DNA of 64,000 bases. Source: Beijerinckiaceae bacterium (GTDB taxonomy: Bacteria; Pseudomonadota; Alphaproteobacteria; Rhizobiales; Beijerinckiaceae). The stretch covers positions 530,110 to 594,109 of the forward strand of contig JALJOM010000003.1 of NCBI GenBank assembly GCA_024304885.1. Reading direction: 5' to 3'. The position numbers were made by a program, and so were the translations under genes. Shown piece by piece: positions 1 through 64,000 of the stretch (positions are counted from its first letter, which is position 1; each line of letters starts with the position of its first letter). The notes below the pieces were generated by a model, which saw only the letters and a program-made list of their open reading frames with translations, had not been told where the DNA came from and searched no databases.

Positions 1-1
1 C

Positions 2-943
2 GCACGCCGGATCGAATCGGCCGAGCTGCAGCTCACCAAACGGCTCGACGCCGGCTTCGCAGCAGCAGCGGTCGAGACGCGAGCCGTCGAGGACATGCTG
101 CGTGCCTCTCTCGCGCGATGGGAAGCCCAGGGCGACCTCGGCGGAGCCCTCGCGAGGCTCGAGCGATCGGTCGATTCGGTCCGCGAGCGTTTGGATCGGC
201 TCGAGCAGCATGTCGTATCGAGGCCGCGCGCCGAGAACGCGAGCCATCCCGGCGACGCCCGCGGTACCGCCGCGCTCGCTGTCACGAGCGTGGCAGAGGA
301 CGGGGTGCCGGGGACCGGTCCTCGGTCGGCGCGAGCCCTGGATGTCATCGCCGACCCTCGGCCCGCGATTCGAGAGCCGGCGAGCCCATGTTCGGCTCAG
401 GGCGAGACCGGCCGGAAAGCGGCCGCCGATCCCACGCGGGATGCCCTCGCGCGGATTGCCGAGCGCTTGCGGACCATCGAAGCTCACCTCTCGAATACGT
501 GCGCCGGGTTTGCTGGCGCACCTGCGGCGGCGCGCACGGGCTCGCCTGTCCTGCCTTGGTTCGGCGGGCGGACGAAGTACGGGCACGACACGGCAAAAGG
601 GCGCGCTGCCTGCCCCGAGGCGGCTTTCGCCCGGGATGACGACAAGACCCGCCGCGCCGACCCCGATCCCGGGGCCGGAGCGGACGTCCTGATCGAGCCA
701 GGGAGCGGGTTCACGCCGCCCCTCGACGCGCATGCCGTGCAAAGGGGTCTCGACGGCGACGAAGGCGGCAGCGACCGTACCGACTTCATCGAGGCCGCAC
801 GCCGCGCCTCGCGTGCCGCTCAGGGACCAATCGAGCCTCGGCCGAACGAGGACGCTCACATGCCGCGAAGAGCGCGGGACATCCTGGGCGCCAAGGCGCG
901 ACGTTTCGTGCAGATCGTCGAGGACGCGATTCGGCGCGGCTGA
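2..943 (+). CDS. C-terminal part of a coiled-coil protein, possibly PodJ-like (5' end outside window)
   Basis: The reading frame is open from the first bases and ends at a TGA at 943, so only the C-terminal part (about 313 residues) is present. It has heptad-like stretches rich in Leu, Arg and Glu (near LARLERSVDSVRERLDRLEQ), then a low-complexity linker. The segment SDRTDFIEAARRAS near the C-terminus resembles a short motif that, in Hyphomicrobiales PodJ/localization-factor proteins, sits between the cytoplasmic coiled coil and a membrane segment. Here the protein stops about 50 residues later, with no membrane segment and no Sel1 or peptidoglycan-binding domain. This is either a truncated PodJ-like protein or an unrelated coiled-coil protein. 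The motif is seen; the family link is inference. Confidence 0.5.
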   Translation, partial: ARRIESAELQLTKRLDAGFAAAAVETRAVEDMLRASLARWEAQGDLGGALARLERSVDSVRERLDRLEQHVVSRPRAENASHPGDARGTAALAVTSVAEDGVPGTGPRSARALDVIADPRPAIREPASPCSAQGETGRKAAADPTRDALARIAERLRTIEAHLSNTCAGFAGAPAAARTGSPVLPWFGGRTKYGHDTAKGRAACPEAAFARDDDKTRRADPDPGAGADVLIEPGSGFTPPLDAHAVQRGLDGDEGGSDRTDFIEAARRASRAAQGPIEPRPNEDAHMPRRARDILGAKARRFVQIVEDAIRRG

Positions 944-1150
944 GGCTGCCGGTTCAAAATGCCGGGTTCGATGCCGCGCCTCGACCCGTCCCTCGTTGCC
1001 GAAAGGGTGCCGTTTCGCACGTCGGCATGCGACACGAGCGGCTAATCGACATAAGATCGGTCGACGAGCCTCGCGTGAGCGGGCTCACGGGCGCTTCTTC
1101 GCGAGGCCGGAGGAAGCCACGTTTCCGGCTCGGAGGGACAGGAGAATTTC

Positions 1151-1648
1151 ATGGGACGGCCCGCGGCGAGAATTACGGATCCGGTCGTTCACCCGTTGCC
1201 TCCGGTGCTTACCCCGGGCCCCGGCAGCGCCAACGTGCTCATCGGTTCCCTGCCGGCATGGCGAGGCGTGGGGGGCGCCGCGGCGGCAGCGATCCAGGGC
1301 GCCAAGAAAGTTTCCGACGCGGCGATCCGGGCCGCCGAGATGGCGACGGTCGCGGCAGCCGGCACGCCGGGTGCCCCCGCCGCGAAGGCCGCCGAGGAAG
1401 CGACCAAGTCTGCCGCCGCCGCGTCCATGGGCTCGATGATCACCAGCGCCGCGGGTGGCGCCGACATCCATCAATGCGCGACGCCGCTCCCGATCCCGCC
1501 GCATGGGCCGGGCGTGATCGTCGACGGTTCCGCAACCGTGCTCATCAACAACCTACCGGCCTGCCGCCAAGGCGATACGATCGTCGAGGCGGTGGGTCCG
1601 CCCAACAAGGTCGCGATGGGCCTGCCGACGGTGCTCATCGGGGGATAG
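1151..1648 (+). CDS. PAAR-domain protein (type VI secretion spike-tip type)
   Basis: This 165-residue protein has two PAAR-like halves. The first (residues about 1-38) starts with PAARITDPVVH and ends in NVLIGSLPAWR. The second (about 105-165) contains GPGVIVDGSATVLINNLPAC and ends in GLPTVLIGG. An Ala-rich helical insert of about 60 residues separates them. PAAR proteins form the sharp metal-binding cone on the VgrG spike of type VI secretion systems. AGGAG lies about 8 bases before the ATG. No VgrG, Hcp, effector or immunity gene lies in the window, so this is an orphan PAAR gene here. The domain call is firm; a link to an active secretion system is inferred. Confidence 0.85.
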   Translation: MGRPAARITDPVVHPLPPVLTPGPGSANVLIGSLPAWRGVGGAAAAAIQGAKKVSDAAIRAAEMATVAAAGTPGAPAAKAAEEATKSAAAASMGSMITSAAGGADIHQCATPLPIPPHGPGVIVDGSATVLINNLPACRQGDTIVEAVGPPNKVAMGLPTVLIGG

Positions 1649-1690
1649 GGCATGTCCCGGCGGAAGCGGTCCGCATGGAGTCGAGCAGGC

Positions 1691-2698
1691 TCACGTTCCT
1701 CCGGGTGCGACCGTGACGACAACGAGGCCGGGCACGTCCACGCCGGCCTCCCGTCGCTTTGCCGCCTGCTCGAGCATTGCGATCTCGAGGCCCTCCGCCA
1801 GCGCGACCGCCCGCACATAGGCCTCCCCGTGGGCATAGCGGAGGTCGGTTCCGACACGATAGGTCCCCGCCTCGGCGAGTTGAAGCGTGAATGCGAAACG
1901 TCCGCCCGGCGCGAGCGTTTGCCGGACCGCTGACAGGATCGGCGCGAGATCGCCGGTGTAGACGAGGACATCCGCGGCGAGGACGAGGCTCACGCTGCCT
2001 GCGGGCTCGGCGCGGAGAAAGTCCTCGTTCGATCCGACCGCGAGCCGGTCGTAGACGGCCTTGCCTCGCGCCGCCTCGATCATCCTCGGCGAGAGATCGA
2101 CTCCCGTGAGGTGCATGCTCTCGGCACGGAATTCTGCACCGCAGAGGCCGGTGCCGCAGCCGAGATCGACGACGGTCGCGAAATGTGTCGCCCCGAGACG
2201 TTCCAGGGCGCACCGGAGGAGTTGCGGGCCGCGATAGGAGAGAGGCCCGGCGAGATGCGTCTCGAAGCGGTCGGCATAGTCGTCGAACAAGGCCCGGACA
2301 TAGGGCTCGGGCGCCGTCTCCGGTGTCGGCCGCTTTCCGATCCGGGCGAGATGCATCGCCACGCCGAGGGCTCCGCTCGGGTCGAGGGCCGCGGCGCGCT
2401 CGTAGGCGAAGGCGGCGTCCTCCGATCGGCCGAGCCGCTCGCGGCTCTCGGCGAGGGCGAGCCACAGAGGTGCCCAGCCTGGCGCGTGGTCGAGCGTCTG
2501 CTCGAGAAGCTCTGCCGCGGCCGCATGGTCCCCGTCCGCCGCGGCAGCTCGAGCGTAGCGGAAGCGCCGATCGGCCACGAGATTCCCGGAAGAGCGAAGC
2601 TGTGTCGAGGGGTCCGCCATCTTTCGGTCGTCGCGATCGGTCTCGGGGCGAGGGTCGGGCGCGACGCTCATCCGCGGCGCGATCCGTTCATTCGGCAT
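1691..2698 (-). CDS. TPR-containing SAM-dependent methyltransferase
   Basis: The N-terminal part (residues about 45-110) forms two TPR-like helical pairs (FRYARAAAADGDHAAAAELL; PLWLALAESRERLGRSEDAA). The C-terminal part is a class I methyltransferase: the SAM-binding glycine loop VVDLGCGTGLCG is near residues 176-187, an acidic residue follows in LTGVDLS, and a later strand contains VLAADVLVYTGDL. Such TPR-methyltransferase fusions are common in alphaproteobacteria and usually have unknown small-molecule or protein substrates. The gene is divergent from the Gly/Trp-rich secreted protein, with about 80 bases between the starts. Met10 or Met27 are possible alternative starts, because the first 40 residues are low complexity. 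The substrate cannot be told from sequence. Confidence 0.85.
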   Translation of the reverse strand: MPNERIAPRMSVAPDPRPETDRDDRKMADPSTQLRSSGNLVADRRFRYARAAAADGDHAAAAELLEQTLDHAPGWAPLWLALAESRERLGRSEDAAFAYERAAALDPSGALGVAMHLARIGKRPTPETAPEPYVRALFDDYADRFETHLAGPLSYRGPQLLRCALERLGATHFATVVDLGCGTGLCGAEFRAESMHLTGVDLSPRMIEAARGKAVYDRLAVGSNEDFLRAEPAGSVSLVLAADVLVYTGDLAPILSAVRQTLAPGGRFAFTLQLAEAGTYRVGTDLRYAHGEAYVRAVALAEGLEIAMLEQAAKRREAGVDVPGLVVVTVAPGGT

Positions 2699-2780
2699 TC
2701 AGCCCGCATCTCGCAAGATCCGGGTACAGCGCCGACGTGACACCGCGCCGAACGGCGTCTGCCTTGTCGAGGAGACCGAG

Positions 2781-3194
2781 ATGAATGCAATGTCGAGGAA
2801 GATCGCGCTCGGCATGATCGCCGCCGTGGCGCTCGCGGCCATGGCTCCCGGCGAGGCGCAGGCGCAATGGCGTGGCGGCGGCTGGCGTGGAGGTGGTTGG
2901 CATGGCGGCGGCTGGCACGGGGGCGGGTATAGCGGCGGCTGGCACGGGGGCGGCTGGCGCGGCCACAGGGGACACGGCGCCAATTGGGTCGGCCCGGCCG
3001 TGGCCGGCGTCATCGGCGGCCTCGCGCTCGGGGCGCTCGCGAGCTCGGCCTATCCCGCTTACGGCTATGGCTATGGTCAGCCCTATTATGGCTACGGCCC
3101 GACATATTATGGCGGATGCACGTGGCGAAGGCAGCCGACCTATGATCCCTGGGGTCGGTTCATCGGCTACGGTTCGGTGCAAGTCTGCTATTGA
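2781..3194 (+). CDS. Secreted Gly/Trp/His-rich small protein
   Basis: This 137-residue protein starts with a clear signal peptide (MNAMSRKIALGMIAAVALAA, likely cleaved after AQA near residue 28). The mature part opens with tandem WRGGG/WHGGG units up to about residue 60, then has a short hydrophobic glycine-zipper-like stretch (VAGVIGGLALGALA). It ends in a Tyr/Pro/Gly-rich tail with two cysteines. Alphaproteobacteria encode many such low-complexity envelope proteins and their function is unknown. GAGGAG lies directly before the ATG and a strong hairpin terminator follows the stop, so it is probably a single-gene transcript. Met4 is a possible alternative start. Confidence 0.75.
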   Translation: MNAMSRKIALGMIAAVALAAMAPGEAQAQWRGGGWRGGGWHGGGWHGGGYSGGWHGGGWRGHRGHGANWVGPAVAGVIGGLALGALASSAYPAYGYGYGQPYYGYGPTYYGGCTWRRQPTYDPWGRFIGYGSVQVCY

Positions 3195-3220
3195 GGCGTG
3201 CAATTCTTACGAACCGTTCG

Positions 3221-3250
3221 GCCCGGCCGATTCGGCCGGGCTTTCGGTTT
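3221..3250 (+). terminator. Rho-independent terminator after the Gly/Trp-rich gene
   Basis: A GC-rich perfect inverted repeat (GCCCGGCCGA / TCGGCCGGGC) is followed by a T-rich stretch (TTTCGGTTTT). It lies 27 bases after the stop of the secreted protein and just before the left end of the integrated element. Confidence 0.75.
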
Positions 3251-3292
3251 TCGGAGCCGTAGCCTTCCCTTCGGTGGTCGCGGAGGATGATT

Positions 3293-3306
3293 TGGCGGAG
3301 GGAGCG
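3293..3306 (+). repeat. attL core: 14-base copy of the tRNA-Ser 3' end
   Basis: TGGCGGAGGGAGCG is identical to 12740-12753, the 3' terminus of tRNA-Ser(GGA) on the minus strand. The flanks do not match beyond 14 bases. Confidence 0.8.
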
Positions 3307-3407
3307 TCCGACGAATTAGGGTCCGCGACTGGTCGGGAATGTCCGAGCAATCGTCTAAAAATCCGTGACTTAGGAAAAAATCTGTTCGCATTTGTTCGCC
3401 TGCGATG

Positions 3408-3420
3408 CTATAAATCCGCG
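3408..3420 (+). promoter_or_regulatory. Element-specific CTATAAA-CCGCG motif before the integrase
   Basis: CTATAAATCCGCG lies 32 bases before the integrase start. Near-identical motifs occur at 11371-11384 and 11655-11668, upstream of two small genes of the same element. TATAAA could act as a -10 box, with CCGCG at or after the start of transcription. The shared sequence is seen; its role is inferred. Confidence 0.35.
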
Positions 3421-3424
3421 TCAG

Positions 3425-3449
3425 ATTGTGGGGCGGATTGTGGGGTAAA
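3425..3449 (+). promoter_or_regulatory. Candidate left arm-type integrase sites
   Basis: Two tandem units, ATTGTGGGGCG and ATTGTGGGGTAAA, end just before the integrase ATG at 3452. The same modules recur near the right end (12665-12684) in swapped order. Repeats of this kind next to both attachment sites are typical of arm-type binding sites for tyrosine integrases. Confidence 0.5.
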
Positions 3450-3451
3450 GC

Positions 3452-4663
3452 ATGGGGCGGCGATCGAACAAGCTCTCGGCTCGCACCGTCGCGACACTCA
3501 CGAAGCCCGGCCGGCACGCGGACGGGAACGGGCTTTATCTCGTCATCGACCCGAGCGGCGCGAGGCGTTGGGCTTTCCTCTTCACGCATGACGGCAAGCG
3601 CCGCGAGATGGGCCTCGGCTCGGCGGGCGCGGTCACTCTCGCCGCCGCGCGCGATCTCGCCTTCGAAGCAAGAAAGCGCGTCGCGGCCGGCATCGATCCC
3701 CTGGAAGCGAGGCGCGAGGCTGCAAAGGCGATCGTCGGCAAGCCGACCTTCGGACCATGCGCCCTCGGCTACATCGCGGCGCACGAGGCGAGCTGGCGCA
3801 ATGCCAAGCATCGCCAGCAATGGCGCTCGACGCTCGAAACCTACTGCACGGCGATTTGGGACAAGCCCGTCGACGAGATCGACACGGAAGCCGTGCTCGG
3901 GGTGCTTCAACCCTTGTGGCAGTCCGTGCCCGAGACCGCTTCGCGGCTTCGCGGGCGCATCGAAGCCGTTCTGGACGCGGCTCGGGCGCAAGGGCACCGC
4001 ACCGGGGAGAACCCGGCACGTTGGCGCGGGCATCTCGACCACCTTCTCGCCAAGCCGCAAAAGCTCTCTCGCGGGCATCACGCGGCAATGCCCTATTCCG
4101 AGGTCCCGGCCTTCGTGGCGAGCCTGAGGGAGCGGGAAGCCTTGGCGGCTCTCGCCTTGGAGTTCGTCATCCTGACGGCGGCGCGATCCGGCGAGGTCCT
4201 CGGCGCGCGATGGTCGGAATTCGATCTCGCGGCGAAGGTCTGGACCATCCCCGCGGCTCGCATGAAGGCCGGGCGCGAGCATCGTGTGCCGCTCTCGGGC
4301 CGCGCGATGGCCATTCTTGCAAAGCTCGCCGAGGGCCGGACCGGGGACTTCGTCTTTCCAGGGCAGCGACCCGGCAAGCCACTCTCGGGCATGGCAATGG
4401 AGATGGTGCTTCGCCGGCTGAAGGCAGAGGTCACGGTGCACGGGTTTCGGTCGAGCTTCCGGGATTGGTGCGGCGAGGAGACCCATTTCCCGCGTGAGGT
4501 CGCGGAAGCGGCCCTTGCGCATGTCGCCGGCGACGCGACGGAACGGGCCTATCGGCGCGGCGATGCCCTCGAGAAGAGGCGCGGGCTTATGGAAGCCTGG
4601 GCCGCATTCTGTGAGCCTAGAGCAAGTGACAACGTGGTGCGGATCCACAAAGCCGCGAGCTGA
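3452..4663 (+). CDS. int: Tyrosine recombinase integrase (P4-type, arm-binding N-terminal domain)
   Basis: This 403-residue protein has a DUF4102-type arm-DNA-binding domain (about 8-95, with DGNGLYLVIDPSGARRWAF), a SAM-like core-binding domain (about 100-200) and a C-terminal catalytic domain. The catalytic set is visible: Arg245 in TAARSGEVL, Lys272, His330 and Arg333 in HGFRSSFRDW, His357 in LAHVAG, and nucleophile Tyr367 in ERAYRR. Length and layout match P4-family integrases that target tRNA 3' ends. It lies just inside attL, reads into the element, and is the distal-end integrase relative to the intact tRNA. No truncation or missing residue is seen, so it is probably active. Confidence 0.95.
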   Translation: MGRRSNKLSARTVATLTKPGRHADGNGLYLVIDPSGARRWAFLFTHDGKRREMGLGSAGAVTLAAARDLAFEARKRVAAGIDPLEARREAAKAIVGKPTFGPCALGYIAAHEASWRNAKHRQQWRSTLETYCTAIWDKPVDEIDTEAVLGVLQPLWQSVPETASRLRGRIEAVLDAARAQGHRTGENPARWRGHLDHLLAKPQKLSRGHHAAMPYSEVPAFVASLREREALAALALEFVILTAARSGEVLGARWSEFDLAAKVWTIPAARMKAGREHRVPLSGRAMAILAKLAEGRTGDFVFPGQRPGKPLSGMAMEMVLRRLKAEVTVHGFRSSFRDWCGEETHFPREVAEAALAHVAGDATERAYRRGDALEKRRGLMEAWAAFCEPRASDNVVRIHKAAS

Positions 4664-4777
4664 TAGAACTCAGTGCCCCCCGGTACGCGGAATCTCACTC
4701 ACGGATTGCTCGCGGACGATGAGATGCAAACGTCCAGGAGCCACATAATTGAGACGATATAAACGGCAGTCAAGTTC

Positions 4778-5317
4778 TCAGAACTCGGCGATCGTCTGTT
4801 GAACGATAAACCGAATATTCTTGTAGCCGTTTATTTTTGGATACCGAGTCAAAGAGTTAGGCACATATTCAGAGAACGCGCGTTTTTGCGTAGCCGGCAC
4901 AGATAGGTGTATGCTCACCGTATCTTCAGCGACAGTTATACATCTGGGTAGGTTACGATGCAGATCATCGATAAGGTCATCAAACATGCCCGGGCAATCC
5001 GATACGATGATTCGAACTCTCAGTTCTGCTAAGGGATATGCTGATTTGTTCAGAACAGTGCCGGTGAATTTTGGACTATATGAGTCGAAAGATAAAGTTG
5101 TGTCGGTCAGGTCTATTTGATCAACTGAGATTAACAAACTAGCCGACTGCCGCTTGGCGGCAGATTGCCGATTATCATACCAAAAGTAGGCTGCGCCAAT
5201 AGCTACCAAGGCGGCTAGGGCCCCCGCAGTATAGGCTAAAAAACGTCTGAACCCTGAATACTGAATCGCGAAATAAATAATGCCTAGCAGTATGATGCTG
5301 AGCGCGAGCCATTCCAT
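4778..5317 (-). CDS. Small membrane-anchored protein of unknown function
   Basis: This 179-residue protein begins with two hydrophobic helices (about 2-20 and 25-46) and continues with a soluble domain. That domain includes ISVDQIDLTDTTLSFDS, FTGTVLNKSAYPLAELRVRI and a C-terminal strand-rich part. The pattern 'a variable strand, then GTVLNKS, then L..L.V.I' resembles FxLyD-like or late-embryogenesis-like beta domains that describe 'non-local' interactions. No known enzyme motif is seen. The gene has much lower GC and more A/T-ending codons than its neighbours, so it was probably acquired recently. It points toward the integrase and is the only leftward gene in the left half of the element. 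The soluble-domain reading is a guess. Confidence 0.6.
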   Translation of the reverse strand: MEWLALSIILLGIIYFAIQYSGFRRFLAYTAGALAALVAIGAAYFWYDNRQSAAKRQSASLLISVDQIDLTDTTLSFDSYSPKFTGTVLNKSAYPLAELRVRIIVSDCPGMFDDLIDDLHRNLPRCITVAEDTVSIHLSVPATQKRAFSEYVPNSLTRYPKINGYKNIRFIVQQTIAEF

Positions 5318-5755
5318 CGTATCGCACTTTCGAGAGCGATGTCAGAAACGAATATCTCATGTTGGGCCTGACTGTGGTTTCAGGGCCTCGGTCAGGGTGC
5401 CGCGGATCGCTTCTGAACGTGATGTCTTTGAATCGAGTAAGGCACAAAATCGGCCAGCTGAGCAATAGGCGGCGTCTTCCGGCCCGGCCCTAACCCAGGC
5501 CGCGTTGATCTATACGCTCACCGAGCCGGGGCGGAACCTCGGTTCTTTCGAGATAAGGGCTAACCGAGACGTGGCACGAAAAGATCGGCTCGGCGCTCGA
5601 ATTCTCAGACAGTGGCGCATGAGCGCCGATCTCTGCCCTTGGCCCCGTTCGCCCGTCCGTGTTCGTTCCTATATGACGTTGCACGGGGATAGGCCGGCCA
5701 GCCGACAAGCGAGTCGAACCCAATTGCTTCCCCGCGTTCCTTCGAAGCTCGCGGA
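5318..5755. other. Non-coding stretch inside the element
   Basis: These 438 bases separate the leftward membrane protein from the rightward 410-residue gene and probably hold both promoters. Composition goes from A/T-rich on the left to GC-rich on the right. No convincing gene, RNA or repeat is seen. Confidence 0.5.
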
Positions 5756-6988
5756 ATGCATGCGATGACAGACTTTTTCAAAGCACGCGGGATTGATCGC
5801 TTCGTCCCAATCCATGACTTGATCGATTGGCTTGCCAGCGAGGACAGGACGAAGTTCGATCCGGATCGCGAAGTCGCTGCCGAGAGGCCCGTCAAATCTT
5901 GGTCCGATCCGCCTGGGCGGAAACCGCTGTCGCAGCGAGGGCAAGAATTGGCAAGAATGTATCGCGCGGCCGAAGCCGAGTTTGCATGCCGTGCGTTCAA
6001 TCGGGACATTATCGTCCGAGGATTCCTCTCGGGGGATCCTAGCCGTGCCAGAGTGCAAGTCCCCAATGATCTCTTCGAAGGCATCCGGACAGCCGGCGCG
6101 GAATTCCCCGACGAGCGTTTGCTCTGGCTGTGCGTGACCGATGATGACGTGCATTACCTCGAGTATACCGTCGTAGACGACGGGCGCGGCGGATCGAGGC
6201 GCGACGACCGAATTATGAAAGCCGGCAAGGTACTCTTTTCCGGGCTTGTTGTCGAAATCGGTGACGTGTTGCAAACGTGGGGCTTGGGATTCGAGAAGGA
6301 GGTCGATCTCGGTACGGCCTCAGTGACAGCAGACGACGCCGATTGGTTCGCGAAGCAATGGAGACGCGAATACGTGCCTTTGTCGGCTGCTTTGCTATGG
6401 ATCGCGAGTGGGGGGCGCATCGAGCGCGGCAGTTGCAACATCGCCTATGACGAACTGGATAAGATGCAAACTGAGCTGATCTCGGCCCTACAACTCGGCA
6501 AGCTGAAAGCAATCGGCCGTCGCGGCTGCGATCCAACGCATCCCGAAGAAGTTCCTGCGGTCGAATTCAATTGTCGAGTCAGCCCTTTCCGTCGTCCAAC
6601 GCCGATCGAATGGATTTTTGGCGAGCAATATGAACCCGTGTTGAATTGGTACTCTCTGGCCGATGCCGGCCCGGATTCCGGACCCGGCGATAAAATCTGG
6701 AATCGCACGGGCACTGTATGGTGTCGCCTTGCAGTTATGCGGTGTGAGGTAGAACGCTGGTCGGCGCCCAATGCCACAGGCCATGGCGCTGCGCAAGGAA
6801 TCAACGAACAGAAAAGGCTTGCTGTCGATCTTGCCATTCAAGCCATCGGGCTCGACCAGTTGAATGGCATGAAACAGAAAGAGCGCGAGGCACATATTCT
6901 CGACCATTGCAAGAGCGTGTCTGGCGTCGAAGTTACCGACCGTTATGTCAGGATTAGACTGAAGACAGCCAAGGGGGAACGAAGTTAG
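5756..6988 (+). CDS. Unknown 410-residue element-borne protein
   Basis: No known enzyme motif is recognised. The protein seems to contain two related modules, about 70-150 (EFACRAFNRDIIVRGFLSGD, then VPNDLFEGI) and about 235-290 (LISALQLGKLKAIGRRGCD, then VPAVEF). The pattern is 'helix, small-residue turn G.L.A.G, then a P..xF strand', seen in uncharacterised Hyphomicrobiales proteins. The middle has PLSAALLWIASGG. The C-terminus (HILDHCKSVSGVEVTDRYVRIRLK) looks like a helix-turn-helix-like end domain. Composition is slightly lower in GC than the chromosome. It lies alone between the membrane protein and the AlpA-like gene. Met4 (5765) is an alternative start. Possible roles are cargo, regulation or phage interference; none is shown. 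Confidence 0.65.
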   Translation: MHAMTDFFKARGIDRFVPIHDLIDWLASEDRTKFDPDREVAAERPVKSWSDPPGRKPLSQRGQELARMYRAAEAEFACRAFNRDIIVRGFLSGDPSRARVQVPNDLFEGIRTAGAEFPDERLLWLCVTDDDVHYLEYTVVDDGRGGSRRDDRIMKAGKVLFSGLVVEIGDVLQTWGLGFEKEVDLGTASVTADDADWFAKQWRREYVPLSAALLWIASGGRIERGSCNIAYDELDKMQTELISALQLGKLKAIGRRGCDPTHPEEVPAVEFNCRVSPFRRPTPIEWIFGEQYEPVLNWYSLADAGPDSGPGDKIWNRTGTVWCRLAVMRCEVERWSAPNATGHGAAQGINEQKRLAVDLAIQAIGLDQLNGMKQKEREAHILDHCKSVSGVEVTDRYVRIRLKTAKGERS

Positions 6989-7088
6989 GAACGTTCCTAA
7001 AAATTGTTCCCAACGTTCCTTTCGACAAGCGCGAAACGGTGCATATAGTGGGGAGCTATCTCGAACAACCGCAGCACGAGGTAGCTGA

Positions 7089-7289
7089 ATGCCCAGAATT
7101 GTTCCCAATATCAGTCCCGCCGAGAAGCTCGCCCTTCGCGTCAATGAAGCAGTGGCGACGGCGGGAATCTCCCGCAGCACGATCTACAAGCTCATGGCCC
7201 TCGGGCAACTTCGCACGACGAAGGTCGGCGGGCGGCGCTTGATCCTTCGCGAGGACCTGGAAGCTCTCTTGCAGCGGGGCGCGCAGTGA
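7089..7289 (+). CDS. AlpA/excisionase-family helix-turn-helix protein
   Basis: This 66-residue protein has the winged-HTH excisionase pattern: residues about 17-45 (VNEAVATAGISRSTIYKLMA) form the HTH, followed by the wing LGQLRTTKVGGRRLILREDLEALL. The family includes AlpA of P4-like prophages and MerR-like excisionases that turn on integrase or excision genes. Its stop overlaps the GTG start of the next gene, so it is the first gene of the replication operon. An AlpA-like activator ahead of a primase is a hallmark arrangement in Gram-negative phage satellites. Confidence 0.85.
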   Translation: MPRIVPNISPAEKLALRVNEAVATAGISRSTIYKLMALGQLRTTKVGGRRLILREDLEALLQRGAQ

Positions 7290-7939
7290 GCACCCCCGAC
7301 AAGCGAAGCCCGGCCCCGCTTGGCGCAGCGGAAACCGGGCTCGGAGATGTCGATAGGCGGACGGCCGATGACATTTCCACCCTACCGAATTCGGGCCTTC
7401 CCGGCAAGGGCGCATCGATACGAGCCGAGCTTCGGCGCAAGCGGGACGTGGACGCGCTTTGGCGCCTCGGGCCGGCGCCGCTGTGGCATTTCATCTGCGA
7501 GGTCGAGAAGGGTGCGGACCTCGACGTGACGCTGGCGCGCTACGCGGCTTTGCCTGCGGATTTCATCAAGGCCCTTGGCGGCGACCGCTTCGCGCCTTGC
7601 CTCTTCGTCATCGACGGGGGGGCGCGAATGAAAGGGCGTGTAGATTTCCGGACGGTCGCTGCCGCGGCGGTCCCGGCACTGCCGGCGATCCTCGCGCGAT
7701 TGCTTCCCGGCGGCGTGACCGAGGGCGGCGAATATTCCGCGCTGAACCCGTGCCGGGCCGATCGGCGGCTCGGCTCGTTCAAGGTCAACCTGCGCTCCGG
7801 CAAGTGGGCCGACTTCGCGACCGGCGACAAGGGCGGCGATGTCGTTTCACTCGTCGCCTATATCGAGCATATCGGGCAGGCCGAGGCCGCGCGGCGGCTC
7901 GCCCATATGCTCGGCCTGGACACGAGGGGGCGCCGATGA
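7286..7939 (+). CDS. Primase N-terminal-domain-like protein
   Basis: This 217-residue protein carries, at about 145-210, a segment like the N-terminal domain of phage and plasmid primases: NPCRADRRLGSFKVNL, KWADFATGDKGGDVVSLVAY, then a helical LARRLAHMLGL-like end. The zinc-binding cysteines of the classical CHC2 finger are replaced (DFATGDKGGD form), as in many mobile-element primases. The N-terminal half is less conserved and holds a helical DALWRLGPAPLWHF region. The GTG start overlaps the AlpA-like stop, and its own TGA overlaps the ATG of the toprim/DUF927 gene. The two proteins probably act together in primer synthesis for element replication. Confidence 0.75.
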   Translation: MSTPDKRSPAPLGAAETGLGDVDRRTADDISTLPNSGLPGKGASIRAELRRKRDVDALWRLGPAPLWHFICEVEKGADLDVTLARYAALPADFIKALGGDRFAPCLFVIDGGARMKGRVDFRTVAAAAVPALPAILARLLPGGVTEGGEYSALNPCRADRRLGSFKVNLRSGKWADFATGDKGGDVVSLVAYIEHIGQAEAARRLAHMLGLDTRGRR

Positions 7940-10416
7940 ACGTGCACCCTCTCGACAAGTTCGCGCCGCTGGCTCCGCACGAGCTGGCGAGCGGGCCGGC
8001 GCCGCAACGCGAGGACGATCCCGGCGAATGCGTCTTGCCCGTGCCGGACGCTGCACCGCCCTGCCCGTCATCGCATCATCGGCTCGGCTCGCCGTCATGC
8101 AGATGGACCTATCGCGATGCGGCCGGCGCCACGTTGTTTTATGTCTGCCGTTTCGATCCTTCGGCAAGCTCGGGAGCGGACGGCAAGGAATTCCGTCCGC
8201 TGTCGTTGTGGCGCGCGCCGAATGATAGGCTCGAATGGCGATGGAAATCGGTTCCCGAGCCGCGGCCGATCTACAATCTCGACAAGGTCGCGGCCGACAC
8301 GCAAGCGCCACTTGTGGTTTGCGAGGGCGAGAAAGCAACCGATGCTGCCGCGCGTGTCTTTTCGAAAAGCATCGCGACGACATCGCCCGGCGGATCGCAA
8401 GCGGCATCGAAAGCCGATTGGTCGCCGCTCGCCGGACGCAAGGTGTTGCTCTGGCCCGACAATGACGAGCCGGGCTCGAAATTTGCGCACAAGGTGGCGT
8501 CGGTTCTCGCCGGGCTCGGGTGCGACGTATCGATCATCGATGCGCAAGCGCTGGCGAGCATCGATCCGCAAGGTGGCTCGCGCGAGCCTTTACATGGTTG
8601 GGACGCGGCCGATGCTGTCGCCGAGTGGCAGGACCTCGGCGCGTTGCGCAAATCCGCGGTAGGCTTCGTCGAGCCCTACCATCAAGCGCCGCAATTCGTC
8701 GATTGGGGCGACTTCACCATGGATGCGCGGGGCCTGACACAAGAGGTCACGAAAGGCCGCGGCGAGAATGCCACGACGGAGAACGTGTGGATCGCCGCGC
8801 CATTCGAAATCCTCGGCGCGTGCCGTGATCCTCATGGCCGTGCGTGGGGAAAGTTCCTGCGGTGGCGCGATGCCGATGGCCGAGAGCATGTGCGGCATGT
8901 CGCCGATGCAGCGCTGCAAGGCGAGCCCGCTGCGCTTTGTGCCGACCTCGCATCGGATGGCTTGGGGATCAATCGATCGCAGCAAAGGGCGCTCGCGAAC
9001 TACCTGAGCGGCGCAACGGTCACGGGTCGCGTGACCGTGGTCAACCGGACCGGCTGGCACGACATCGGCGGTCAATCCGTCTTCATGCTGGCCGAGCAAA
9101 TCAGTGCCCCACGTGGCACCGAGACGGTCATCCTCGATGCTGCGGCGATCGGACCCTACGAGGCGTGCGGATCGCTGAAGGACTGGCAGGAGGGCATCGG
9201 TCGGCTTTCGAGAGGCCACGCCTTGCCGGTGCTCGCGATCTCTGCCGCGCTTGCCGGTCCGTTGCTTCATCTCGCCGGGCAAGAGGGCGGCGGCGTCCAT
9301 GTCTTCGGCGGATCGTCCAAGGGCAAGACGACCTTGCTCCAAATGGCGGCGTCGGTTTGGGGCCGCGGTGCGACGCCCGGCTATGTGCGGGCTTGGCGCG
9401 CCACGGCGAACGGGCTCGAGGGCGCGGCGGCTTCGGCATCGGACACGTTGCTCGTGCTCGACGAGCTCGGCGTCGTGGATGCGCGGGACGCGGCGGCGGC
9501 GATCTATGGTCTTGCCAATGGCGCGGGGAAGCAGCGCGCGGCGCGTGACGGCTCCTTGCGCGAACCGAAGTCGTGGCGGGTGCTCGTGCTCTCGACCGGC
9601 GAGGTCCCGACCGAAGCCAAGCTCGCCGAGGACACGGGCCGCAAGGCGCGCGCCGGCCAATTGGTGCGGCTTCTCGACATTCCCGCAGATCGGGGGGCGG
9701 GCTTCGGCGTCTTCGACCACGGCGGGCGCGACGGCAACCCTGGCACCCTCGCCGAGGACTGCAAGCACGCGGCGATTTCGGCTTATGGCACGGCGGGGCC
9801 TGATTTCGTGCGGCGGATCATCCGGGAAGGTGCGGACGACATCGGCGGCAAGGTGCGCGACATCGTTTCAGGATTCGTCGCGCGCGAGGTCGAGACGGGC
9901 GCCGATGGTCAGATCATGCGCGCCGCGCAACGGCTCGGATTGATCGCGGCGGCGGGCGAGCTGGCGACGGCTTTGGGCATCGTTCGTTGGCAGCAAGGCG
10001 AGGCCGACGCGGCGGCGGCATGGGCTCTTGCCCGTTGGGTCGAGAGGCGCGGCGGGACCGAGCCCGCGGAAGTCCGGCAAGCCATCGAGCAAGTTCGGCT
10101 CGTCATCGAGCAGCATGGCGAGGCCCGGTTCGATGCCTTGGAGGATCGCGACGCCAAGCCGGCGAGCAACCGGCTCGGCTGGCGCAAGGGCAGCGGTGCC
10201 GCACGGGAATGGTGGATTCCACCGGAAGTCTGGAAGGCCGAGATTTGCGCGGGGCTCGATTCGACCATGGTTGCCCGGACCCTCGCCGAGCGGGGGATGC
10301 TGCGCACCCAAGGGGGACGCGGCTTTCAGTGCAAGGTCAACCTCGGAGGTGAGCGGCGAGCGCAAGCTTATGTCCTGACCGCGGCCATCATCGACGGGGG
10401 CTCCGATGCGTCCTGA
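7936..10416 (+). CDS. Toprim-DUF927 primase/helicase of the element
   Basis: This 826-residue replication protein has a toprim-like region first (about 110-205), with acidic residues in VVCEGEKATDAA (Glu130, Glu132) and LLWPDNDEPG (Asp175, Asp177). Next is a DUF927-type P-loop domain (about 270-620) with Walker A GGSSKGKTT at 458-466 and Walker B LLVLDELG at about 504-511. The typical DUF927 tail with LSTGE follows. The C-terminus (WWIPPEVWKAEIC) is a winged-helix-like end. The ATG at 7936 overlaps the previous stop (ATGA) and was chosen over a longer frame that runs through the upstream gene. Such proteins start replication of P4-like and satellite elements. Confidence 0.85.
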   Translation: MNVHPLDKFAPLAPHELASGPAPQREDDPGECVLPVPDAAPPCPSSHHRLGSPSCRWTYRDAAGATLFYVCRFDPSASSGADGKEFRPLSLWRAPNDRLEWRWKSVPEPRPIYNLDKVAADTQAPLVVCEGEKATDAAARVFSKSIATTSPGGSQAASKADWSPLAGRKVLLWPDNDEPGSKFAHKVASVLAGLGCDVSIIDAQALASIDPQGGSREPLHGWDAADAVAEWQDLGALRKSAVGFVEPYHQAPQFVDWGDFTMDARGLTQEVTKGRGENATTENVWIAAPFEILGACRDPHGRAWGKFLRWRDADGREHVRHVADAALQGEPAALCADLASDGLGINRSQQRALANYLSGATVTGRVTVVNRTGWHDIGGQSVFMLAEQISAPRGTETVILDAAAIGPYEACGSLKDWQEGIGRLSRGHALPVLAISAALAGPLLHLAGQEGGGVHVFGGSSKGKTTLLQMAASVWGRGATPGYVRAWRATANGLEGAAASASDTLLVLDELGVVDARDAAAAIYGLANGAGKQRAARDGSLREPKSWRVLVLSTGEVPTEAKLAEDTGRKARAGQLVRLLDIPADRGAGFGVFDHGGRDGNPGTLAEDCKHAAISAYGTAGPDFVRRIIREGADDIGGKVRDIVSGFVAREVETGADGQIMRAAQRLGLIAAAGELATALGIVRWQQGEADAAAAWALARWVERRGGTEPAEVRQAIEQVRLVIEQHGEARFDALEDRDAKPASNRLGWRKGSGAAREWWIPPEVWKAEICAGLDSTMVARTLAERGMLRTQGGRGFQCKVNLGGERRAQAYVLTAAIIDGGSDAS

Positions 10417-11032
10417 GCTTGCAGCGAAGCTCGATCGGATTGCACGCGGGGACTTTGGTCAAGAATCCGTTCGAACCGATGGAACGTTGGAACGTACTGA
10501 CAAAGTTCCAACAAGTGGCCCGAACAAAGATCTGCAATTTCAACGGCGTTCCAACAGTTCCAAGCGTTCCAACACGAAAACAGCAAGTTTGGAGAAGGCG
10601 CATTTTAGCGTCGGAACTTGCGTTGGAACAGGATCCGAACCGCGGCCTGTAGGCTATTCCGAGCCCGATCCTGCCGACCTTGAGGAGCGTGCGGCAATGG
10701 CCATGGGCGACGTGCCCGAGCCCTATCTCGATGCTTGGGCGCGGCTGCAAATGCAAAAGCCCTTACGAGTTTCGGATGATGCATGGCGCCGAGCGATCGA
10801 CGACGCGGGCCGCTTTCTCGACCAATGGGCCAGCCTTGCCCTCGAATACGGATGGACGGCGGGCGATCTTTTCGACGTGCCGCGCGATGGTCGCTCGGGT
10901 CTTGCCTGGTTCCTGCGCGGCGCCGAGGTGCGGGCGCTCGGACCGCAGCATGCGGCGCTAGTGGATGGTCGCGACTATGACAGAGTGACCCGAGGCGAGC
11001 CCCTCATTCCACCGGCGAAGCGCGGGGGGTGA
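10406..11032 (+). CDS. Unknown element protein, 208 residues
   Basis: The start overlaps the end of the primase gene by 11 bases, and the stop overlaps the XRE gene start, so it belongs to the same operon. The first 85 residues are low complexity, rich in Ser, Thr, Asn and Lys (TSGPNKDLQFQRRSNSSKRS) and probably disordered. The C-terminal part (about 90-205) is a compact helical domain with YLDAWARLQMQKP, WRRAIDDAGRFLDQWASLA and DLFDVPRDGRSGLAWFLRG. That domain is often seen next to primases in Hyphomicrobiales mobile elements, with no assigned function. DNA of the disordered part is less GC-rich than its surroundings. Confidence 0.65.
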   Translation: MRPELAAKLDRIARGDFGQESVRTDGTLERTDKVPTSGPNKDLQFQRRSNSSKRSNTKTASLEKAHFSVGTCVGTGSEPRPVGYSEPDPADLEERAAMAMGDVPEPYLDAWARLQMQKPLRVSDDAWRRAIDDAGRFLDQWASLALEYGWTAGDLFDVPRDGRSGLAWFLRGAEVRALGPQHAALVDGRDYDRVTRGEPLIPPAKRGG

Positions 11033-11274
11033 TGATGACAGCCGGCAATAGCGAGTTGACGCCCGAGCAGCTTCGCGGCGCGCGGGCGATGCTCGGATGG
11101 TCGCCGCAGCGCCTTGCCGAACGTTCCGGCACGCATCGGCGCACGATACGGAAGATCGAGCAGGGACGGATCGCCAAGCCGCAACGGAAGACCACGGCCC
11201 GCATCGTCGGAGCGCTCCAAGCTGGCGGGGTCGAATTCTTGGAGCGGGGCGCAATCCGGTTGAAAGGTTCCTGA
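11032..11274 (+). CDS. XRE-family helix-turn-helix regulator
   Basis: This 80-residue protein has a Cro/C1-type HTH at about 13-50 (EQLRGARAMLGWSPQRLAER, then HRRTIRKIEQGRI) and a short C-terminal extension ending GGVEFLERGAIRLKG, a common ending in small XRE regulators of mobile elements. The ATG at 11032 overlaps the previous TGA by one base; a GTG three bases earlier is also possible. It closes the replication operon and may control it. Confidence 0.8.
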   Translation: MMTAGNSELTPEQLRGARAMLGWSPQRLAERSGTHRRTIRKIEQGRIAKPQRKTTARIVGALQAGGVEFLERGAIRLKGS

Positions 11275-11370
11275 TCGGAATTTTCCGGTGCGGTAAAACG
11301 CGCGCGCGTGCGCGAGGCTACGGCAAGGACACGATTGCGCGCCTACGTACCGGCTCGGAATTCCCGGGCA

Positions 11371-11384
11371 CTATATAACCCGCG
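11371..11384 (+). promoter_or_regulatory. Element motif CTATATAACCCGCG
   Basis: This is the second copy of the CTATAWAA-CCGCG motif. It lies about 48 bases upstream of the 62-residue gene, a possible -10 box and operator. Confidence 0.35.
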
Positions 11385-11431
11385 CGCGAGGCCGGCGGGC
11401 AGGCAAGCCGACGCGATAAGGGGCGCATGTG

Positions 11432-11620
11432 ATGGAACCCGAGCCGACCAGGGACGATATGCCATGCGAGCGGGCCATACGGGAGTTCCGTTCGATCGCG
11501 TCGAGAATCGACCGGCTCCGGCTCGACTTAGAGCGTATCGAACGGAGCCTCGTCGAGGTCCTGCGCAAGATGCCGAAGAAGCAGGGAGCCGCAGCGGAGC
11601 CCGAGGAATACCCTTCTTGA
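11432..11620 (+). CDS. Small coiled-coil protein
   Basis: This 62-residue, highly charged protein is mostly one predicted helix (about 12-48, IREFRSIASRIDRLRLDLER) with heptad spacing of Ile and Leu, then a basic and acidic tail ending EEYPS. It resembles short helper proteins found beside terminase genes, but no family is recognised. A CTATATAA-CCGCG promoter-like motif lies upstream. A GTG three bases earlier is an alternative start. Confidence 0.5.
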   Translation: MEPEPTRDDMPCERAIREFRSIASRIDRLRLDLERIERSLVEVLRKMPKKQGAAAEPEEYPS

Positions 11621-11654
11621 CCACGCCCGGCGGTGAAGCGCTGAATTTTCCCGC

Positions 11655-11668
11655 CTATAAAAGCCGCG
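11655..11668 (+). promoter_or_regulatory. Element motif CTATAAAAGCCGCG
   Basis: This is the third copy of the motif, 64 bases before the terminase-small-like gene. It fits the idea of a promoter class shared by late genes of the element. Confidence 0.35.
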
Positions 11669-11731
11669 AGCGCTGTCGCGTTGTCAGACCTTCGCGGTGC
11701 ATCGTCGAATTCAATCGTAGGAGATCAAGCG

Positions 11732-12037
11732 ATGCCACGCGGTGGTAGGCGCGAGGGAGCGGGGCGGAAGCCCGGCACGGCGAATGTCAGGACCCGCGCG
11801 ATTGCCGAAAGGGCGCTGGCAGCGGGATTGTCACCGCTCGAATATCTCTTGTCGCTCGTGCGAGACGAAGTGCAACCGCAAGCCGTCCGGCTCGATGCGG
11901 CGAAGGCCGCAGCGCCTTACGTGCATCCGAGGCTCTCGTCGGTCGATTTGCGGGCGCAGGTCCAAAATGTCGAGGACTTACCCGATCACGAGCTTGCGGC
12001 AATTGCGCTCGGAAAGGGCGCCGAGGCGGTGGATTGA
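11732..12037 (+). CDS. Phage terminase-small-subunit-like protein
   Basis: This 101-residue protein begins MPRGGRREGAGRKPGTAN, a motif typical of small DNA-binding phage proteins often annotated as terminase small subunits. It has a central helix pair (LSPLEYLLSLVRDEV) and the AKAAAPYVHPRLSSVD signature shared by that group. GGAG lies about 8 bases before the ATG at 11732; a longer frame from 11681 lacks a good site. There is no large terminase subunit in the window. A lone small terminase on a satellite is used, in PICIs, to redirect helper-phage packaging. That role is inferred here; the family likeness is moderate. Confidence 0.65.
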   Translation: MPRGGRREGAGRKPGTANVRTRAIAERALAAGLSPLEYLLSLVRDEVQPQAVRLDAAKAAAPYVHPRLSSVDLRAQVQNVEDLPDHELAAIALGKGAEAVD

Positions 12038-12117
12038 TGGCTATTCGTTTTGCGCTCGGCGTCGATCCGTGTCCGCGTTTCGCCCTGAGAGAATTAGTCT
12101 CGGATCGGGTCGCGCGG

Positions 12118-12444
12118 TTATCGCTGGCGTGAAACGGGACGAGAGCCGGCAGACCGAACCTCGCGCAAATGCTGTTGCTTCAACGCCTGAATTTGCATTC
12201 CTGTCTCGATCATGCCGGCTTCGTAAGCGGCTTTGGCAGCTCCGTCGTAATCGCCGGCTGCGAGAAGCCTGCCGATGTTCTCGCGCTGCATCCGTTCGAA
12301 GCCGCGGCGAATGTTCCTGCCGAGGTCTTCCATCCCCGAGAAATCGACGCTCGGATATGGGTTCGGGCGCACGATGTAGATATCGCCGGCAAAAGCGGGC
12401 AATGTCGAGGCGGCAAGCATCGCCGCGGCGCAAATCGCTTTCAT
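12118..12444 (-). CDS. Small secreted protein
   Basis: This 108-residue protein has a clear signal peptide (MKAICAAAMLAASTLPAFAG, cleavage after AFA near residue 19). A mature helical part follows, with NIRRGFERMQRENIGRLLA and YDGAAKAAYEAGMIETGMQI, and a basic tail. AAAGGA is 6 bases before the ATG. It is the last gene before attR and points inward, as cargo genes often do. The function is unknown. Confidence 0.65.
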   Translation of the reverse strand: MKAICAAAMLAASTLPAFAGDIYIVRPNPYPSVDFSGMEDLGRNIRRGFERMQRENIGRLLAAGDYDGAAKAAYEAGMIETGMQIQALKQQHLREVRSAGSRPVSRQR

Positions 12445-12664
12445 GGGTCATTCCTTTGGATTCACGGAGAAGGGCTCGTCGGCAAATGAGCCGATCGAGA
12501 GAGACTTACAAACGATCTCACAAGTCAGGATTATCCTCAATGAGGATCCACGAGTTGACGGATTCGCGGGCTGCGGGTCCGCGCGGGCTGGCGTCGAATC
12601 CGGCTCGCACACGCACGCGACTTGCGATTGCACCTTTAGTCACGATCCCGAGCGCCGCTCCGAA

Positions 12665-12684
12665 ATGGGGTAAATTGTGGGGCG
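12665..12684 (+). promoter_or_regulatory. Candidate right arm-type integrase sites
   Basis: ATGGGGTAAA is followed directly by ATTGTGGGGCG, the same modules as at 3425-3449 in a different order. It lies 56 bases inside the right attachment core. Confidence 0.5.
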
Positions 12685-12739
12685 AGCGCCACAGCTTGCC
12701 GGCTAACCTAAGTTATTTCAATTGATTAGGCGTATCGAA

Positions 12740-12753
12740 TGGCGGAGGGAGCG
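12740..12753 (+). repeat. attR core: 3' end of tRNA-Ser
   Basis: This is the right copy of the 14-base repeat, overlapping the last 14 bases of tRNA-Ser(GGA) including CCA. The tRNA stays intact after integration. Confidence 0.8.
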
Positions 12754-12829
12754 GGATTCGAACCCGCGATACGGTTTCCCGTATACACACTTTCCAGGCG
12801 TGCGCCTTCAACCACTCGGCCACCCCTCC
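12740..12829 (-). tRNA. tRNA-Ser (anticodon GGA)
   Basis: This is a 90-base class II tRNA on the minus strand. The acceptor stem GGAGGGG pairs with TCCCTCC (one G-T pair), and the 3' end is encoded as GCCA. The D-arm region GGCCGAGTGGTTGAAGGC is typical of tRNA-Ser. The anticodon loop CTGGAAA contains GGA (12793-12795). A long variable arm (GTATACGGGAAACCGTAT) and the T loop GGTTCGAATCC follow. It reads UCU and UCC codons. It is the integration target of the element to its left. Confidence 0.97.
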
Positions 12830-12841
12830 AAGAACTCGCTC

Positions 12842-12888
12842 GAGCCTTTGCCGGCAGACCGGAAAAAGGTCCGCATCGCGAAAATACG
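12842..12888 (-). repeat. Palindromic intergenic repeat, family 1 (degenerate copy)
   Basis: On the minus strand it reads GTATTTTCGCGATGCGGACC ... CCGGCAAAGGCTC, matching the family pattern GCATTTTC-GCGACGCGAACCGG-...-GGAAAATGCTC found elsewhere in the window. It lies between tRNA-Ser and the TonB-domain gene. Confidence 0.45.
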
Positions 12889-13107
12889 GCACTGAAAATA
12901 GCGCGACGGCCCTCGTGAACCGTGCCGATCGGAAAGTGCTCTCGAACGAACCGAGCCGTCGGTTTCGTGCTCGGGCGCACGGGATCCGGCCGTGCCCCGG
13001 CACCGCGGGCGCGTCTGAATTGGCGCGCACTATAGTGCCGGGATGCGCGAGCGCAAGCCGACAAAAGCGCGGTCGGTCCGCGCTCCGGCGGCGCGGCAGC
13101 TCGAGCC

Positions 13108-13929
13108 TCAGCCGCCCATTCCGAAGGAGATATCGACCGCGAAGGTGCGGCGCGCGCCCGGCGGCGGCTTCGGAAACGGCGCCGCACGGTGAATCACGGC
13201 CAAGCTTTCGCCGTCGAGATCCCGGTCTCCGCTCGACCGTAGGAGGGCCGCCACCAGGACCCGACCGGCGTCGTCGAGCGCAAAGCCGACCACCGCCGTC
13301 CCGCGCGCGCGCCGCTGCGAGGCTCGCCTCGGGAATTGCTTGGCACGTTCGAGGTTTCCGACGACGGCGACGTCGTAGCGCATGGTCTCGTCGCCGTGCT
13401 CGGTCGGCATCGGGACCGGTACCGCTCGGATAAGCTCTTGCGCTAGAGCGGTTGCCGATCCGGCCGAATCGGTAGCCCGCTCTGCATGCTTGTCTGGTCG
13501 CATCTTTTCGACGCGAACCGGTGCCCCTTTCGCTGGAAACTGGTTTAGGCCGAGAGTGGACGACGGATCCGGGCGCGGTCGTTGCTCGGGCTGCGCCGCG
13601 GGCGGCTCGATCACGCCGGACGAAGCCGTCTCGATCGAGGGCGTGAGCTGTTCCACCTTGCGTGCCGGCTCCGCCGGCCGCTCCCGCGAAGGTTCGGCCG
13701 GCGTCTGCAGGCCCGGCGCGATCACGACCTCGACGTCGATTGCGCGCGAAGCCGCGACAGGCTCGAAGGGTCGCTCGAGAAGCGCGAGCCCGAGCACCCC
13801 CAAGCTCTGCAAGAACAGCGAGGCGAGGGCACCTCCGGCGAGCGAGCGACGACCCGACGAGACCGACCGGGTCGCGCTCGATCCGGGAAGGAAGCGGTCG
13901 GCCGGGACGGCGACGAGGGCTTGCGCCAT
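13108..13929 (-). CDS. TonB C-terminal-domain protein with an embedded repeat
   Basis: This 273-residue protein has a hydrophobic N-terminal segment (about 28-53, [20 protein letters not shown]), a long Pro/Glu/Ala-rich periplasmic linker, and a C-terminal TonB fold (about 185-270). The fold has [40 protein letters not shown] and the end [13 protein letters not shown]. TonB proteins pass energy from ExbBD to outer-membrane transporters. No exbBD or receptor gene is adjacent. Residues about 127-163 ([20 protein letters not shown] onward) are encoded by a palindromic repeat that is intergenic elsewhere, so the linker was lengthened in frame by that repeat. Confidence 0.8.
13443..13548 (+). repeat. 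Palindromic repeat inside the TonB-domain gene
   Basis: It starts with an AGAGCGG...CCGCTCT inverted repeat (13446-13483), followed by CATCTTTTCGACGCGAACCG and CTTTCGCTGGAAAC. The second part matches the family-1 intergenic repeats at 38321, 45690 and 58447. The whole segment is read in frame on the minus strand. Confidence 0.6.
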
Positions 13930-14103
13930 GCAATATGCACTCGATGCGATACAATCCGGGCCGGATCCGGCTCGGACTCCACCCTGTCACATAGGACGAC
14001 CAGGTTGCGCGGAGCTGGAGATGCGAGCCGCGGACATGATGAACGAAATGCGCCGGGACCAGCGTAGCGGAACCCGGCCATAGCCTGTCGAGCGACACCG
14101 CAC

Positions 14104-14823
14104 ATGATCGACGCCGACCTCGAAGCACGCCTGCTCTACCGCGACGCCTTGATGCTCGTCCTCGACAAGCCCGCGGGGATTGCTGTTCACAGAGGCCCGA
14201 AAGGTGGCGAGAACCTCGAGGCCGCGTTCCACACCTTGCGGTTCGGCCTGCCGAGAAACCCCGCCCTGGCACATCGGCTCGATCGCGACACCTCGGGCTG
14301 CCTCGTCCTCGGGCGACATCGCAAGGCGCTCGAGAAGCTCGGGCTCTTGTTCAAGCAAGGCAAGATCGAGAAGCGCTATTGGGCGATCGTCCTGGGCGGG
14401 CCGGCCGAGGACCGGGGCCTGATCGATCTGCCGCTCGACAGGCTCGATCGCAGCCGCGGCTGGTGGATGAAGGTCGATCCCCTGGGGCTGCCCGCGCGGA
14501 CGGAATGGACGGTGCTCGGGCGTGGCGACCGTCTCGCCCTGCTCGAGCTCAGACCTTTGACCGGTCGCACCCACCAATTGCGCGTGCATTGCGCCGCGCT
14601 GGGCTTTGCGATCCTCGGCGACCCGATCTACGGGCAGGGGGGCGCAACCGGCTTGCAGCTTCACGCCCGCAGCGTCACGATCCCGCTCTACAAGGCCAAG
14701 CCGCCGATCGAGGTCGAGGCTCCGATCCCCGAGCCCATGCGTGCTATCCTCGACGCTCGAGGGCTCGGGCCGCGAGACGACATCGCGCCCACCCGCGACC
14801 GCGAAGCCGAGAGCTCCACATAG
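14104..14823 (+). CDS. RluA-family RNA pseudouridine synthase
   Basis: This 239-residue protein has the family signature HRLDRDTSGCLVLG at about 59-72, with the catalytic Asp in RLDRDTSG. A KIEKRYWAIVLG strand follows, then the second motif LTGRTHQLRVHCAALGFAIL. It has no S4 domain and is the short, catalytic-only form. It changes uridines in rRNA or tRNA to pseudouridine; the exact site cannot be told. It is divergent from the TonB-domain gene, about 175 bases away. The protein ends just upstream of the tyrosinase gene with no shared function evident. Confidence 0.9.
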   Translation: MIDADLEARLLYRDALMLVLDKPAGIAVHRGPKGGENLEAAFHTLRFGLPRNPALAHRLDRDTSGCLVLGRHRKALEKLGLLFKQGKIEKRYWAIVLGGPAEDRGLIDLPLDRLDRSRGWWMKVDPLGLPARTEWTVLGRGDRLALLELRPLTGRTHQLRVHCAALGFAILGDPIYGQGGATGLQLHARSVTIPLYKAKPPIEVEAPIPEPMRAILDARGLGPRDDIAPTRDREAESST

Positions 14824-14909
14824 GTCGTGGGCCGAGCGCCACGAGGCTGCGAGGCCGAGCAAATACGGCACGGTGGAGCCGCAGCTCGATCGACGAGGGA
14901 GGGTGACAC

Positions 14910-16379
14910 ATGTGGACATCGACAACACGACGCGGTTTCCTGCACGGTATAGTCGCGACGGGACTCTCGGCGACATCCGGGACATGCCTCGCCGGCGGCG
15001 GAGTCGGCACGCCGGTTCGGATCCGCAGAGAAATCTACGGCCTCGCCGCCGATGGTCCCGAGATCGCCGCGTTGAAGCGCGGAATCGCCGCGATGCAGGC
15101 GCGCCCGGCGGAGGATCCCACGAGCTGGCTGTTCCAGGCCGATATCCACGGCACCGACGATCCCTTGCCGTCCGGGAGCGGGCCGTGGAGCGACACCTGG
15201 AACACGTGCCAGCACGGCAGCTTCTTCTTCCTGTCGTGGCACCGGATGTATCTTTACTTTTTCGAGCGGATCCTTCGCGCGGCGAGCGGGGACTCCACCC
15301 TCACGCTTCCCTATTGGGACTATGACGCGCCGGAGCGGCGTGCCCTTCCCGAGGCCTTCCGCCGGCCCGCCGATGCGACGAACCCGCTTTTCGTCGCGGC
15401 ACGGCGACCGAGCATCAGAGCCGGCCAGCCCCTGCCCACGAGCGCGACCGGCGCCGCGCGAGCCCTCGCCACGGTGAATTTCGCCTCCGCCACCGGCTCG
15501 GGCGAGAGCTTCGGGGGGCAGGCGCTTTCCACGCCATCTCACTTCGACGGCCCGCCCGGTCGGCTGGAGTCGCAGCCCCACAACGTGATCCATGTGGCGC
15601 TCGGCGGCAACGACGGCTGGATGTCGGACCCCAACCTCGCGGCGCGCGACCCGATCTTCTGGCTCCATCACGCCAATATCGACCGGTTGTGGAAACGATG
15701 GCTGGCGCAGGGCGGTGGACGCCGAAATCCGACATCCGGTCCGTGGGCCACCACGGTCTTCAGCTTCGTCGACGAGACCGGCGCGATCGTCCGCTTGACT
15801 GGTGCGGATGTCGTCGACAGCGCGGGCCAGCTCGGCTACCGATACGATGACGAGCCCGGCGCTGTCGTCGCCGCGGGCGGAGCGGAATCCGAATCCATGG
15901 TTCCACCGGCACCGAGCCGTGTCCTCGCAGCCACACCTGCAGCCGAGGCGAGACTGCGCCTCGGCGGGCGCGATACGACCCTCGTGCTCACCCCACGCGT
16001 CGAAGGGGGGCCGGAGTCGGCCCTCGCGCCCGGCCGCCCCGCCGTCTTGTCCTTCGACGACATCGCCTACCGGCGTCCCGTCGGCGTCTACTACGAGGTC
16101 TATCTCAATCGCCCGACGAGCGCGCCGGCCGATCCGGAGGGTCCCTACTATGCCGGCAATCTCGCCTTCTTCGCGCTCGGGCACAAAGGCCCGGAAGGCG
16201 TGAGCGGAGCGCGCCTGACGCTCGACGCCCGTGTGGTTCTCGCCGACCAGATGCGGCTCGGGCTCTGGCGCGGCGGGGAGGTGAAGGTCGATCTCCACCC
16301 GGTCGGGGTCGAAACCACCGAGGCCGAAAGCGTCGTACCGACTGTCACGATCGGGCAGATCCGATTGCTCGGCAATTGA
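14910..16379 (+). CDS. Tat-exported tyrosinase (polyphenol oxidase-like copper enzyme)
   Basis: This 489-residue type 3 copper protein is the length of plant-type polyphenol oxidases. The N-terminus TTRRGFLHGIVATGL is a twin-arginine signal. CuA ligands: His80 (in ADIHGT), His102 (QHGSFFFLSWHR) and His111. CuB ligands: His224 and His228 (PHNVIH) and His253 or His254 (DPIFWLHHANIDRLWKRW). Cys100, two residues before His102, could form the thioether bond known in this class. A C-terminal beta-rich domain (about 330-489, with AVLSFDDIAYRRPVGVYYEV) resembles the shielding domain of plant enzymes. It would oxidise phenols to quinones in the periplasm. A caddie or copper chaperone gene is not adjacent. 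Confidence 0.9.
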   Translation: MWTSTTRRGFLHGIVATGLSATSGTCLAGGGVGTPVRIRREIYGLAADGPEIAALKRGIAAMQARPAEDPTSWLFQADIHGTDDPLPSGSGPWSDTWNTCQHGSFFFLSWHRMYLYFFERILRAASGDSTLTLPYWDYDAPERRALPEAFRRPADATNPLFVAARRPSIRAGQPLPTSATGAARALATVNFASATGSGESFGGQALSTPSHFDGPPGRLESQPHNVIHVALGGNDGWMSDPNLAARDPIFWLHHANIDRLWKRWLAQGGGRRNPTSGPWATTVFSFVDETGAIVRLTGADVVDSAGQLGYRYDDEPGAVVAAGGAESESMVPPAPSRVLAATPAAEARLRLGGRDTTLVLTPRVEGGPESALAPGRPAVLSFDDIAYRRPVGVYYEVYLNRPTSAPADPEGPYYAGNLAFFALGHKGPEGVSGARLTLDARVVLADQMRLGLWRGGEVKVDLHPVGVETTEAESVVPTVTIGQIRLLGN

Positions 16380-16525
16380 GGCCGGCCACGGCGCGAGACC
16401 GTCTTCGATCACGACCGGCGCGGCGCCGCAGGCAATGCGGCTCGTCCTGCGAGCCGCGCACATGGAACGATCAGCGCGCGTTTCCTGTTGACCTGCGGTC
16501 CTTGCAAAGGCGCGGCGGAGTGCTC

Positions 16526-17410
16526 ATGGCGCCTCGAGCCAATTGGAGAGGCTACCTCGGGATCGCGGCGCTGACTTGCCCCGTCGCGCTCTATACGGCT
16601 GCCTCGACGTCGCAGTGCATCGCCTTCCAAACCGTCAACCGGGAGACCGGCCATCGCGTCAAGCGGCAATATGTGGACAGCGAGACCGAGGAGCCCGTAG
16701 AGGCCGAGAACCAGGTGAAAGGCTACGAGGTCGGCAAGGACGAATATGTCGTGCTCGAGCCCGACGAGATCGCGGCCGCCGTCCCCGAAAGCGACAAGGT
16801 GCTCGCGGTGGAGACCTTCGTCCGCGACGACGACATCGACGATGCCTATCTCGATCGGCCCTATTATCTCGCCCCGGCCAATCCCGCCGCGGCCGAGGTC
16901 TTCGCGCTCTTCCGCGAGGGGGTGAAGCAAGCTCGCGTCGCAGCGATCGCGCGCGCGGTCTTGTTTCGACGGGTCCGCAAGCTCCTCGTCCGACCCTACG
17001 GCAAGGGCCTCGTCGCCACGACCCTCGCATTCGACTACGAGGTTCGCTCGGCATCCGAGGCCTTCGACGAGATCCCCGCGATCGAGATCGCCGGCGAGAT
17101 GCTCGATCTCGCGAAGCACATCATCGCGACGAAGACCGGAACCTTCGATCCGAGTGCCTTCTCCGATCGCTACGAGGCCGCGCTCGCCGAGGTCGTCCGG
17201 GCGAAGCTCGAGGGCAAGCCCCTTCCCGAGACGAAGGCTCCCGCCGCGGCGAAGGTCATCGACCTCATGGAGGCACTCCGGAAGAGCGCGGCGGCTGCGG
17301 AGAAGCCAGGCGGCTCGGGCAAGACTGCGCCGCGCAAGCGTAAGCAGACATCCGACGCCCCGAAGCGAAAGCCTGCGGCGAAACCGGCGACGCGGCGCAA
17401 GGCGGGATGA
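16526..17410 (+). CDS. ku: Ku protein (non-homologous end joining), copy 1
   Basis: This 294-residue protein begins MAPRANWRGYLGIAALTCPV, the usual start of bacterial Ku. It has the Ku beta-barrel core through about residue 250 (FQTVNRETGHRVKRQYVDSE, GYEVGKDEYVVLEPDEI), and ends in a Lys/Arg-rich tail (PRKRKQTSDAPKRKPAAKPA) that binds DNA in extended Ku proteins. Ku homodimers bind broken DNA ends and recruit LigD. The start at 16526 follows the conserved N-terminus; a longer open frame upstream is not used. ligD starts 3 bases after the stop, so the two form one operon. Confidence 0.95.
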   Translation: MAPRANWRGYLGIAALTCPVALYTAASTSQCIAFQTVNRETGHRVKRQYVDSETEEPVEAENQVKGYEVGKDEYVVLEPDEIAAAVPESDKVLAVETFVRDDDIDDAYLDRPYYLAPANPAAAEVFALFREGVKQARVAAIARAVLFRRVRKLLVRPYGKGLVATTLAFDYEVRSASEAFDEIPAIEIAGEMLDLAKHIIATKTGTFDPSAFSDRYEAALAEVVRAKLEGKPLPETKAPAAAKVIDLMEALRKSAAAAEKPGGSGKTAPRKRKQTSDAPKRKPAAKPATRRKAG

Positions 17411-17413
17411 TCC

Positions 17414-19909
17414 ATGTCGCTCGCGACCTACCGCAGCAAGCGGCGCTTCGGCAAGACGCCCGAGCCGAAGGGGCGCAAGGCAAAGGCCCAAGGCCGCGGC
17501 TTCGTCGTGCAGAAGCACGCGGCGCGGCGTCTCCACTACGATCTGCGGCTCGAGCTCGACGGGGTCCTGAAGAGCTGGGCGGTCACGCGAGGGCCCAGCC
17601 TCGTCCCCGGCGAGAAGCGCCTCGCTGTCGCCGTCGAGGACCACCCGATCGAATATGGCGCGTTCGAAGGCACGATCCCCAAGGGTGAATATGGCGGGGG
17701 AACCGTCATCGTCTGGGACCGCGGACTCTGGGATCCGCTGGGCGACCCGCACAAGGGGCTCGCCAAGGGCCACCTCGACTTCGAGCTCGACGGCGAGAAG
17801 CTTCGCGGAAAATGGCACCTCGTGCGCATGGCCAAGAAGCCGCGCGACAAGCACGACAATTGGCTCTTGATCAAGAGCGACGACGAAGCTGCACGAGACG
17901 CGAGGGCGCCAGACATTCTCGAAGAGCGTCCGGAATCGGTCGAGACCCGCCGCGAGATCGAGGATGTGGAAGGGGAAGCCGCCGGCTGGTCGTCGAAGAG
18001 CGGGAGAATTGTCGCGTCGAAGCGGGAAAGCTCCGCCACGCCGGCTCAGTTGCAAGGGGCGAGAAGGGCTCCGATGCCCGCCTTCGTTCCGCCCGCGCTC
18101 GCTTCTCCGGCACGCAAAGCGCCTTCGGGCAAGGGGTGGATCCACGAGATCAAGTTCGACGGCTATCGGCTCCAGGCGCGCATCGAAAGCGGAGAAGCCA
18201 AGCTTCTCACCCGCAGCGGGCTCGAGTGGACCGACAAGTTCGGCAGGGAGATCGTCCACGCATTCAAAGCCCTGCCGGTCGAGACCGCGTTGGTCGACGG
18301 CGAGCTCGTCGTCGAGACCGACACCGGCGTCTCCGATTTCTCGGCTCTTCAGGCGGACCTGAGCGAGGGGCGGACCGACCGCTTCGTCTTCTATGCCTTC
18401 GATCTCCTCTATCTCGACGGACGCGATCTGCGCCGCGTCCCGCTCGAAGCCCGCAAGTCGGCCTTGGCGAATCTTCTCGCCGAGCACCCGGGCGCCCTGC
18501 GTCGGAGCGAGCATTTCGAGGACGACGGCGAGCGCGTCCGCCGCCATGCCTGCCGTCTCGGCCTCGAAGGCATCGTCTCGAAGCGGCGCGATAGGCCGTA
18601 CCGCTCCGGCCGCACCCCGGATTGGCTCAAGGCCAAATGCGTCCTCAGGCAGGAATTCGTCATCGGCGGCTTCATGGCCTCGACAGTCTCGCGCAGAGCC
18701 GTCGGATCGCTCGCACTCGGCCTTTACGAGGGGAAGAAGCTCGTTCCTGTCGGACGGGTCGGCACGGGCTTCACCGCCTCCGTCGCCGAGGCCTTGTTGC
18801 GGCGGCTCGAGCCGCTTCGCGTGACGAAGAGTCCGTTCTCGCGCCCGCTCGACGCCGCGGCTGCGCGTCACCTTCGATATGTCGAGCCCGAGCTCGTCGC
18901 CGAGGTGGAGTTCCGCGGCTTCACGGCCGAGGGCAATCTGCGCCAAGCCTCCTTCAAGGGTCTGCGCGAGGACAAGCCGGCGCGCGAGGTGGCTCGCGAG
19001 GAAGAGGGCGAGACCATGCCCGACCAGCACCGTTCACAGGTGAAGCTCACGCATCCCGACCGAGTCTATTGGCCGGACGCAGGCGTTACGAAGGAAGGGC
19101 TCGCCGACTACTACATGGAGGTTTGGCCGAGGATCGCTCCCTTCGTCACGCGGCGTCCGCTGGCCCTTCTACGCTGTCCCGATGGCCTGGCGGGCGACTG
19201 CTTCTTCCAGAAACATGCCTGGAAGGGCCTCGACCGCAGCATTCGGCGTCTCGCGGATCCGAAGGACAAGGACGAGGATCCTGTTCTCGTGATCGAGGAC
19301 CTCGACGGTCTCGTCGCCCTCGTCCAAGCAGGAGTCCTCGAGATTCATCCTTGGGGCTCGACGACCGCGCATCTGGAGCGTCCCGACATCCTAGTCTTCG
19401 ATCTCGATCCCGGCGAGGGCGTGGCTTGGCAGGACGTGATCGAGGCTGCTTTCGAGGTTCGGAGCCGCCTCGCCGAGCTGGGGATGACAGGGTTCGTGAA
19501 GACCTCCGGAGGCAAGGGGCTCCATGTCGTCGTGCCGCTCGAGCCCAAGGCGACCTGGCCCGCGGCCAAGAGCTTCGCCAAGTCGATCGCGGACGAGATG
19601 AGCGCCGACGCGCCGGATCGGTTCGTCGCGACGATCACTAAAGCGAAGCGGCGCGGCAAAATTCTCGTCGACTATCTGCGCAACGGGCGCGGCGCCACGG
19701 CGGTCGCGCCCTACTCGACGCGGGCTCGGCCCGGAGCCTGCGTCTCCCTGCCGATCGACTGGACCGAGCTCGGCTCGATTACGGGAGCGGCCTATTTCAC
19801 CCTGGCCAATGCGCCGGCGCGCCTCGTCGACCTGTCCGCCGATCCTTGGGAGGGCTTCCGCGAGGCCGCGGTTCCAATCCCGGCTCCACGGCTCCGTCGG
19901 GGGGCCTGA
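17414..19909 (+). CDS. ligD: ATP-dependent DNA ligase D (PE-ligase-polymerase)
   Basis: This 831-residue protein has the three LigD domains in order. The phosphoesterase domain spans about 25-165 (HAARRLHYDLRLE with His41; VEDHPIEYGAFEGTIPKGEY). The ATP ligase domain spans about 220-520 (nucleophile Lys247 in EIKFDGYR; LVDGELVV; EGIVSKRRDRPYRSGRTPDW). The primase-polymerase domain spans about 540-820 (HPDRVYWPDAGVTKEGLADY; metal-binding Asp663 and Asp665 in VFDLDPG; TSGGKGLHVVVPL). Together these trim, fill and seal double-strand breaks held by Ku. Its stop abuts the stop of a convergent second ku gene. Confidence 0.97.
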   Translation: MSLATYRSKRRFGKTPEPKGRKAKAQGRGFVVQKHAARRLHYDLRLELDGVLKSWAVTRGPSLVPGEKRLAVAVEDHPIEYGAFEGTIPKGEYGGGTVIVWDRGLWDPLGDPHKGLAKGHLDFELDGEKLRGKWHLVRMAKKPRDKHDNWLLIKSDDEAARDARAPDILEERPESVETRREIEDVEGEAAGWSSKSGRIVASKRESSATPAQLQGARRAPMPAFVPPALASPARKAPSGKGWIHEIKFDGYRLQARIESGEAKLLTRSGLEWTDKFGREIVHAFKALPVETALVDGELVVETDTGVSDFSALQADLSEGRTDRFVFYAFDLLYLDGRDLRRVPLEARKSALANLLAEHPGALRRSEHFEDDGERVRRHACRLGLEGIVSKRRDRPYRSGRTPDWLKAKCVLRQEFVIGGFMASTVSRRAVGSLALGLYEGKKLVPVGRVGTGFTASVAEALLRRLEPLRVTKSPFSRPLDAAAARHLRYVEPELVAEVEFRGFTAEGNLRQASFKGLREDKPAREVAREEEGETMPDQHRSQVKLTHPDRVYWPDAGVTKEGLADYYMEVWPRIAPFVTRRPLALLRCPDGLAGDCFFQKHAWKGLDRSIRRLADPKDKDEDPVLVIEDLDGLVALVQAGVLEIHPWGSTTAHLERPDILVFDLDPGEGVAWQDVIEAAFEVRSRLAELGMTGFVKTSGGKGLHVVVPLEPKATWPAAKSFAKSIADEMSADAPDRFVATITKAKRRGKILVDYLRNGRGATAVAPYSTRARPGACVSLPIDWTELGSITGAAYFTLANAPARLVDLSADPWEGFREAAVPIPAPRLRRGA

Positions 19910-20713
19910 CTATTTCTTCGGCCGCTTTTCCTCCGAGGCGATGCTCCTTCGAAGGGCGTCCATGATGCTGACGACGTTGCGCGGGGGCGGTTCAGCCGCG
20001 TGTTTTTTCGGCGCCGCGCGCTTGCCCTTCGTCTTGGCAGCGATGATCTCGAGCAATTTCTCCTGGACCGGATCGGCGGCGAGCTTCGGGTCCCACGGCT
20101 TCGTTCGCTCCTCGATGAGCCTCTCGAGAAGCGCGAGGGGCTCGGGATCGGCAGCGGCGTCCGCGAGACCCTCGAAATAGGGCGCCGGGTCGCGCAGCTC
20201 CTCGCCATAGCGCAGCGTCCAGAGCACGATGCCGCGATCGCGCGGCCGCAGCAGGACCGCGCGTTCCCGTCGATAAAGGACGAGGCGCGAGATTCCGGCG
20301 GTCCCGGTCGCCTCCATCGCGGCACGTATGACCGAGAACGCTTCCTCGCCAACCGGATCGTCGGGCACGAGGTAATGAGGCTTGTCGTACCAAATCCGGT
20401 CGATCGACTCCTTCGTGACGAAGGTCTCGATATCGATCGTATGCGTGCTCTCGAGCGCGACGCTCTCGATCTCCTCGTCCTCGAGAACGATGTAGCGATC
20501 CTCTGCGGAGGCGTAGCCCTTCCCCGCATTCTCCGGATCGACCGGATCGCCGGTTTCGGCGTCGACGTAGCGGCTGACGACACGGTTCCCGGTCACTCGG
20601 TTCAATGTATGGAAGCGGACCTTCTCGGTCTCTGTCGTCGCCGACATCATCGCGACGGGGCAGGTCACGAGCGAGAGCTTGAGATAGCCTTTCCAGAATG
20701 ATCGAGGCGCCAT
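19910..20713 (-). CDS. ku: Ku protein, copy 2
   Basis: This 267-residue Ku homologue starts MAPRSFWKGYLKLSLVTCPV and contains the core motifs FHTLNRVTGNRVVSRYVDAE and GYASAEDRYIVLEDEEIESV. The C-terminus is shorter and less basic than copy 1, ending RNVVSIMDALRRSIASEEKR, which is typical of one class in multi-Ku Hyphomicrobiales. It converges on ligD with no spacer. In species with several Ku proteins, different pairs work in different growth states or form heterodimers. The longer open frame upstream is rejected because the conserved start lies at 20713. Confidence 0.93.
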   Translation of the reverse strand: MAPRSFWKGYLKLSLVTCPVAMMSATTETEKVRFHTLNRVTGNRVVSRYVDAETGDPVDPENAGKGYASAEDRYIVLEDEEIESVALESTHTIDIETFVTKESIDRIWYDKPHYLVPDDPVGEEAFSVIRAAMEATGTAGISRLVLYRRERAVLLRPRDRGIVLWTLRYGEELRDPAPYFEGLADAAADPEPLALLERLIEERTKPWDPKLAADPVQEKLLEIIAAKTKGKRAAPKKHAAEPPPRNVVSIMDALRRSIASEEKRPKK

Positions 20714-20799
20714 GGGTCGCACGCACGCTGTGAGAGCCGCCTCGCAGGAATGCCATCGAGCCGAATAGGGTTCCCGGGCCGTGCGACGAAACCGCCACG

Positions 20800-22014
20800 T
20801 CACAAATAGCTCAACCACCAATCGCGCCGGCGTTGCTTGACGCCGGCATACCAACGGCAGGCAGGGTAGAGCGCCGCGACGATTACGAGCCAGGCCATGT
20901 AGGTGCCGGCGAGGCTCAGGCCGAGCCCCGCGGGGAGCTCGGCTCCCTTCCCGAGGCTTCGCAACTGGTCGAGGGTGAAGCCTTCGGCGAGCCAAAGCCC
21001 GACCGATGCGAGGATCGCAACATAGAGATGCAGCACGTAGAAGAACAAGGGCACCCGCCCGAAGGTCGCGAGCACCTCGCCGACGATGCCTCCCAGGCGG
21101 TCCATGACCGGCATCAGAACGAGCATCGGCCCCAGCGTAACCGAGGCATAGAGGAGGGAAGGCGGGTATTTCGTGACATCGAGCAGGGCGAGCATGGTCG
21201 TCACGTTGTCGATCTGTGGGCTCCAAGGGCGTGGATCGCCATAGGAATTCGTGGCGCGCAACACCAGGAAAACCACGATCGCGGCGAGGCCGATCAGGAC
21301 GAGCTTTCGATCGCGCTTCGCTGCGGGTTCCTGGAAGAGGCTCCCGAGCCCGTAGCCGAGGGCCATGATGGCGATCCACGGCAGCACGGGGTAGACGAGC
21401 CGACCGCGCAAGCCGAAAGGCAGAGCGCCCGGCTCGTGCAGCATCGACCACAAGGGTGCCCAGCCGCCGAACGCCGGCGCATGGATGTGATCGAGCATGT
21501 TGTGGCCGATCAGGACGATCGCGCCGACGAGCAGCACGACTCGTGCCTGCAGAAAGACGAGGCCCGAAAGCGCTATCATGGCGATGCCGATCGCCCAGAG
21601 CGTTCCGAGATAGATCGGTCCGAAATCGAGGCGCCAAACCGGGCTGATGACGAAAATGTCGAGAAGGACGAGCCCGGCTCCACGGCTCGAAAGGAACCAG
21701 GCGAGCTGCCCGCGCGTCGCGAGCTTTTCTCCGTGCAGGAAGGCCGACACGCCGGCGAGAAAGACGAAGGTCGGAGCGCAGAAATGCGTGATGAACCGCG
21801 TCAGGAAGAGCGTCGGGGTGGTCCGCGTCAGATCCAAGGGGTCGAAGAGGAAGGCATCCGTGTTGAAGAAGTCGCGCACGTGGTCGAGCGCCATGAGGAT
21901 GATCACGAGCCCGCGCATCCGGTCGATCGAGGGCAGGCGGCTGCCCGCCTGCGCCGAAACGGGCGAAGCTCCTTCGGACGGCCGGGTCTCGGCACGGGCG
22001 ATGGCTTCGGTCAT
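20800..22014 (-). CDS. DUF1624-type multi-pass membrane protein (acyltransferase-like)
   Basis: This 404-residue protein has about 10 hydrophobic segments. The hallmark N-terminal region is RLPSIDRMRGLVIILMALDHVRDFFN, where the Arg and the ALDH motif are shared with the heparan-alpha-glucosaminide N-acetyltransferase-like (DUF1624/YeiB-like) group. FCAPTFVFLAGVSAFL follows. These integral proteins are thought to move acyl groups across the membrane onto sugars; the substrate is unknown. It is the gene upstream of ku copy 2, same strand, with about 85 bases between. It is divergent from prfC. Confidence 0.8.
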   Translation of the reverse strand: MTEAIARAETRPSEGASPVSAQAGSRLPSIDRMRGLVIILMALDHVRDFFNTDAFLFDPLDLTRTTPTLFLTRFITHFCAPTFVFLAGVSAFLHGEKLATRGQLAWFLSSRGAGLVLLDIFVISPVWRLDFGPIYLGTLWAIGIAMIALSGLVFLQARVVLLVGAIVLIGHNMLDHIHAPAFGGWAPLWSMLHEPGALPFGLRGRLVYPVLPWIAIMALGYGLGSLFQEPAAKRDRKLVLIGLAAIVVFLVLRATNSYGDPRPWSPQIDNVTTMLALLDVTKYPPSLLYASVTLGPMLVLMPVMDRLGGIVGEVLATFGRVPLFFYVLHLYVAILASVGLWLAEGFTLDQLRSLGKGAELPAGLGLSLAGTYMAWLVIVAALYPACRWYAGVKQRRRDWWLSYL

Positions 22015-22129
22015 CGTATTCCCTCTCTCGGCCGACGGTGCCCTGTCCTCACGACGCTGAAACCGGCCGACCGGCGCCGATTCTCGTCGTCATTGACAAT
22101 ATAGCCGCCCCTTGCCACCTAGCCCTCGC

Positions 22130-23710
<1,581 letters not shown>

Positions 23711-23905
23711 CGAGGTCGGCCGCGACGTGGCGCGTTGAGTTCGTAGCTGCCGCGATCGTCATATCCGGTTCACTCGACGATCCTATTGGTTCCCGCTCGG
23801 TGGATTGTGACTTGCCAAGAGAGCCGCGGACCGGCACCTTGGTCGGGGCCGCAATCGGCGCCCGATCGAACGAGCGGGGCGAGTATCGTGAGTTCGCAGG
23901 ATCGA

Positions 23906-24883
23906 ATGAAGCGATCACGGTTGCGGATCCGGCACTACGCGCAGACGTGCCGATCGTTTGCGAGGCAGGGAATTTCGAAGAGCCTGCACGAGGCGTTCTT
24001 GCGCATCGCGTGCCGCCTGAGCCCCCTCGCGCTGCTTGTCTTGACGGCATGTGAACCGGCCGTGCTCGACCCGCTAGGGCCTGTCGGGGGCGCCGAAAAG
24101 TCGATCCTGATCGACTCGCTCGCCATCATGCTCGCCATCGTGCTTCCGACGATCGCCGCGACCCTTGCCTTCGCCTGGTGGTTTCGCGCCTCCAACAGAC
24201 GGGCCGCCTACTTGCCCGATTGGGCCTTTTCGGGACGTATCGAGCTCGTCGTTTGGAGCATACCTACGCTGGTCGTCATGCTGCTCGGTGGCGTGGCCTG
24301 GATCGGTTCGCACGAGCTCGACCCGCCAAGACCTCTGGCGTCGCCGGCCCCAACGTTCGAGGTGCAGGTCGTCTCGTTGGATTGGAAATGGCTCTTCATC
24401 TATCCGAGCCAGGGCGTGGCGAGCGTCAACCGGCTCGTGATTCCCGCCGGAGCGCCGATTCGATTCACGCTGACGTCGGCGAGCGTGATGAATGCCTTCT
24501 TCATCCCGCAGCTCGGCAGCATGATCTACACCATGAACGGCATGCAGACGCAGCTCTATCTGCAATCCGACACGCCCGGTACGTTCCGGGGTCTGTCGAG
24601 CCACTTCAGCGGTGACGGATTCGCGGACATGCATTTCGACGTTCGCGCCGTGCCGGCAGAGCGCTTCGACTCCTGGGTCGACGCGGCGCGCGACAAGGGC
24701 CCGACCCTCGACGTCGAGACCTACACTGCCCTGGCACGGCAGAGCACGAATGTCGCTCCATACACCTTCCGTGCGACGGAACCGGGCTTGTTTCAGCAAA
24801 TCGTCATGCAGAAACTGCCGCCGGGGCCGGGCCCCGAGAAGGGGCGTCCGACTCCGGATGTATCGCCGCGCACGGGGACCTGA
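23906..24883 (+). CDS. cyoA: Cytochrome bo3-type quinol oxidase subunit II
   Basis: This 325-residue lipoprotein has lipobox LTAC with Cys49, two transmembrane helices (about 65-90 and 110-135) and a C-terminal cupredoxin-like domain. The CuA-binding cysteines and histidines of cytochrome c oxidases are absent: the segment reads [20 protein letters not shown], as in bo3 quinol oxidases. It accepts electrons from ubiquinol rather than cytochrome c. The start at 23906 has AGGA upstream; the longer frame from 23786 adds a residue-poor extension. It is the first gene of cyoABCD, with cyoB starting 3 bases after its stop. Confidence 0.93.
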
Positions 24884-24885
24884 AC

Positions 24886-26889
24886 ATGTGGGGTAAGCTC
24901 AGCTGGGCGGCAATTCCCTTGGACCAGCCGATTCCGCTGGTCGCTTCGGGCGTCGTGATCGCGGTCGTCGTCAGCGTCCTCGCCCTCGTCGTCCTGAAAG
25001 GATGGTTTCCTTATCTCTGGCGAGAATGGATCACGAGCGTCGACCACAAGCGCATCGGGATCATGTACATCGTCCTCGCGATGGTCATGCTGCTGCGCGG
25101 CTTCTCCGACGCGATCATGATGCGCTCGCAACAGGCTCTCGCGTTCCAGTCCGAAGGCTATCTGCCGCCCGAGCACTACGACCAGATCTTCTCGGCGCAT
25201 GGAACGCTGATGATCTTCTTCGTCGCGATGCCCTTCGTCATCGGATTGATGAACTTCGTCGTGCCGCTGCAGCTCGGGGTCCGGGATGTCGCCTTCCCGA
25301 CGCTCAACTCGGTCGGCTTCTGGCTCACCGCGACCGGGGCCTTGCTCGTCAATATCTCGTTGCTCGTGGGGGAATTCGCGCGGACCGGCTGGCTGCCGTT
25401 TCCGCCGCTCTCGGAGCTGACCTACTCGCCCGGGGTCGGGGTCGACTACTACCTTTGGGCGTTGGAGATATCGGGCATCGGCACGCTCGTCGCGGCGATC
25501 AATCTCGTGACGACGGTGTTGAAGCTTCACGCTCCCGGCATGACCTATATGCGCATGCCGATGTTCTGCTGGACGACGCTCGCCTCGAACCTGCTCATCG
25601 TCGCGGCGTTCCCGATCCTCACCGCGACCCTGACCATGCTCGTGCTGGATCGCTACCTCGGCTTTCATTTCTTCACCAATGAAGCCGGCGGCAACATGAT
25701 GATGTTCGTCAACCTGATCTGGGCGTGGGGGCATCCCGAGGTCTATATTCTCGTCCTCCCGGCGTTCGGCGTATTTTCCGAGGTGGTCTCGACGTTCTCC
25801 GGCAAGCCGCTTTTCGGCTATCGCTCGATGGTGGCCGCGACGATGGTCATTTGCATCCTGTCGTTCACGGTCTGGCTGCACCACTTCTTCACGATGGGTG
25901 CCGGCGCCGACGTCAACGCGATCTTCGGAATCCTGTCGATGATCATCGCGGTGCCGACCGGCGTCAAGGTCTTCAACTGGCTCTTCACGATGTACGGCGG
26001 CCGGATCGTCTACGCGACGCCGATGCTGTGGTCGATCGGCTTCATGGTGACCTTCGTGATCGGCGGGATGACCGGGGTCCTGCTCGCGGTCCCCCCTGTG
26101 GATTTCGTCCTGCACAACAGCCTTTTCCTGGTTGCCCATTTTCACAACGTCATCATCGGAGGCGTCCTCTTCGGCGCATTCGCCGGCTACACCTATTGGT
26201 TTCCCAAGGCCTTCGGCTTCCGCTTGCACGAAGGGCTCGGCAAGGCCTCCTTCTGGTGCTGGATCACGGGCTTCTACGTCGCTTTCATGCCTCTCTACGT
26301 CCTCGGGCTCATGGGCATGACCCGCCGGATGCAGCACTACGACGTCGCGGCCTGGCATCCCTGGCTGGTGATCGCCGCCGGCGGCGCGGCGATCATCCTG
26401 CTCGGCATCGGCCTGCAGATCGCGCAGCTCGTCGTCAGCATTCGCCGCCGCCACGAGCTGCGCGACGAGACCGGCGATCCGTGGAACGGACGCTCGCTCG
26501 AATGGGCGACCTCCTCGCCTCCGCCGGTCTTCAACTTCGCGGTGCTGCCTCGCATCGAGGGCGAGGAGGCCTATTGGGGCATGAAGGAGCGTGCATCCAA
26601 GGATGTGATCCTCGGCCCGGAGCCCTCCTATCGGGATATCGAGATGCCGAGAAACAGCGCGACCGGATTCGTCTGCGCCTTCTTTGCGACAATCATGGGA
26701 TTCTCGCTGATCTGGCATATTTGGTGGCTGGTCGGCGTCGCGATTGTGGGCGCCTACGCGACCTTCGTCGTCTTCGCGTGGCGGGACAGGGACGAGTACG
26801 TCATTTTGGCGGAATCCGTGGCGCGCATCGATCGAGCCAATCGACGCGCTCGGCGTGTGATGCTCGGCGAGCGTGAGCTGGTGTCATGA
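24886..26889 (+). CDS. cyoB: Cytochrome bo3-type quinol oxidase subunit I
   Basis: This is the 667-residue catalytic heme-copper subunit. Visible ligands: low-spin heme His in [16 protein letters not shown], the His-Tyr pair and CuB ligand in [17 protein letters not shown], the CuB His pair in WLHHFFTMG, and the heme His pair in [12 protein letters not shown]. The proton-channel residues of A-family oxidases (GHPEVY) are present. It reduces O2 to water in the inner membrane while pumping protons. The C-terminal extension of about 100 residues past helix 12 is the bo3 form. It overlaps cyoC by 4 bases. Confidence 0.97.
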
Positions 26890-27557
26890 CCGCATTCGAC
26901 GCAGCCTCCGGCCAGGCCGATCCCTATCGCCTCGGGCACGTCCCGGTAGGGTCGAGACCGCACCACACGCTCGGCCATGCAGACCGTGGGTTGGCCTCGA
27001 AGCGGGTCACGACAGCCTACGGCTTCTGGATTTTCCTGCTCAGCGATATGGTCATGTTCTCCGCCTTCTTTGCCACCTATGCGGTGCTGGTCGGCAATAC
27101 GGCGGACGGACCGAGCGGACGCGACTTGTTCGACCTGAGCAGCGTCGCGTTGGAAACGGCGTTCCTTCTCACATCGAGCTTCGCGGTCGGGCTCGCGAGC
27201 ATCGGCGCCCGAGCCCGTAGTGGCACTTGGTTCTACGGGGCGATGGTCGCGACCTTCGTCCTCGGCGCCGCGTTTCTCGCTCTCGAGCTGCGCGAGTTCG
27301 CGAGCATGATCGCGCGCGATGCCGGCCCGACGCGAAGCGCGTTTCTCTCGGCCTTCTTCACATTGGTCGGCTGCCACGGTCTCCACATCACCGTCGGGCT
27401 CTTGTGGCTCCTGACGATGATGGCCCAGGTCTTCGCGAAGGGCTATCGCGCCGACATTCTCCGCCGCATGCTCTGCTTCAGCTTGTTCTGGCATGCGCTG
27501 GATATTGTCTGGGTCGCGATCTTCACCGAGGTCTATCTGATGGGGTTGGTGCTATGA
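26886..27557 (+). CDS. cyoC: Cytochrome bo3-type quinol oxidase subunit III
   Basis: This 223-residue protein has five transmembrane helices, beginning about residue 40 ([20 protein letters not shown]), as in CyoC of E. coli. [20 protein letters not shown] and [20 protein letters not shown] are family-typical. It stabilises subunit I and may guide O2 to it. The first 38 residues are a hydrophilic leader. The ATG overlaps cyoB by 4 bases and the TGA overlaps the cyoD ATG by 4 bases. Confidence 0.95.
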
Positions 27558-28018
27558 GCTTTTCCGATCCGACGAGTGAGCGCCATCCCACAGACTTCGC
27601 GCCGGGGATCGAGGACGTCGCCGAAGGCGATCTCGCTCGGGGCATCAAGAGCTATCTCGTCGGGCTCGGCCTCGCGACGTTGCTCACCGTCACCTCGTTC
27701 TTCATTTCCGGCACCACGCTCGTCTGGGGCCCGAGCATTCCCGTCGCCTTGGCCGTTCTCGCGATCGCCCAAATGGGCGTTCATCTCGTGTTCTTTCTCC
27801 ACATCGGGACCGGCCCGGAAAATGTCAACAATGTCATGGCGCTCGCTTTCGGCGTGCTGATCGTCCTGTTGCTTCTCGTCGGCTCGCTGTGGATCATGAG
27901 CAACATGAACCGCAATATGGCGCCGGCGGCCGAGATGGAAGCCGAAGCTGCGCCGCCGCCCTACGTCGTCGGTACGCTCCGGCTCGACGGTCTCGGCGCG
28001 CGGCTTCCCGCGGAATAG
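27554..28018 (+). CDS. cyoD: Cytochrome bo3-type quinol oxidase subunit IV with a prfC-derived tail
   Basis: This 154-residue protein has three transmembrane helices (about 35-110: YLVGLGLATLLTVTSFFIS, SIPVALAVLAIAQMGVHLVF, ALAFGVLIVLLLLVGSLWIM), as in CyoD, which helps assemble the oxidase. Its end is unusual. Residues 138-154 (VVGTLRLDGLGARLPAE) match PrfC residues 432-448 (VVGALQLDVLGERLTAE) in the same frame, and its TAG stop stands where prfC has a TAT codon. The tail is therefore derived from a copied prfC 3' end. E. coli CyoD has 109 residues, so this one is long partly for that reason. Confidence 0.93.
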   Translation: MSFSDPTSERHPTDFAPGIEDVAEGDLARGIKSYLVGLGLATLLTVTSFFISGTTLVWGPSIPVALAVLAIAQMGVHLVFFLHIGTGPENVNNVMALAFGVLIVLLLLVGSLWIMSNMNRNMAPAAEMEAEAAPPPYVVGTLRLDGLGARLPAE

Positions 28019-28234
28019 GGCTCGAGGCCGGCCAATTCGAGCCATGCCGCCGGGCCCCGGCGAAGGATCCGGCCGAGCACGAGAAATTCATCCGCGCGTA
28101 TCCCTCGTCCATCGCGGTCGTTCTCGCCGGCGCGCCGGTCTCCACGGGCGCCTCCGCCTCCAACCTGCGCGACGCGCAGGACAGGTAGCTGGAGGCGGCC
28201 TTCTTCGACATGAAGGATTACCGGAAATCGGCCC
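27965..28234 (+). pseudogene. prfC: Decayed 3' fragment of a second prfC copy
   Basis: From the end of cyoD onward the DNA matches the prfC 3' end (23423-23710). The first 54 bases agree at 47 positions. Further on, after a frame change, the translation AKDPAEHEKFIRAYPSS matches PrfC AKDPAELDKFIRAHPSS, then GAPVSTGASASNLR matches GAPVFMGTSAWDLR, and the end MKDYRKS matches VKDYQKA. There is a stop in place of Tyr, a one-base shift, a loss of about four codons and a second stop after AQDR. It cannot make a protein, apart from the cyoD tail. Confidence 0.85.
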
Positions 28235-28349
28235 GCCGAGCCGCGAGCCATCGAGAACACGTGATCGGCGGCGCGCAGCCGGGCGGTGGAAGAAACCGGT
28301 CCGGGCGGTAGTTCTCGGTCGAAGCTCCACGTCGCGACGAGGTCGCCCC

Positions 28350-31100
28350 TTGATCAAGTCTCGCAGCCCGTCCCGCGGAACGGGACGCGCTCCGGAGCCG
28401 GCCGTCCGCAAGCCGGATTGGCATGGGCTCGACAGCGAGGACGTGCTGCAGCGTCTGCGGACGTCGCCGCGCGGATTGAGCCAGGACGAGGCGGCACGGC
28501 GGCTCGCACGTATCGGTCCGAACCGGCTGCCGGCGGGCAAGAAGAAGAGCGCCCTGACCCGGTTCCTTCTGCAATTCCACAACCTCTTGATCTACATCCT
28601 GCTGGCGGCAGCGGTCCTGTCGTATTTGTTCGAGCACGCGGTCGATGCCGTGGTCATTCTCGGGGTCGTCGTCCTCAATGCGATCGTCGGCTTCGTCCAG
28701 GAGGGCCGCGCCGAGGAGGCGCTCGAAGCCATTCGGGGGATGATCGACCCCAATGCCTCGGTCATGCGCGAGGGCCGACGCCTCACGATCCCGGCCGACG
28801 AGGTGGTTCCGGGCGACATCGTCCTCGTCGAGGCGGGTGACCGGGTTCCGGCCGATATAAGGCTCTTGCGCGCCCGAAGCCTCAAGATCGACGAGGCGGC
28901 CCTGACCGGCGAATCCGTGGCCGCCGACAAGGCGACGAGCCCGGTCGAGCGGGAGGCGGGGCTCGGCGATCGCACCTCGATGGCCTTTTCCGGCACTTTC
29001 GTCGTCGCCGGCCAGGGGACCGGGATCGTCGTCGAGACCGGGCCGCGGACCGAGCTCGGACGCGTCAGCACCCTGATCGGGACCGTCGAGACGCTCGAGA
29101 CGCCGCTGATCCGCCAGATGAACGGCTTCGCCCGGCAGCTGACCTTGGTCATCCTCGCGGTCTCGCTCGGGACACTGGTTTTCGCCCATTTTTTCCGCGG
29201 CTACGCGTTTGCCGATGCCTTCATGATCGTCATCGGCCTCGCCGTGTCGGCGATCCCCGAGGGACTGCCGGCCGTCATGACGATCACGCTCGCGATCGGG
29301 GTTCAGCGCATGGCGGCGCGCCACGCCATCGTTCGCAGGCTGCCCGCTGTCGAGACCTTGGGCTCGGTGTCGGTCATCTGCTCGGACAAGACCGGCACGC
29401 TGACTCGAAACGAGATGACGGCACGAAGCGTCGTCACCTCCGAAGGCGAGTGTCGGGTGACCGGCACGGGCTACGAGCCGATCGGCCGTTTTGAGGCCGA
29501 GGGCGTGGCGTTCGATCCGACCGCGGATCACGTCTTGATGCTCCTCGTCGGGATCGCGCTTCTTTGCAACGACGCCGAGGTCCGGGAGACCGAGGCCGGT
29601 TGGGTGGTCGACGGCGATCCCATGGAGGGGGCGCTGGTCACGCTCGCGATGAAGGCCGGGATCCCCCCCGAGCGCGTGCGCCTGCCCTTGCCACGAAGCG
29701 ACGAGATTCCGTTCGATTCCCAGCACAAGTTCATGGCGACTCTGCATACGAGCCTCGGCAAGGGTGCGATCCTCCTGAAAGGTGCGCCCGAGCGGCTGCT
29801 CGACATGTGCGACCTCGAGCGCCACCGCGACGGGAACGAGCCGATCGACCGTGAGGCTTGGCAGCGGGCCGCAGATGCGCTCGCCGCCCAAGGTCAGCGC
29901 GTCCTCGGCTTCGCCGGGAAGGCCGCCGAGGTCGGCAAGAGCGGAGTGGCCTTCGCCGACCTCGACAAGGATGTCGTGCTCGTCGGGTTCATCGGCTTTC
30001 TCGATCCGCCGCGCGAGGAGGCGATCGACGCCGTCGCCGACTGCGAGTCGGCGGGGATCCGCATCGTGATGATCACGGGCGACCATGCCGAGACCGCGCG
30101 CGAGATCGCGCGCCAGCTCGGGATTTCCGACGATCCCCAGGTGATGACCGGCCGCGATATCGACCGATCCGATGCGGAAACCTTGCGGCGCAAGGTGCTC
30201 GACACCGACGTGTTCGCCCGGACGACCCCGGAGCACAAGCTTCGCCTCGTTCAGGCGCTTCAGGAAAACGGGCTCACCGTCGCCATGACCGGGGACGGCG
30301 TCAACGATGCGCCGGCCTTGAAACGGGCCGACGTCGGCGTGGCCATGGGACGGCGCGGAACCGAGGCTGCCAAGGAGGCCGCCGAGATGGTGCTCGCGGA
30401 CGACAATTTCGCCTCGATCGCTGCCGCGGTCCAGGAAGGTCGAACCGTCTACGACAACATCACCAAGGTGATCGCCTGGACCTTGCCGACCAACGGCGGT
30501 GAGGGCCTGACGATTCTAGCGGCGCTGGCGCTCGGGCTCAGCCTGCCCGTGACCCCTGTGCAGATCCTCTGGATCAACATGGTCACCGCCGTGGCGCTCG
30601 GCCTCACCCTCGCCTTCGAGCCGATGGAGCCGGGCACCATGCGCAGGCCGCCCCGCGACCCGCATCAGGCGCTGCTCAGGGCCGAGCTCGTCTGGCAAGT
30701 CTGCTTCGTCTCGGTGATCTTCGTTTGCGGCGCCTTCGGCATCTTCTTCCTCGCGGAGCAACGGGGGCTGCCGATCGAGGAGGCGAGAACGCTCGTCGTC
30801 AACACCATCGTCGTGATGGAGATTTTCTACCTCTTCAGCGTTCGCTATGTTCCGGGCGCCGCGGTGACCTGGCAAGGGATCATCGGCACGCCCGCCATTC
30901 TGATCGGGGTCGCCATCACCCTCCTCGCTCAAGTGGCGTTCACCTACATGCCCGGCATGGAAATTTTCTTCCAGACGCGGCCTATCAGTCTCGTCGATGG
31001 TCTCGCTGTGCTCGGGGTCGGCATGGTCATGCTCGTCGCCGTCGAGATCGAGAAGCGGATAAGGCTCGCGATCGGCCGCGCCCGCAGCCGTGCCGTATAG
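28350..31100 (+). CDS. P2-type cation-transporting ATPase
   Basis: This protein of about 916 residues is a P-type pump of the P2A/PMA-like group. It has an N-terminal cation-ATPase domain ([20 protein letters not shown]), TGES-type actuator ([10 protein letters not shown]), the [19 protein letters not shown] membrane motif, the phosphorylated Asp346 in [14 protein letters not shown], the nucleotide-binding [10 protein letters not shown] region and the hinge [21 protein letters not shown]. About ten membrane segments are seen. The PEGL motif places it with Ca2+, Na+ or K+ pumps rather than heavy-metal pumps; the ion is unsure. The start is uncertain: a TTG at 28350 with GAGG upstream is chosen, since the open frame upstream runs through the prfC remnant. 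Confidence 0.88.
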
Positions 31101-31152
31101 AGCACCAATGAGCGAGGGGAAGACAGCCCCGCAGGAGAGTGACGAAGGGCGC

Positions 31153-32682
31153 TCAGCTCGCCTCGGCGAGAAGGGAGAGCTGGGCTTTCGTCTCGCAGCT
31201 CACGTCGGTGAGGCGGGTCGGGTAGTCGCCGGTGAAGCAATGGTCGGTGAACTGCGGATTGGCGGAGTCGCGTGCCTTTTCCCCCATCGCTCGGTAGATT
31301 CCCTCGACCGACAGGAAGGCGAGCGAATCGCACCCGATATAGGCGCGCATCTCGTCGAGGGAATGGGTCGCGGCGAGGAGCTTGTCGCGCTCCGGCGTGT
31401 CTATCCCGTAGTAGTCCGGGTAAGTGATCGGCGGCGAGGAGATGCGGAAATGGACCTCGCGCGCGCCGGCGTCGCGCATCATCTGCACGATCTTCACCGA
31501 GGTCGTGCCGTGGACGATCGAATCGTCGACGAGAACGATGCGCTTGCCGGCGACGACCGCACGATTGACGCTGTGCTTCAGCCGGACCCCGAACTCGCGC
31601 AACGACTGGGTCGGCTGGATGAAGGTGCGCCCGACATAATGGTTGCGGATGATGCCGAGCTCGAAGGGGATGCCGGCGACCTGCGCATAGCCGAGCGCGG
31701 CGGGCACGGCGGAATCCGGTACCGGCACGACGACGTCGGCCGCAGTCGGCTGCTCTCTCGCGAGCTCCGCGCCCATGGCCTTGCGGACGTCGTAGACCGA
31801 GCGGCCGTGCACGATCGAATCGGGGCGCGCGAAATAGATGTATTCGAAGATGCAGGGACGCATGGCGCGCGGCGGAAACGGATGCAGGCTCTCGAGCCCG
31901 TCCTCGGAGATGACGACGATCTCGCCGTTCTCGATGTCGCGGACGAAGCGCGCGCCGATGATGTCGAGGGCGCAGGTCTCGGACGCCAGGATGTAGCGGC
32001 CGTCGAGCTCGCCCAGCACGAGCGGCCGGATTCCGAGCGGATCGCGCGCGCCGATCAGCTTCTTGTTGGACAGGCACACCAGCGCATAGGCCCCTTCGAT
32101 CGCACGCAGCGCCTCGATAAAGCGCTCGACGAGGCGCGGCTTGCGGCTGCGCGCGACGAGATGGAGGATGACCTCGGTGTCGGACGTCGATTGGTAGATG
32201 GCGCCGTCGCGCACGAGCTCGCGGCGCAGCAGGCGGGCGTTGGTGAGGTTGCCGTTGTGGGCGACCGCAAATCCGCCGGACGCGAGCTCCGAGAACAGAG
32301 GCTGCACGTTGCGCAGGATCGTCTCGCCGGTCGTCGAGTAGCGGACATGGCCGATCGCGGATTCGCCGGGCAGCCGCTCGATGGTCGAGGCCTTGGAGAA
32401 ATGATCCGCGACGAGGCCGAGCCGGCGCTCGGAATTGTAGCGCTGGCCGTCGAAGGCGACAATTCCGGCCGCTTCCTGCCCGCGGTGCTGCAAGGCGTGC
32501 AGGCCTAGCGCGGTGATCGCGGCCGCCTCGGGATGGCCGAAGATCCCGAAGATGCCGCATTCCTCCCTGAGCCGGTCGGCGTCGAGATCTATCTCGGTCC
32601 CGGCCGAGCCGGATCCGGCTTCAACGGAACCCGTACCAACAAGATGGCCGGGTGTGCCTCCCGCCGCGGCAGACGAAACCAT
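31153..32682 (-). CDS. purF: Amidophosphoribosyltransferase
   Basis: This 509-residue enzyme catalyses the first step of purine synthesis (PRPP + glutamine to phosphoribosylamine). A 41-residue leader precedes the catalytic Cys42 of the N-terminal nucleophile glutaminase domain (EECGIFGIFGHPEA). The leader must be removed, which is the form in which PurF propeptides occur. HALQHRGQEAAGI, GHVRYSTTGE and AHNGNLTNA are glutaminase motifs; VLVDDSIVHGTTS is the PRPP-binding loop. GGGGG lies before the ATG at 32682. No CxxC iron-sulfur ligand set was looked for in detail. It lies downstream of cvpA on the same strand. Confidence 0.95.
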   Translation of the reverse strand: MVSSAAAGGTPGHLVGTGSVEAGSGSAGTEIDLDADRLREECGIFGIFGHPEAAAITALGLHALQHRGQEAAGIVAFDGQRYNSERRLGLVADHFSKASTIERLPGESAIGHVRYSTTGETILRNVQPLFSELASGGFAVAHNGNLTNARLLRRELVRDGAIYQSTSDTEVILHLVARSRKPRLVERFIEALRAIEGAYALVCLSNKKLIGARDPLGIRPLVLGELDGRYILASETCALDIIGARFVRDIENGEIVVISEDGLESLHPFPPRAMRPCIFEYIYFARPDSIVHGRSVYDVRKAMGAELAREQPTAADVVVPVPDSAVPAALGYAQVAGIPFELGIIRNHYVGRTFIQPTQSLREFGVRLKHSVNRAVVAGKRIVLVDDSIVHGTTSVKIVQMMRDAGAREVHFRISSPPITYPDYYGIDTPERDKLLAATHSLDEMRAYIGCDSLAFLSVEGIYRAMGEKARDSANPQFTDHCFTGDYPTRLTDVSCETKAQLSLLAEAS

Positions 32683-33028
32683 AGTGCCCCCGAAGCTGCA
32701 CGACGCCAGCGGTTCCGGCCAGCACGGAATCCCGCTCTCCATTTGCGGACTATCGCAATTTCGCGACGCGAGGCCGCGCAGCGGTCCACGTCGCCGGCCA
32801 TTGCTCTGATCCGCCCGGCCGAGGCGAGACTGTCGTCGCGGCACGACCCCGAAGCCGGCCGCATCGGGCTTCGCCTGGGCAAGATGTCGGCCTCGGGCCA
32901 AAGCAATTGCTACGCCGACGTAATCCCGGCAAGCCTTACATAGGCGATTGTACGCGAGATGTCAGCAAGGCATTCCGCACCGTGCACAGTCGAGCGGAGG
33001 AATTTCTCGCCCGGCGGCGGATCCTAAG
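32683..33028. other. cvpA-purF spacer
   Basis: These 346 bases lie between cvpA and purF, both on the minus strand. No gene, hairpin terminator or known purine riboswitch was seen. A promoter for purF is expected here. Confidence 0.5.
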
Positions 33029-33637
33029 TCAGGACCTCTTTCCGTCCCCCGCACCTTCGGGTTTCGCAGGCGGCAGCTTCGGGTCGGTGTCGGACTCCGC
33101 CGGCGCCTCCTCGCCGAGGCCGGCGCCGAGCGGCTTCTTGAGCTTGCCGAGGAGCTTTTCCGGGTCGTCGGGGAGCATGGCCAGCAAGTGCTCCTCGGAC
33201 GCGAGAAGGAACGGCCGCATGCGCGCGGACTTGACCCATTCCGGCTGGGTCTGCGCCGGCACGAGCCAATCGAAGAAGGCGAAAGCGATGATGCAGAGGA
33301 GCACGCCTCGGGCCGCGCCGAACAGGAACCCGAGCGATCGGTCGAGGGCCCCGACCTTGGACTCGAGGATCGCATCCGAGATGCGCAAGGTGATCACCGA
33401 GACGAGGATCAAGGCCACGACGAAGATCGCGGCGATGGAGGCGGCGATGGCCAAGGCTTCCTTGGACAGGTAGGGCCTCACGTAGGGAAGCAGGAAGGGG
33501 TAGAGATAATAGCCGGCGACGGCGGCGGCGGCCCAGGACGCGATGGCGAGAACCTCGCGGGTGAAGCCGCGCAGCATCGCCAGGAAGGCCGAGATCAGGA
33601 CGACGACGATCAATCCGAGATCGAGATAGGATGGCAT
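33029..33637 (-). CDS. cvpA: CvpA family membrane protein
   Basis: This 202-residue protein has four membrane helices (about 5-25, 30-50, 65-88 and 102-122), with the family motif GFTREVLAIASWAAAAVAGY near the second helix and RSLGFLFGAARGVLLCI near the fourth. A hydrophilic Pro/Glu-rich tail follows. CvpA proteins sit next to purF in many proteobacteria; the E. coli protein is needed for colicin V production, and the general role is thought to be in envelope stress or peptidoglycan. The gene order cvpA-purF is kept here. Confidence 0.9.
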   Translation of the reverse strand: MPSYLDLGLIVVVLISAFLAMLRGFTREVLAIASWAAAAVAGYYLYPFLLPYVRPYLSKEALAIAASIAAIFVVALILVSVITLRISDAILESKVGALDRSLGFLFGAARGVLLCIIAFAFFDWLVPAQTQPEWVKSARMRPFLLASEEHLLAMLPDDPEKLLGKLKKPLGAGLGEEAPAESDTDPKLPPAKPEGAGDGKRS

Positions 33638-33825
33638 GGTTTACGCGCCCTCGCGCTGCGTGTGAGGATCCGCCACGAGCCTGCGGAAGGCGTCGATCCG
33701 CCCCCCGGCCGTCGGGTCCGCCGAGCGTGCGCGGGCGTGCCCGGACGGCCAAGCCGGGTTAGAGCAGGTCCGGAAAATCCCTGTCAACTTTCCCGCGCGG
33801 GAGCGCGCGCGCCGCGGGCAGGAGG

Positions 33826-36060
33826 TCACGCGACGCCGGGAGGGTCCGTCCGCGGCTTCGGGAAAAGACCGCCGAGCCACTTCAGGCCGAGCTTCGTCAG
33901 CGTTATTCCCACGATCGTCAGAGCACGATCGAGGCGGGTCGGCGCCCTGCTCGCGAGCGTGTAGAGGCTGTGGCCGTTCCGGTCCGTCCAGGGCGCTTTC
34001 CAAGCCTTGTAAGGCTTGCCGTCCGAGTGCGCATCGAGAAGGCGCGCCAGCACCGCCTCGACAGCGGGCTCCGGCACATGGGTGGCGCGGGCGATGCCCG
34101 CACTCGTGCGCTGGTCGTAGGTCGGATCGATCAGCGCCGCCGTGATCGCTCGCGACGCTTCCTCCGGGACCGTCGTGTCGGACAGGTCCCAGCCCTCGAT
34201 CTGGTCGCGGAGAACGAGATCGGCGAGGATCGTGAGCCTGACAAAGGCGAGAACCCGCTTGCGGATGAGCCCGATTCCCGGAGGAAGCGGGAAGAGCCGC
34301 AGCGGGCGCGCCGCGAAGCCGAGGAGAACACGCAGCACGCCGGTGACGTTCTCGGCGAGCAGCGCCGGTGCGAGGGCGTCGAACCTCTGCGCGATCCTCG
34401 TCTGGAGAACCTCGAAACGCGCTTGCGAGAGTCGCGGCCATTCGGGGAGAAGCACCTCGTCCCTCGCGCTGCCGACGAGCGGGACGATCACGTGCGCCTC
34501 CTTGCCGCCGGGCGTCTTCTCGCTCGTCTTGAAGCGATCATCGCGCTTCGCGGGCTCCGGCCAATGCGCAACGATGTCGTTGTCGTAGGGGAGGGCGAAG
34601 GCCTCTCGGAGAAACTTCTGGCAATTGCGGCGGCCGAGCTGGAAATCGTGATCGCGATAGGCGCGTGCGACGAAGCCTCCGAAGCCGCCGAGGAGACCGC
34701 TCGCAATGCCGTAGATCTGCTCCTTGCCGTCGGGGGTGACCCGGCTCGGCCCGATCAAGTAGCGGCTGGCATGGGCCGGATCGGCCGCGAGGACGAGCTC
34801 GCTCGGCTTGAAGCGGGCCTGATCGATCAAGGACGGCAGAAGGGCGCGGTAGATGCTCACGAGATCGGCGGCAGGCTTGGCCTCCGGGGCGATCGGCCGC
34901 CGTTCCGGGAACGGCGAAATCATGATCACGGCGCGGTCCGCCTTCTCGAGCGTCGGCTCGATCCGCACGCCGAGCTCGGTCTTCAACGAGAAGCGGGCAT
35001 ATTCGAAAGGGTCGTTGTCGATGATGCCGCCATCGGCCGTCCTGAAGCCGAAGACCGGCTCGGCTCGGGTTGCAGCCTCCCAATCGGGAACGATCGAGGT
35101 CTCGTCGGCCGATCGGCCGGCGAGGTTCTCGATCGGAAAGCGGCGAAAGCAGGCGCCGCCGTCCGGACGGCCGTCGTATTCCTCGATCTCCGTGGCGATC
35201 TCGCGCGGCGCGAGCCCGAGCGGGAAGGCCGCGGAGGCGAGGGCGCAGATCGAGAAATTCTTCCATTGCGGCTTGTGCTCGTGCCCGTTCACGAGCCAGG
35301 CCGTGTCGATGTCGCGCTTGCGGTCGGTGCCGGCGAACAGGCTCGGGCTGTCCCAGGACCCGACCCCGGTCACCGCGTAATGGACTCGGTCGCCGTGCGT
35401 GATCATGTGATAGTCGCCGCCCTCGAATGGAACCTTGTAGGGGATGCCGCGCAAGTTCGAGAGGGTGAGGTAGATATGAAGCGGGTTCGCGAGGTAGGGG
35501 CGCGGCGGCGCCGCGGCCTCGACGTCGATCGCCGCTTTCGCGATGGCATCGAGAAGACGCGAGTTGAGGACCGAGACGACCTTCGGTGTTCCGTTCGAAG
35601 GCGCGGGCTCGGTGCTCGTCGTGACGCTGCTGCGCGAGAAATCGTCGTCCGGCGCCGGGAAAGACTCGAGGTCGGTCGTCTGCAGGAAATCGAGCGGCTG
35701 GCCCTCCTCGGCGACGAGACCGGGCTTCGCGACCCAGCTCTCGTAGAGCTTCGGGAGCCAGCACTTGATCGACTGGGTCTTGCCGTCTCGCGTGTCGAAC
35801 GGGACGGGCGCCTGCTTCGCGTCGGCGAGGGCGACGGTTCCGATCGCGGCCGTGATCGCGCCGGCCGAGGCGCCCGACATGACCTTGATCCCGACGCGAT
35901 GGTTCGGGATGCCGGCGGCGTCGGGACCGTTGCGGGCCTTCTCCCATTCGTCGAGGGCTTGCACGAGAAAATCGACGACTCCCGCGGTATAGGCCCCGGC
36001 GGAAACCGCCCCGGACATGGTCAGCCCGATCTGGAATTCCTTGCCCGACAGAACTTGCAT
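33826..36060 (-). CDS. Large patatin-like phospholipase-family protein
   Basis: This 744-residue protein has the patatin fold. The oxyanion-hole glycines are in TMSGAVSAGAYTAGVVDF near residue 15, the nucleophile Ser65 is in MSGASAGAIT (GxSxG), and the catalytic Asp343 is in TADGGIIDND. Patatins are lipid acyl hydrolases. The protein is much longer than a plain patatin; the extra C-terminal 350 residues (with RLFPLPPGIGLIRKRVLAFV as a possible membrane-associated helix) are not recognised. It has no signal peptide, so it is probably cytoplasmic. The start at 36060 is chosen, with GGGGG before it, over a longer frame from 36183. Substrate unknown. Confidence 0.85.
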   Translation of the reverse strand: MQVLSGKEFQIGLTMSGAVSAGAYTAGVVDFLVQALDEWEKARNGPDAAGIPNHRVGIKVMSGASAGAITAAIGTVALADAKQAPVPFDTRDGKTQSIKCWLPKLYESWVAKPGLVAEEGQPLDFLQTTDLESFPAPDDDFSRSSVTTSTEPAPSNGTPKVVSVLNSRLLDAIAKAAIDVEAAAPPRPYLANPLHIYLTLSNLRGIPYKVPFEGGDYHMITHGDRVHYAVTGVGSWDSPSLFAGTDRKRDIDTAWLVNGHEHKPQWKNFSICALASAAFPLGLAPREIATEIEEYDGRPDGGACFRRFPIENLAGRSADETSIVPDWEAATRAEPVFGFRTADGGIIDNDPFEYARFSLKTELGVRIEPTLEKADRAVIMISPFPERRPIAPEAKPAADLVSIYRALLPSLIDQARFKPSELVLAADPAHASRYLIGPSRVTPDGKEQIYGIASGLLGGFGGFVARAYRDHDFQLGRRNCQKFLREAFALPYDNDIVAHWPEPAKRDDRFKTSEKTPGGKEAHVIVPLVGSARDEVLLPEWPRLSQARFEVLQTRIAQRFDALAPALLAENVTGVLRVLLGFAARPLRLFPLPPGIGLIRKRVLAFVRLTILADLVLRDQIEGWDLSDTTVPEEASRAITAALIDPTYDQRTSAGIARATHVPEPAVEAVLARLLDAHSDGKPYKAWKAPWTDRNGHSLYTLASRAPTRLDRALTIVGITLTKLGLKWLGGLFPKPRTDPPGVA

Positions 36061-36244
36061 CGCACCGCCCCCCGTCTCCGCGCTTCGCTCCGACTGACGC
36101 TTTTTGTCATCTCGTCTCTCGTCTTCTACAAGCTCGTGGCCGCCTCGGCACGGACGAAATCGAGCAGATGGCGCCCTGTCCATCGGGCACGAGGGCCGGC
36201 CGTCGTGCTATGCTCTACCGGATGAAGCGATGGAGGAGCCGCAC

Positions 36245-36676
36245 ATGAAAATGCGTTCTGTGCTTGTTACAGCGGTCGCGAGCATCGGCTTTTCGGCTTC
36301 CGCCTCGGCCGCTGGCGACAAGGTGCCGAAGCTCGATGTCGCGGAATCCTGCCGCGAGGCCCAGGCGATCGCCGGAGAGGACAAGAATCTCACCTACAAA
36401 GGCTGCATGCACGACGAGCGGAATGCCGAGGCGCAGCTCGTCCAGCGGTGGACGAAGTTCAAGGCCGTCGATCGGCAGAATTGCCTGGCGCAGGGCATCG
36501 CGCCTCTGCCGAGCTATGTGGAGATCCTGACCTGCCTCGAGATGTATGACGAGGCGAGCGTGCTCTATCGCGCCGGCAACGCCGGAGGGGTCGCGCCGAT
36601 CGAGGCGCCGATGCCTCCGGCTCCCGCGATCGAAAGTTTGCCGCGCCCGGGCACTCCGGGCGCCGCTCCGCGGTGA
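36245..36676 (+). CDS. Small secreted cysteine-containing protein
   Basis: This 143-residue protein has a clear signal peptide (MKMRSVLVTAVASIGFSASA, cleaved after ASA near residue 22). The mature part has CREAQAI and GCMHDERNAEAQLVQRWTKF; it carries four cysteines in all (SCREAQ, GCMHDE, NCLAQG, TCLEMY), so two disulfides are possible. The tail is Pro/Ala-rich (PIEAPMPPAPAIES). GGAGGAG lies before the ATG at 36245. It resembles hypothetical periplasmic proteins of Hyphomicrobiales; no function is known. Confidence 0.7.
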   Translation: MKMRSVLVTAVASIGFSASASAAGDKVPKLDVAESCREAQAIAGEDKNLTYKGCMHDERNAEAQLVQRWTKFKAVDRQNCLAQGIAPLPSYVEILTCLEMYDEASVLYRAGNAGGVAPIEAPMPPAPAIESLPRPGTPGAAPR

Positions 36677-37434
36677 GACGAACGGGCGACGGGGCGCGCC
36701 GTGCAGGTCGGCCGAGCCCCGAAAGCCGGGGCTTCGGAGGCCCCGGTGCTGCTGCCGAGCACGAGCCGACACGCACGACGAGGGGAAAAGCCTGCTGCCG
36801 GCAACAATGAAGCAAGGGCAGGGAACGCTCAGCGATCCCCGCCCTTGTAGGCGTTGTCCAAACACCTATACTCGAACCCTGTCTTCGTTTTCGAAGATCA
36901 ATTGAGAGATGTGGAACGGGTTACGAGAATAGGGTCCCTCCCAAGACTTGGACGACAGCGTAGATTGCATGGACGGGCACGCATTCGAGGGCGTGCGCTT
37001 TCTCTCTAGCTCACATCTCGCGCATTGTCACGCGGGAATGAGGCAGATTGCCTAGATAAAAGCGCGGCAGACGTGAATTTTTCTCTTGCATCGGCCCGCG
37101 AGATTTGGACGCCGCTCGGCGCCCGAGCATTCTCCTGCCAGCCGGCCTTCGGCTCGCGTCACGAAAATGCGACGAGGCGAGTGTTGTCGAGGCTCTCCGC
37201 CTCCGACGGATCTGACGGCGTCGTGCTTCCGCGGCGCCGACGGCACGACGCCGGAGGGGGCGGGCTCGCGCGGAGCGGGCGAATCGCGCGGTGAGTCCCC
37301 TCGTGCATTTTTCCCTCGTATGGCGTATCGATGACAGATTCGGGACGGGTGTACCGAGATTCGCACGCAGAGGCCGTGGCCCGGACCCTCGAGGCTCCGG
37401 CCTCCCGGCGGACGGCCGCGCGGAGTGGCAACGG
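36677..37434. other. Intergenic stretch with repeats
   Basis: These 758 bases hold no convincing gene. A 7-base stem hairpin (AGCCCCG/CGGGGCT, 36715-36733) may end the upstream transcript but has no T run. A 12-base near-perfect inverted repeat (CAAGGGCAGGGA / TCCCCGCCCTTG, 36813-36847) is a second structure. A family-1 repeat lies at 37124-37170. The rest contains nothing recognised. Confidence 0.5.
37124..37170 (-). repeat. Palindromic intergenic repeat, family 1
   Basis: On the minus strand it reads GCATTTTCGTGACGCGAGCC ... CTGGCAGGAGAATGCTCGGG, matching the family pattern. Confidence 0.5.
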
Positions 37435-38181
37435 ATGACAGGAGTTCCTCTGGAGACGCTGGCGCGAGCTCCCGGCAGCGTCGCGGCCGAGACTGCGCGT
37501 GGGTCGGGCCTCGGCGGGCGCATCCGCAACTGGTTCCTGACCGGGGTGATCGTCGCCGGCCCCCTCGCCATTACCGTCTACATCGTTTGGTGGTTCGTCG
37601 ACACGATCGACAATTGGGTCAAGCGCATCGTGCCGGTCGAGTTCTGGCCGGACGCCTATCTCCCGTTCGATCTCCCCGGCTTCGGGGTCGTCGTCGCCTT
37701 CCTCGGCCTCACGCTCCTCGGCTTTCTCGCCGCCAATCTGCTCGGCCGCAGCCTGATCAGGCTGGGCGAGGCGATTCTCGCACGGATGCCGATCGTCCGG
37801 TCGATCTACACGAGCATCAAGCAAATCTTCGAGACGGTTCTGTCCCAATCGGGCACCAGCTTCCGCAGGGTCGGCCTCATCGAGTTCCCGGGCCAGGGCA
37901 TGTGGACCCTCGTCTTCATCGCGGCCCCTCCCTCCGAGGCCGTCGGCGCACATCTCCCGGAAGGGGAGGAGCACGTCTCGGTCTTCCTGCCGTGCACGCC
38001 GAACCCGACCACCGGATTCTACATCTTCCTGCCGGCGAGCGCCGTCATAGAGGTACCGCTGAGCCCGGACACTGCCGCGAAGGTCATCATGTCCTGTGGG
38101 GCGATTCGACCCGACCACAAGCCGCCGCCCGTCGTGGCCGCGAGCCGCGAGCCCGCCTCGGGCCCGACGGCAGGCTCGTGA
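37435..38181 (+). CDS. DUF502-family membrane protein
   Basis: This 248-residue protein has an N-terminal hydrophobic helix (RIRNWFLTGVIVAGPLAITV, about 29-50), a second (FGVVVAFLGLTLLGFLAANL, about 85-105) and the DUF502 signature region RMPIVRSIYTSIKQIFETVL. Later segments are VGLIEFPGQGMWTLVFI and PTTGFYIFLPASAVIEVPLS. DUF502 proteins are widespread in bacteria and plants (COV-like proteins) and of unknown function, probably in membrane trafficking. The start at 37435 is chosen from the frame that begins at 37291 because the extra N-terminus is unlike the family. Confidence 0.85.
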   Translation: MTGVPLETLARAPGSVAAETARGSGLGGRIRNWFLTGVIVAGPLAITVYIVWWFVDTIDNWVKRIVPVEFWPDAYLPFDLPGFGVVVAFLGLTLLGFLAANLLGRSLIRLGEAILARMPIVRSIYTSIKQIFETVLSQSGTSFRRVGLIEFPGQGMWTLVFIAAPPSEAVGAHLPEGEEHVSVFLPCTPNPTTGFYIFLPASAVIEVPLSPDTAAKVIMSCGAIRPDHKPPPVVAASREPASGPTAGS

Positions 38182-38320
38182 TCGCACCCGGTTGCGGATT
38201 TCCTGTGATCGTGCTCTGAAGCCGTCCACCGGTGCACTTTCCGACCCGATGGGCCCGGAAAGCGCGCAGAACCTTGTCTTGTCGCACTCGCATTTCGCCG
38301 GCGATGTTTCGCAACAGTGA

Positions 38321-38365
38321 CATCGCACTGCGAACCGGTGCCCGGTTCGCTGGAAAATGCTCGAG
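38321..38365 (+). repeat. Palindromic intergenic repeat, family 1
   Basis: It reads GCACTGCGAACCGGTGCCCG, then GTTCGCTGGAAAATGCTCGA, the clearest match to the family core. It lies 46 bases before thrB. Confidence 0.6.
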
Positions 38366-38410
38366 ATCGGAGGGAACCCGGCGCGCCGCCCAGGCGCGTG
38401 GGAGCGCGTC

Positions 38411-39376
38411 ATGGCCGTCTATACCGAAGTCACCGACGCGGACCTCGCCGCCTTTCTCGCGGACTACGATCTCGGCCCGGTGCTCGCGCTCAAAGGCATC
38501 GCCGAGGGTGTCGAGAACTCCAACTATTTGCTCCACACCGAGGTCGGCTACTTCATCCTCACGCTCTACGAGAAGCGTGTGGAGGAGAAGAATCTTCCCT
38601 TCTTCCTTGGACTCATGGAGCATCTTTCCGCGCGGGGGATCGTTTGCCCGCAACCGGTGAGGATGCGCTCGGGTGGGGCTTTGGGCCGCATCAACGGGCG
38701 CCCCGCCGCGATCGTGACCTTTCTCGAGGGAGTCTCCCGCAGCCACCCCGACACGAAGAGCTGCGCTTCGGTCGGCGAGGCGCTCGGCCGGCTGCATCTC
38801 GCCGGTGCCGATTTCGCATCGTCGCGCGCGAATGCTCTTTCCGTCGACGCTTGGCCGCATCTCTTCGCCGAGGTTTTTGCTCGCGCCGACACGGTGAAGC
38901 CGGGAACGAAAGCCCTGATCGCCGACGAGCTCGAGGCGCTGGCGCGGGCCTGGCCGAGATCCCTGCCGCGGGGGATCATCCATGCCGACCTCTTTCCGGA
39001 CAATGTGCTCTTCCTCGGCGATCGCGTGTCCGGGCTCATCGATTTCTATTTCGCCTGCACCGACGATCTCGCCTACGATCTCGCGATCTGCCTCAATGCC
39101 TGGTGCTTCGAGCCCGATCTCGCCTTCGCCGCGGACAAGGCGCGCGCGCTGCTCTCGTCTTATGGACGAGCGCGCGCCTTGCGGCCGGAAGAGGTCGCCG
39201 CCCTTCCGATCCTCGCGCGCGGCGCGGCGATGCGCTTCGCGCTGACGCGGCTCGTCGATTGGCTGAACGTGCCGCCGGGCGCCTTGGTCCATCCGAAGGA
39301 TCCCTGCGAATACCTCGAGCGGCTCCGCTTCCTTCGTAATGTACGCGACGCGCGCGAGCTCGGCTTCGAGCCGTGA
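38411..39376 (+). CDS. thrB: Homoserine kinase (APH-fold type)
   Basis: This 321-residue enzyme is the aminoglycoside-phosphotransferase-like ThrB of alpha- and gammaproteobacteria, not the GHMP type. It begins [20 protein letters not shown] with the next motif [15 protein letters not shown], both typical. The catalytic loop [13 protein letters not shown] and the metal-binding [20 protein letters not shown] are present. It phosphorylates homoserine on the way to threonine. rnhA overlaps its stop by 4 bases (GTGA). The thrB-rnhA pair is common in Hyphomicrobiales, often preceded by ispH, which is not seen here. Confidence 0.95.
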
Positions 39377-39837
39377 GCGCTCCGGTCTCGATCTGGACGG
39401 ACGGGGCCTGCTCGGGCAATCCCGGTCCCGGCGGCTGGGGTGCCGTTCTCGCTTGGGGCGAGCACGAGAAGGAGCTCTGCGGCGGCGAGCCGGAGACCAC
39501 CAACAATCGCATGGAGCTGATGGGCGCGATCATGGCGCTCGAGGCCTTGACGCGACCCTGCGAGGTCCGGCTCCATACAGATTCGAGCTATCTGAAGGGC
39601 GGCATCACGGGCTGGATCTCGTCGTGGAAGCGCAACGGCTGGCGCACAGCCGACAAGAAGCCGGTCAAGAACGTCGAGCTGTGGCAGCGCCTCGAGAGCG
39701 CTGCCGGAGCCCATAAGGTCGAGTGGCATTGGGTGCGCGGTCACGCCGGAGATGCGATGAACGAGCGCGCCGATGCCTTGGCGCGCAAGGGCATGGCGCC
39801 GTTCCTCGCCGCGCGGCGCGTGCGAGGTGGCACCTGA
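39373..39837 (+). CDS. rnhA: Ribonuclease HI
   Basis: This 154-residue protein has the RNase H fold with all acidic residues: Asp10 ([17 protein letters not shown]), Glu48 (NNRMELMGA), Asp70 ([12 protein letters not shown]) and Asp134 (NERADALAR), plus His124 in the flexible loop. It removes RNA from RNA-DNA hybrids, including R-loops and primers. The GTG start overlaps the thrB stop by 4 bases. Confidence 0.97.
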
Positions 39838-39953
39838 CCGGCATTGGCGCAATCCTTCCCCGGGACGGGCGGAGCAATCGCGGTAAGCGATTGCGGAGGG
39901 AAGGTGGCAGCGGCGCGTAGCGCCGTTGCCGGATCGGGGGCGGCGAGCTCCCG

Positions 39954-41450
39954 CTACCACCGGCCGTAGGGATCGTCCCAATAGATCGGCGGCGCGCCCG
40001 CCGAGGAGCGCCGCGAGGGGCGATCGTAAGTCTGGTCGTCGCGATTGCGCGCTTGTCGCGCAGGGCGGCGCTTCTTGATTGCTCCCTGCGGCTCTCCGCT
40101 CAGGAGGACCACGAAGTCGGTCTCCTTCCCGGTCTCGGCGCTCATGGCTTCGTCCGAGACGATCAGCGAGGATCCGGGTGCGATCATCTCCCCGAGGCGC
40201 TCGGCGATGTCCTGGGGAATCTCGATGCGGTCGAGCGCCGCGCCCGCAGGGTTCGTCTCGAGGACGATGCGCGCATGGGCATCATCGGCCGGACGGCGAG
40301 CCTGATACCCGTCGGATGCCGTGCGCAGGGAAACCACATTCCACCGCAGCGCCGCGGCGCCGTCGATCGTGCCGATCGCGGTGTAGATGTGGGTTCCGAT
40401 CGGCTCGGCCGCATCCTTGATCGTGACGGGGCTTTCCAGGATTTCTCGAAACGCCTGCCGAACATAGAGGCGCTCGGCCTTCCGGCTGATGAATACGGAG
40501 ACCGGCGCCATTCTGCGGGTCGCCTCGGCGGAGGCGTCCAAGGCAGCGCGCTTCTCGGCCTCGGCCGCGCTCGCCCTCTCGCGGGCACGCGCCGCCGCTT
40601 CCGCCTTCAACGGTGCTTCCATCTCGGCGGCGACGCGCCGCCCCTCGGCTTCCGCGAGCCTCGTGTGCGCTTTCGCCAGCGCCTCCTCGGCCTGCCGGAG
40701 CGCAGAGGGCGACCGCGCAGCCTCGAGCGCAGCCTCGGCCGATGCGAGCTGTAGCTCGGCACGGCGCTTCGCACTTTCCGCGGTGGGCACGAGCCGTGCG
40801 GCCTCGCCGGCGAGTCGCGCCGCAGCGAGCCGTGCCTCGTTCGCCGTCCGCGCGGCCGCCTCGGCCTCCGCCATCTTCGCGGCGGCGACCGCCTTCGGCG
40901 CCGGACGCGGCCCAGCCGGCTTGAAGAGAGCCGGGTGGTCGATCACGACGGGGCGGACGTCGCCACGCGCGACGATCACCCGTGTGCCGATCATCGTCAG
41001 GTCGTAGAGCTGCTCGGCGAACTCGTAGGGCATGCGGATGCAGCCGTGAGAGGCAGGATGTCCCGGCAGCTCGCCGGCATGGAGGGCGATGCCCGACCAG
41101 GTGAGGCGCTGCATGAAGGGCATCTCGGCGTCGTCGTAGAGGTTGGAGGTGTGGAATTGCTCCTTCTGCAGGACGCTGTAGATCCCGGCCGGGGTCTCGT
41201 AGCCCGGGCGTCCGCTCGAGACCCGCGCCTGCAGGATCGAGCCGTCGGCGTCATAGATCGTCACCCGCTGCTTCCCGAGCGAGACGATTGCCATGAGCGG
41301 CTCGCGTGCGGGGCGAGGCACGACGATGTCGACCTCGGCGGTCTCGCGGCGGCGGACGGCGTTTGCGGACTCGAGAAGGCCTGTCGCGAGCAGCAGGGCG
41401 AGCCCGCCGAGGGTGCTGCCGAGGACCCGTTGGAACTTCGTTCGCCTCAT
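39954..41450 (-). CDS. L,D-transpeptidase (YkuD) with a second degenerate domain
   Basis: This 498-residue protein has an N-terminal hydrophobic anchor (about 8-28). The YkuD catalytic domain spans about 50-170, with His124 and the HxxSHGC motif (HPASHGCIRMPYEFAEQL, His135 and Cys137). These enzymes make 3-3 cross-links in peptidoglycan or attach proteins to it. An Ala/Glu-rich coiled coil (about 195-320) follows, then a second segment (about 330-470) that resembles the start of a YkuD domain (VSVFISRKAERLYVRQAFRE, GTHIYTAIG) but lacks His/Cys active-site residues. The end is basic. Related to fused L,D-transpeptidases of Hyphomicrobiales. Confidence 0.85.
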   Translation of the reverse strand: MRRTKFQRVLGSTLGGLALLLATGLLESANAVRRRETAEVDIVVPRPAREPLMAIVSLGKQRVTIYDADGSILQARVSSGRPGYETPAGIYSVLQKEQFHTSNLYDDAEMPFMQRLTWSGIALHAGELPGHPASHGCIRMPYEFAEQLYDLTMIGTRVIVARGDVRPVVIDHPALFKPAGPRPAPKAVAAAKMAEAEAAARTANEARLAAARLAGEAARLVPTAESAKRRAELQLASAEAALEAARSPSALRQAEEALAKAHTRLAEAEGRRVAAEMEAPLKAEAAARARERASAAEAEKRAALDASAEATRRMAPVSVFISRKAERLYVRQAFREILESPVTIKDAAEPIGTHIYTAIGTIDGAAALRWNVVSLRTASDGYQARRPADDAHARIVLETNPAGAALDRIEIPQDIAERLGEMIAPGSSLIVSDEAMSAETGKETDFVVLLSGEPQGAIKKRRPARQARNRDDQTYDRPSRRSSAGAPPIYWDDPYGRW

Positions 41451-41632
41451 TCGAGCCCCCGAAAGGCCATGACACGCTTTCCCCGAGGCCGGGAGAAGCG
41501 GTTCGAGAGGAAGCAATGGGCGCATCGGGCTCGTTCCCGAGCGTGAGCTTCGACGAACGATGGAACGGCGAAGAGGGGCTCGGAGTTCCTGACCGGCGTT
41601 GCTCGCGGCGCGCCGGGTCGGAGGTCAACGCC

Positions 41633-42154
41633 ATGGGTCGGGTCTGGACGGTCGGTTGTCTCGCGCTCGCTGTGGCTCTCGGCTGGCAGCCGGCCGTCGC
41701 GGCAAAAGCATCTGCGCCGACAAAGCGGACGGCCGTCGCCGCAAAGGCCTCCGTCGCCCACGACAGGGGCTCGGTCTCCGCGTCCCGGCAGGTGCGCGCG
41801 CGCGTCGCTTCCGCGCCGCGAGCCTATGTCGCCCACGCGCCGCGAGCCTATGTCACCCACGCGCCGCGGGCCTATGGCATCACGCGCGGGCGACGAACCG
41901 GCTTCGCCGACCTCGTCGGGGACCCCGACAGCGGCTATGGCTTCTACCTGCTGCCGCCCGAGATCCGGATGGGCGCCGCGCGCTATCGTTTTGTCCACCG
42001 GCGCTTCTGGTGGCAAAACCCGGTCCTCGCGGCCATGGCGGCGGACGCCCTACGCAACCCCTGCTGGATCCCGGCCGGGCAATATTATCGCTGCGGGGTC
42101 TTCAACCCGATCGACGGCGTCGGAACGCCGTTCTTCGCCGGATATTATCGATGA
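41633..42154 (+). CDS. Secreted protein with PRAY repeats
   Basis: This 173-residue protein has a signal peptide (MGRVWTVGCLALAVALGWQP, cleaved after AVA near residue 23), then an Ala/Lys-rich stretch. Three PRAYVxHA-type units follow (APRAYVAHAPRAYVTHAPRA, about 62-84). The C-terminal part (about 90-173) is a compact domain with GYGFYLLPPEIRMGAARYRF and NPCWIPAGQYYRCGVFNP. GGAGGTC lies before the ATG at 41633. The longer upstream frame overlaps the L,D-transpeptidase promoter region. Function unknown; the C-terminal domain is seen in other alphaproteobacterial hypothetical proteins. Confidence 0.7.
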   Translation: MGRVWTVGCLALAVALGWQPAVAAKASAPTKRTAVAAKASVAHDRGSVSASRQVRARVASAPRAYVAHAPRAYVTHAPRAYGITRGRRTGFADLVGDPDSGYGFYLLPPEIRMGAARYRFVHRRFWWQNPVLAAMAADALRNPCWIPAGQYYRCGVFNPIDGVGTPFFAGYYR

Positions 42155-42212
42155 CGGCCTGAAGCGGGTTTCCAAATCGACGCGACGAGCCCTGCCGCCT
42201 TCGGGTCGCGCG

Positions 42213-42740
42213 TCAGGCGCGCTTGCGCCGCAGGCCGCGAATCCACCACACGAGCCAGGCGATCCCGCCGATCAGCACCGTGAAGAAGGCAACGTTGAAC
42301 CACGGGAAGACCGAGGTGCCGGGTTTCGCGCGGGTGATGTCGACCACGTTCGGCATCAACGAGAAAATCTGGATTCGCCAGCCGTAATAGGTGAAGAGCG
42401 CGGTTCCACGCTCCCCCGCGATCGATTGCGCCGTGGCCTGGACATCGGCGGAGTCGAACTTGAAATACCACGGGAATCCCCACCCGGTATCCTCGTTGCG
42501 GAAGACTCGCGGCTTTTGCGTCTCGATGTCCTCGGCATAGACATAGTAGACGTCGCGCGTTTGCCCTTGCGGCTTGCCTTTCGATGCCGGTTGGTCGACG
42601 CCGACGCGCTTGATCTCGGTTCCGACGATGCGCAGCACCGCATGGTGGGGCAGGAAATAATCCAGGAGCGCCAAAGGGCCGGATGCGACCACGACGACGG
42701 CGACCGCAATGAAGAACAAGCGCCAAGGGTTCTTGATCAT
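42213..42740 (-). CDS. DUF1523-family membrane protein
   Basis: This 175-residue protein has two membrane helices, at about 7-25 (LFFIAVAVVVVASGPLALLD) and 145-165 (FFTVLIGGIAWLVWW), with a periplasmic middle. The middle has TRDVYYVYAEDIETQKPRVF, NEDTGWGFPWYFKFDSADVQ and YYGWRIQIFSLMPNVVDI. This is the pattern of the DUF1523 family, known in alphaproteobacteria and some phages. Function unknown. ATG at 42740 follows the family N-terminus MIKNPWRL. Confidence 0.8.
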   Translation of the reverse strand: MIKNPWRLFFIAVAVVVVASGPLALLDYFLPHHAVLRIVGTEIKRVGVDQPASKGKPQGQTRDVYYVYAEDIETQKPRVFRNEDTGWGFPWYFKFDSADVQATAQSIAGERGTALFTYYGWRIQIFSLMPNVVDITRAKPGTSVFPWFNVAFFTVLIGGIAWLVWWIRGLRRKRA

Positions 42741-42900
42741 GGGTGAGCTTTCCTCGCATCGACGTGCCGCACCTGGCCGCATCGCTTCCCGCGCAGCCGC
42801 TATGCCGTGACGACCATCATAGCACGTGTTGCGAGCCGATCGACGCGGCCGACGGCCCTACCGATCACGACGAGGTCATCCGACGCGCTTCCGCCCCGCC

Positions 42901-43518
42901 TCATTCCATCGCCGCGGCCTTCAGGATGCAAACCATGATCGCCGTGGCCGGAGCTTGCGACACGTTGCGGATCGTATGCGGGCGGTCGCAGCGATAGCGC
43001 AAGGTCTCGCCGGCCTTGGCCCGATCGATCACCCCGCCGACCTCGACCTCGAGCTCGCCGGACGAGACCGAGAGGCTCTCGACCGAGCCGCGCTGATGCG
43101 CCTCCGACTCCAGCACGCCGCCCGGGTCGGCGGAAAGCTCGTACCATTGAAGCCAGTCGACGGTCTTGATCCAGCCGATGACCGCGAGCCGGCACTTGCC
43201 GTCGTCCGACACCAGGATCGGCGTATCTCCGTGCGTGGCCTTCTCCAGGAACGGCTCGTCCTCGGTGGTCTGCAGGACGCGCTCGATCGACACGTCGAGG
43301 GCTTGAGCGAGGCGCCAGATGGTCGCGAGCGTCGGATTGGTCTCGTTGCGCTCGATCTGGCTGATGATCGACTTCGCGACGCCCGATTGCTCGGAGAGCT
43401 CCGAGAGCGACAGGTTGTAGGCCTTGCGGAGCCGCTGCACGGTCTTGCCGAGGCGCCCCGACAGGGCGAGCGCGCCGGCTTCCAAGACCTTCACTTTCTC
43501 GCGGCCCTCGACTCCCAT
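42901..43518 (-). CDS. XRE-cupin transcriptional regulator
   Basis: This 205-residue protein has an N-terminal Cro/C1-type HTH (about 25-80, TVQRLRKAYNLSLSELSEQS, then SIISQIERNETNPTLATIWR). A C-terminal cupin domain (about 105-200) follows, with SVESLSVSSGELEVEVGGVI and YRCDRPHTIRNVS. Regulators of this type sense a small molecule through the cupin and often control amino-acid, amine or antibiotic-response genes. The target is unknown. Two direct repeats (43545 and 43567) just upstream of its start are a possible own operator. Confidence 0.85.
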   Translation of the reverse strand: MGVEGREKVKVLEAGALALSGRLGKTVQRLRKAYNLSLSELSEQSGVAKSIISQIERNETNPTLATIWRLAQALDVSIERVLQTTEDEPFLEKATHGDTPILVSDDGKCRLAVIGWIKTVDWLQWYELSADPGGVLESEAHQRGSVESLSVSSGELEVEVGGVIDRAKAGETLRYRCDRPHTIRNVSQAPATAIMVCILKAAAME

Positions 43519-43544
43519 GGGTCAGGCTTGTCCTCACGTGATCG

Positions 43545-43578
43545 CGTTTGAGAAATTATCTGATTTCGTTTGAAATAT
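43545..43578. promoter_or_regulatory. Candidate operator upstream of the XRE-cupin gene
   Basis: Two direct repeats, CGTTTGAGAAAT and CGTTTGAAATAT, start 22 bases apart (about two DNA turns) in an A/T-rich patch 27 bases before the regulator's start codon. The arrangement fits a dimeric HTH protein binding its own promoter. The repeat is seen; binding is inferred. Confidence 0.4.
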
Positions 43579-43817
43579 CGAACGATTCTTTGCGGCCTCT
43601 CGAGGGGCGCGCATTTGCCTCGGCCTGCCTGACGTGGTAGCCTGGAACGAGTCGAACACTGCCGCTCTGGAACACTGCAGCACCGGACGGCGCGAGCCGT
43701 AGGCGCAGCGATGGCCGAGCGCGGTACCTCGCAGGGGCTCTGTCACGCAAACGCCACGAGAATCTGTTTCTGCTCGAAAGTCGCACCTTTTTTCGAGACC
43801 GAGCACGGGCTGCACCA

Positions 43818-44633
43818 GTGAGCCACGAACCCCAACCGACCCGCTACCGAACCTTGTTCCTGTCCGACATCCATCTCGGGACGCGCGGATGCCAGGCGGA
43901 GCTTCTCCTCGAGTTCCTGAAGCACAACGAGGCCGAGACGATCTATCTCGTCGGCGACATCATCGACGGCTGGAAGCTGAAGAAGGGCTGGTACTGGCCG
44001 CAAGCGCACAACGACGTCGTGCAGAAGCTCCTGCGCCAGGTCCGCAAGGGCACCCGCATGTACTACCTGCCGGGCAACCACGACGACTTCGCCCGCGAGT
44101 TCGTCGGCATGGTCTTCGGCGGGGTCGAGGTCGTCGAGCAAGCCTACCATGTCACGAATGACGGCAGGAAGCTGCTCGTCCTCCATGGTGACCTGTTCGA
44201 CATCGTGGTGCAGAACGCGGAATGGCTGGCCCATCTCGGCGACTGGGCCTACGAGATGGCGATGAAGCTCAATGTCGTGCTCAACAAGGTCCGGCGGATG
44301 TTCGGCTTTCCCTATTGGTCGCTGTCCGCCTGGGCGAAGAACAAGGTGAAGAACAAGGTGAGCTCGTTCGGTGCCTACGAGGAGGCCTTGACCGACGCCG
44401 CGCGGCGCCACCATGCCGACGGCGTCGTCTGCGGCCACATTCATCGCGCCGACATTCGCGACATCGGCGGGCTCCTCTATGTGAATACCGGGGATTTCGT
44501 CGAATCCTGCACGGCGGTCGCCGAGCACGAGGACGGGAGGCTCGAGATCCTGCATTGGCGCGCCGCCTCCGAGGCGCTCCAGCAAACCGCCGCGAACGAC
44601 AGGCTGCGCGCGGCCACGAAAGCGGCGGCCTGA
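43818..44633 (+). CDS. LpxH-like metallophosphoesterase
   Basis: This 271-residue calcineurin-fold phosphoesterase has the motifs FLSDIHLG (Asp17, His19), LVGDIID (Asp47), LPGNHDD (Asn87, His88, Asp89), LLVLHGDLFD and CGHIHR. It resembles UDP-2,3-diacylglucosamine hydrolases (LpxH group) but belongs to the wider LpxH-like family often paired with a GT4 glycosyltransferase in alphaproteobacteria. Probable role: lipid or sugar-phosphate hydrolysis in the envelope. The GTG start is at 43818. The next gene overlaps its TGA by one base, so they are co-translated. Confidence 0.85.
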   Translation: MSHEPQPTRYRTLFLSDIHLGTRGCQAELLLEFLKHNEAETIYLVGDIIDGWKLKKGWYWPQAHNDVVQKLLRQVRKGTRMYYLPGNHDDFAREFVGMVFGGVEVVEQAYHVTNDGRKLLVLHGDLFDIVVQNAEWLAHLGDWAYEMAMKLNVVLNKVRRMFGFPYWSLSAWAKNKVKNKVSSFGAYEEALTDAARRHHADGVVCGHIHRADIRDIGGLLYVNTGDFVESCTAVAEHEDGRLEILHWRAASEALQQTAANDRLRAATKAAA

Positions 44634-45679
44634 TGCGGATCTTGGTTGCGACCGACGCCTGGCGCCCGCAAGTCAACGGCGTCGTCCGCTCGCTCGAATC
44701 GGTCGCGAAGGCGCTCCTCGACCTCGGCGCCGAGATCGAGTTCCTCACGCCCCAGGGCTTCGCCTCGATCCCGCTTCCGACCTACGGCGAGATCAGGCTC
44801 GCGCTCGCGACCACGAGAGCCGTGTCGAAGCGGCTCGAAGGCCCCGTGATCGACCATATTCATATCGCGACCGAAGGCCCGGTCGGCTTCGCCGCCCGCC
44901 ATTATTGCCTGCGCGCGAAACGCTCCTTCACGACGAGCTACCATACCCGCTTTCCGGAATATATCGCCGCCCGCACGCGCATCCCGGAATCGATCACCTA
45001 TGCGGTGCTGCGCCATTTCCACAATGCCGGGGCCGGCACCATGGTCTCGACGGCCTCGATCGCGAACGACCTGCAGAGGCGCGGCTTCAAGCGGCTGATG
45101 CATTGGTCGCGCGGTGTCGATCACGCCCAGTTCAGCCCGGCGAAGAAAGTGGTGATGGACCTGCCGCGGCCGATCTTCCTCTATGCCGGGCGCCTGGCCA
45201 CCGAGAAGAATCTCGAGGCTTTCCTTTCGCTCGACCTGCCCGGATCGAAGGTCGTCGCCGGCGACGGCCCATCGCGCAAGGCCCTGCAGGCCGCCTTTCC
45301 CGATGCGCATTACCTCGGCGCGCAATCGAGCGATGCGCTCGCCGTCCTCTATGCCTCGGCCGATGTCTTCGTGTTTCCGAGCCGGACCGACACGTTCGGG
45401 ATGGTGCTGCTGGAGGCGCTGTCTTGCGGGCTGCCGGTCGCGGCGCTTCCGGTCCCCGGCCCGCTCGACGTCGTCGGGTCGAGCGGCGCCGGCGTCCTCG
45501 ACAACGATCTTCGGGCCGCCTGCCTCGCCGCCCTCGACATCCCGCGCGAGAAGGCTCGGGCGCACGCCTTGACCTATACTTGGGCGAACAGCGCAAGGCA
45601 GTTCCTCGACAACGTCATTCTCGCGAAGTCGGGCGGCCAGCGCCGCCTTATTGCGGCACCCTCGGGCTTCCCGGCCTGA
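44633..45679 (+). CDS. GT4-family glycosyltransferase
   Basis: This 348-residue GT-B enzyme begins MRILVATDAWRPQVNGVVRS, the usual start of retaining GT4 enzymes that act on lipids (SqdX, MgtA, PimB types). Next are HIATEGPVGFAARHYC and TSYHTRFPEYI acceptor-side motifs. The sugar-nucleotide side has RPIFLYAGRLATEKNLEAFL, ADVFVFPSRTDTFGMVLLEA and VPGPLDVVG. It probably puts a sugar on diacylglycerol or a related lipid. The ATG overlaps the phosphoesterase stop by one base, so the two act in one pathway, likely a glycolipid. Confidence 0.88.
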   Translation: MRILVATDAWRPQVNGVVRSLESVAKALLDLGAEIEFLTPQGFASIPLPTYGEIRLALATTRAVSKRLEGPVIDHIHIATEGPVGFAARHYCLRAKRSFTTSYHTRFPEYIAARTRIPESITYAVLRHFHNAGAGTMVSTASIANDLQRRGFKRLMHWSRGVDHAQFSPAKKVVMDLPRPIFLYAGRLATEKNLEAFLSLDLPGSKVVAGDGPSRKALQAAFPDAHYLGAQSSDALAVLYASADVFVFPSRTDTFGMVLLEALSCGLPVAALPVPGPLDVVGSSGAGVLDNDLRAACLAALDIPREKARAHALTYTWANSARQFLDNVILAKSGGQRRLIAAPSGFPA

Positions 45680-45689
45680 GCCGGCTTCC

Positions 45690-45736
45690 AGCATTTTCGA
45701 GCGAGGTGGATATCGCTTCGCGTCGCGAAAATGCTG
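45690..45736 (-). repeat. Palindromic intergenic repeat, family 1
   Basis: An 11-base perfect inverted repeat (CAGCATTTTCG / CGAAAATGCTG) frames GCGACGCGAAGCGATATCCA on the minus strand. It directly follows the GT4 gene and could end transcription or stabilise its mRNA. Confidence 0.6.
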
Positions 45737-45942
45737 CGATATGCAAGCCCGAGGACCCTCTAAGTTCGAATTTCCGCTTTGCGCCAGAGGCGGCTCTCGA
45801 GAGCAGGGTCACAAACCAAGCTTTGCGAGATCCCGTCTGTGTTGCATATCGGGGCTCATGCGACCGGGCGTCGCTCACCCCCGCAGGATGAGCGACGTTT
45901 GCTTTCAAGTAGAGTTGAGGACATCCCCATTCAGCCGCGCTC

Positions 45943-46194
45943 CTAATAGCAAGTCACGCCGGCGGCGCACCTGCGGACGGCGCCGCGGGCGACGGGATGG
46001 CGGGCAACTCCGACGCCAGGAGCGCCAACCCCAACTCCACGAACGCCAGGACGGCCAACCCCGACGCTGCGACCGCCCGCCCCAACGCCAGGACCGCCAA
46101 CCCCAGCGCCACGACCGCCGCGAGCGGCAGCCTCGTCGGCTACGGTGAAGGCCAGCAGCAATGCAGCCGCAACGATAACCAACAACCGTTTCAT
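45943..46194 (-). CDS. Small secreted Gly/Val/Arg-rich protein
   Basis: This 83-residue protein has a signal peptide (MKRLLVIVAAALLLAFTVAD, cleaved after AAA near residue 24). A low-complexity tail of GVGGPGVGAGGRSVGVGRPG-type repeats follows, ending in CAAGVTCY with two cysteines. Many alphaproteobacteria encode such peptides; no function is known. Confidence 0.5.
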   Translation of the reverse strand: MKRLLVIVAAALLLAFTVADEAAARGGRGAGVGGPGVGAGGRSVGVGRPGVRGVGVGAPGVGVARHPVARGAVRRCAAGVTCY

Positions 46195-46629
46195 GTGTAC
46201 CTCCCCTGGGCGATTGCAGCGAACAGCATCAGCTTATGGTGCATGCGCCGAATTAGAACTCGAGCACGTCAATGTGCATGGGCGCATGCAAGCAAGAACG
46301 AAATGATCTAGCTCAACGCGGGCGGAGTTTTTTCTGCTTGGGGGTGGAGCGCTTGAGCCGTTCCGTTTTGTACTTGATCCGCTCTTCCTTGGTCGAGCGG
46401 CAACCCAGTTTTTCGAGCGGTGCGGAAGTCGAGAATTTTGCACGAATCCCGGGACATCGGGATCACAGGAAAATTTCTGCTCGAAATTCAGGTGCGAAAC
46501 CGAACTCCGCCTCGTGACGTGCTCCCGGCTCATCGAAGGACAGCAATGCGTCAAAAGCGGAAACGAAAACCGAGGGCGCGACCAAAACCGGAAGCTGCTC
46601 TCCGACTCGATCCGGAAGCGCTCACGCAC
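46195..46629. other. Intergenic stretch, possible small-gene remnant
   Basis: These 435 bases separate the small secreted protein from the stress-protein gene. On the minus strand (about 46318-46400) a frame reads LGCRSTKEERIKYKTERLKR ending KKLRPR and a stop. It has no start codon after an upstream stop, so it looks like the tail of a decayed basic small protein. Nothing else is seen. Confidence 0.4.
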
Positions 46630-47475
46630 TCAATAGGACAGGAGCAGCGGCACCTCGGACTCCGACAGCATGTGCCGGGTCACGCCGCCCATCACCATCT
46701 CCAGCACGCGCGGATGCGCATAGGCGCCCATCACCAAGAGGTCCGCCTTGGCCATCTCGATATGGGTGCGCAGCGTGCGCGCGATGTCGCCGTGCTGCAG
46801 CGGCAGATCGGTGAGCGTGACCTTCTTGCAATGGCGCGCGAGGTGCGACGCGAGATCGGCCCCCGCGATGCTCTTCGTGGTGTCCGGCGTCACGCACAAG
46901 ATCTCGACCTCCGCCGCGTCCGCCAGCAAGCCGAGGGCATCGCCGACCGCGCGGGCCGCCCGCGCTCCGCCGTCCCAGGCGACCATGATCTTGTCGAAGC
47001 GCAGGCCCGGCTGCCACTGCGGCGGCACCGCGATGATCGGCCGGCCCGACTTGAAGAGCAGCGTGTCGATCATGTCCCGGTCGAGCGTGGCATCCGCATT
47101 GCCGCGCGCGACCACGATGACATCGCTCGGCCTCACATGAGAGAGAAGGGACTCGCTCAGGCCGGGATAGGAATTCTGCAGGATGTGGAATTTCGCGGTG
47201 ACCCCGGCGATCGTCGCCACATTGGCGATGCGACGCTCGGCCGTTTCGGCTCGCATGTGCCGGTCGGCATTGACCTCCTCGACGAGGGAGCGGACCACCC
47301 CGAGCAGCGCCGCGCTGGGGACGCTGAAATAGGGGGCCGCGAGGCAAACGGTCAGATGCGCGCCCGTCTTGACGCAAAGCTCGACGGCATAGGTCTCCGC
47401 GATCGTGCTCTCGGCCGCGTCGGACGGGGTGACCTGCTCGAAGCCCAAGCACAGGGTGACGCTCTTGATGGACAT
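46630..47475 (-). CDS. Universal stress protein, two-domain
   Basis: This 281-residue protein has two USP-like halves. The C-terminal one (about 160-281) is clear: FDKIMVAWDGGARAARAVGD, then LLVMGAYAHPRVLEMVMGG with the nucleotide-loop pattern G2xG9xG and TRHMLSESEVPLLLS. The N-terminal half (1-150) is weaker. USP proteins of this tandem kind act in stress survival; ATP binding is expected from the G-rich loop in the second half. Confidence 0.85.
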   Translation of the reverse strand: MSIKSVTLCLGFEQVTPSDAAESTIAETYAVELCVKTGAHLTVCLAAPYFSVPSAALLGVVRSLVEEVNADRHMRAETAERRIANVATIAGVTAKFHILQNSYPGLSESLLSHVRPSDVIVVARGNADATLDRDMIDTLLFKSGRPIIAVPPQWQPGLRFDKIMVAWDGGARAARAVGDALGLLADAAEVEILCVTPDTTKSIAGADLASHLARHCKKVTLTDLPLQHGDIARTLRTHIEMAKADLLVMGAYAHPRVLEMVMGGVTRHMLSESEVPLLLSY

Positions 47476-47541
47476 GCAAGCCTCCGCTTCGACCGATCGC
47501 TATCAGATGAACCGCTCCGGCGGGCCGCGCGCTGCGGCAGA

Positions 47542-48495
47542 TCAATCGGCCGGATCCGCGCGGCCGCGGCCGAAGTCCGGCGCGGCCGTCTCCTGGCCCT
47601 GCTCGATGATGCCGCGGCGGATCCGCCGCGTCCGCGTGAAGAGATCGAACAACCCGTCGCCTTCGCCGCGCCGGATCATGCGCTGCAAGGCGGTGAGATC
47701 CTCGGTGAAGCGGCCGAGCATCTCGAGCACGGCCTCCTTGTTGGCGAGGAAGATGTCGCGCCACATGGTCGGGTCGGAGGCCGCGATCCTCGTGAAATCG
47801 CGAAAGCCGCCGGCCGAGAACTTGATGACCTCGGACTGGGTGACCTCCTCGAGGTCGGCCGCCGTGCCCACGATGTTGTAGGCGATGAGATGGGGAACAT
47901 GGCTCGTGATGGCAAGCACCAGGTCGTGATGCGCCGGAGCCATCACCTCGACATGGCTGCCGGCCGCAGCCCAGAAATCCACGACGGTCGAAACGGCGGC
48001 GGGGTCGGTTCCCGGTGGCGGCGTCAGGATCGCCCAACGATCGAGGAAGAGCGACGCGAAGCCGGCGTCGGGTCCGGACATCTCGGTTCCAGCCACGGGG
48101 TGGGCCGGGACGAAGCGGACATGCTCGGGCAGGTGCGGCGCGACGGCAGCGATGATCGCCGATTTCACCGAGCCGACGTCGGAAAGGATCGCGCCCGCGC
48201 GCAGATGCGGTCCCACCTTGCGTGCGATCGCCTCCATCGCGCCGACGGGCGCGCAGAGGATGACGAGGTCCGCTTGCGCGACAGCGGCCGGCGCCGACTC
48301 CGCGACCTCGTCGGCGAGGCCGAGCTCGCGCACGCGCGCGCAGACCTCCGGCGAGAGATCGGCCGCGATGATCTTGCGCGCGATCCCCTTGCGCCGGCAG
48401 ACGCGCGCGAGGGAGGAGCCGATCAGCCCCATGCCGACGAGGGCGAGGCGGTCGACGAGCGGCGTGCGAAGGGCGGGCCCGAGACCGTCAGGCAC
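47542..48495 (-). CDS. tyrC: Prephenate/arogenate dehydrogenase
   Basis: This 317-residue NAD(P)-dependent enzyme converts prephenate or arogenate to the tyrosine precursor. The Rossmann glycine motif [15 protein letters not shown] is at the N-terminus. Further family motifs are [28 protein letters not shown] (catalytic His in this region) and [14 protein letters not shown]. The GTG start at 48495 overlaps the hisC stop by 8 bases and has GGGAGAG upstream; a longer frame from 48597 is not used. With hisC and chorismate mutase it forms the aromatic amino-acid cluster of Hyphomicrobiales. Confidence 0.92.
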
Positions 48496-49609
48496 GTGCG
48501 CGGCTCTCCCGCGAGCGAAATTCCGCGAGGCTCGCGACGACGAGACGGTTGGCCTCCTCGGTTCCGACGGTGAGCCGCAGGCATTGCGGCAGGCCATAGG
48601 CGCCGACCGCGCGCAGGACGAGGCCGCGCCACGTCAGGAACTCGTCGGCCGCCCGAGCCTCGGTCGCATTCGCGAAATGCAGGAGCAGGAAATTCGCGAC
48701 GCTCGGCGTGACAGGGATGCCGAGCGCGGCGATCTCGGCCGCGAGCCAGGCCCGCCAGCGCTCGTTGTGCGCGACCGCCGCCTCGAGGTGAGCAATGTCG
48801 GCCAAGGCCGCGACGCCGGCGGCACATGCCGCGCCATTGGTGTTGAACGGTGCTCGGATCCGGTTCAGCGCGTCGCACACGGCCGCCGGCGCGTAGCACC
48901 AGCCGAGCCGGAGCCCCGCGAGGCCGAAGATCTTCGAGAAGGTCCGCGTCATCACCACGTTCTCGCGGGCGGCGACGAGCTCGGAGCCGCAGGCATAGTC
49001 GCTAGCGCCGACATATTCGGCATAGGCCCCGTCGATGACGAGGAGAACATCGGGCGGCAGGCTCGCGGCCAGGCGCTCGAGCTCCGCGGCCGGCAGGTAG
49101 GTACCGGTCGGATTGTTCGGATTGGCGAGGAACACCATCTTCGTGCGCGGCCCGACCGCGGCGAGGATCCGATCGACGTCCGCGGTGAGATCGGCCTCCG
49201 GGACGACGACGGGCGTTCCGCCCGCGGCGAGGATGGCGATCTTGTAGACGAGGAAGCCGTGCTCGGTGAAGATGCCTTCGTCGCCCGGCCCGAGATAGGC
49301 CGAGGCGAGAAGATGCAGAATCTCGTCCGAGCCCGAGCCGCAGACGATCCGTGCCGGATCGAGGCCGTATCTCGCGCCGAGCGCCTCCCGCAGGACTTTG
49401 GCGGTGCCTTCGGGATAGGCCTCGAGCTTGTCGGCAAAGGCGCGAAACGCGTCCCTCGCGAGCGGCGACGGACCGAGGGGCGTCTCGTTCGACGAGAGCT
49501 TGAAGAGCCGCGCGGTTCCGGGCGCCGAGGACTTGCCCGGAACATAGGGGTCGATCTCGAAAATCTCGGCGCGCGCGCGGGGGCCGGCAGGTCGGGTGGG
49601 AGCAGTCAT
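48488..49609 (-). CDS. hisC: Histidinol-phosphate/aromatic aminotransferase
   Basis: This 373-residue PLP enzyme is a class I/II aminotransferase of the HisC type. [13 protein letters not shown] is the N-terminal motif, [19 protein letters not shown] the cofactor site, [10 protein letters not shown] a phosphate-binding motif, [17 protein letters not shown] holds the PLP lysine, and the end has [12 protein letters not shown]. In this cluster it probably serves phenylalanine and tyrosine synthesis rather than, or as well as, histidine synthesis. The start at 49609 is preferred (GAGG about 9 bases upstream); Met at 49624 is an alternative. Confidence 0.9.
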
Positions 49610-49707
49610 GGCAGCCTCAGTCATGCCGAAATCCGCCCGGAAAGGAAACCGCGAAATCGACTCGTGCTCGGGTCGACGGGGCCGTCCCGCCCGCTTCTTC
49701 TCTCGAC

Positions 49708-49748
49708 GCATGATCTCGTCCGAAAAGTCTGCAACTTTTCGGGATCAT
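49708..49748. repeat. Palindromic intergenic repeat, family 2
   Basis: GCATGATC ... CGAAAAGT-ctgca-ACTTTTCG ... GATCAT is the core of a repeat widespread in Hyphomicrobiales genomes. It lies between hisC and chorismate mutase and ends one base before the chorismate mutase stop, so it may act as an mRNA end or stability element. Confidence 0.6.
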
Positions 49749-49749
49749 A

Positions 49750-50625
49750 CTATTGCGCCGCCTCGCTGGGCGCCATGTCGGCTCGGGTCGCGGCCGACAA
49801 ATCGAACCGCGCGGCATGGCTGCCGATCTCGTCGATTCGCGCTTGCGCCGATCCGGTCGCGGCGAGGACCTCGAGAAATCCCTCGCAACCGCGTTCCCCG
49901 GAGATGGCGACGAGGAGATCGACTCCGGGCCCCTCCGTGGCGAGTCCGAGAATCTCGGTCTCGACAGCGTCGAGGTCGCTCGGCAGCAGGTCCGGCCATT
50001 GATCGAGCACGACGGAATAGAGGACGACGTCGCGCGCCGCGGCCTCGGACAAGGGCTGCGCGACGACGAAGAGTGGCAGGCCCGCGGGATGGTCCGGCCT
50101 CTCGACGAAAGGCAGCCGCGCGATGATCTTCGGAGCCGCCGGCCCGACGAGGCCCTGCCACCATGGCCCGGCCGCAGGTCCGGCCTCGACCGGGACGAGG
50201 CCGAGATCCCCGCTCGAGTGGGCAACGGCCTCGATGACCGCGGCGGAGCTCTCCTGCGGCTCGAACGGCACGGTGAAGCCGAAATGGAACCGGCAGCAGT
50301 CGCGCATCGGCGCGTCGCCCCCGGAAACATCGCCGTGGACCGAGTAGCTCGACTGGACATAGGTGAAGGTCGAGATGATGATTCGCCAGATGCTCTCCAC
50401 CGTGTCGAGGGGGAGGATTCCCTTGTGGCGGGAGACGAGGCCGCGCATCATGTCGGCCTCGCGGTCGGGCCGGAACGCGGACCCGCCGCCTTGCCGGGCC
50501 TTGGCCGCGATCAGCCGGTCGATGATCTCGCCGCGCTCGATCAAGAGCCGGTGCAGCTCGGCATCGATGCAATCGATTTCCTCGCGTAGCGCTGCCAAGC
50601 TTTCGCGGGACGGCTGATCGGACAT
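49750..50625 (-). CDS. Chorismate mutase with C-terminal extension
   Basis: This 291-residue protein has an AroQ-type chorismate mutase domain at the N-terminus (about 5-95; LAALREEIDCIDAELHRLLI, ERGEIIDRLIAAK, FRPDREADMMRGLVSRHKGI with the active-site Arg and Lys positions). The C-terminal 190 residues (FHFGFTVPFEPQESSAAVIE, LGLVPVEAGPAAGPWWQGL) resemble the periplasmic-binding-like half of prephenate dehydratase, without the full catalytic set. Such fusions are typical of Hyphomicrobiales. It gives prephenate for tyrC and the phenylalanine branch. The start at 50625 (MSDQPSRES) fits the family. Confidence 0.85.
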   Translation of the reverse strand: MSDQPSRESLAALREEIDCIDAELHRLLIERGEIIDRLIAAKARQGGGSAFRPDREADMMRGLVSRHKGILPLDTVESIWRIIISTFTYVQSSYSVHGDVSGGDAPMRDCCRFHFGFTVPFEPQESSAAVIEAVAHSSGDLGLVPVEAGPAAGPWWQGLVGPAAPKIIARLPFVERPDHPAGLPLFVVAQPLSEAAARDVVLYSVVLDQWPDLLPSDLDAVETEILGLATEGPGVDLLVAISGERGCEGFLEVLAATGSAQARIDEIGSHAARFDLSAATRADMAPSEAAQ

Positions 50626-50783
50626 GTGGCGAAGGGCTCCGCGAGCGACAGCCGTTTCGTGTAAAGTATTTTTCACATAGCGGCAAAAGGGGGGCAGGGC
50701 GGAGCACGACGCGGCGGCCCCTTCTCGCGATCCCCGGAAAGAGCTATATCGCGACACTGCGAGCCGCCTCGCCGGGCTTCATC

Positions 50784-52709
50784 ATGGATGGTCGGATGAC
50801 GCAAGATGTCTCGATCCCGCCTGCCGCGGTCGCCCCTGGCTGTTCCGACCCCCCTCCCAAGGCCGCCTTTCGCGCCATGGCTCTCGGCTGTGTCGGCGTG
50901 GTCTACGGCGACATCGGCACGAGCCCCCTTTACGCGTTGCGGGAGTCGCTCGCGCACGCAAAGGCGACGGGACTGCCCGAGACGGCCGTGATCGGGACGG
51001 TCTCGCTCCTGATCTGGGCGCTGATCTTCATCGTGACCATCAAGTACGTCGTCTTCCTGCTGCAGGCGGACAACAAGGGCGAAGGCGGCATCCTGTCCTT
51101 GATGGCGCTCGCGCAATCGGCCCTCGGGCACCATGGGGGACCGGTCTTCCTGCTCGGGATCGCCGGCGCGGCCTTGTTCTCGGGCGACGCGATCATCACG
51201 CCCGCCATCTCGGTCTTGTCGGCCGTCGAGGGCCTCGAGCTCGTGACTCCGATCTTCTCGCCCTACATCCTGCCGATCACGGTTGCGATCCTCGTCACCT
51301 TGTTCTGGGTCCAGAGCCACGGGACCGCTCGGGTCGCGACCTTCTTCGGCCCGGTGATGGTCGTCTTCTTCCTGACGATGGCCGGGCTCGGCATCGCCCA
51401 TATCGGCGATTCGCCGGTGATCTTGAATGCGTTCAACCCGATCCACGGGCTGAATTTCCTGCTCGGGCACGGGCTCCTCGGCATCGTCGTCCTCGGCTCG
51501 GTCTTCCTCGCCGTGACCGGATCGGAGGCACTCTACGCCGACATGGGTCATTTCGGTCGCGGGCCGATCAGAATTGCCTGGCTCGTCTTCGTGCTCCCGG
51601 CGCTGGCGCTCAACTATCTCGGCCAAGGCGCGCTCGTGCTCAGCAATCCGGCCGCAGTCGAAAATCCCTTCTTCCTTCTCGCCCCGCAATGGGCGCTTCT
51701 GCCGCTCGTCATCCTCGCGACCATGGCGACCATCATCGCGAGCCAGGCCGTCATCACCGGAGCCTTCTCGGTGGTGCGCCAAGCGATCCAGCTGGGGCTG
51801 CTCCCCCGCATGCTGATCCTCCACACGTCGGAGATGCAGGAAGGCCAAATCTTCGTGCCGCGCGTCAATTTCATGTTGCTCGTCGGGGTTCTCGCCCTCG
51901 TTTTCCTGTTCAAGAGCTCGAGCGGCCTCGCCTCGGCCTATGGCATCGCGGTGGCCGGCTCGATGGTCGTCGATACGTCGCTCGCCTTTTTCGTGGTCTG
52001 GAAGCTGTGGCATTGGCCGCTTCCGGTGGCGGTGCTTTTCGCCGCGGGCTTCCTCGTCGTCGACGTCGCCTTCTTCAGCGCGAATCTCTTGAAGATCGTC
52101 GACGGAGGCTACGTGCCCGTGATGCTCGCCGCGGGCGCCATGGTCGTGATGTGGACCTGGGTGCGCGGAACCGCGATCCTGGCCGAGAAGTCGAAGCGCG
52201 ACTCGATCTCGACCGAGGATCTCATCCGCCTGCTGCAGAAATCGAAGCCGATGCGGGTCGCCGGCACCGCCGTGTTCATGACCAATCACCCCGAGGTCGC
52301 GCCGGCGGCCCTGATGCACAATCTCAAGCACAACAAGGTCCTGCACGAACGGGTCCTGATCGTCTACGTCAAGACCGAGGACACGCCGCGCGTCCCCGCC
52401 GCCCGGCGCTTCGAGGTCGTCAAGCTCTCGGACGACTTCACCCGGGTGATCCTGCATTTCGGCTATATGGAAAGCCCGCGCGTGCCCGTGGCCCTCGCGT
52501 CATTGCGCAAGGTGGGTCTCAAGTTCGACATCATGTCGACGTCGTTCTTCGTCGGCCGCCGAACCATCAAGCCGGCGGCCCATTCCGGCATGCCCCTGTG
52601 GCAGGACAAGCTCTACATCGCCTTGGCGCGGCAGGCCGCCAACGCGACGGACTTTTTCTCGATCCCGTCGGATCGGGTCGTCGAGCTCGGTGCCCAGGTG
52701 ACCGTCTGA
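50784..52709 (+). CDS. kup: Kup-family low-affinity potassium uptake protein
   Basis: This 641-residue transporter has the Kup layout: the family-defining GVVYGDIGTSPLYALRESL motif at the N-terminus, then about twelve membrane helices, among them GTVSLLIWALIFIVTIKYVV. Next is the conserved AALFSGDAIITPAISVLSAV, then VTGSEALYADMGHFGRGPIR. The C-terminal cytoplasmic domain begins about residue 480. Kup proteins are K+/H+ symporters important at low pH. It is divergent from chorismate mutase, with about 160 bases between the starts. Met5 at 50796 is an alternative start. Confidence 0.95.
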   Translation: MDGRMTQDVSIPPAAVAPGCSDPPPKAAFRAMALGCVGVVYGDIGTSPLYALRESLAHAKATGLPETAVIGTVSLLIWALIFIVTIKYVVFLLQADNKGEGGILSLMALAQSALGHHGGPVFLLGIAGAALFSGDAIITPAISVLSAVEGLELVTPIFSPYILPITVAILVTLFWVQSHGTARVATFFGPVMVVFFLTMAGLGIAHIGDSPVILNAFNPIHGLNFLLGHGLLGIVVLGSVFLAVTGSEALYADMGHFGRGPIRIAWLVFVLPALALNYLGQGALVLSNPAAVENPFFLLAPQWALLPLVILATMATIIASQAVITGAFSVVRQAIQLGLLPRMLILHTSEMQEGQIFVPRVNFMLLVGVLALVFLFKSSSGLASAYGIAVAGSMVVDTSLAFFVVWKLWHWPLPVAVLFAAGFLVVDVAFFSANLLKIVDGGYVPVMLAAGAMVVMWTWVRGTAILAEKSKRDSISTEDLIRLLQKSKPMRVAGTAVFMTNHPEVAPAALMHNLKHNKVLHERVLIVYVKTEDTPRVPAARRFEVVKLSDDFTRVILHFGYMESPRVPVALASLRKVGLKFDIMSTSFFVGRRTIKPAAHSGMPLWQDKLYIALARQAANATDFFSIPSDRVVELGAQVTV

Positions 52710-52730
52710 GGCTGGCGCCCGGCGCTCGCC

Positions 52731-53486
52731 TCAAGAGGCATCCTCCGGGCGCCGGCTCAGAATCTTGCGGCCGGTAAACATGGCCGAGGTGATGCTGCCC
52801 CCCTCGTGCAGCTCGGTGATCACTACAGCGGCGACATGGAGGACGACGAGGATCACGAGGATCCAGAACGTGAAATCGTGAACCTCGACGATCGGTGCGC
52901 GGAAGGCCCGCATCGCCGCATAAGCGGCCTCGTCGATCCCGTCCGAGACCCCCGGTTGCACGACGGCCGGGTCGACGCCCGGGGCGGCGACCCATTGCGC
53001 GAACCAGTGACCGAATGGGGGCCAATAGAGATCGGTCCCGGCGATGACGAGGCCGGTCACCAGCTGGACCGACACAAGCAGGAAGAGCAGCGAGATCCCG
53101 ATCCTCGCCAGTGGATTGTGTCCGACGAACTGCTGCGGCTCACCCGAGAGAAACGAATCGGCATAGGCGCGCAAGGAGGCGAGATAGCCAGGACCGCCGG
53201 GCAACAAAGCTTTCCATCGCGCGTAACGATTGCCGATGAATGCCCAGACGAACCGCCAAGCGAGATTGACCGCCATCACATAGCCGAACGACACGTGAAC
53301 TGTCTTCAACAGGATCTTGCCACCGGTCGAGAGACCGAGCGCTTCGTCGTTCAGGACAGCAAGACCGGTCGCGACGAGCCCGAGCACGGCCAGAAGATTG
53401 ATCCAATGAAACAAGCGCGTGGGGACATCCCAGGCGAGATGGACCCGGTATTCCGGGGATTGGTCGGACCGCTCTCGACGTCGCAT
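52731..53486 (-). CDS. Cytochrome b561-like (Ni/Fe-hydrogenase b-type) membrane protein
   Basis: This 251-residue protein has four to five membrane helices and histidines positioned to hold two b hemes: DVPTRLFHWINLLAVLGLVA, LKTVHVSFGYVMAVNLAWRF, VEVHDFTFWILVILVVLHVA. It belongs to the cytochrome b561/hydrogenase b family that passes electrons in the membrane. A partner cytochrome c or enzyme gene is not next to it. It converges with kup and is divergent from mutS. Confidence 0.88.
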   Translation of the reverse strand: MRRRERSDQSPEYRVHLAWDVPTRLFHWINLLAVLGLVATGLAVLNDEALGLSTGGKILLKTVHVSFGYVMAVNLAWRFVWAFIGNRYARWKALLPGGPGYLASLRAYADSFLSGEPQQFVGHNPLARIGISLLFLLVSVQLVTGLVIAGTDLYWPPFGHWFAQWVAAPGVDPAVVQPGVSDGIDEAAYAAMRAFRAPIVEVHDFTFWILVILVVLHVAAVVITELHEGGSITSAMFTGRKILSRRPEDAS

Positions 53487-53683
53487 CTGCCGATTCTCCC
53501 GCTCTCGTTCCCGCTGTCGAGCGTGTCGCCACCGACCCTATCTTGTTGCGCGGCAACGGCGTTGATGTCGCGCAATGAAGTCGCAGACTCCTGCCCGCCG
53601 AGCCCGAGCTCGCTCCCGCCCGTCGCGGCCTCGGTTCGCGAGATGGTTTCCTGAAGGCCCCGATCCGGGCATAGGTTTCGATC

Positions 53684-56419
53684 ATGTCCAATCGTGCCGG
53701 GGACCCTTCCGAATCGAACCGACGCGCCGCTTCGGGCTCCCTTGCCGATGCGCAAGGCGCGGCCAAGCCCTCCCCGATGATGGCGCAATACAGCGCGATC
53801 AAGGCGGCGAATCCGGGCTCCCTCCTGTTCTACCGGATGGGGGATTTCTACGAGCTTTTCTTCGAGGATGCCGAGATCGCGGCCAAGGCGCTCGGCATCG
53901 TGCTCACCAAGCGCGGCAAGCACGAGGGCCGCGATATCCCCATGTGCGGCGTGCCGATCGAGCGCGCGGAGGATTATCTCGTCCGTCTGATCGCGCAGGG
54001 CCACAGGGTTGCGATCTGCGAGCAGATCGAGGATCCGGCCGAGGCTCGACGTCGCGGCAGCAAGTCCGTGGTCCGACGCGAGGTCGTGCGCCTCGTGACG
54101 CCGGGGACGATCAGCGAGGATCGGCTGCTCGACCCGTCGCGGCCGAATATATTGCTCGCGATCGCCCGGGTCGGTGGCGCCGAGCAGCACGACTTCTACG
54201 GGCTCGCGGCCGCCGAGATCTCGACCGGTGCCTTCTGCGTGATGGAGGTCGCGGAAGATCGGTTGGACACGGAGATCGCCCGCATCGATCCCGCCGAGAT
54301 CGTCCTGCCCGAATCGCTCCTCTGCCTGCCCGCGATCGCGCGGCTCTGCGGCGAGACGAGCCGGCAGGTGACGCCGCTCGGCCGCGACACGGGGGGACAC
54401 CGCGGCGCCGAGCAGCGCCTCGCGGAATTCTTCGGCGTCGCGACGCTCGACGGGCTCGGACCTTTGTCGGGGGCGGAAACCGCCGCGGCGGCGCTCGCGA
54501 TCTTCTATATCGAGCGCACCCAGCGCGGTGCCAAGCCGGCGCTGAATCCGCCGTCCCGCGTGTCGCGCGACACGCATATGGAGATCGATGCCGCGACGCG
54601 GGCGAATCTCGAGCTCGCGCGCACCACGGCCGGCGCGCGCGAGGGATCGCTCGTCGCGACGATCGATGCGACCGTGACGCCGTCAGGGGGGCGCCTGCTG
54701 CTCGAGCGCCTCTCCGCCCCGCTGACCGACGTCGCGGCAATCGCGCGGCGCCTCGACGCGGTCGGCTTCCTCCTCGACGACACGGGCTTGCGCGCCGAGC
54801 TGCGAGCCTTGCTCCGGAGCGTCCCCGATCTCGCGCGCGCCTTGTCGCGCCTCGCGCTCGGGCGTGGCGGTCCGCGCGATCTCGCGAGCCTTCGCGACGG
54901 GCTCGCCGCGGCCGGCCGGGTCGCGGCGGCGCTGAGCCGACAGGGCGATCTGCCGCACGACATCGCAGCTGCAGCAAAGAATGCCGGCGGCGTGGATCCC
55001 GCGCTGGCGGAGACCTTGGCCGCGGCCTTGGCCGAGAGCCTACCGCCGAACCGGCGCGACGGCGGCTTCCTGCGGCGAGGCTTCGACCAGCCGCTCGACG
55101 AGCTCTGCGCCTTGCGCGACGAGAGCCGCCAGGTGATCGCGGCGCTCCAGGCGCGCTATTGCGAGGTCGCCGAGACCCGCCAGCTCCGGCTCAAGCACAA
55201 CAATTTTCTCGGCTATTTCCTCGAGGTTCCCCAGGCTCACGGCGAAAGGCTCCTGAAGCCGCCGCACGCCGAGCTCTTCGTCCATCGCCAGACCATGGCG
55301 GGCGCGATGCGCTTCTCCACCATGGAGCTTTCCGACCTCGAGACGAAAATCTCCTCGGCCGCGGACGAGGCGCTCGTCCGTGAGCTTTCGATCTTCGACA
55401 GGCTTGCGGCGCGTGCGCTCGAGCAGGGCGCGGCGATCAAGCGCGCGGCCGATGCCCTCGCCGCGATCGACGTGGCCGCGGCGCTGGCCGAGACAGCCGC
55501 GGCATGCGACTGGATCCGGCCGGAGGTCGATCATTCGCTCGCCTTCGAGATCGAGGGGGGACGCCACCCGGTCGTCGAGGCCGCATTGCGGCGCTCGGGG
55601 CAAGCTTTCGTCGCCAACGACTGCAACCTTTCCGGTCTCGCCGGGCTCGGCGGTCGCATCGCGGTCGTGACTGGCCCGAACATGGCCGGCAAGTCCACCT
55701 ATCTGCGCCAGAATGCGGTGATCGCCGTGCTGGCGCAGGCCGGATCCTATGTGCCCGCGCGCCGCGCGCGGATCGGCTGCATCGACCGGCTCTCGTCGCG
55801 CGTCGGTGCGGCCGACGACCTTGCCCGTGGCCGCTCGACCTTCATGGTCGAGATGGTCGAGACGGCCGCGATCCTCAACCAGGCGAGCGAGCGCTCCCTC
55901 GTCATCCTCGACGAGATCGGGCGCGGCACGGCGACCTTCGACGGGCTCTCCATCGCCTGGGCCGTGATGGAGCATCTTCACGACAAGGTCCGCGCCCGCG
56001 TCCTCTTCGCGACCCATTTCCACGAGCTGACCGAGCTCGCGCGCCGCCACGACCGGATTGACAACCTCACGGTCCGGGTGACGGATTGGAACGGCGATAT
56101 CGTCTTCCTGCACGAGATTGTTCCGGGCGCGGCGGATCGGTCCTATGGCATCCAGGTGGCAAAGCTCGCGGGCTTGCCCCGCAGCGTCGTCGCGCGGGCG
56201 CGGCAGCTCCTCGCCGAGCTCGAGGCGGCCGACCGGCTCGCCCATGCCGAGCGGCTCGCCGCGGGCCTGCCCTTGTTCGCGACGCCCGCGCCCTCTGCCC
56301 CTGTCGAGCCCGACCTGGTCGCGAAGGCGCTCGACGCCCTCGATCCCGATACGCTCAGCCCCCGCGAGGCGCTCGACGCGCTCTATCGGCTGAAGGCGCT
56401 GCGGCGCGAGTCGCATTGA
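53684..56419 (+). CDS. mutS: DNA mismatch repair protein
   Basis: This 911-residue mismatch-recognition ATPase has the MutS domains in order: mismatch-binding domain with the Phe-X-Glu motif (Phe55-Glu57 in [10 protein letters not shown]), connector, core, clamp, and the ATPase domain. Walker A is GPNMAGKST at about 664-672; the Walker B and D-loop region is [20 protein letters not shown], and the HFHELTEL switch follows. The C-terminal tail is of normal length. It starts repair with MutL, which is not in the window. Confidence 0.97.
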
Positions 56420-56475
56420 GCCCCATGCGGTTGTGGACAAGGGGAAGCGGCCGCTTGCTTTCGGAAAGCCGGAAG

Positions 56476-56489
56476 TATCGAATTCGATA
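56476..56489. promoter_or_regulatory. 14-base perfect palindrome before the OhrR-like gene
   Basis: TATCGAATTCGATA is a perfect palindrome 27 bases before the regulator's start codon, in a short A/T-rich patch. Its position and symmetry fit an operator for a MarR-type dimer repressing its own gene. Binding is inferred. Confidence 0.5.
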
Positions 56490-56515
56490 TTGTAAGATCG
56501 ATCGGAACTATCGTG

Positions 56516-57007
56516 ATGTCCGAAGCCGGCGCGATGCCGAAGCTCGACAGCCAGGTCTGCTTCGCCGTCTATTCGACGCTGCATGCGATCAACCGGGCCT
56601 ATGCGCCGCTGCTCGACGGGCTCGGCCTCACCTACCCGCAATATCTCGTGATGCTCGTGCTCTGGGAGAGCGACGACGTGACGGTGAAGATGCTCGGCGA
56701 GCGACTCTTTCTCGACTCCGGCACCCTGACGCCGCTCCTGAAACGTCTCGAGGCTCTGGGCCGCATCAAGCGCGCGCGAGACCCGAAGGACGAGCGCCAC
56801 GTGCGCGTCAGCCTGACCGAAGCGGGGCGCGAGCTGCGTTCGCGCGCGACAGAGGTTCCGGGCGCGATCGCACGCGCCATGGGACGCCCCGCCGACGACC
56901 TCAAGGCTCTGCGCAAGGAGCTGCGCCGCGTCCGCGCGGCCATGCTCGAAGGCCGAGGGCCTGCCGACGCCGACAAGGAGCGGCCCAAGAAAGCCAACGC
57001 AAAGTAA
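56516..57007 (+). CDS. MarR-family OhrR-like regulator
   Basis: This 163-residue winged-helix regulator has the OhrR pattern: an N-terminal conserved cysteine (Cys15 in LDSQVCFAVYSTLHAINRAY) that senses organic hydroperoxides, the HTH (YLVMLVLWESDDVTVKMLGE, LTPLLKRLEALGRIKRARDP) and the wing. The C-terminal tail is Ala/Lys-rich. OhrR usually represses ohr, a peroxidase gene, but no ohr lies nearby, so the target is unsure. A perfect palindrome 27 bases upstream is a likely own operator. The ATG at 56516 is preferred over a GTG three bases earlier. Confidence 0.85.
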   Translation: MSEAGAMPKLDSQVCFAVYSTLHAINRAYAPLLDGLGLTYPQYLVMLVLWESDDVTVKMLGERLFLDSGTLTPLLKRLEALGRIKRARDPKDERHVRVSLTEAGRELRSRATEVPGAIARAMGRPADDLKALRKELRRVRAAMLEGRGPADADKERPKKANAK

Positions 57008-57065
57008 GCGGCGACCTCGCGTACGCCCGGGCTGTCACGACGGTGCCAGCACCAGGGGCTGGACG

Positions 57066-58166
57066 TCAGCGCCCCTGCAGCAGCCGGCCGACGACCTTCG
57101 ACGTGTAGTCGACCATCGGCACGATTCGCGCGTAGTTCAGCCGGGTCGGGCCGATGACCCCGAGCACGCCGACGATCCGGCTCTGGCTGTCGTGGAACGG
57201 CGCCGCGATCATTGCTGAGCCCGAGAGCGAGAACAGGCGGTTCTCCGAGCCGATGAAGATGCGCACGCCCTCGCCACCTTCGGCGCGGCCGAGGAGGTCG
57301 ATGACCTCCTTCTTGGTCTCGAGGTCGTTGAAGAGGAGCCTTATCCGCTCGAGATCCTCGAGCGCGGTGAGATCCTGCAGGAGGTTGGCCTGGCCTCTGA
57401 CGATGAGCTGCGGGCCCTGACCCGTTCCGTGCGCCCAGCTTGCGAGCCCCGCATCGACGAGGCGAGCGGTCAAGACGCCGAGCTCGACCTCTGCCGCCGC
57501 GTGCGAGGCCTCGATCTCGCGCCTGAGGTCGGGCAGGGTCCGGCCTCGGATTCGCGCGTTCAGATAGTTGCCCGCCTCGACGAGCGCCGAGGCCGGCAGC
57601 CCCGGTGGAATCGGGAAGACGCGATTTTCCACCGTGCCGTCCTCGGCCACGAGCACGGCCAGGGCACGCTCGGGCTCGATACGGACGAACTCGATATGCT
57701 TCAGCCGCGCGTCTTCCTTCGTCGCCACGACCAGGCCCGCGCCCCGCGTGAGGCCCGACAGCATGATCATCGCATCGCCAAGCAGGCCTTCGAGGCTCTG
57801 CTCCTGCGCCGCGGCCTTCACTTGCGCCTCGATCTGCTCGCGCTCCTCTTGCCCGATGTCACCGAGCTCGAGCATCGCGTCGACGAAGAATCGCAAGCCG
57901 AGCTCGGTCGGCAAGCGGCCGGCGCTCGTATGCGGGGCATAGATGAGGCCGAGCTCCTCCAGATCCTGCATCACGTTGCGCACCGAGGCCGGCGACAAGG
58001 GCATCGGCAGGAGCCGAGCGACATGGCGCGAGCCGACGGCCTCCCCGCTCGCGAGGTAGGACTCGACGACGTGGCGAAATATTTCGCGCGAGCGTTCGTT
58101 GAGGGTCGCGAGGCTCGGTCGTCCGGGCTGCATCGCGTCACGCGAGGGATCGAGGGGCCTTGCCAT
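57066..58166 (-). CDS. hrcA: Heat-inducible transcription repressor HrcA
   Basis: This 366-residue protein has the HrcA layout: a winged-helix DNA-binding domain (about 18-90; [20 protein letters not shown], then [20 protein letters not shown]), followed by the GAF-like and dimerisation domains ([40 protein letters not shown]). HrcA represses heat-shock chaperone genes by binding the CIRCE inverted repeat. In many alphaproteobacteria it lies beside grpE, but no grpE or dnaK is next to it here, and no CIRCE sequence was seen in its upstream region. Confidence 0.95.
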
Positions 58167-58446
58167 TCCAAGAGGATGGACGCGGTTCCTTCCCGTTGCA
58201 AGTCCCGGGACGCCGATGCGCTGTCCGTTCAGGCCCGGTCAGGAAGCAGGGTCTCGTTCTCGTCTCGGCGCGCTATCCGTCGATGTCGATCTCTTGCGAT
58301 CGCCCTGATGCGCGCGCCCGCTCTCCGAGCGGCTCTCGCCCGAAAGGGCGTAGGAGCGTGGCGAGGGCCGCGAGGACGGCACCTCGAGACCCGGTTCCTT
58401 CGCGGCTGGAATGGCTTCCGATCCGATCGAATCGGAAACCGGGTCT

Positions 58447-58624
58447 ACAATTTTGCCCTGTCGCGGTTTCGCGACGCGAGCCTGCATCCGGTTTGCCGGA
58501 AAATGCTCTAGATCACGATGACTTTGGATCGAATCGATCGAAAGTCACGACACGTGATCGATTCCAAGAGTTCAGAGCGGGATGCGGGCGGAAGACCGCT
58601 GTACGCATTTCCTCATCCCGCTCT
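58447..58624. repeat. Composite palindromic repeat block
   Basis: Three repeat units in a row. First is a family-1 unit (58447-58512, TTTCGCGACGCGAGCCTGC, then GGAAAATGCTCTAG). Second is an inverted repeat with arms GATCACG and CGTGATC (58511-58559, TGACTTTGGATCG / CGATCGAAAGTCA inside). Third is an inverted repeat with 11-base perfect arms AGAGCGGGATG / CATCCCGCTCT (58574-58624). The rest of the 552-base gap between hrcA and the glycosidase gene (58167-58718) contains nothing else recognised. Confidence 0.65.
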
Positions 58625-58718
58625 AGGAACAGTAAGCCGGGCGCGGCACCGACGAGGCGCATGTAGATCGCCGGTGACATGCGCAACGGTGTCCACCTCG
58701 ACGGAGGATGCTACAGCC

Positions 58719-59939
58719 CTATTCGACCATGACGGGTATCCCGGATATGTAAATCTGGTTGCCGGAGATCGTGCCCCGGGTACCATAGGCGTCTTGGGTC
58801 TTGGTATATCTGGCGTCGACCGTGATCTTCTGCCACCATCCTTTGATATGCCACGCTATGGCTCGCGACGAGCCGAGCGCGCACCAATAGATATCTCCAT
58901 ACAGGGTGCAGCTCACGGTGCGTCCGGTCAGCCAGTCGCGGACGACCTGGTAGACCTTGCCCGCAGTCCGAGTCTTCCACGTTGCGCGGTTCCACAGGCC
59001 GGCCAGCGTCTCGGTCTCCTCCCACATGAACCAATAGGACCGCTCGATCCCGAGCGACGCCTCCAGGATGGTGTGGCGCGCGAGCCATTTCGACTGGTCC
59101 TCGTCGGTCACTCCATATCCCGGGGTCCAGCCCTTGACCCAGAAGCTGCGCTCCGTGTCCCAGAGCGGCTTGCTCGATTGACCATAGGCCGCCATGACGG
59201 CGCGGGTATCCTGGATGCGGGGGACGATTTTTTCAGGAGTACCGAACGTGTAGCCGTGAATGGCGACCACATCGACATAGGCGCCCCCTCCGAGAGAGAA
59301 AAAGTCCCGGAGCCAGGCAGAGCTGCCTTGAGGGCCGGGAGAGACGACGATGCCTCCCGCATTCTTGATGATCGGATAGGCGACCTTCGCCATGGCGACC
59401 ATGTCCGCCGCGGTTCCCGTCCAGGAGTTCGGGGAGTTCGGCTCGTTCCACAGCTCCCAGTACTTGATGACGTTGCAATACCGTGCGACGATCGCCTTGA
59501 CGAAGTTGGTCCACGGGCCCAAGTTCGATGTGGAGGGATAGCCAGTCCACCACAACGGTGGATTGATGAACGTGTAGAGGATCTCCTTGCCTTCGCTCGC
59601 GATCTTGCTCACATAGGCGTCCAGGGCGCTCCAGTCGTAGTAGCCGTTCCACACGTTGATATCGCCCCACGACACGCCTGGCCAGGTCGCCACGGTCCGC
59701 GCCGACGCGAACGAGACGGCTGGCCAGGGTAGGTAGTTGGGCGCCGCGAGATGCAAGCCCCAGAAGCTCGCTTCTACCGTCGGTGTCCGCGAGATTGTCG
59801 GGGCCGGCGTGCAGGCGCCGAAAGCCAGCCCGGCATCGCCCATCAGGAAGCAGGCCAATGCCGTCGCCCTCGAGAGCTGCTTTTTCCTGTGCCTCCTCGG
59901 CATGCCCCGCGTCGGCTGTGGGCAATAGCGCTTGGTCAT
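58719..59939 (-). CDS. Secreted clan GH-A glycoside hydrolase
   Basis: This 406-residue protein has a long N-terminal export segment (about 20-42, LSRATALACFLMGDAGLAFG). The TIM-barrel glycosidase has the acid/base Glu166 in KYWELWNEPNSP and the probable nucleophile Glu263 in LWDTERSFW. That pair places it in clan GH-A, close to GH39-like enzymes such as PslG. It could cut an exopolysaccharide or a plant or fungal glycan. DNA here is less GC-rich than the neighbouring housekeeping genes and it lies between a repeat block and an A/T-rich stretch, so gain by transfer is possible. AAGGAAAGGGA precedes the ATG. Confidence 0.8.
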   Translation of the reverse strand: MTKRYCPQPTRGMPRRHRKKQLSRATALACFLMGDAGLAFGACTPAPTISRTPTVEASFWGLHLAAPNYLPWPAVSFASARTVATWPGVSWGDINVWNGYYDWSALDAYVSKIASEGKEILYTFINPPLWWTGYPSTSNLGPWTNFVKAIVARYCNVIKYWELWNEPNSPNSWTGTAADMVAMAKVAYPIIKNAGGIVVSPGPQGSSAWLRDFFSLGGGAYVDVVAIHGYTFGTPEKIVPRIQDTRAVMAAYGQSSKPLWDTERSFWVKGWTPGYGVTDEDQSKWLARHTILEASLGIERSYWFMWEETETLAGLWNRATWKTRTAGKVYQVVRDWLTGRTVSCTLYGDIYWCALGSSRAIAWHIKGWWQKITVDARYTKTQDAYGTRGTISGNQIYISGIPVMVE

Positions 59940-60370
59940 TCTCGTCCCTTTCCTTTGCACGTGGATTGGGACGGATTATCGTGGAGCATACGGCCGAGCT
60001 CGGGCTTGGCCGTGACTAATCCAGGCCTTTTTCGAGGTCATCTCATGAAAGCTGCTCGACGGCGGCGTGAATATTTCCGCTACGCAATGCTTGACAATAT
60101 AGATTCGCAGCACCCGCAACGGACTGCGATGAATTATAAATCTCACAATTTATTATAGCCTATACTCGTAATATATATAGACAAAGATTTGCCTTGTTCA
60201 AGGCGGGGCTCGCGCCGGGCGACCATCTCGGTGCGACGACGTATCTTGCCGGGCGTCGTGCTATGCACGGACGAGTAGCGGAGCGATCGCCGGCACCAGC
60301 GGGTTATCAGTGCATGCAGCGTTGCGGTGACGGGGCGCTGCATGATCGAGCGGGGGGAAGGAGTACGATC
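59940..60370. other. A/T-rich intergenic stretch with divergent promoters
   Basis: These 431 bases separate the leftward glycosidase from the rightward HAD gene. A stretch at about 60060-60195 is unusually A/T-rich (TATAAATCTCACAATTTATT, AATATATATAG) and probably holds promoters and a bend or nucleoid-protein site. No gene or RNA is seen. Confidence 0.5.
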
Positions 60371-61384
60371 ATGCCGTCGGTGAAGCGTTTCGCATGCATG
60401 GTCTTGTCGCTGGCACTCTGCATCGCATCCGGGGCCGAGGCCACGGCCGATCCGCTGCCCTCGTGGAACGAGGGCCCGGCCAAGCAGGCCATCATCGCGT
60501 TCGTGGCGGAGACGACGAGCCCCGCGAGCCCGAAATTCGTGCCGCCCGAGGCCCGCATCGCCACGTTCGACCAGGACGGCACGACCTGGGTGTCTCACCC
60601 GATGTATACGCAGGTCGTCTACTGCCTGGAGCGGGTGCCTGCGGTCGTGGCCAGGAAGCCCGAGCTCAGAAAGGTCGAGCCGTTCAAGACCGTGCTTTCC
60701 GGCAGCCGGGAGGCGATCGCGAAGCTCTCGACGAAGGATTTGCTGAAGATCCTCGCCGTCACGCTCTCCGGAACGACCGTGGAGGAATTCGAGGCCGAGG
60801 TCGAAAAATGGCTCTCGACCGCCAAGCACCCGCGATGGGACCGTCCCTACACCGAGCTGACCTATCAACCGATGCTCGAGGTGATGAGCTACCTGCGCGC
60901 CAACGGCTACAAGACCTATATCGTCACCGGCGGCGGCCAGGATTTCGTGCGCGCCTACGCCGAGCGTGTCTATGGGATTCCACCCGAGCAGGTGGTCGGC
61001 TCGGCCGGCGCGACGAAATACGGCACCGACAAGCGCGGCAAGCCGATCCTGACCAAGGAGCCGAAGCTCCTCTTGAACGACAACGATGCGGGCAAGCCGG
61101 AAGGCATCCACCTCGTGATCGGGCGCCGGCCGGTCATCGCCTTCGGCAATTCCACCGGCGATCGCGAGATGTTGGAATATACGACTGCCGGCGCCGGCGC
61201 GCGGCTCGGGCTCCTCGTTCTCCACGACGACGCGACACGTGAATATGCCTATGGCCCGGCGGCAGGGCTTCCGGACACGAAGGTCGGCGCCTTCACGCGA
61301 GACCTCTACGACGAGGCGAAAAGGAACGGCTGGGTCATCATCAGCATGAAGAACGCCTGGAGGCGCATCTTCGCCTTCGAGTAG
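60371..61384 (+). CDS. Exported HAD-superfamily phosphatase
   Basis: This 337-residue protein has a signal peptide (MPSVKRFACMVLSLALCIAS, cleaved near residue 26). The HAD domain has the nucleophile motif FDQDGTTW (Asp67, Asp69), the IVTGGGQDF motif II, a Lys in RGKPILTKEP and the end GNSTGDREML (acidic motif IV). It is a phosphatase of the periplasmic or acid-phosphatase-like HAD group with unknown substrate. GAAGGAG lies before the ATG at 60371. Confidence 0.85.
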   Translation: MPSVKRFACMVLSLALCIASGAEATADPLPSWNEGPAKQAIIAFVAETTSPASPKFVPPEARIATFDQDGTTWVSHPMYTQVVYCLERVPAVVARKPELRKVEPFKTVLSGSREAIAKLSTKDLLKILAVTLSGTTVEEFEAEVEKWLSTAKHPRWDRPYTELTYQPMLEVMSYLRANGYKTYIVTGGGQDFVRAYAERVYGIPPEQVVGSAGATKYGTDKRGKPILTKEPKLLLNDNDAGKPEGIHLVIGRRPVIAFGNSTGDREMLEYTTAGAGARLGLLVLHDDATREYAYGPAAGLPDTKVGAFTRDLYDEAKRNGWVIISMKNAWRRIFAFE

Positions 61385-61530
61385 CACGGCTCGTCCCGCA
61401 AGACCGTCATGGTATTCGCGCGCCTTGGTGAATGTCGCCGGGGCTTCTAGTCTTCCGGCACAGCGAGCGATTCGAGACCACGTCACGAACGGCGGCGCGA
61501 CGCTCGCGTGATCCGATCGCGGGACGGAAG

Positions 61531-62772
61531 ATGCGCTTCATTCATGCGGCCGACCTTCACCTCGACAGCCCGATGGCCGGGCTCAGGTCCCGCCATGGGG
61601 CGCGCGCGGAAGATGTCTCTTGCGCGACCCGCACCGCGTTTCGCCGCATGATCGACGTCGCGATCCGCGAGAAGGTCGATCTCGTCCTGATCGCGGGCGA
61701 CGTGTTCGACCGCGACTGGACGGACTATTCGACCGGGCTCTTCTTCACGAAAGGGCTTTCCGATCTCGGCAAGGCCGGCATCCGCGTCGCGCTCGTCCGC
61801 GGCAACCACGATGCGGAAGGCCGCATCAGCCGCAACCTGGCCTGGCCGGCGAACGTCCACGAGTTCGGGAGCCGGGCGGCTTCGACCCGGCTTCTCGAGG
61901 ATCTCGGCGTCGCGATCCACGGCCAGAGCTTTCCCGATCGCGCGGTCGCGGAAAACCTCGCCGCCGCCTATCCGCGTCCGAGGGCCGGACTTTTCAACAT
62001 CGGCCTGTTGCATACGTCCTGCGATGGCAGGTACGGGCACGATCCCTATGCCCCCTGCGGCCTCGAGGACCTCGTCGGAAAAGGCTACGATTATTGGGCG
62101 CTCGGCCATGTCCATCGGCGCCTCGTGCTCGCCGAGGACCCGTGGGTGGTTTTTCCGGGAAACCTTCAAGGCCGCCATGTCAACGAGCAAGGCGAGAAGG
62201 GCTTCACGATGGTGACGGTCGAGGCCGGCCGGGTGCGGGAGGTGACGCATTGCCCGGCCGACGACCTGCGCTGGGTCGATCTTCGCATCGACGTTTCCCG
62301 AGCGGCGACGCTCGACGAGGCCTTGCCTTGCATCGCCGAGGCCTACGCGGCAGCAGTCGCCGGCGACCGGGCCATCGCCGCGCGGGTCCGCTTCGTCGGA
62401 GCGAGCGCGGCCCACGGCGCGCTCATCGCCGAGCGCGAGCGGCTCGAGGCGGAATGCGACAGCCTCGCCGCGCAAGCCCCCGGAACCTTCTCGATCGAGA
62501 AAATCCTGATCGAGACACGCCCGGCCGGCCATCCGGACGTGGCCGGGCTCGCGCGTGTCGATCTCGCGCCGCTCCTTCGCGCACTCTCGGAGGACGTGCA
62601 CGAAGCCGCCGATCTCCGCCTCGGCCTCGAGGAGGCGCTGCGGCGCTTGCCGCCCCATCTCCGCGAGGAGGTCGGCCTGACCCATATCGGGGACGAGCGC
62701 TTCGCCTCGCTCCTCGCCGATGCGCAGGCGCTCCTCGCCTATCGGCTCGCCGGTGGGGATCGACGCCATTGA
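61531..62772 (+). CDS. YhaO-like DNA repair exonuclease (SbcD family)
   Basis: This 413-residue metallophosphoesterase has the Mre11/SbcD motifs: FIHAADLHLDSP (Asp8, His10), LVLIAGDVFDRDW, LVRGNHDAEG and WALGHVHRR. The C-terminal region is the YhaO-type extension. It forms a nuclease complex with the AAA protein encoded by the next gene, which overlaps its stop. The pair is the bacterial relative of Mre11-Rad50 and SbcCD, acting on DNA ends and hairpins. The start at 61531 fits the conserved MRFIHAAD beginning. Confidence 0.9.
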   Translation: MRFIHAADLHLDSPMAGLRSRHGARAEDVSCATRTAFRRMIDVAIREKVDLVLIAGDVFDRDWTDYSTGLFFTKGLSDLGKAGIRVALVRGNHDAEGRISRNLAWPANVHEFGSRAASTRLLEDLGVAIHGQSFPDRAVAENLAAAYPRPRAGLFNIGLLHTSCDGRYGHDPYAPCGLEDLVGKGYDYWALGHVHRRLVLAEDPWVVFPGNLQGRHVNEQGEKGFTMVTVEAGRVREVTHCPADDLRWVDLRIDVSRAATLDEALPCIAEAYAAAVAGDRAIAARVRFVGASAAHGALIAERERLEAECDSLAAQAPGTFSIEKILIETRPAGHPDVAGLARVDLAPLLRALSEDVHEAADLRLGLEEALRRLPPHLREEVGLTHIGDERFASLLADAQALLAYRLAGGDRRH

Positions 62773-64000
62773 GGTTCGCGGAGCTTCATCTCGAGCGCTA
62801 CGGCCACTTCACCGGGAAGCGCCTCGACCTTTCCGGCGACGCGGTCCTCCTCCACGTCGTCTTCGGCCGCAACGAGGCCGGCAAGTCGACGATCTTGTCC
62901 GCCATCGCCGATCTCCTGTTCGGCGTCCCGGCGCGGACGACATTCGGCTTCCTGCACGATTACGACAGCCTGAGGATCGGGGCCACGATCGTCTCGCGCC
63001 GTGGCGAGCGGCTCGCCTTCAAGCGGCGCAAGGGCAATGCCCGGACCCTACGCACAGACGCCGATCAGGTGCTCCCCGACGGCGTGCTCGTACCCTTCCT
63101 GGGTGATGCGGATCGCGCCCTGTTCGAAGGCATGTTCGGGCTCGACCACGCCCGGCTTCGCGCGGCCGGCGAGCGCATGCTGGAAAGCGACGGCGACCTC
63201 GGGCGCAGCCTGTTCGAGGCCGGCAGCGGGCTCGACCGCGTGGACCTCGTCCGCAAGTCCCTCGAAGCCGAGATCGATGCGCTCGGCACGCCGGAGCGAA
63301 AGGCCTCCAGGAAGCCCCTTTGGCAGGCCGCGGAAAGCTTTGCCGAGGCCCAGAAAGCCAAGCGCGAGCTCGCCTTGCGTCACGAGGAATTTCGCGCCGC
63401 CGAGAAAGCGCTCGACGAGGCGATCGCGGCCAAGGCCGGGATCAACGAGGCGCTTGCCTCGATCCGGGAAAGACGGAGCGGGCAGGAGCGGATCCGTCGC
63501 GCGGGGCCGATCCTGATCGACATCGATCGCCTCGCCCGAGAGCTCGACGCCTTCGCGGACGTGCCGGATCTTCCCGCGGGCTTCGAGGCAGAGAGGCTCC
63601 GCTGCGTGGAGCGCTTCCTCGCGGCAGAGACCGCCGTCGAGACGGCGCGACGGTCGAACGCGGCGCTCGAGCGCGACCTCGAGGCGATCCCGGCCGGTGA
63701 CACGCTGACGCGATTTGCGGCCGAGATCGGTGCCTTGCAGACCCGGCTCGGCGAATATCTGAAGGGCATCGCGGACGAACCGAAGCTCGCCCGCGATATC
63801 GCGCGGTTCGACGACGAGATCGGCCGCCTCGTCGGCTCGCTCGGGATCGCGCTCGGGCCGGCCGAGGCCGAGGACAGGATTCCGAAAAAGCCGCTGGTCG
63901 CGAGGATCCGCTCGGCGATCCGCGAGGGCGACAAGCTGCGCACGAAGCTCGAAGCCGCCAAGGATGAATATGCGCATGCGCAGAGCGCTCTCGCCGAGGC
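62769..64000 (+). CDS. YhaN-like AAA ATPase (3' end outside window)
   Basis: The frame starts at a TTG (62769) that overlaps the YhaO-like stop by 3 bases and stays open to the window end (about 410 residues seen). It begins RFAELHLERYGHFTGKRLDL, then has Walker A FGRNEAGKSTILSAIADLLF (about 33-52), and then long coiled-coil stretches (AESFAEAQKAKRELALRHEE; AERLRCVERFLAAETAVETA). This is the Rad50/SbcC-like partner of the exonuclease. The C-terminal Walker B half lies beyond the window. Confidence 0.88.
   Translation, partial: MRFAELHLERYGHFTGKRLDLSGDAVLLHVVFGRNEAGKSTILSAIADLLFGVPARTTFGFLHDYDSLRIGATIVSRRGERLAFKRRKGNARTLRTDADQVLPDGVLVPFLGDADRALFEGMFGLDHARLRAAGERMLESDGDLGRSLFEAGSGLDRVDLVRKSLEAEIDALGTPERKASRKPLWQAAESFAEAQKAKRELALRHEEFRAAEKALDEAIAAKAGINEALASIRERRSGQERIRRAGPILIDIDRLARELDAFADVPDLPAGFEAERLRCVERFLAAETAVETARRSNAALERDLEAIPAGDTLTRFAAEIGALQTRLGEYLKGIADEPKLARDIARFDDEIGRLVGSLGIALGPAEAEDRIPKKPLVARIRSAIREGDKLRTKLEAAKDEYAHAQSALAE

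Follow-up and report, generated by a model that had tools for sequence, protein, structure and literature searches.

Phage-inducible chromosomal islands (PICIs) are recognised, in the account of PMC6092414, by a conserved integrase, a replication module and a transcriptional regulator and by the lack of structural and lytic genes. The same account places their origin immediately 3′ of rep, where two sets of iterons flank an AT-rich stretch, gives a size of about 12-15 kb, describes attachment sites never taken by prophages and orthologues of PICI-exclusive genes, and adds induction by a helper phage, packaging in infectious particles and interference as criteria. For the staphylococcal PICIs (SaPIs), the origin rule is taken from PMC7581432. 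The PICMI model, as presented in PMC10803314, comprises DUF3987/DUF5906 primases and insertion at fis, with no terS identified there in PICMI115.

Here we describe an island in a 64-kb window, the whole stretch of DNA analysed, from a Hyphomicrobiales host. Like the Gram-negative PICIs of the EcCICFT073 type, as far as PMC6092414 describes them, it has int, an AlpA-type regulator and primase plus rep, a putative iteron origin that lies 3′ of rep without a gap, genes that mostly run in one direction and a terS, which some of them carry, and no structural or lytic gene was recognised in ten of its 11 listed ORFs. It differs from that description in its DUF927-type helicase, its 9.4 kb compared with a typical 12-15 kb, its int at the end opposite the tRNA and its host; no interference or capsid gene was recognised in the island. 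With SaPIs it shares the kinship of the helicase, iterons directly downstream and a terminase small subunit (TerS) without a large one (TerL). Unlike SaPIs, it has an AlpA-like protein in place of a demonstrated Stl-type repressor layout, and its integrase and host are others. The DUF927 helicase Cch of SCCmec is a homologue of the island helicase; in contrast to SCCmec, the island has a tyrosine integrase at a tRNA and a TerS, and the scanned ORFs include no resistance gene. It resembles PICMI, in the terms of PMC10803314, as a very small int-alpA-primase element, whereas its DUF927 helicase, tRNA-Ser site and TerS place it outside that class. P4-like satellites, in the description of PMC8628076, have similar integrase, AlpA and primase-helicase roles. 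Kinship to P4, whose relatives share the gene order according to an earlier, sequence-only reading of the locus, was not supported, since psu, sid, delta and epsilon families were absent from the matches of the ten scanned ORFs.

Results

We regard the island as probably a PICI-like phage satellite that would excise, replicate itself and use its TerS to divert the large terminase of a helper (Table 1). Family scans with Pfam, PHROGs and NCBIfam took in ten of the 11 listed ORFs, all but the 63-aa one, and yielded the integrase, replication module and regulator of the PICI organisation.

Table 1. Features of the island, in window coordinates.
Feature	Position	Strand	Basis or remark
Int-side attachment core	3293..3306	+	14-bp repeat TGGCGGAGGGAGCG, then TCCG
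Two candidate integrase arm-type sites, ATTGTGGGG	3425..3445 (starts 3425, 3437)	+	copy count vs shuffles
Tyrosine integrase, 403 aa	3452..4663	+	Arm-DNA-bind_3, Phage_int_M, Phage_integrase
Membrane-protein-like ORF, cargo, 46% GC	4778..5317	-	ORF list, family scan
410-aa protein, cargo	5756..6988	+	family scans, genome search
AlpA/excisionase-like HTH, first gene of overlapping operon	7089..7289	+	Pfam matches
Primase part; its zinc ribbon of CHC2 type scores below cut-off	7286..7939	+	overlaps alpA and helicase
Toprim/DUF927 replication helicase	7936..10416	+	DUF927 4.2e-71; Toprim match below cut-off
208-aa protein after helicase	10406..11032	+	similar gene in several relatives
Iteron cluster, putative replication origin	10469..10629	both	5 exact + 4 one-mismatch GTTCCAAC sites
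XRE-family HTH regulator	11029..11274	+	family match
63-aa ORF between xre and terS	11429..11620	+	ORF list
Terminase small subunit, TerS, 101 aa	11732..12037 (ORF opens 11681)	+	PHROGs, homologue neighbourhoods
108-aa protein, cargo, signal-peptide-like start by eye	12118..12444	-	ORF list, family scan
Third ATTGTGGGG, candidate arm-type site near tRNA end	12674..12682	+	copy count vs shuffles
tRNA-side attachment core	12740..12753	+	3′ 14 nt of tRNA-Ser
tRNA-Ser(GGA), intact	12740..12829	-	tRNA gene

The element measures 9447 bp between its cores and is limited by two exact copies of the 14-bp repeat TGGCGGAGGGAGCG, which occurs nowhere else on either strand of the 64 kb, even with one mismatch allowed (chance expectation 0.15; at least two copies in 2 of 100 shuffles). 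Among exact matches that 12701-12900 has to the remaining window on the same strand, it is the longest. By itself the repeat is modest evidence for attachment sites; we retain this reading because of the integrase near the left core, starting 145 bp beyond that copy, the distribution of ATTGTGGGG and the same layout in the related locus L056. ATTGTGGGG has exactly three copies in the window, two between core and int and one 57 bp before the right core (chance expectation 0.27; three copies in none of 100 shuffles), and we take these to be candidate arm-type integrase sites. The 14-base attachment repeats at tRNA-Ser with an integrase beside attL, as first read from the sequence, were thus confirmed. 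The att structure is closed and flanked on either side by candidate arm motifs, which supports a bounded, integrated element.

In L056 the corresponding 14 bp of a tRNA-Ser(CGA) border a related integrase, and the layout recurs in L385 and L386. An inverted core resembling GGCGGA..TCCGCC lies on the int side of L055, L056, L060, L385 and L386, with L375 and L387 alike. The integrase itself (phrog_1, 1.7e-49; all three Pfam domains above cut-off) is 69-71% identical to those of L374, L375 and L055, all with the same core orientation. Two more relatives sit in tRNA-Ser genes of a sister species, and 7 of 11 sister integrases have an entire tRNA-Ser immediately upstream, on the strand of int. No locus with both flanks joined emerged when 60 genomes were searched with the flanks (the left-flank loci L103-L105 are without a tRNA), so that an empty site cannot be claimed.

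The AlpA-like protein and the XRE regulator named in the sequence-only reading both held up, the former with HTH_17 (5.7e-11) and Phage_AlpA (21.8 bits; cut-off 21). Of the proposed two-gene primase/helicase, the helicase stands on its DUF927 match, accompanied by a Toprim match below cut-off, whereas the primase assignment is weak, with CHC2 (5.5e-4) below cut-off; the primase part adjoins the helicase in relatives as well. The helicase also matches the SCCmec Cch type in NCBIfam (NF047345, 9.3e-16), and a profile of seven helicase sequences retrieved two PDB entries and no others, 8tch (7.7e-31), entitled "Pathogenicity island protein", and 5dgk (6.3e-28), entitled "Active helicase", the latter of which we take to be Cch. 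Judged by these matches, the replication helicase is kin to the SaPI/SCCmec-type helicases.

Directly after the helicase gene, nine iteron sites lie within 161 bp, in a stretch richer in AT than any other between 7 and 12 kb (lowest 60-bp GC 0.45). They are arranged around the AT-rich stretch and 3′ of rep, as in PICIs, with a division into two clean sets that is arguable. Among relatives, repeats after the helicase ranked in the top 5% of a locus's own windows in 40 of 85 loci (control, 0 of 85), with no such enrichment in the close relatives L055 and L109. The helicase operon and the adjoining iteron cluster together support an own replicon. A gene like that of the 208-aa protein follows the helicase in L054, L056, L058, L059, L275 and L279.

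The gene first called terminase-small-like encodes a true TerS without TerL. It matches phrog_641 (4.5e-6) and phrog_18735 (7.9e-5), and its identity is solid because TerL lies at most 1.5 kb downstream of the TerS relative in 75 of the 80 best viral contigs (80 kept of 226); TerL was also the next gene in all three annotated phages examined (four matched). We revised its start to ATG 11732, which is more likely than 11681 because AGGAG precedes it and it fits the homologues. No TerL was found anywhere in the window. In the PDB, an AlphaFold model of TerS (pLDDT 77, pTM 0.45) gave no significant match; a chain of a small terminase ranked 33rd, but its E of 8.2 is noise, and the TerS profile retrieved only two sequences named RBL (0.0003 and 0.0092), neither a terminase.

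Among relatives of the element, this TerS is atypical. The island's family occurs in 1 of 89 helicase loci and an unrelated TerS in one more; L092, with an integrase 49% identical, has the same family as the island. Because it is rare among relatives, TerS is best read as a swapped-in module. This rarity, with one Pfam Terminase_4 in 128 downstream ORFs of relatives, would also fit an integrative island that has a replicon of its own and moves otherwise, by natural uptake, generalised transduction or an unseen mobiliser, with TerS as hitch-hiking cargo that has no packaging role. So would the int-alpA-primase-helicase core, which also exists without TerS, and the cargo genes of unassigned role on board. 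We consider this explanation unlikely: the TerS ORF is intact, with AGGAG before its start, and oriented as the replication operon, in L058 the same primase-helicase module is followed by an unrelated TerS (PF05119), and no relaxase or conjugation family scored above cut-off in the ten scanned ORFs (a VirB8 match of the helicase, 0.033, was below it). On the same result we rejected a conjugative or mobilisable element. The whole element had no megablast match in a plasmid collection.

The reported absence of structural, lysis and conjugation genes was upheld, with none recognised in the ten scanned ORFs. The only head-and-packaging matches were those of TerS, besides a weak one of the AlpA-like HTH (0.081), and no own capsid genes, a trait of cf-PICIs, were found with Pfam or PHROGs. 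A remnant prophage that had lost its structural genes and kept early genes and TerS would account for the phage homologues of Int, primase/helicase and TerS. Some helicase relatives also lie near phage tail genes, as in L059, where a tail-collar protein is found 2.5 kb beyond the helicase. We hold a remnant to be highly improbable, since the 9.4 kb are enclosed by two intact att ends, the reading frames are open, the ORFs on either side have a chromosomal appearance by eye and lack TerL, and in L056 a compact int-alpA-primase-helicase-208 order, again between two att ends, recurs at 7.7 kb.

Nor is the block fixed and decayed in all relatives: within the genus, the helicase occurs in 7 of 15 genomes, and relatives are sporadic and partly decayed. 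Three related elements are closed, with sizes of 7.7, 14.7 and 16.9 kb. In L109, whose helicase is 68% identical, a tRNA-Ser(GGA) lies 0.7 kb beyond the 208-like gene, and a TerS of the island type is absent. Single-protein scans of GTDB and IMG/VR gave no helicase relatives, whereas a profile did find relatives, with the family in 536 viral-contig stretches. The family is present in 49 phage records, covering most of its length in only one, and is not exclusive to satellites.

Discussion

Since the island has its own genes for integration, replication and packaging recognition and no recognised shell genes, it most likely moves in particles hijacked from another virus. The integrase and the AlpA-like protein, as an excision or activation factor, would excise it from the 3′ end of tRNA-Ser by recombination between the two 14-bp cores. 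The alpA-primase-helicase operon would then replicate it, the SaPI/SCCmec-type helicase presumably binding the GTTCCAAC iterons that lie just past its own gene. TerS may mark the element's DNA at a pac-type site and recruit the large terminase of the helper; the DNA would enter helper particles, so that TerS would serve to steal helper capsids, and in a new cell the element would reintegrate into a tRNA-Ser.

The TerL family PF03237 is matched once in the genome, within a cluster (C3:1526072 on) that includes portal, tail and endolysin genes and in which no integrase was seen by eye; across the genus, 13 of 15 genomes retain this TerL. As a helper candidate, the cluster shares at best 16 identical bases with the element (E 0.09), a chance match that we rejected as a common cos/pac stretch. 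Upstream of the TerL, this genome and seven relatives have short shared patches only, with neither a TerS of the island's family nor a conserved full-length ORF. That the helper is this fixed particle-forming cluster of the host, with the orphan TerS as its missing small subunit and the island as the satellite of a gene-transfer-agent-like machine, seems to us highly improbable.

TerS might instead compete with the small terminase of a helper, limiting the phage or protecting the host, with transfer being secondary and using the helper's TerS on a shared cos/pac site. PMC6092414 describes PICIs that interfere with their helpers and some that have no TerS of their own and rely on the cos sites of the helper for packaging. 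No cos-like stretch was shared with the one structural cluster compared, and we judge interference very unlikely.

As a PICI-like satellite, the island would tie a wide family of DUF927-helicase islands of Proteobacteria to a satellite lifestyle, through the relationship of its helicase with the SaPI/SCCmec types and through the iterons next to the gene. The orphan TerS, from a family normally beside TerL, suggests a concrete mechanism of packaging. If mobilised, the island would be a model for small satellites in Hyphomicrobiales; literature searches listed none there, and one of them, swamped by taxonomy papers, is weak evidence of absence.

The three cargo genes were absent from the sequence-only reading. 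PADLOC returned matches of the HTH and primase type only, and the prediction for the 410-aa protein folded alone was useless (pLDDT 36). Among 397 genomes sampled in the order, this protein occurs only in the present one.

Boundaries and insertion site of the element

The window (C3:530110-594109) belongs to a genome of 3.8 Mb in 8 contigs. The sole tRNA detected in the window by ARAGORN was tRNA-Ser(GGA), and an exact second copy of its last 14 nt lies at 3293, which bears out the attachment repeats described in the sequence-only reading and gives a core-to-core span of 9447 bp. At least two matches to this 14-bp core, with at most one mismatch permitted, occurred in 2 of 100 shuffles, and the repeat taken alone is modest boundary evidence. 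Support for the element ends that is independent of this repeat came from ATTGTGGGG, which is present in three copies in 64 kb (0/100 shuffles), two between the core and the integrase and one near the tRNA end. Arm-type integrase sites have this appearance, and the copies are candidates for such sites. The element has a GC content of 62%, against 70% for the 3.3 kb on its left and 66% for all of the window on its right.

Coordinates of the features discussed (window positions unless a locus or contig is named)
Feature	Position	Strand
PAAR-like protein, left of the element	1151-1648	
Element	3293-12753	
ATTGTGGGG copies	3425, 3437, 12674	
410-aa protein	5756-6988	
208-aa gene	10406-11032	
GTTCCAAC cluster, exact copies	10486-10629	either
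GTTCCAAC cluster, one mismatch	10469-10629	
xre	11029-11274	
Element TerS	11732-12037	plus
tRNA-Ser(GGA)	12740-12829	minus
Tyrosinase-like protein, right of the element	14910-16379	
Region after helicase with P27-type TerS	L058:4472-4969	
Region after helicase with DUF5681 protein	L136:13144-14887	
Region with tail-collar protein	L059:4168-5181	
Tape-measure-like and terminase-small-like ORFs	L061:2455-5475	
Head/tail/endolysin cluster, own genome (G000)	C3:1526072 to ~1550400 (L280:9573 on; L282:1-14886)	
Second satellite-like element, own genome (G000)	C3:2208144 to ~2220650 (L068:9644 on; L099:3152)	

Integrase relatives (E ≤ 1e-60) were present in 13/15 genomes of the genus, and arrangements were counted in the 11 sister loci with sequence (L374-L384). 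In seven, int is immediately preceded by a complete tRNA-Ser in the same orientation; two (L374 and L375, 71 and 69% identical) share with the window a flipped core remnant, and neither was found in the remaining two, one of which (L382) starts inside the gene. In the class to which the window element belongs, integrase and tRNA lie at opposite ends.

The att layout is alike in L056, a locus whose integrase is 55% identical to that of the window and where 14 bp are common to the 3′ end of a tRNA-Ser(CGA) and a site ~125 bp before int. The sister genome G009 holds two elements, L385 (16.9 kb) with tRNA-Ser(CGA) and L386 (14.7 kb) with tRNA-Ser(GCT), each tRNA at the end away from int. Their two cores agree at 13/14 positions, exactly over the first 9, and the single differing base is swapped between the elements: in the GCT element the int-side core equals the CGA tRNA 3′ end, and vice versa. 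This swap would fit moves between tRNA-Ser genes or recombination of elements, but, being one base, is only suggestive. Both elements share a cargo block that includes a long phage-like protein, which has an SLT transglycosylase domain and resembles phrog_2013 'lytic tail protein'.

Replication operon and putative origin

Because alpA, primase, helicase, the 208-aa gene and xre overlap one another by 4-11 bases, we read them as one operon; the TerS gene follows downstream with the same orientation. The helicase is a DUF927 protein (4.2e-71), and a 7-sequence helicase profile matched two proteins in the PDB, 8tch 'Pathogenicity island protein' (7.7e-31) and 5dgk 'Active helicase' (6.3e-28), which are presumably a SaPI Rep and SCCmec Cch. 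Passages of PMC7581432 relate the DUF927 helicase Cch to SaPIbov1 Rep and describe SaPI origins as iterons directly downstream of rep; passages of PMC6092414 likewise place the iterons of Gram-negative PICI origins directly 3′ of rep, in two sets on either side of an AT-rich stretch.

Counted on either strand, GTTCCAAC occurs five times in one cluster and once elsewhere in 64 kb, and 0/100 shuffles reached six copies. With one mismatch allowed the cluster contains nine sites, whereas the density in the remainder of the window predicts 0.11 per 340 bp. The GC minimum of 7-12 kb (0.45 over 60 bp, sampled every 10 bp) also falls at this cluster. In relatives, the recurrence of any 7-mer within a 460-bp region about the helicase stop was ranked against the remaining windows of each locus for 85/89 helicase loci, with a region inside the helicase as control. 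The stop region ranked in the top 5% for 40/85 loci (median 9%) and was reached by no other window in 29/85. None of the 85 control regions ranked in the top 5%; the control is coding sequence, and part of the contrast could stem from that, though coding and non-coding sequence both occur among the background windows. Repeats were not enriched around the helicase stop in the close relatives L055 and L109 (fractions 0.49 and 0.92).

A terminase small subunit without its usual partner

The element TerS matches phrog_15261 (1.9e-21), a family without stated function, and two TerS families weakly. Four phage records were matched and three opened, and in 3/3 the homologue directly precedes an annotated TerL. 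IMG/VR yielded 226 relatives, and in 75 of the best 80 a TerL homologue lies ≤1.5 kb downstream; one of the other five is at a contig end and four have no recognised TerL, including one (L338) with a terminase-like ORF by eye. Matches were found in 9/397 sampled Hyphomicrobiales genomes, own included. TerL adjoins TerS in five of the eight other loci (L088, L089, L092, L093 and L094); in L090, L091 and L095 neither two TerL queries nor inspection by eye revealed one. The window itself matched eight TerLs only at E 0.3 or worse and a larger TerL set not at all at 0.01. Because most of its relatives stand beside TerL and the window has none, the gene encodes a terminase small subunit without its usual partner, and the earlier designation as terminase-small-like is upheld.

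Distribution of the helicase and of packaging genes

The helicase was matched in 44/397 order genomes (E ≤ 1e-20), many of them in the N-terminal Toprim part only, and in at least 549 of 592 candidate GTDB stretches, of which 80 were kept; the titles of the GTDB records name alpha-, beta- and gammaproteobacteria and a few other groups. The full order int-alpA-primase-helicase-208-like gene occurs in L056, and parts of it in L055 (int to helicase), L054 (from alpA on) and, shorter, L057-L060 and L067; primase adjoins helicase in every one of L054-L060 and L067. In L055 (genome G031), a relative of the same family, a transposase-like ORF interrupts the helicase, and another ORF whose first 75 residues are identical to those of that ORF lies between alpA and int.

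Fixation in all relatives, which the sequence-only reading had set against a satellite, was not observed: helicase matches occur in 7/15 genus genomes, counting the own one. Only the own genome (G000), G004, G006 and G007 match a long part of the helicase proper, which is interrupted by stops in the last two. In the genus the helicase is sporadic, partly decayed and not fixed.

The element's TerS family is present in 1/89 helicase loci. A downstream scan of 128 ORFs (127 rule-picked from 63/89 loci, one rule-picked window ORF being swapped for TerS, plus the L058 TerS added by hand) returned one Terminase_4 (L058), two DUF5681 and eight resolvases among the 25 Pfam families listed of 51. The L058 TerS, located after the helicase, is P27-type and unrelated to that of the element; no TerL matched there with two query TerLs, a weak test, or was seen by eye further downstream. 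In both L058 and L136, the latter with a DUF5681 protein after its helicase, a resolvase-like gene and a gene judged by eye to be ParB/methyltransferase-like lie nearby, and the set may be a packaging module that recurs. L092, whose integrase is 49% identical to that of the window, carries AlpA, a Prim-Pol/VapE protein, the element's TerS family and TerL (phrog_2, 2.6e-20). L059, where a tail-collar protein lies 2.5 kb beyond the helicase, and L061, with tape-measure-like and terminase-small-like ORFs recognised by eye only, may be prophages. The L058, L092, G009 and L059 cases thus show that packaging- or virion-related genes recur near related integrases and helicases. This pattern has two readings, a satellite habit or a sign that some relatives are prophage parts.

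Classification

Judged from sequence, the element would work like a PICI, with which the features tested in sequence agree except for its small size; this likeness falls short of establishing family membership. Kinship to P4 was not supported, the element not being P4-like by the tests made, which also set aside a PICMI, a cf-PICI and a conjugative element. A literature search, in which one query was poorly selective, preprints were absent and subscription papers sparse, found no paper on satellites of Hyphomicrobiales.

Cargo, flanks and other phage-like loci

The element carries a 410-aa protein as orphan cargo, with no match in the phage collection or in the 397 order genomes, own genome excepted. 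The PAAR-like protein to its left, recognised by eye, is a candidate type VI secretion spike, and the tyrosinase-like protein to its right, also by eye, has a twin-arginine-like start.

Outside the window, the own genome contains a ~24-kb phage-like head/tail/endolysin cluster, in which inspection by eye showed no integrase and which no tRNA adjoins. Its TerL is matched in 13/15 genus genomes (best matches 79-83% identical) and is full-length and open in 8 of the 12 others; upstream of it, no TerS of the island's family was found in eight loci. The cluster looks domesticated and is possibly gene-transfer-agent-like. A second satellite-like element carries an integrase related to that of the window (61%), alpA, a VapE-type helicase and one tail-assembly-chaperone match below cut-off, and probably ends at tRNA-Ala(CGC).
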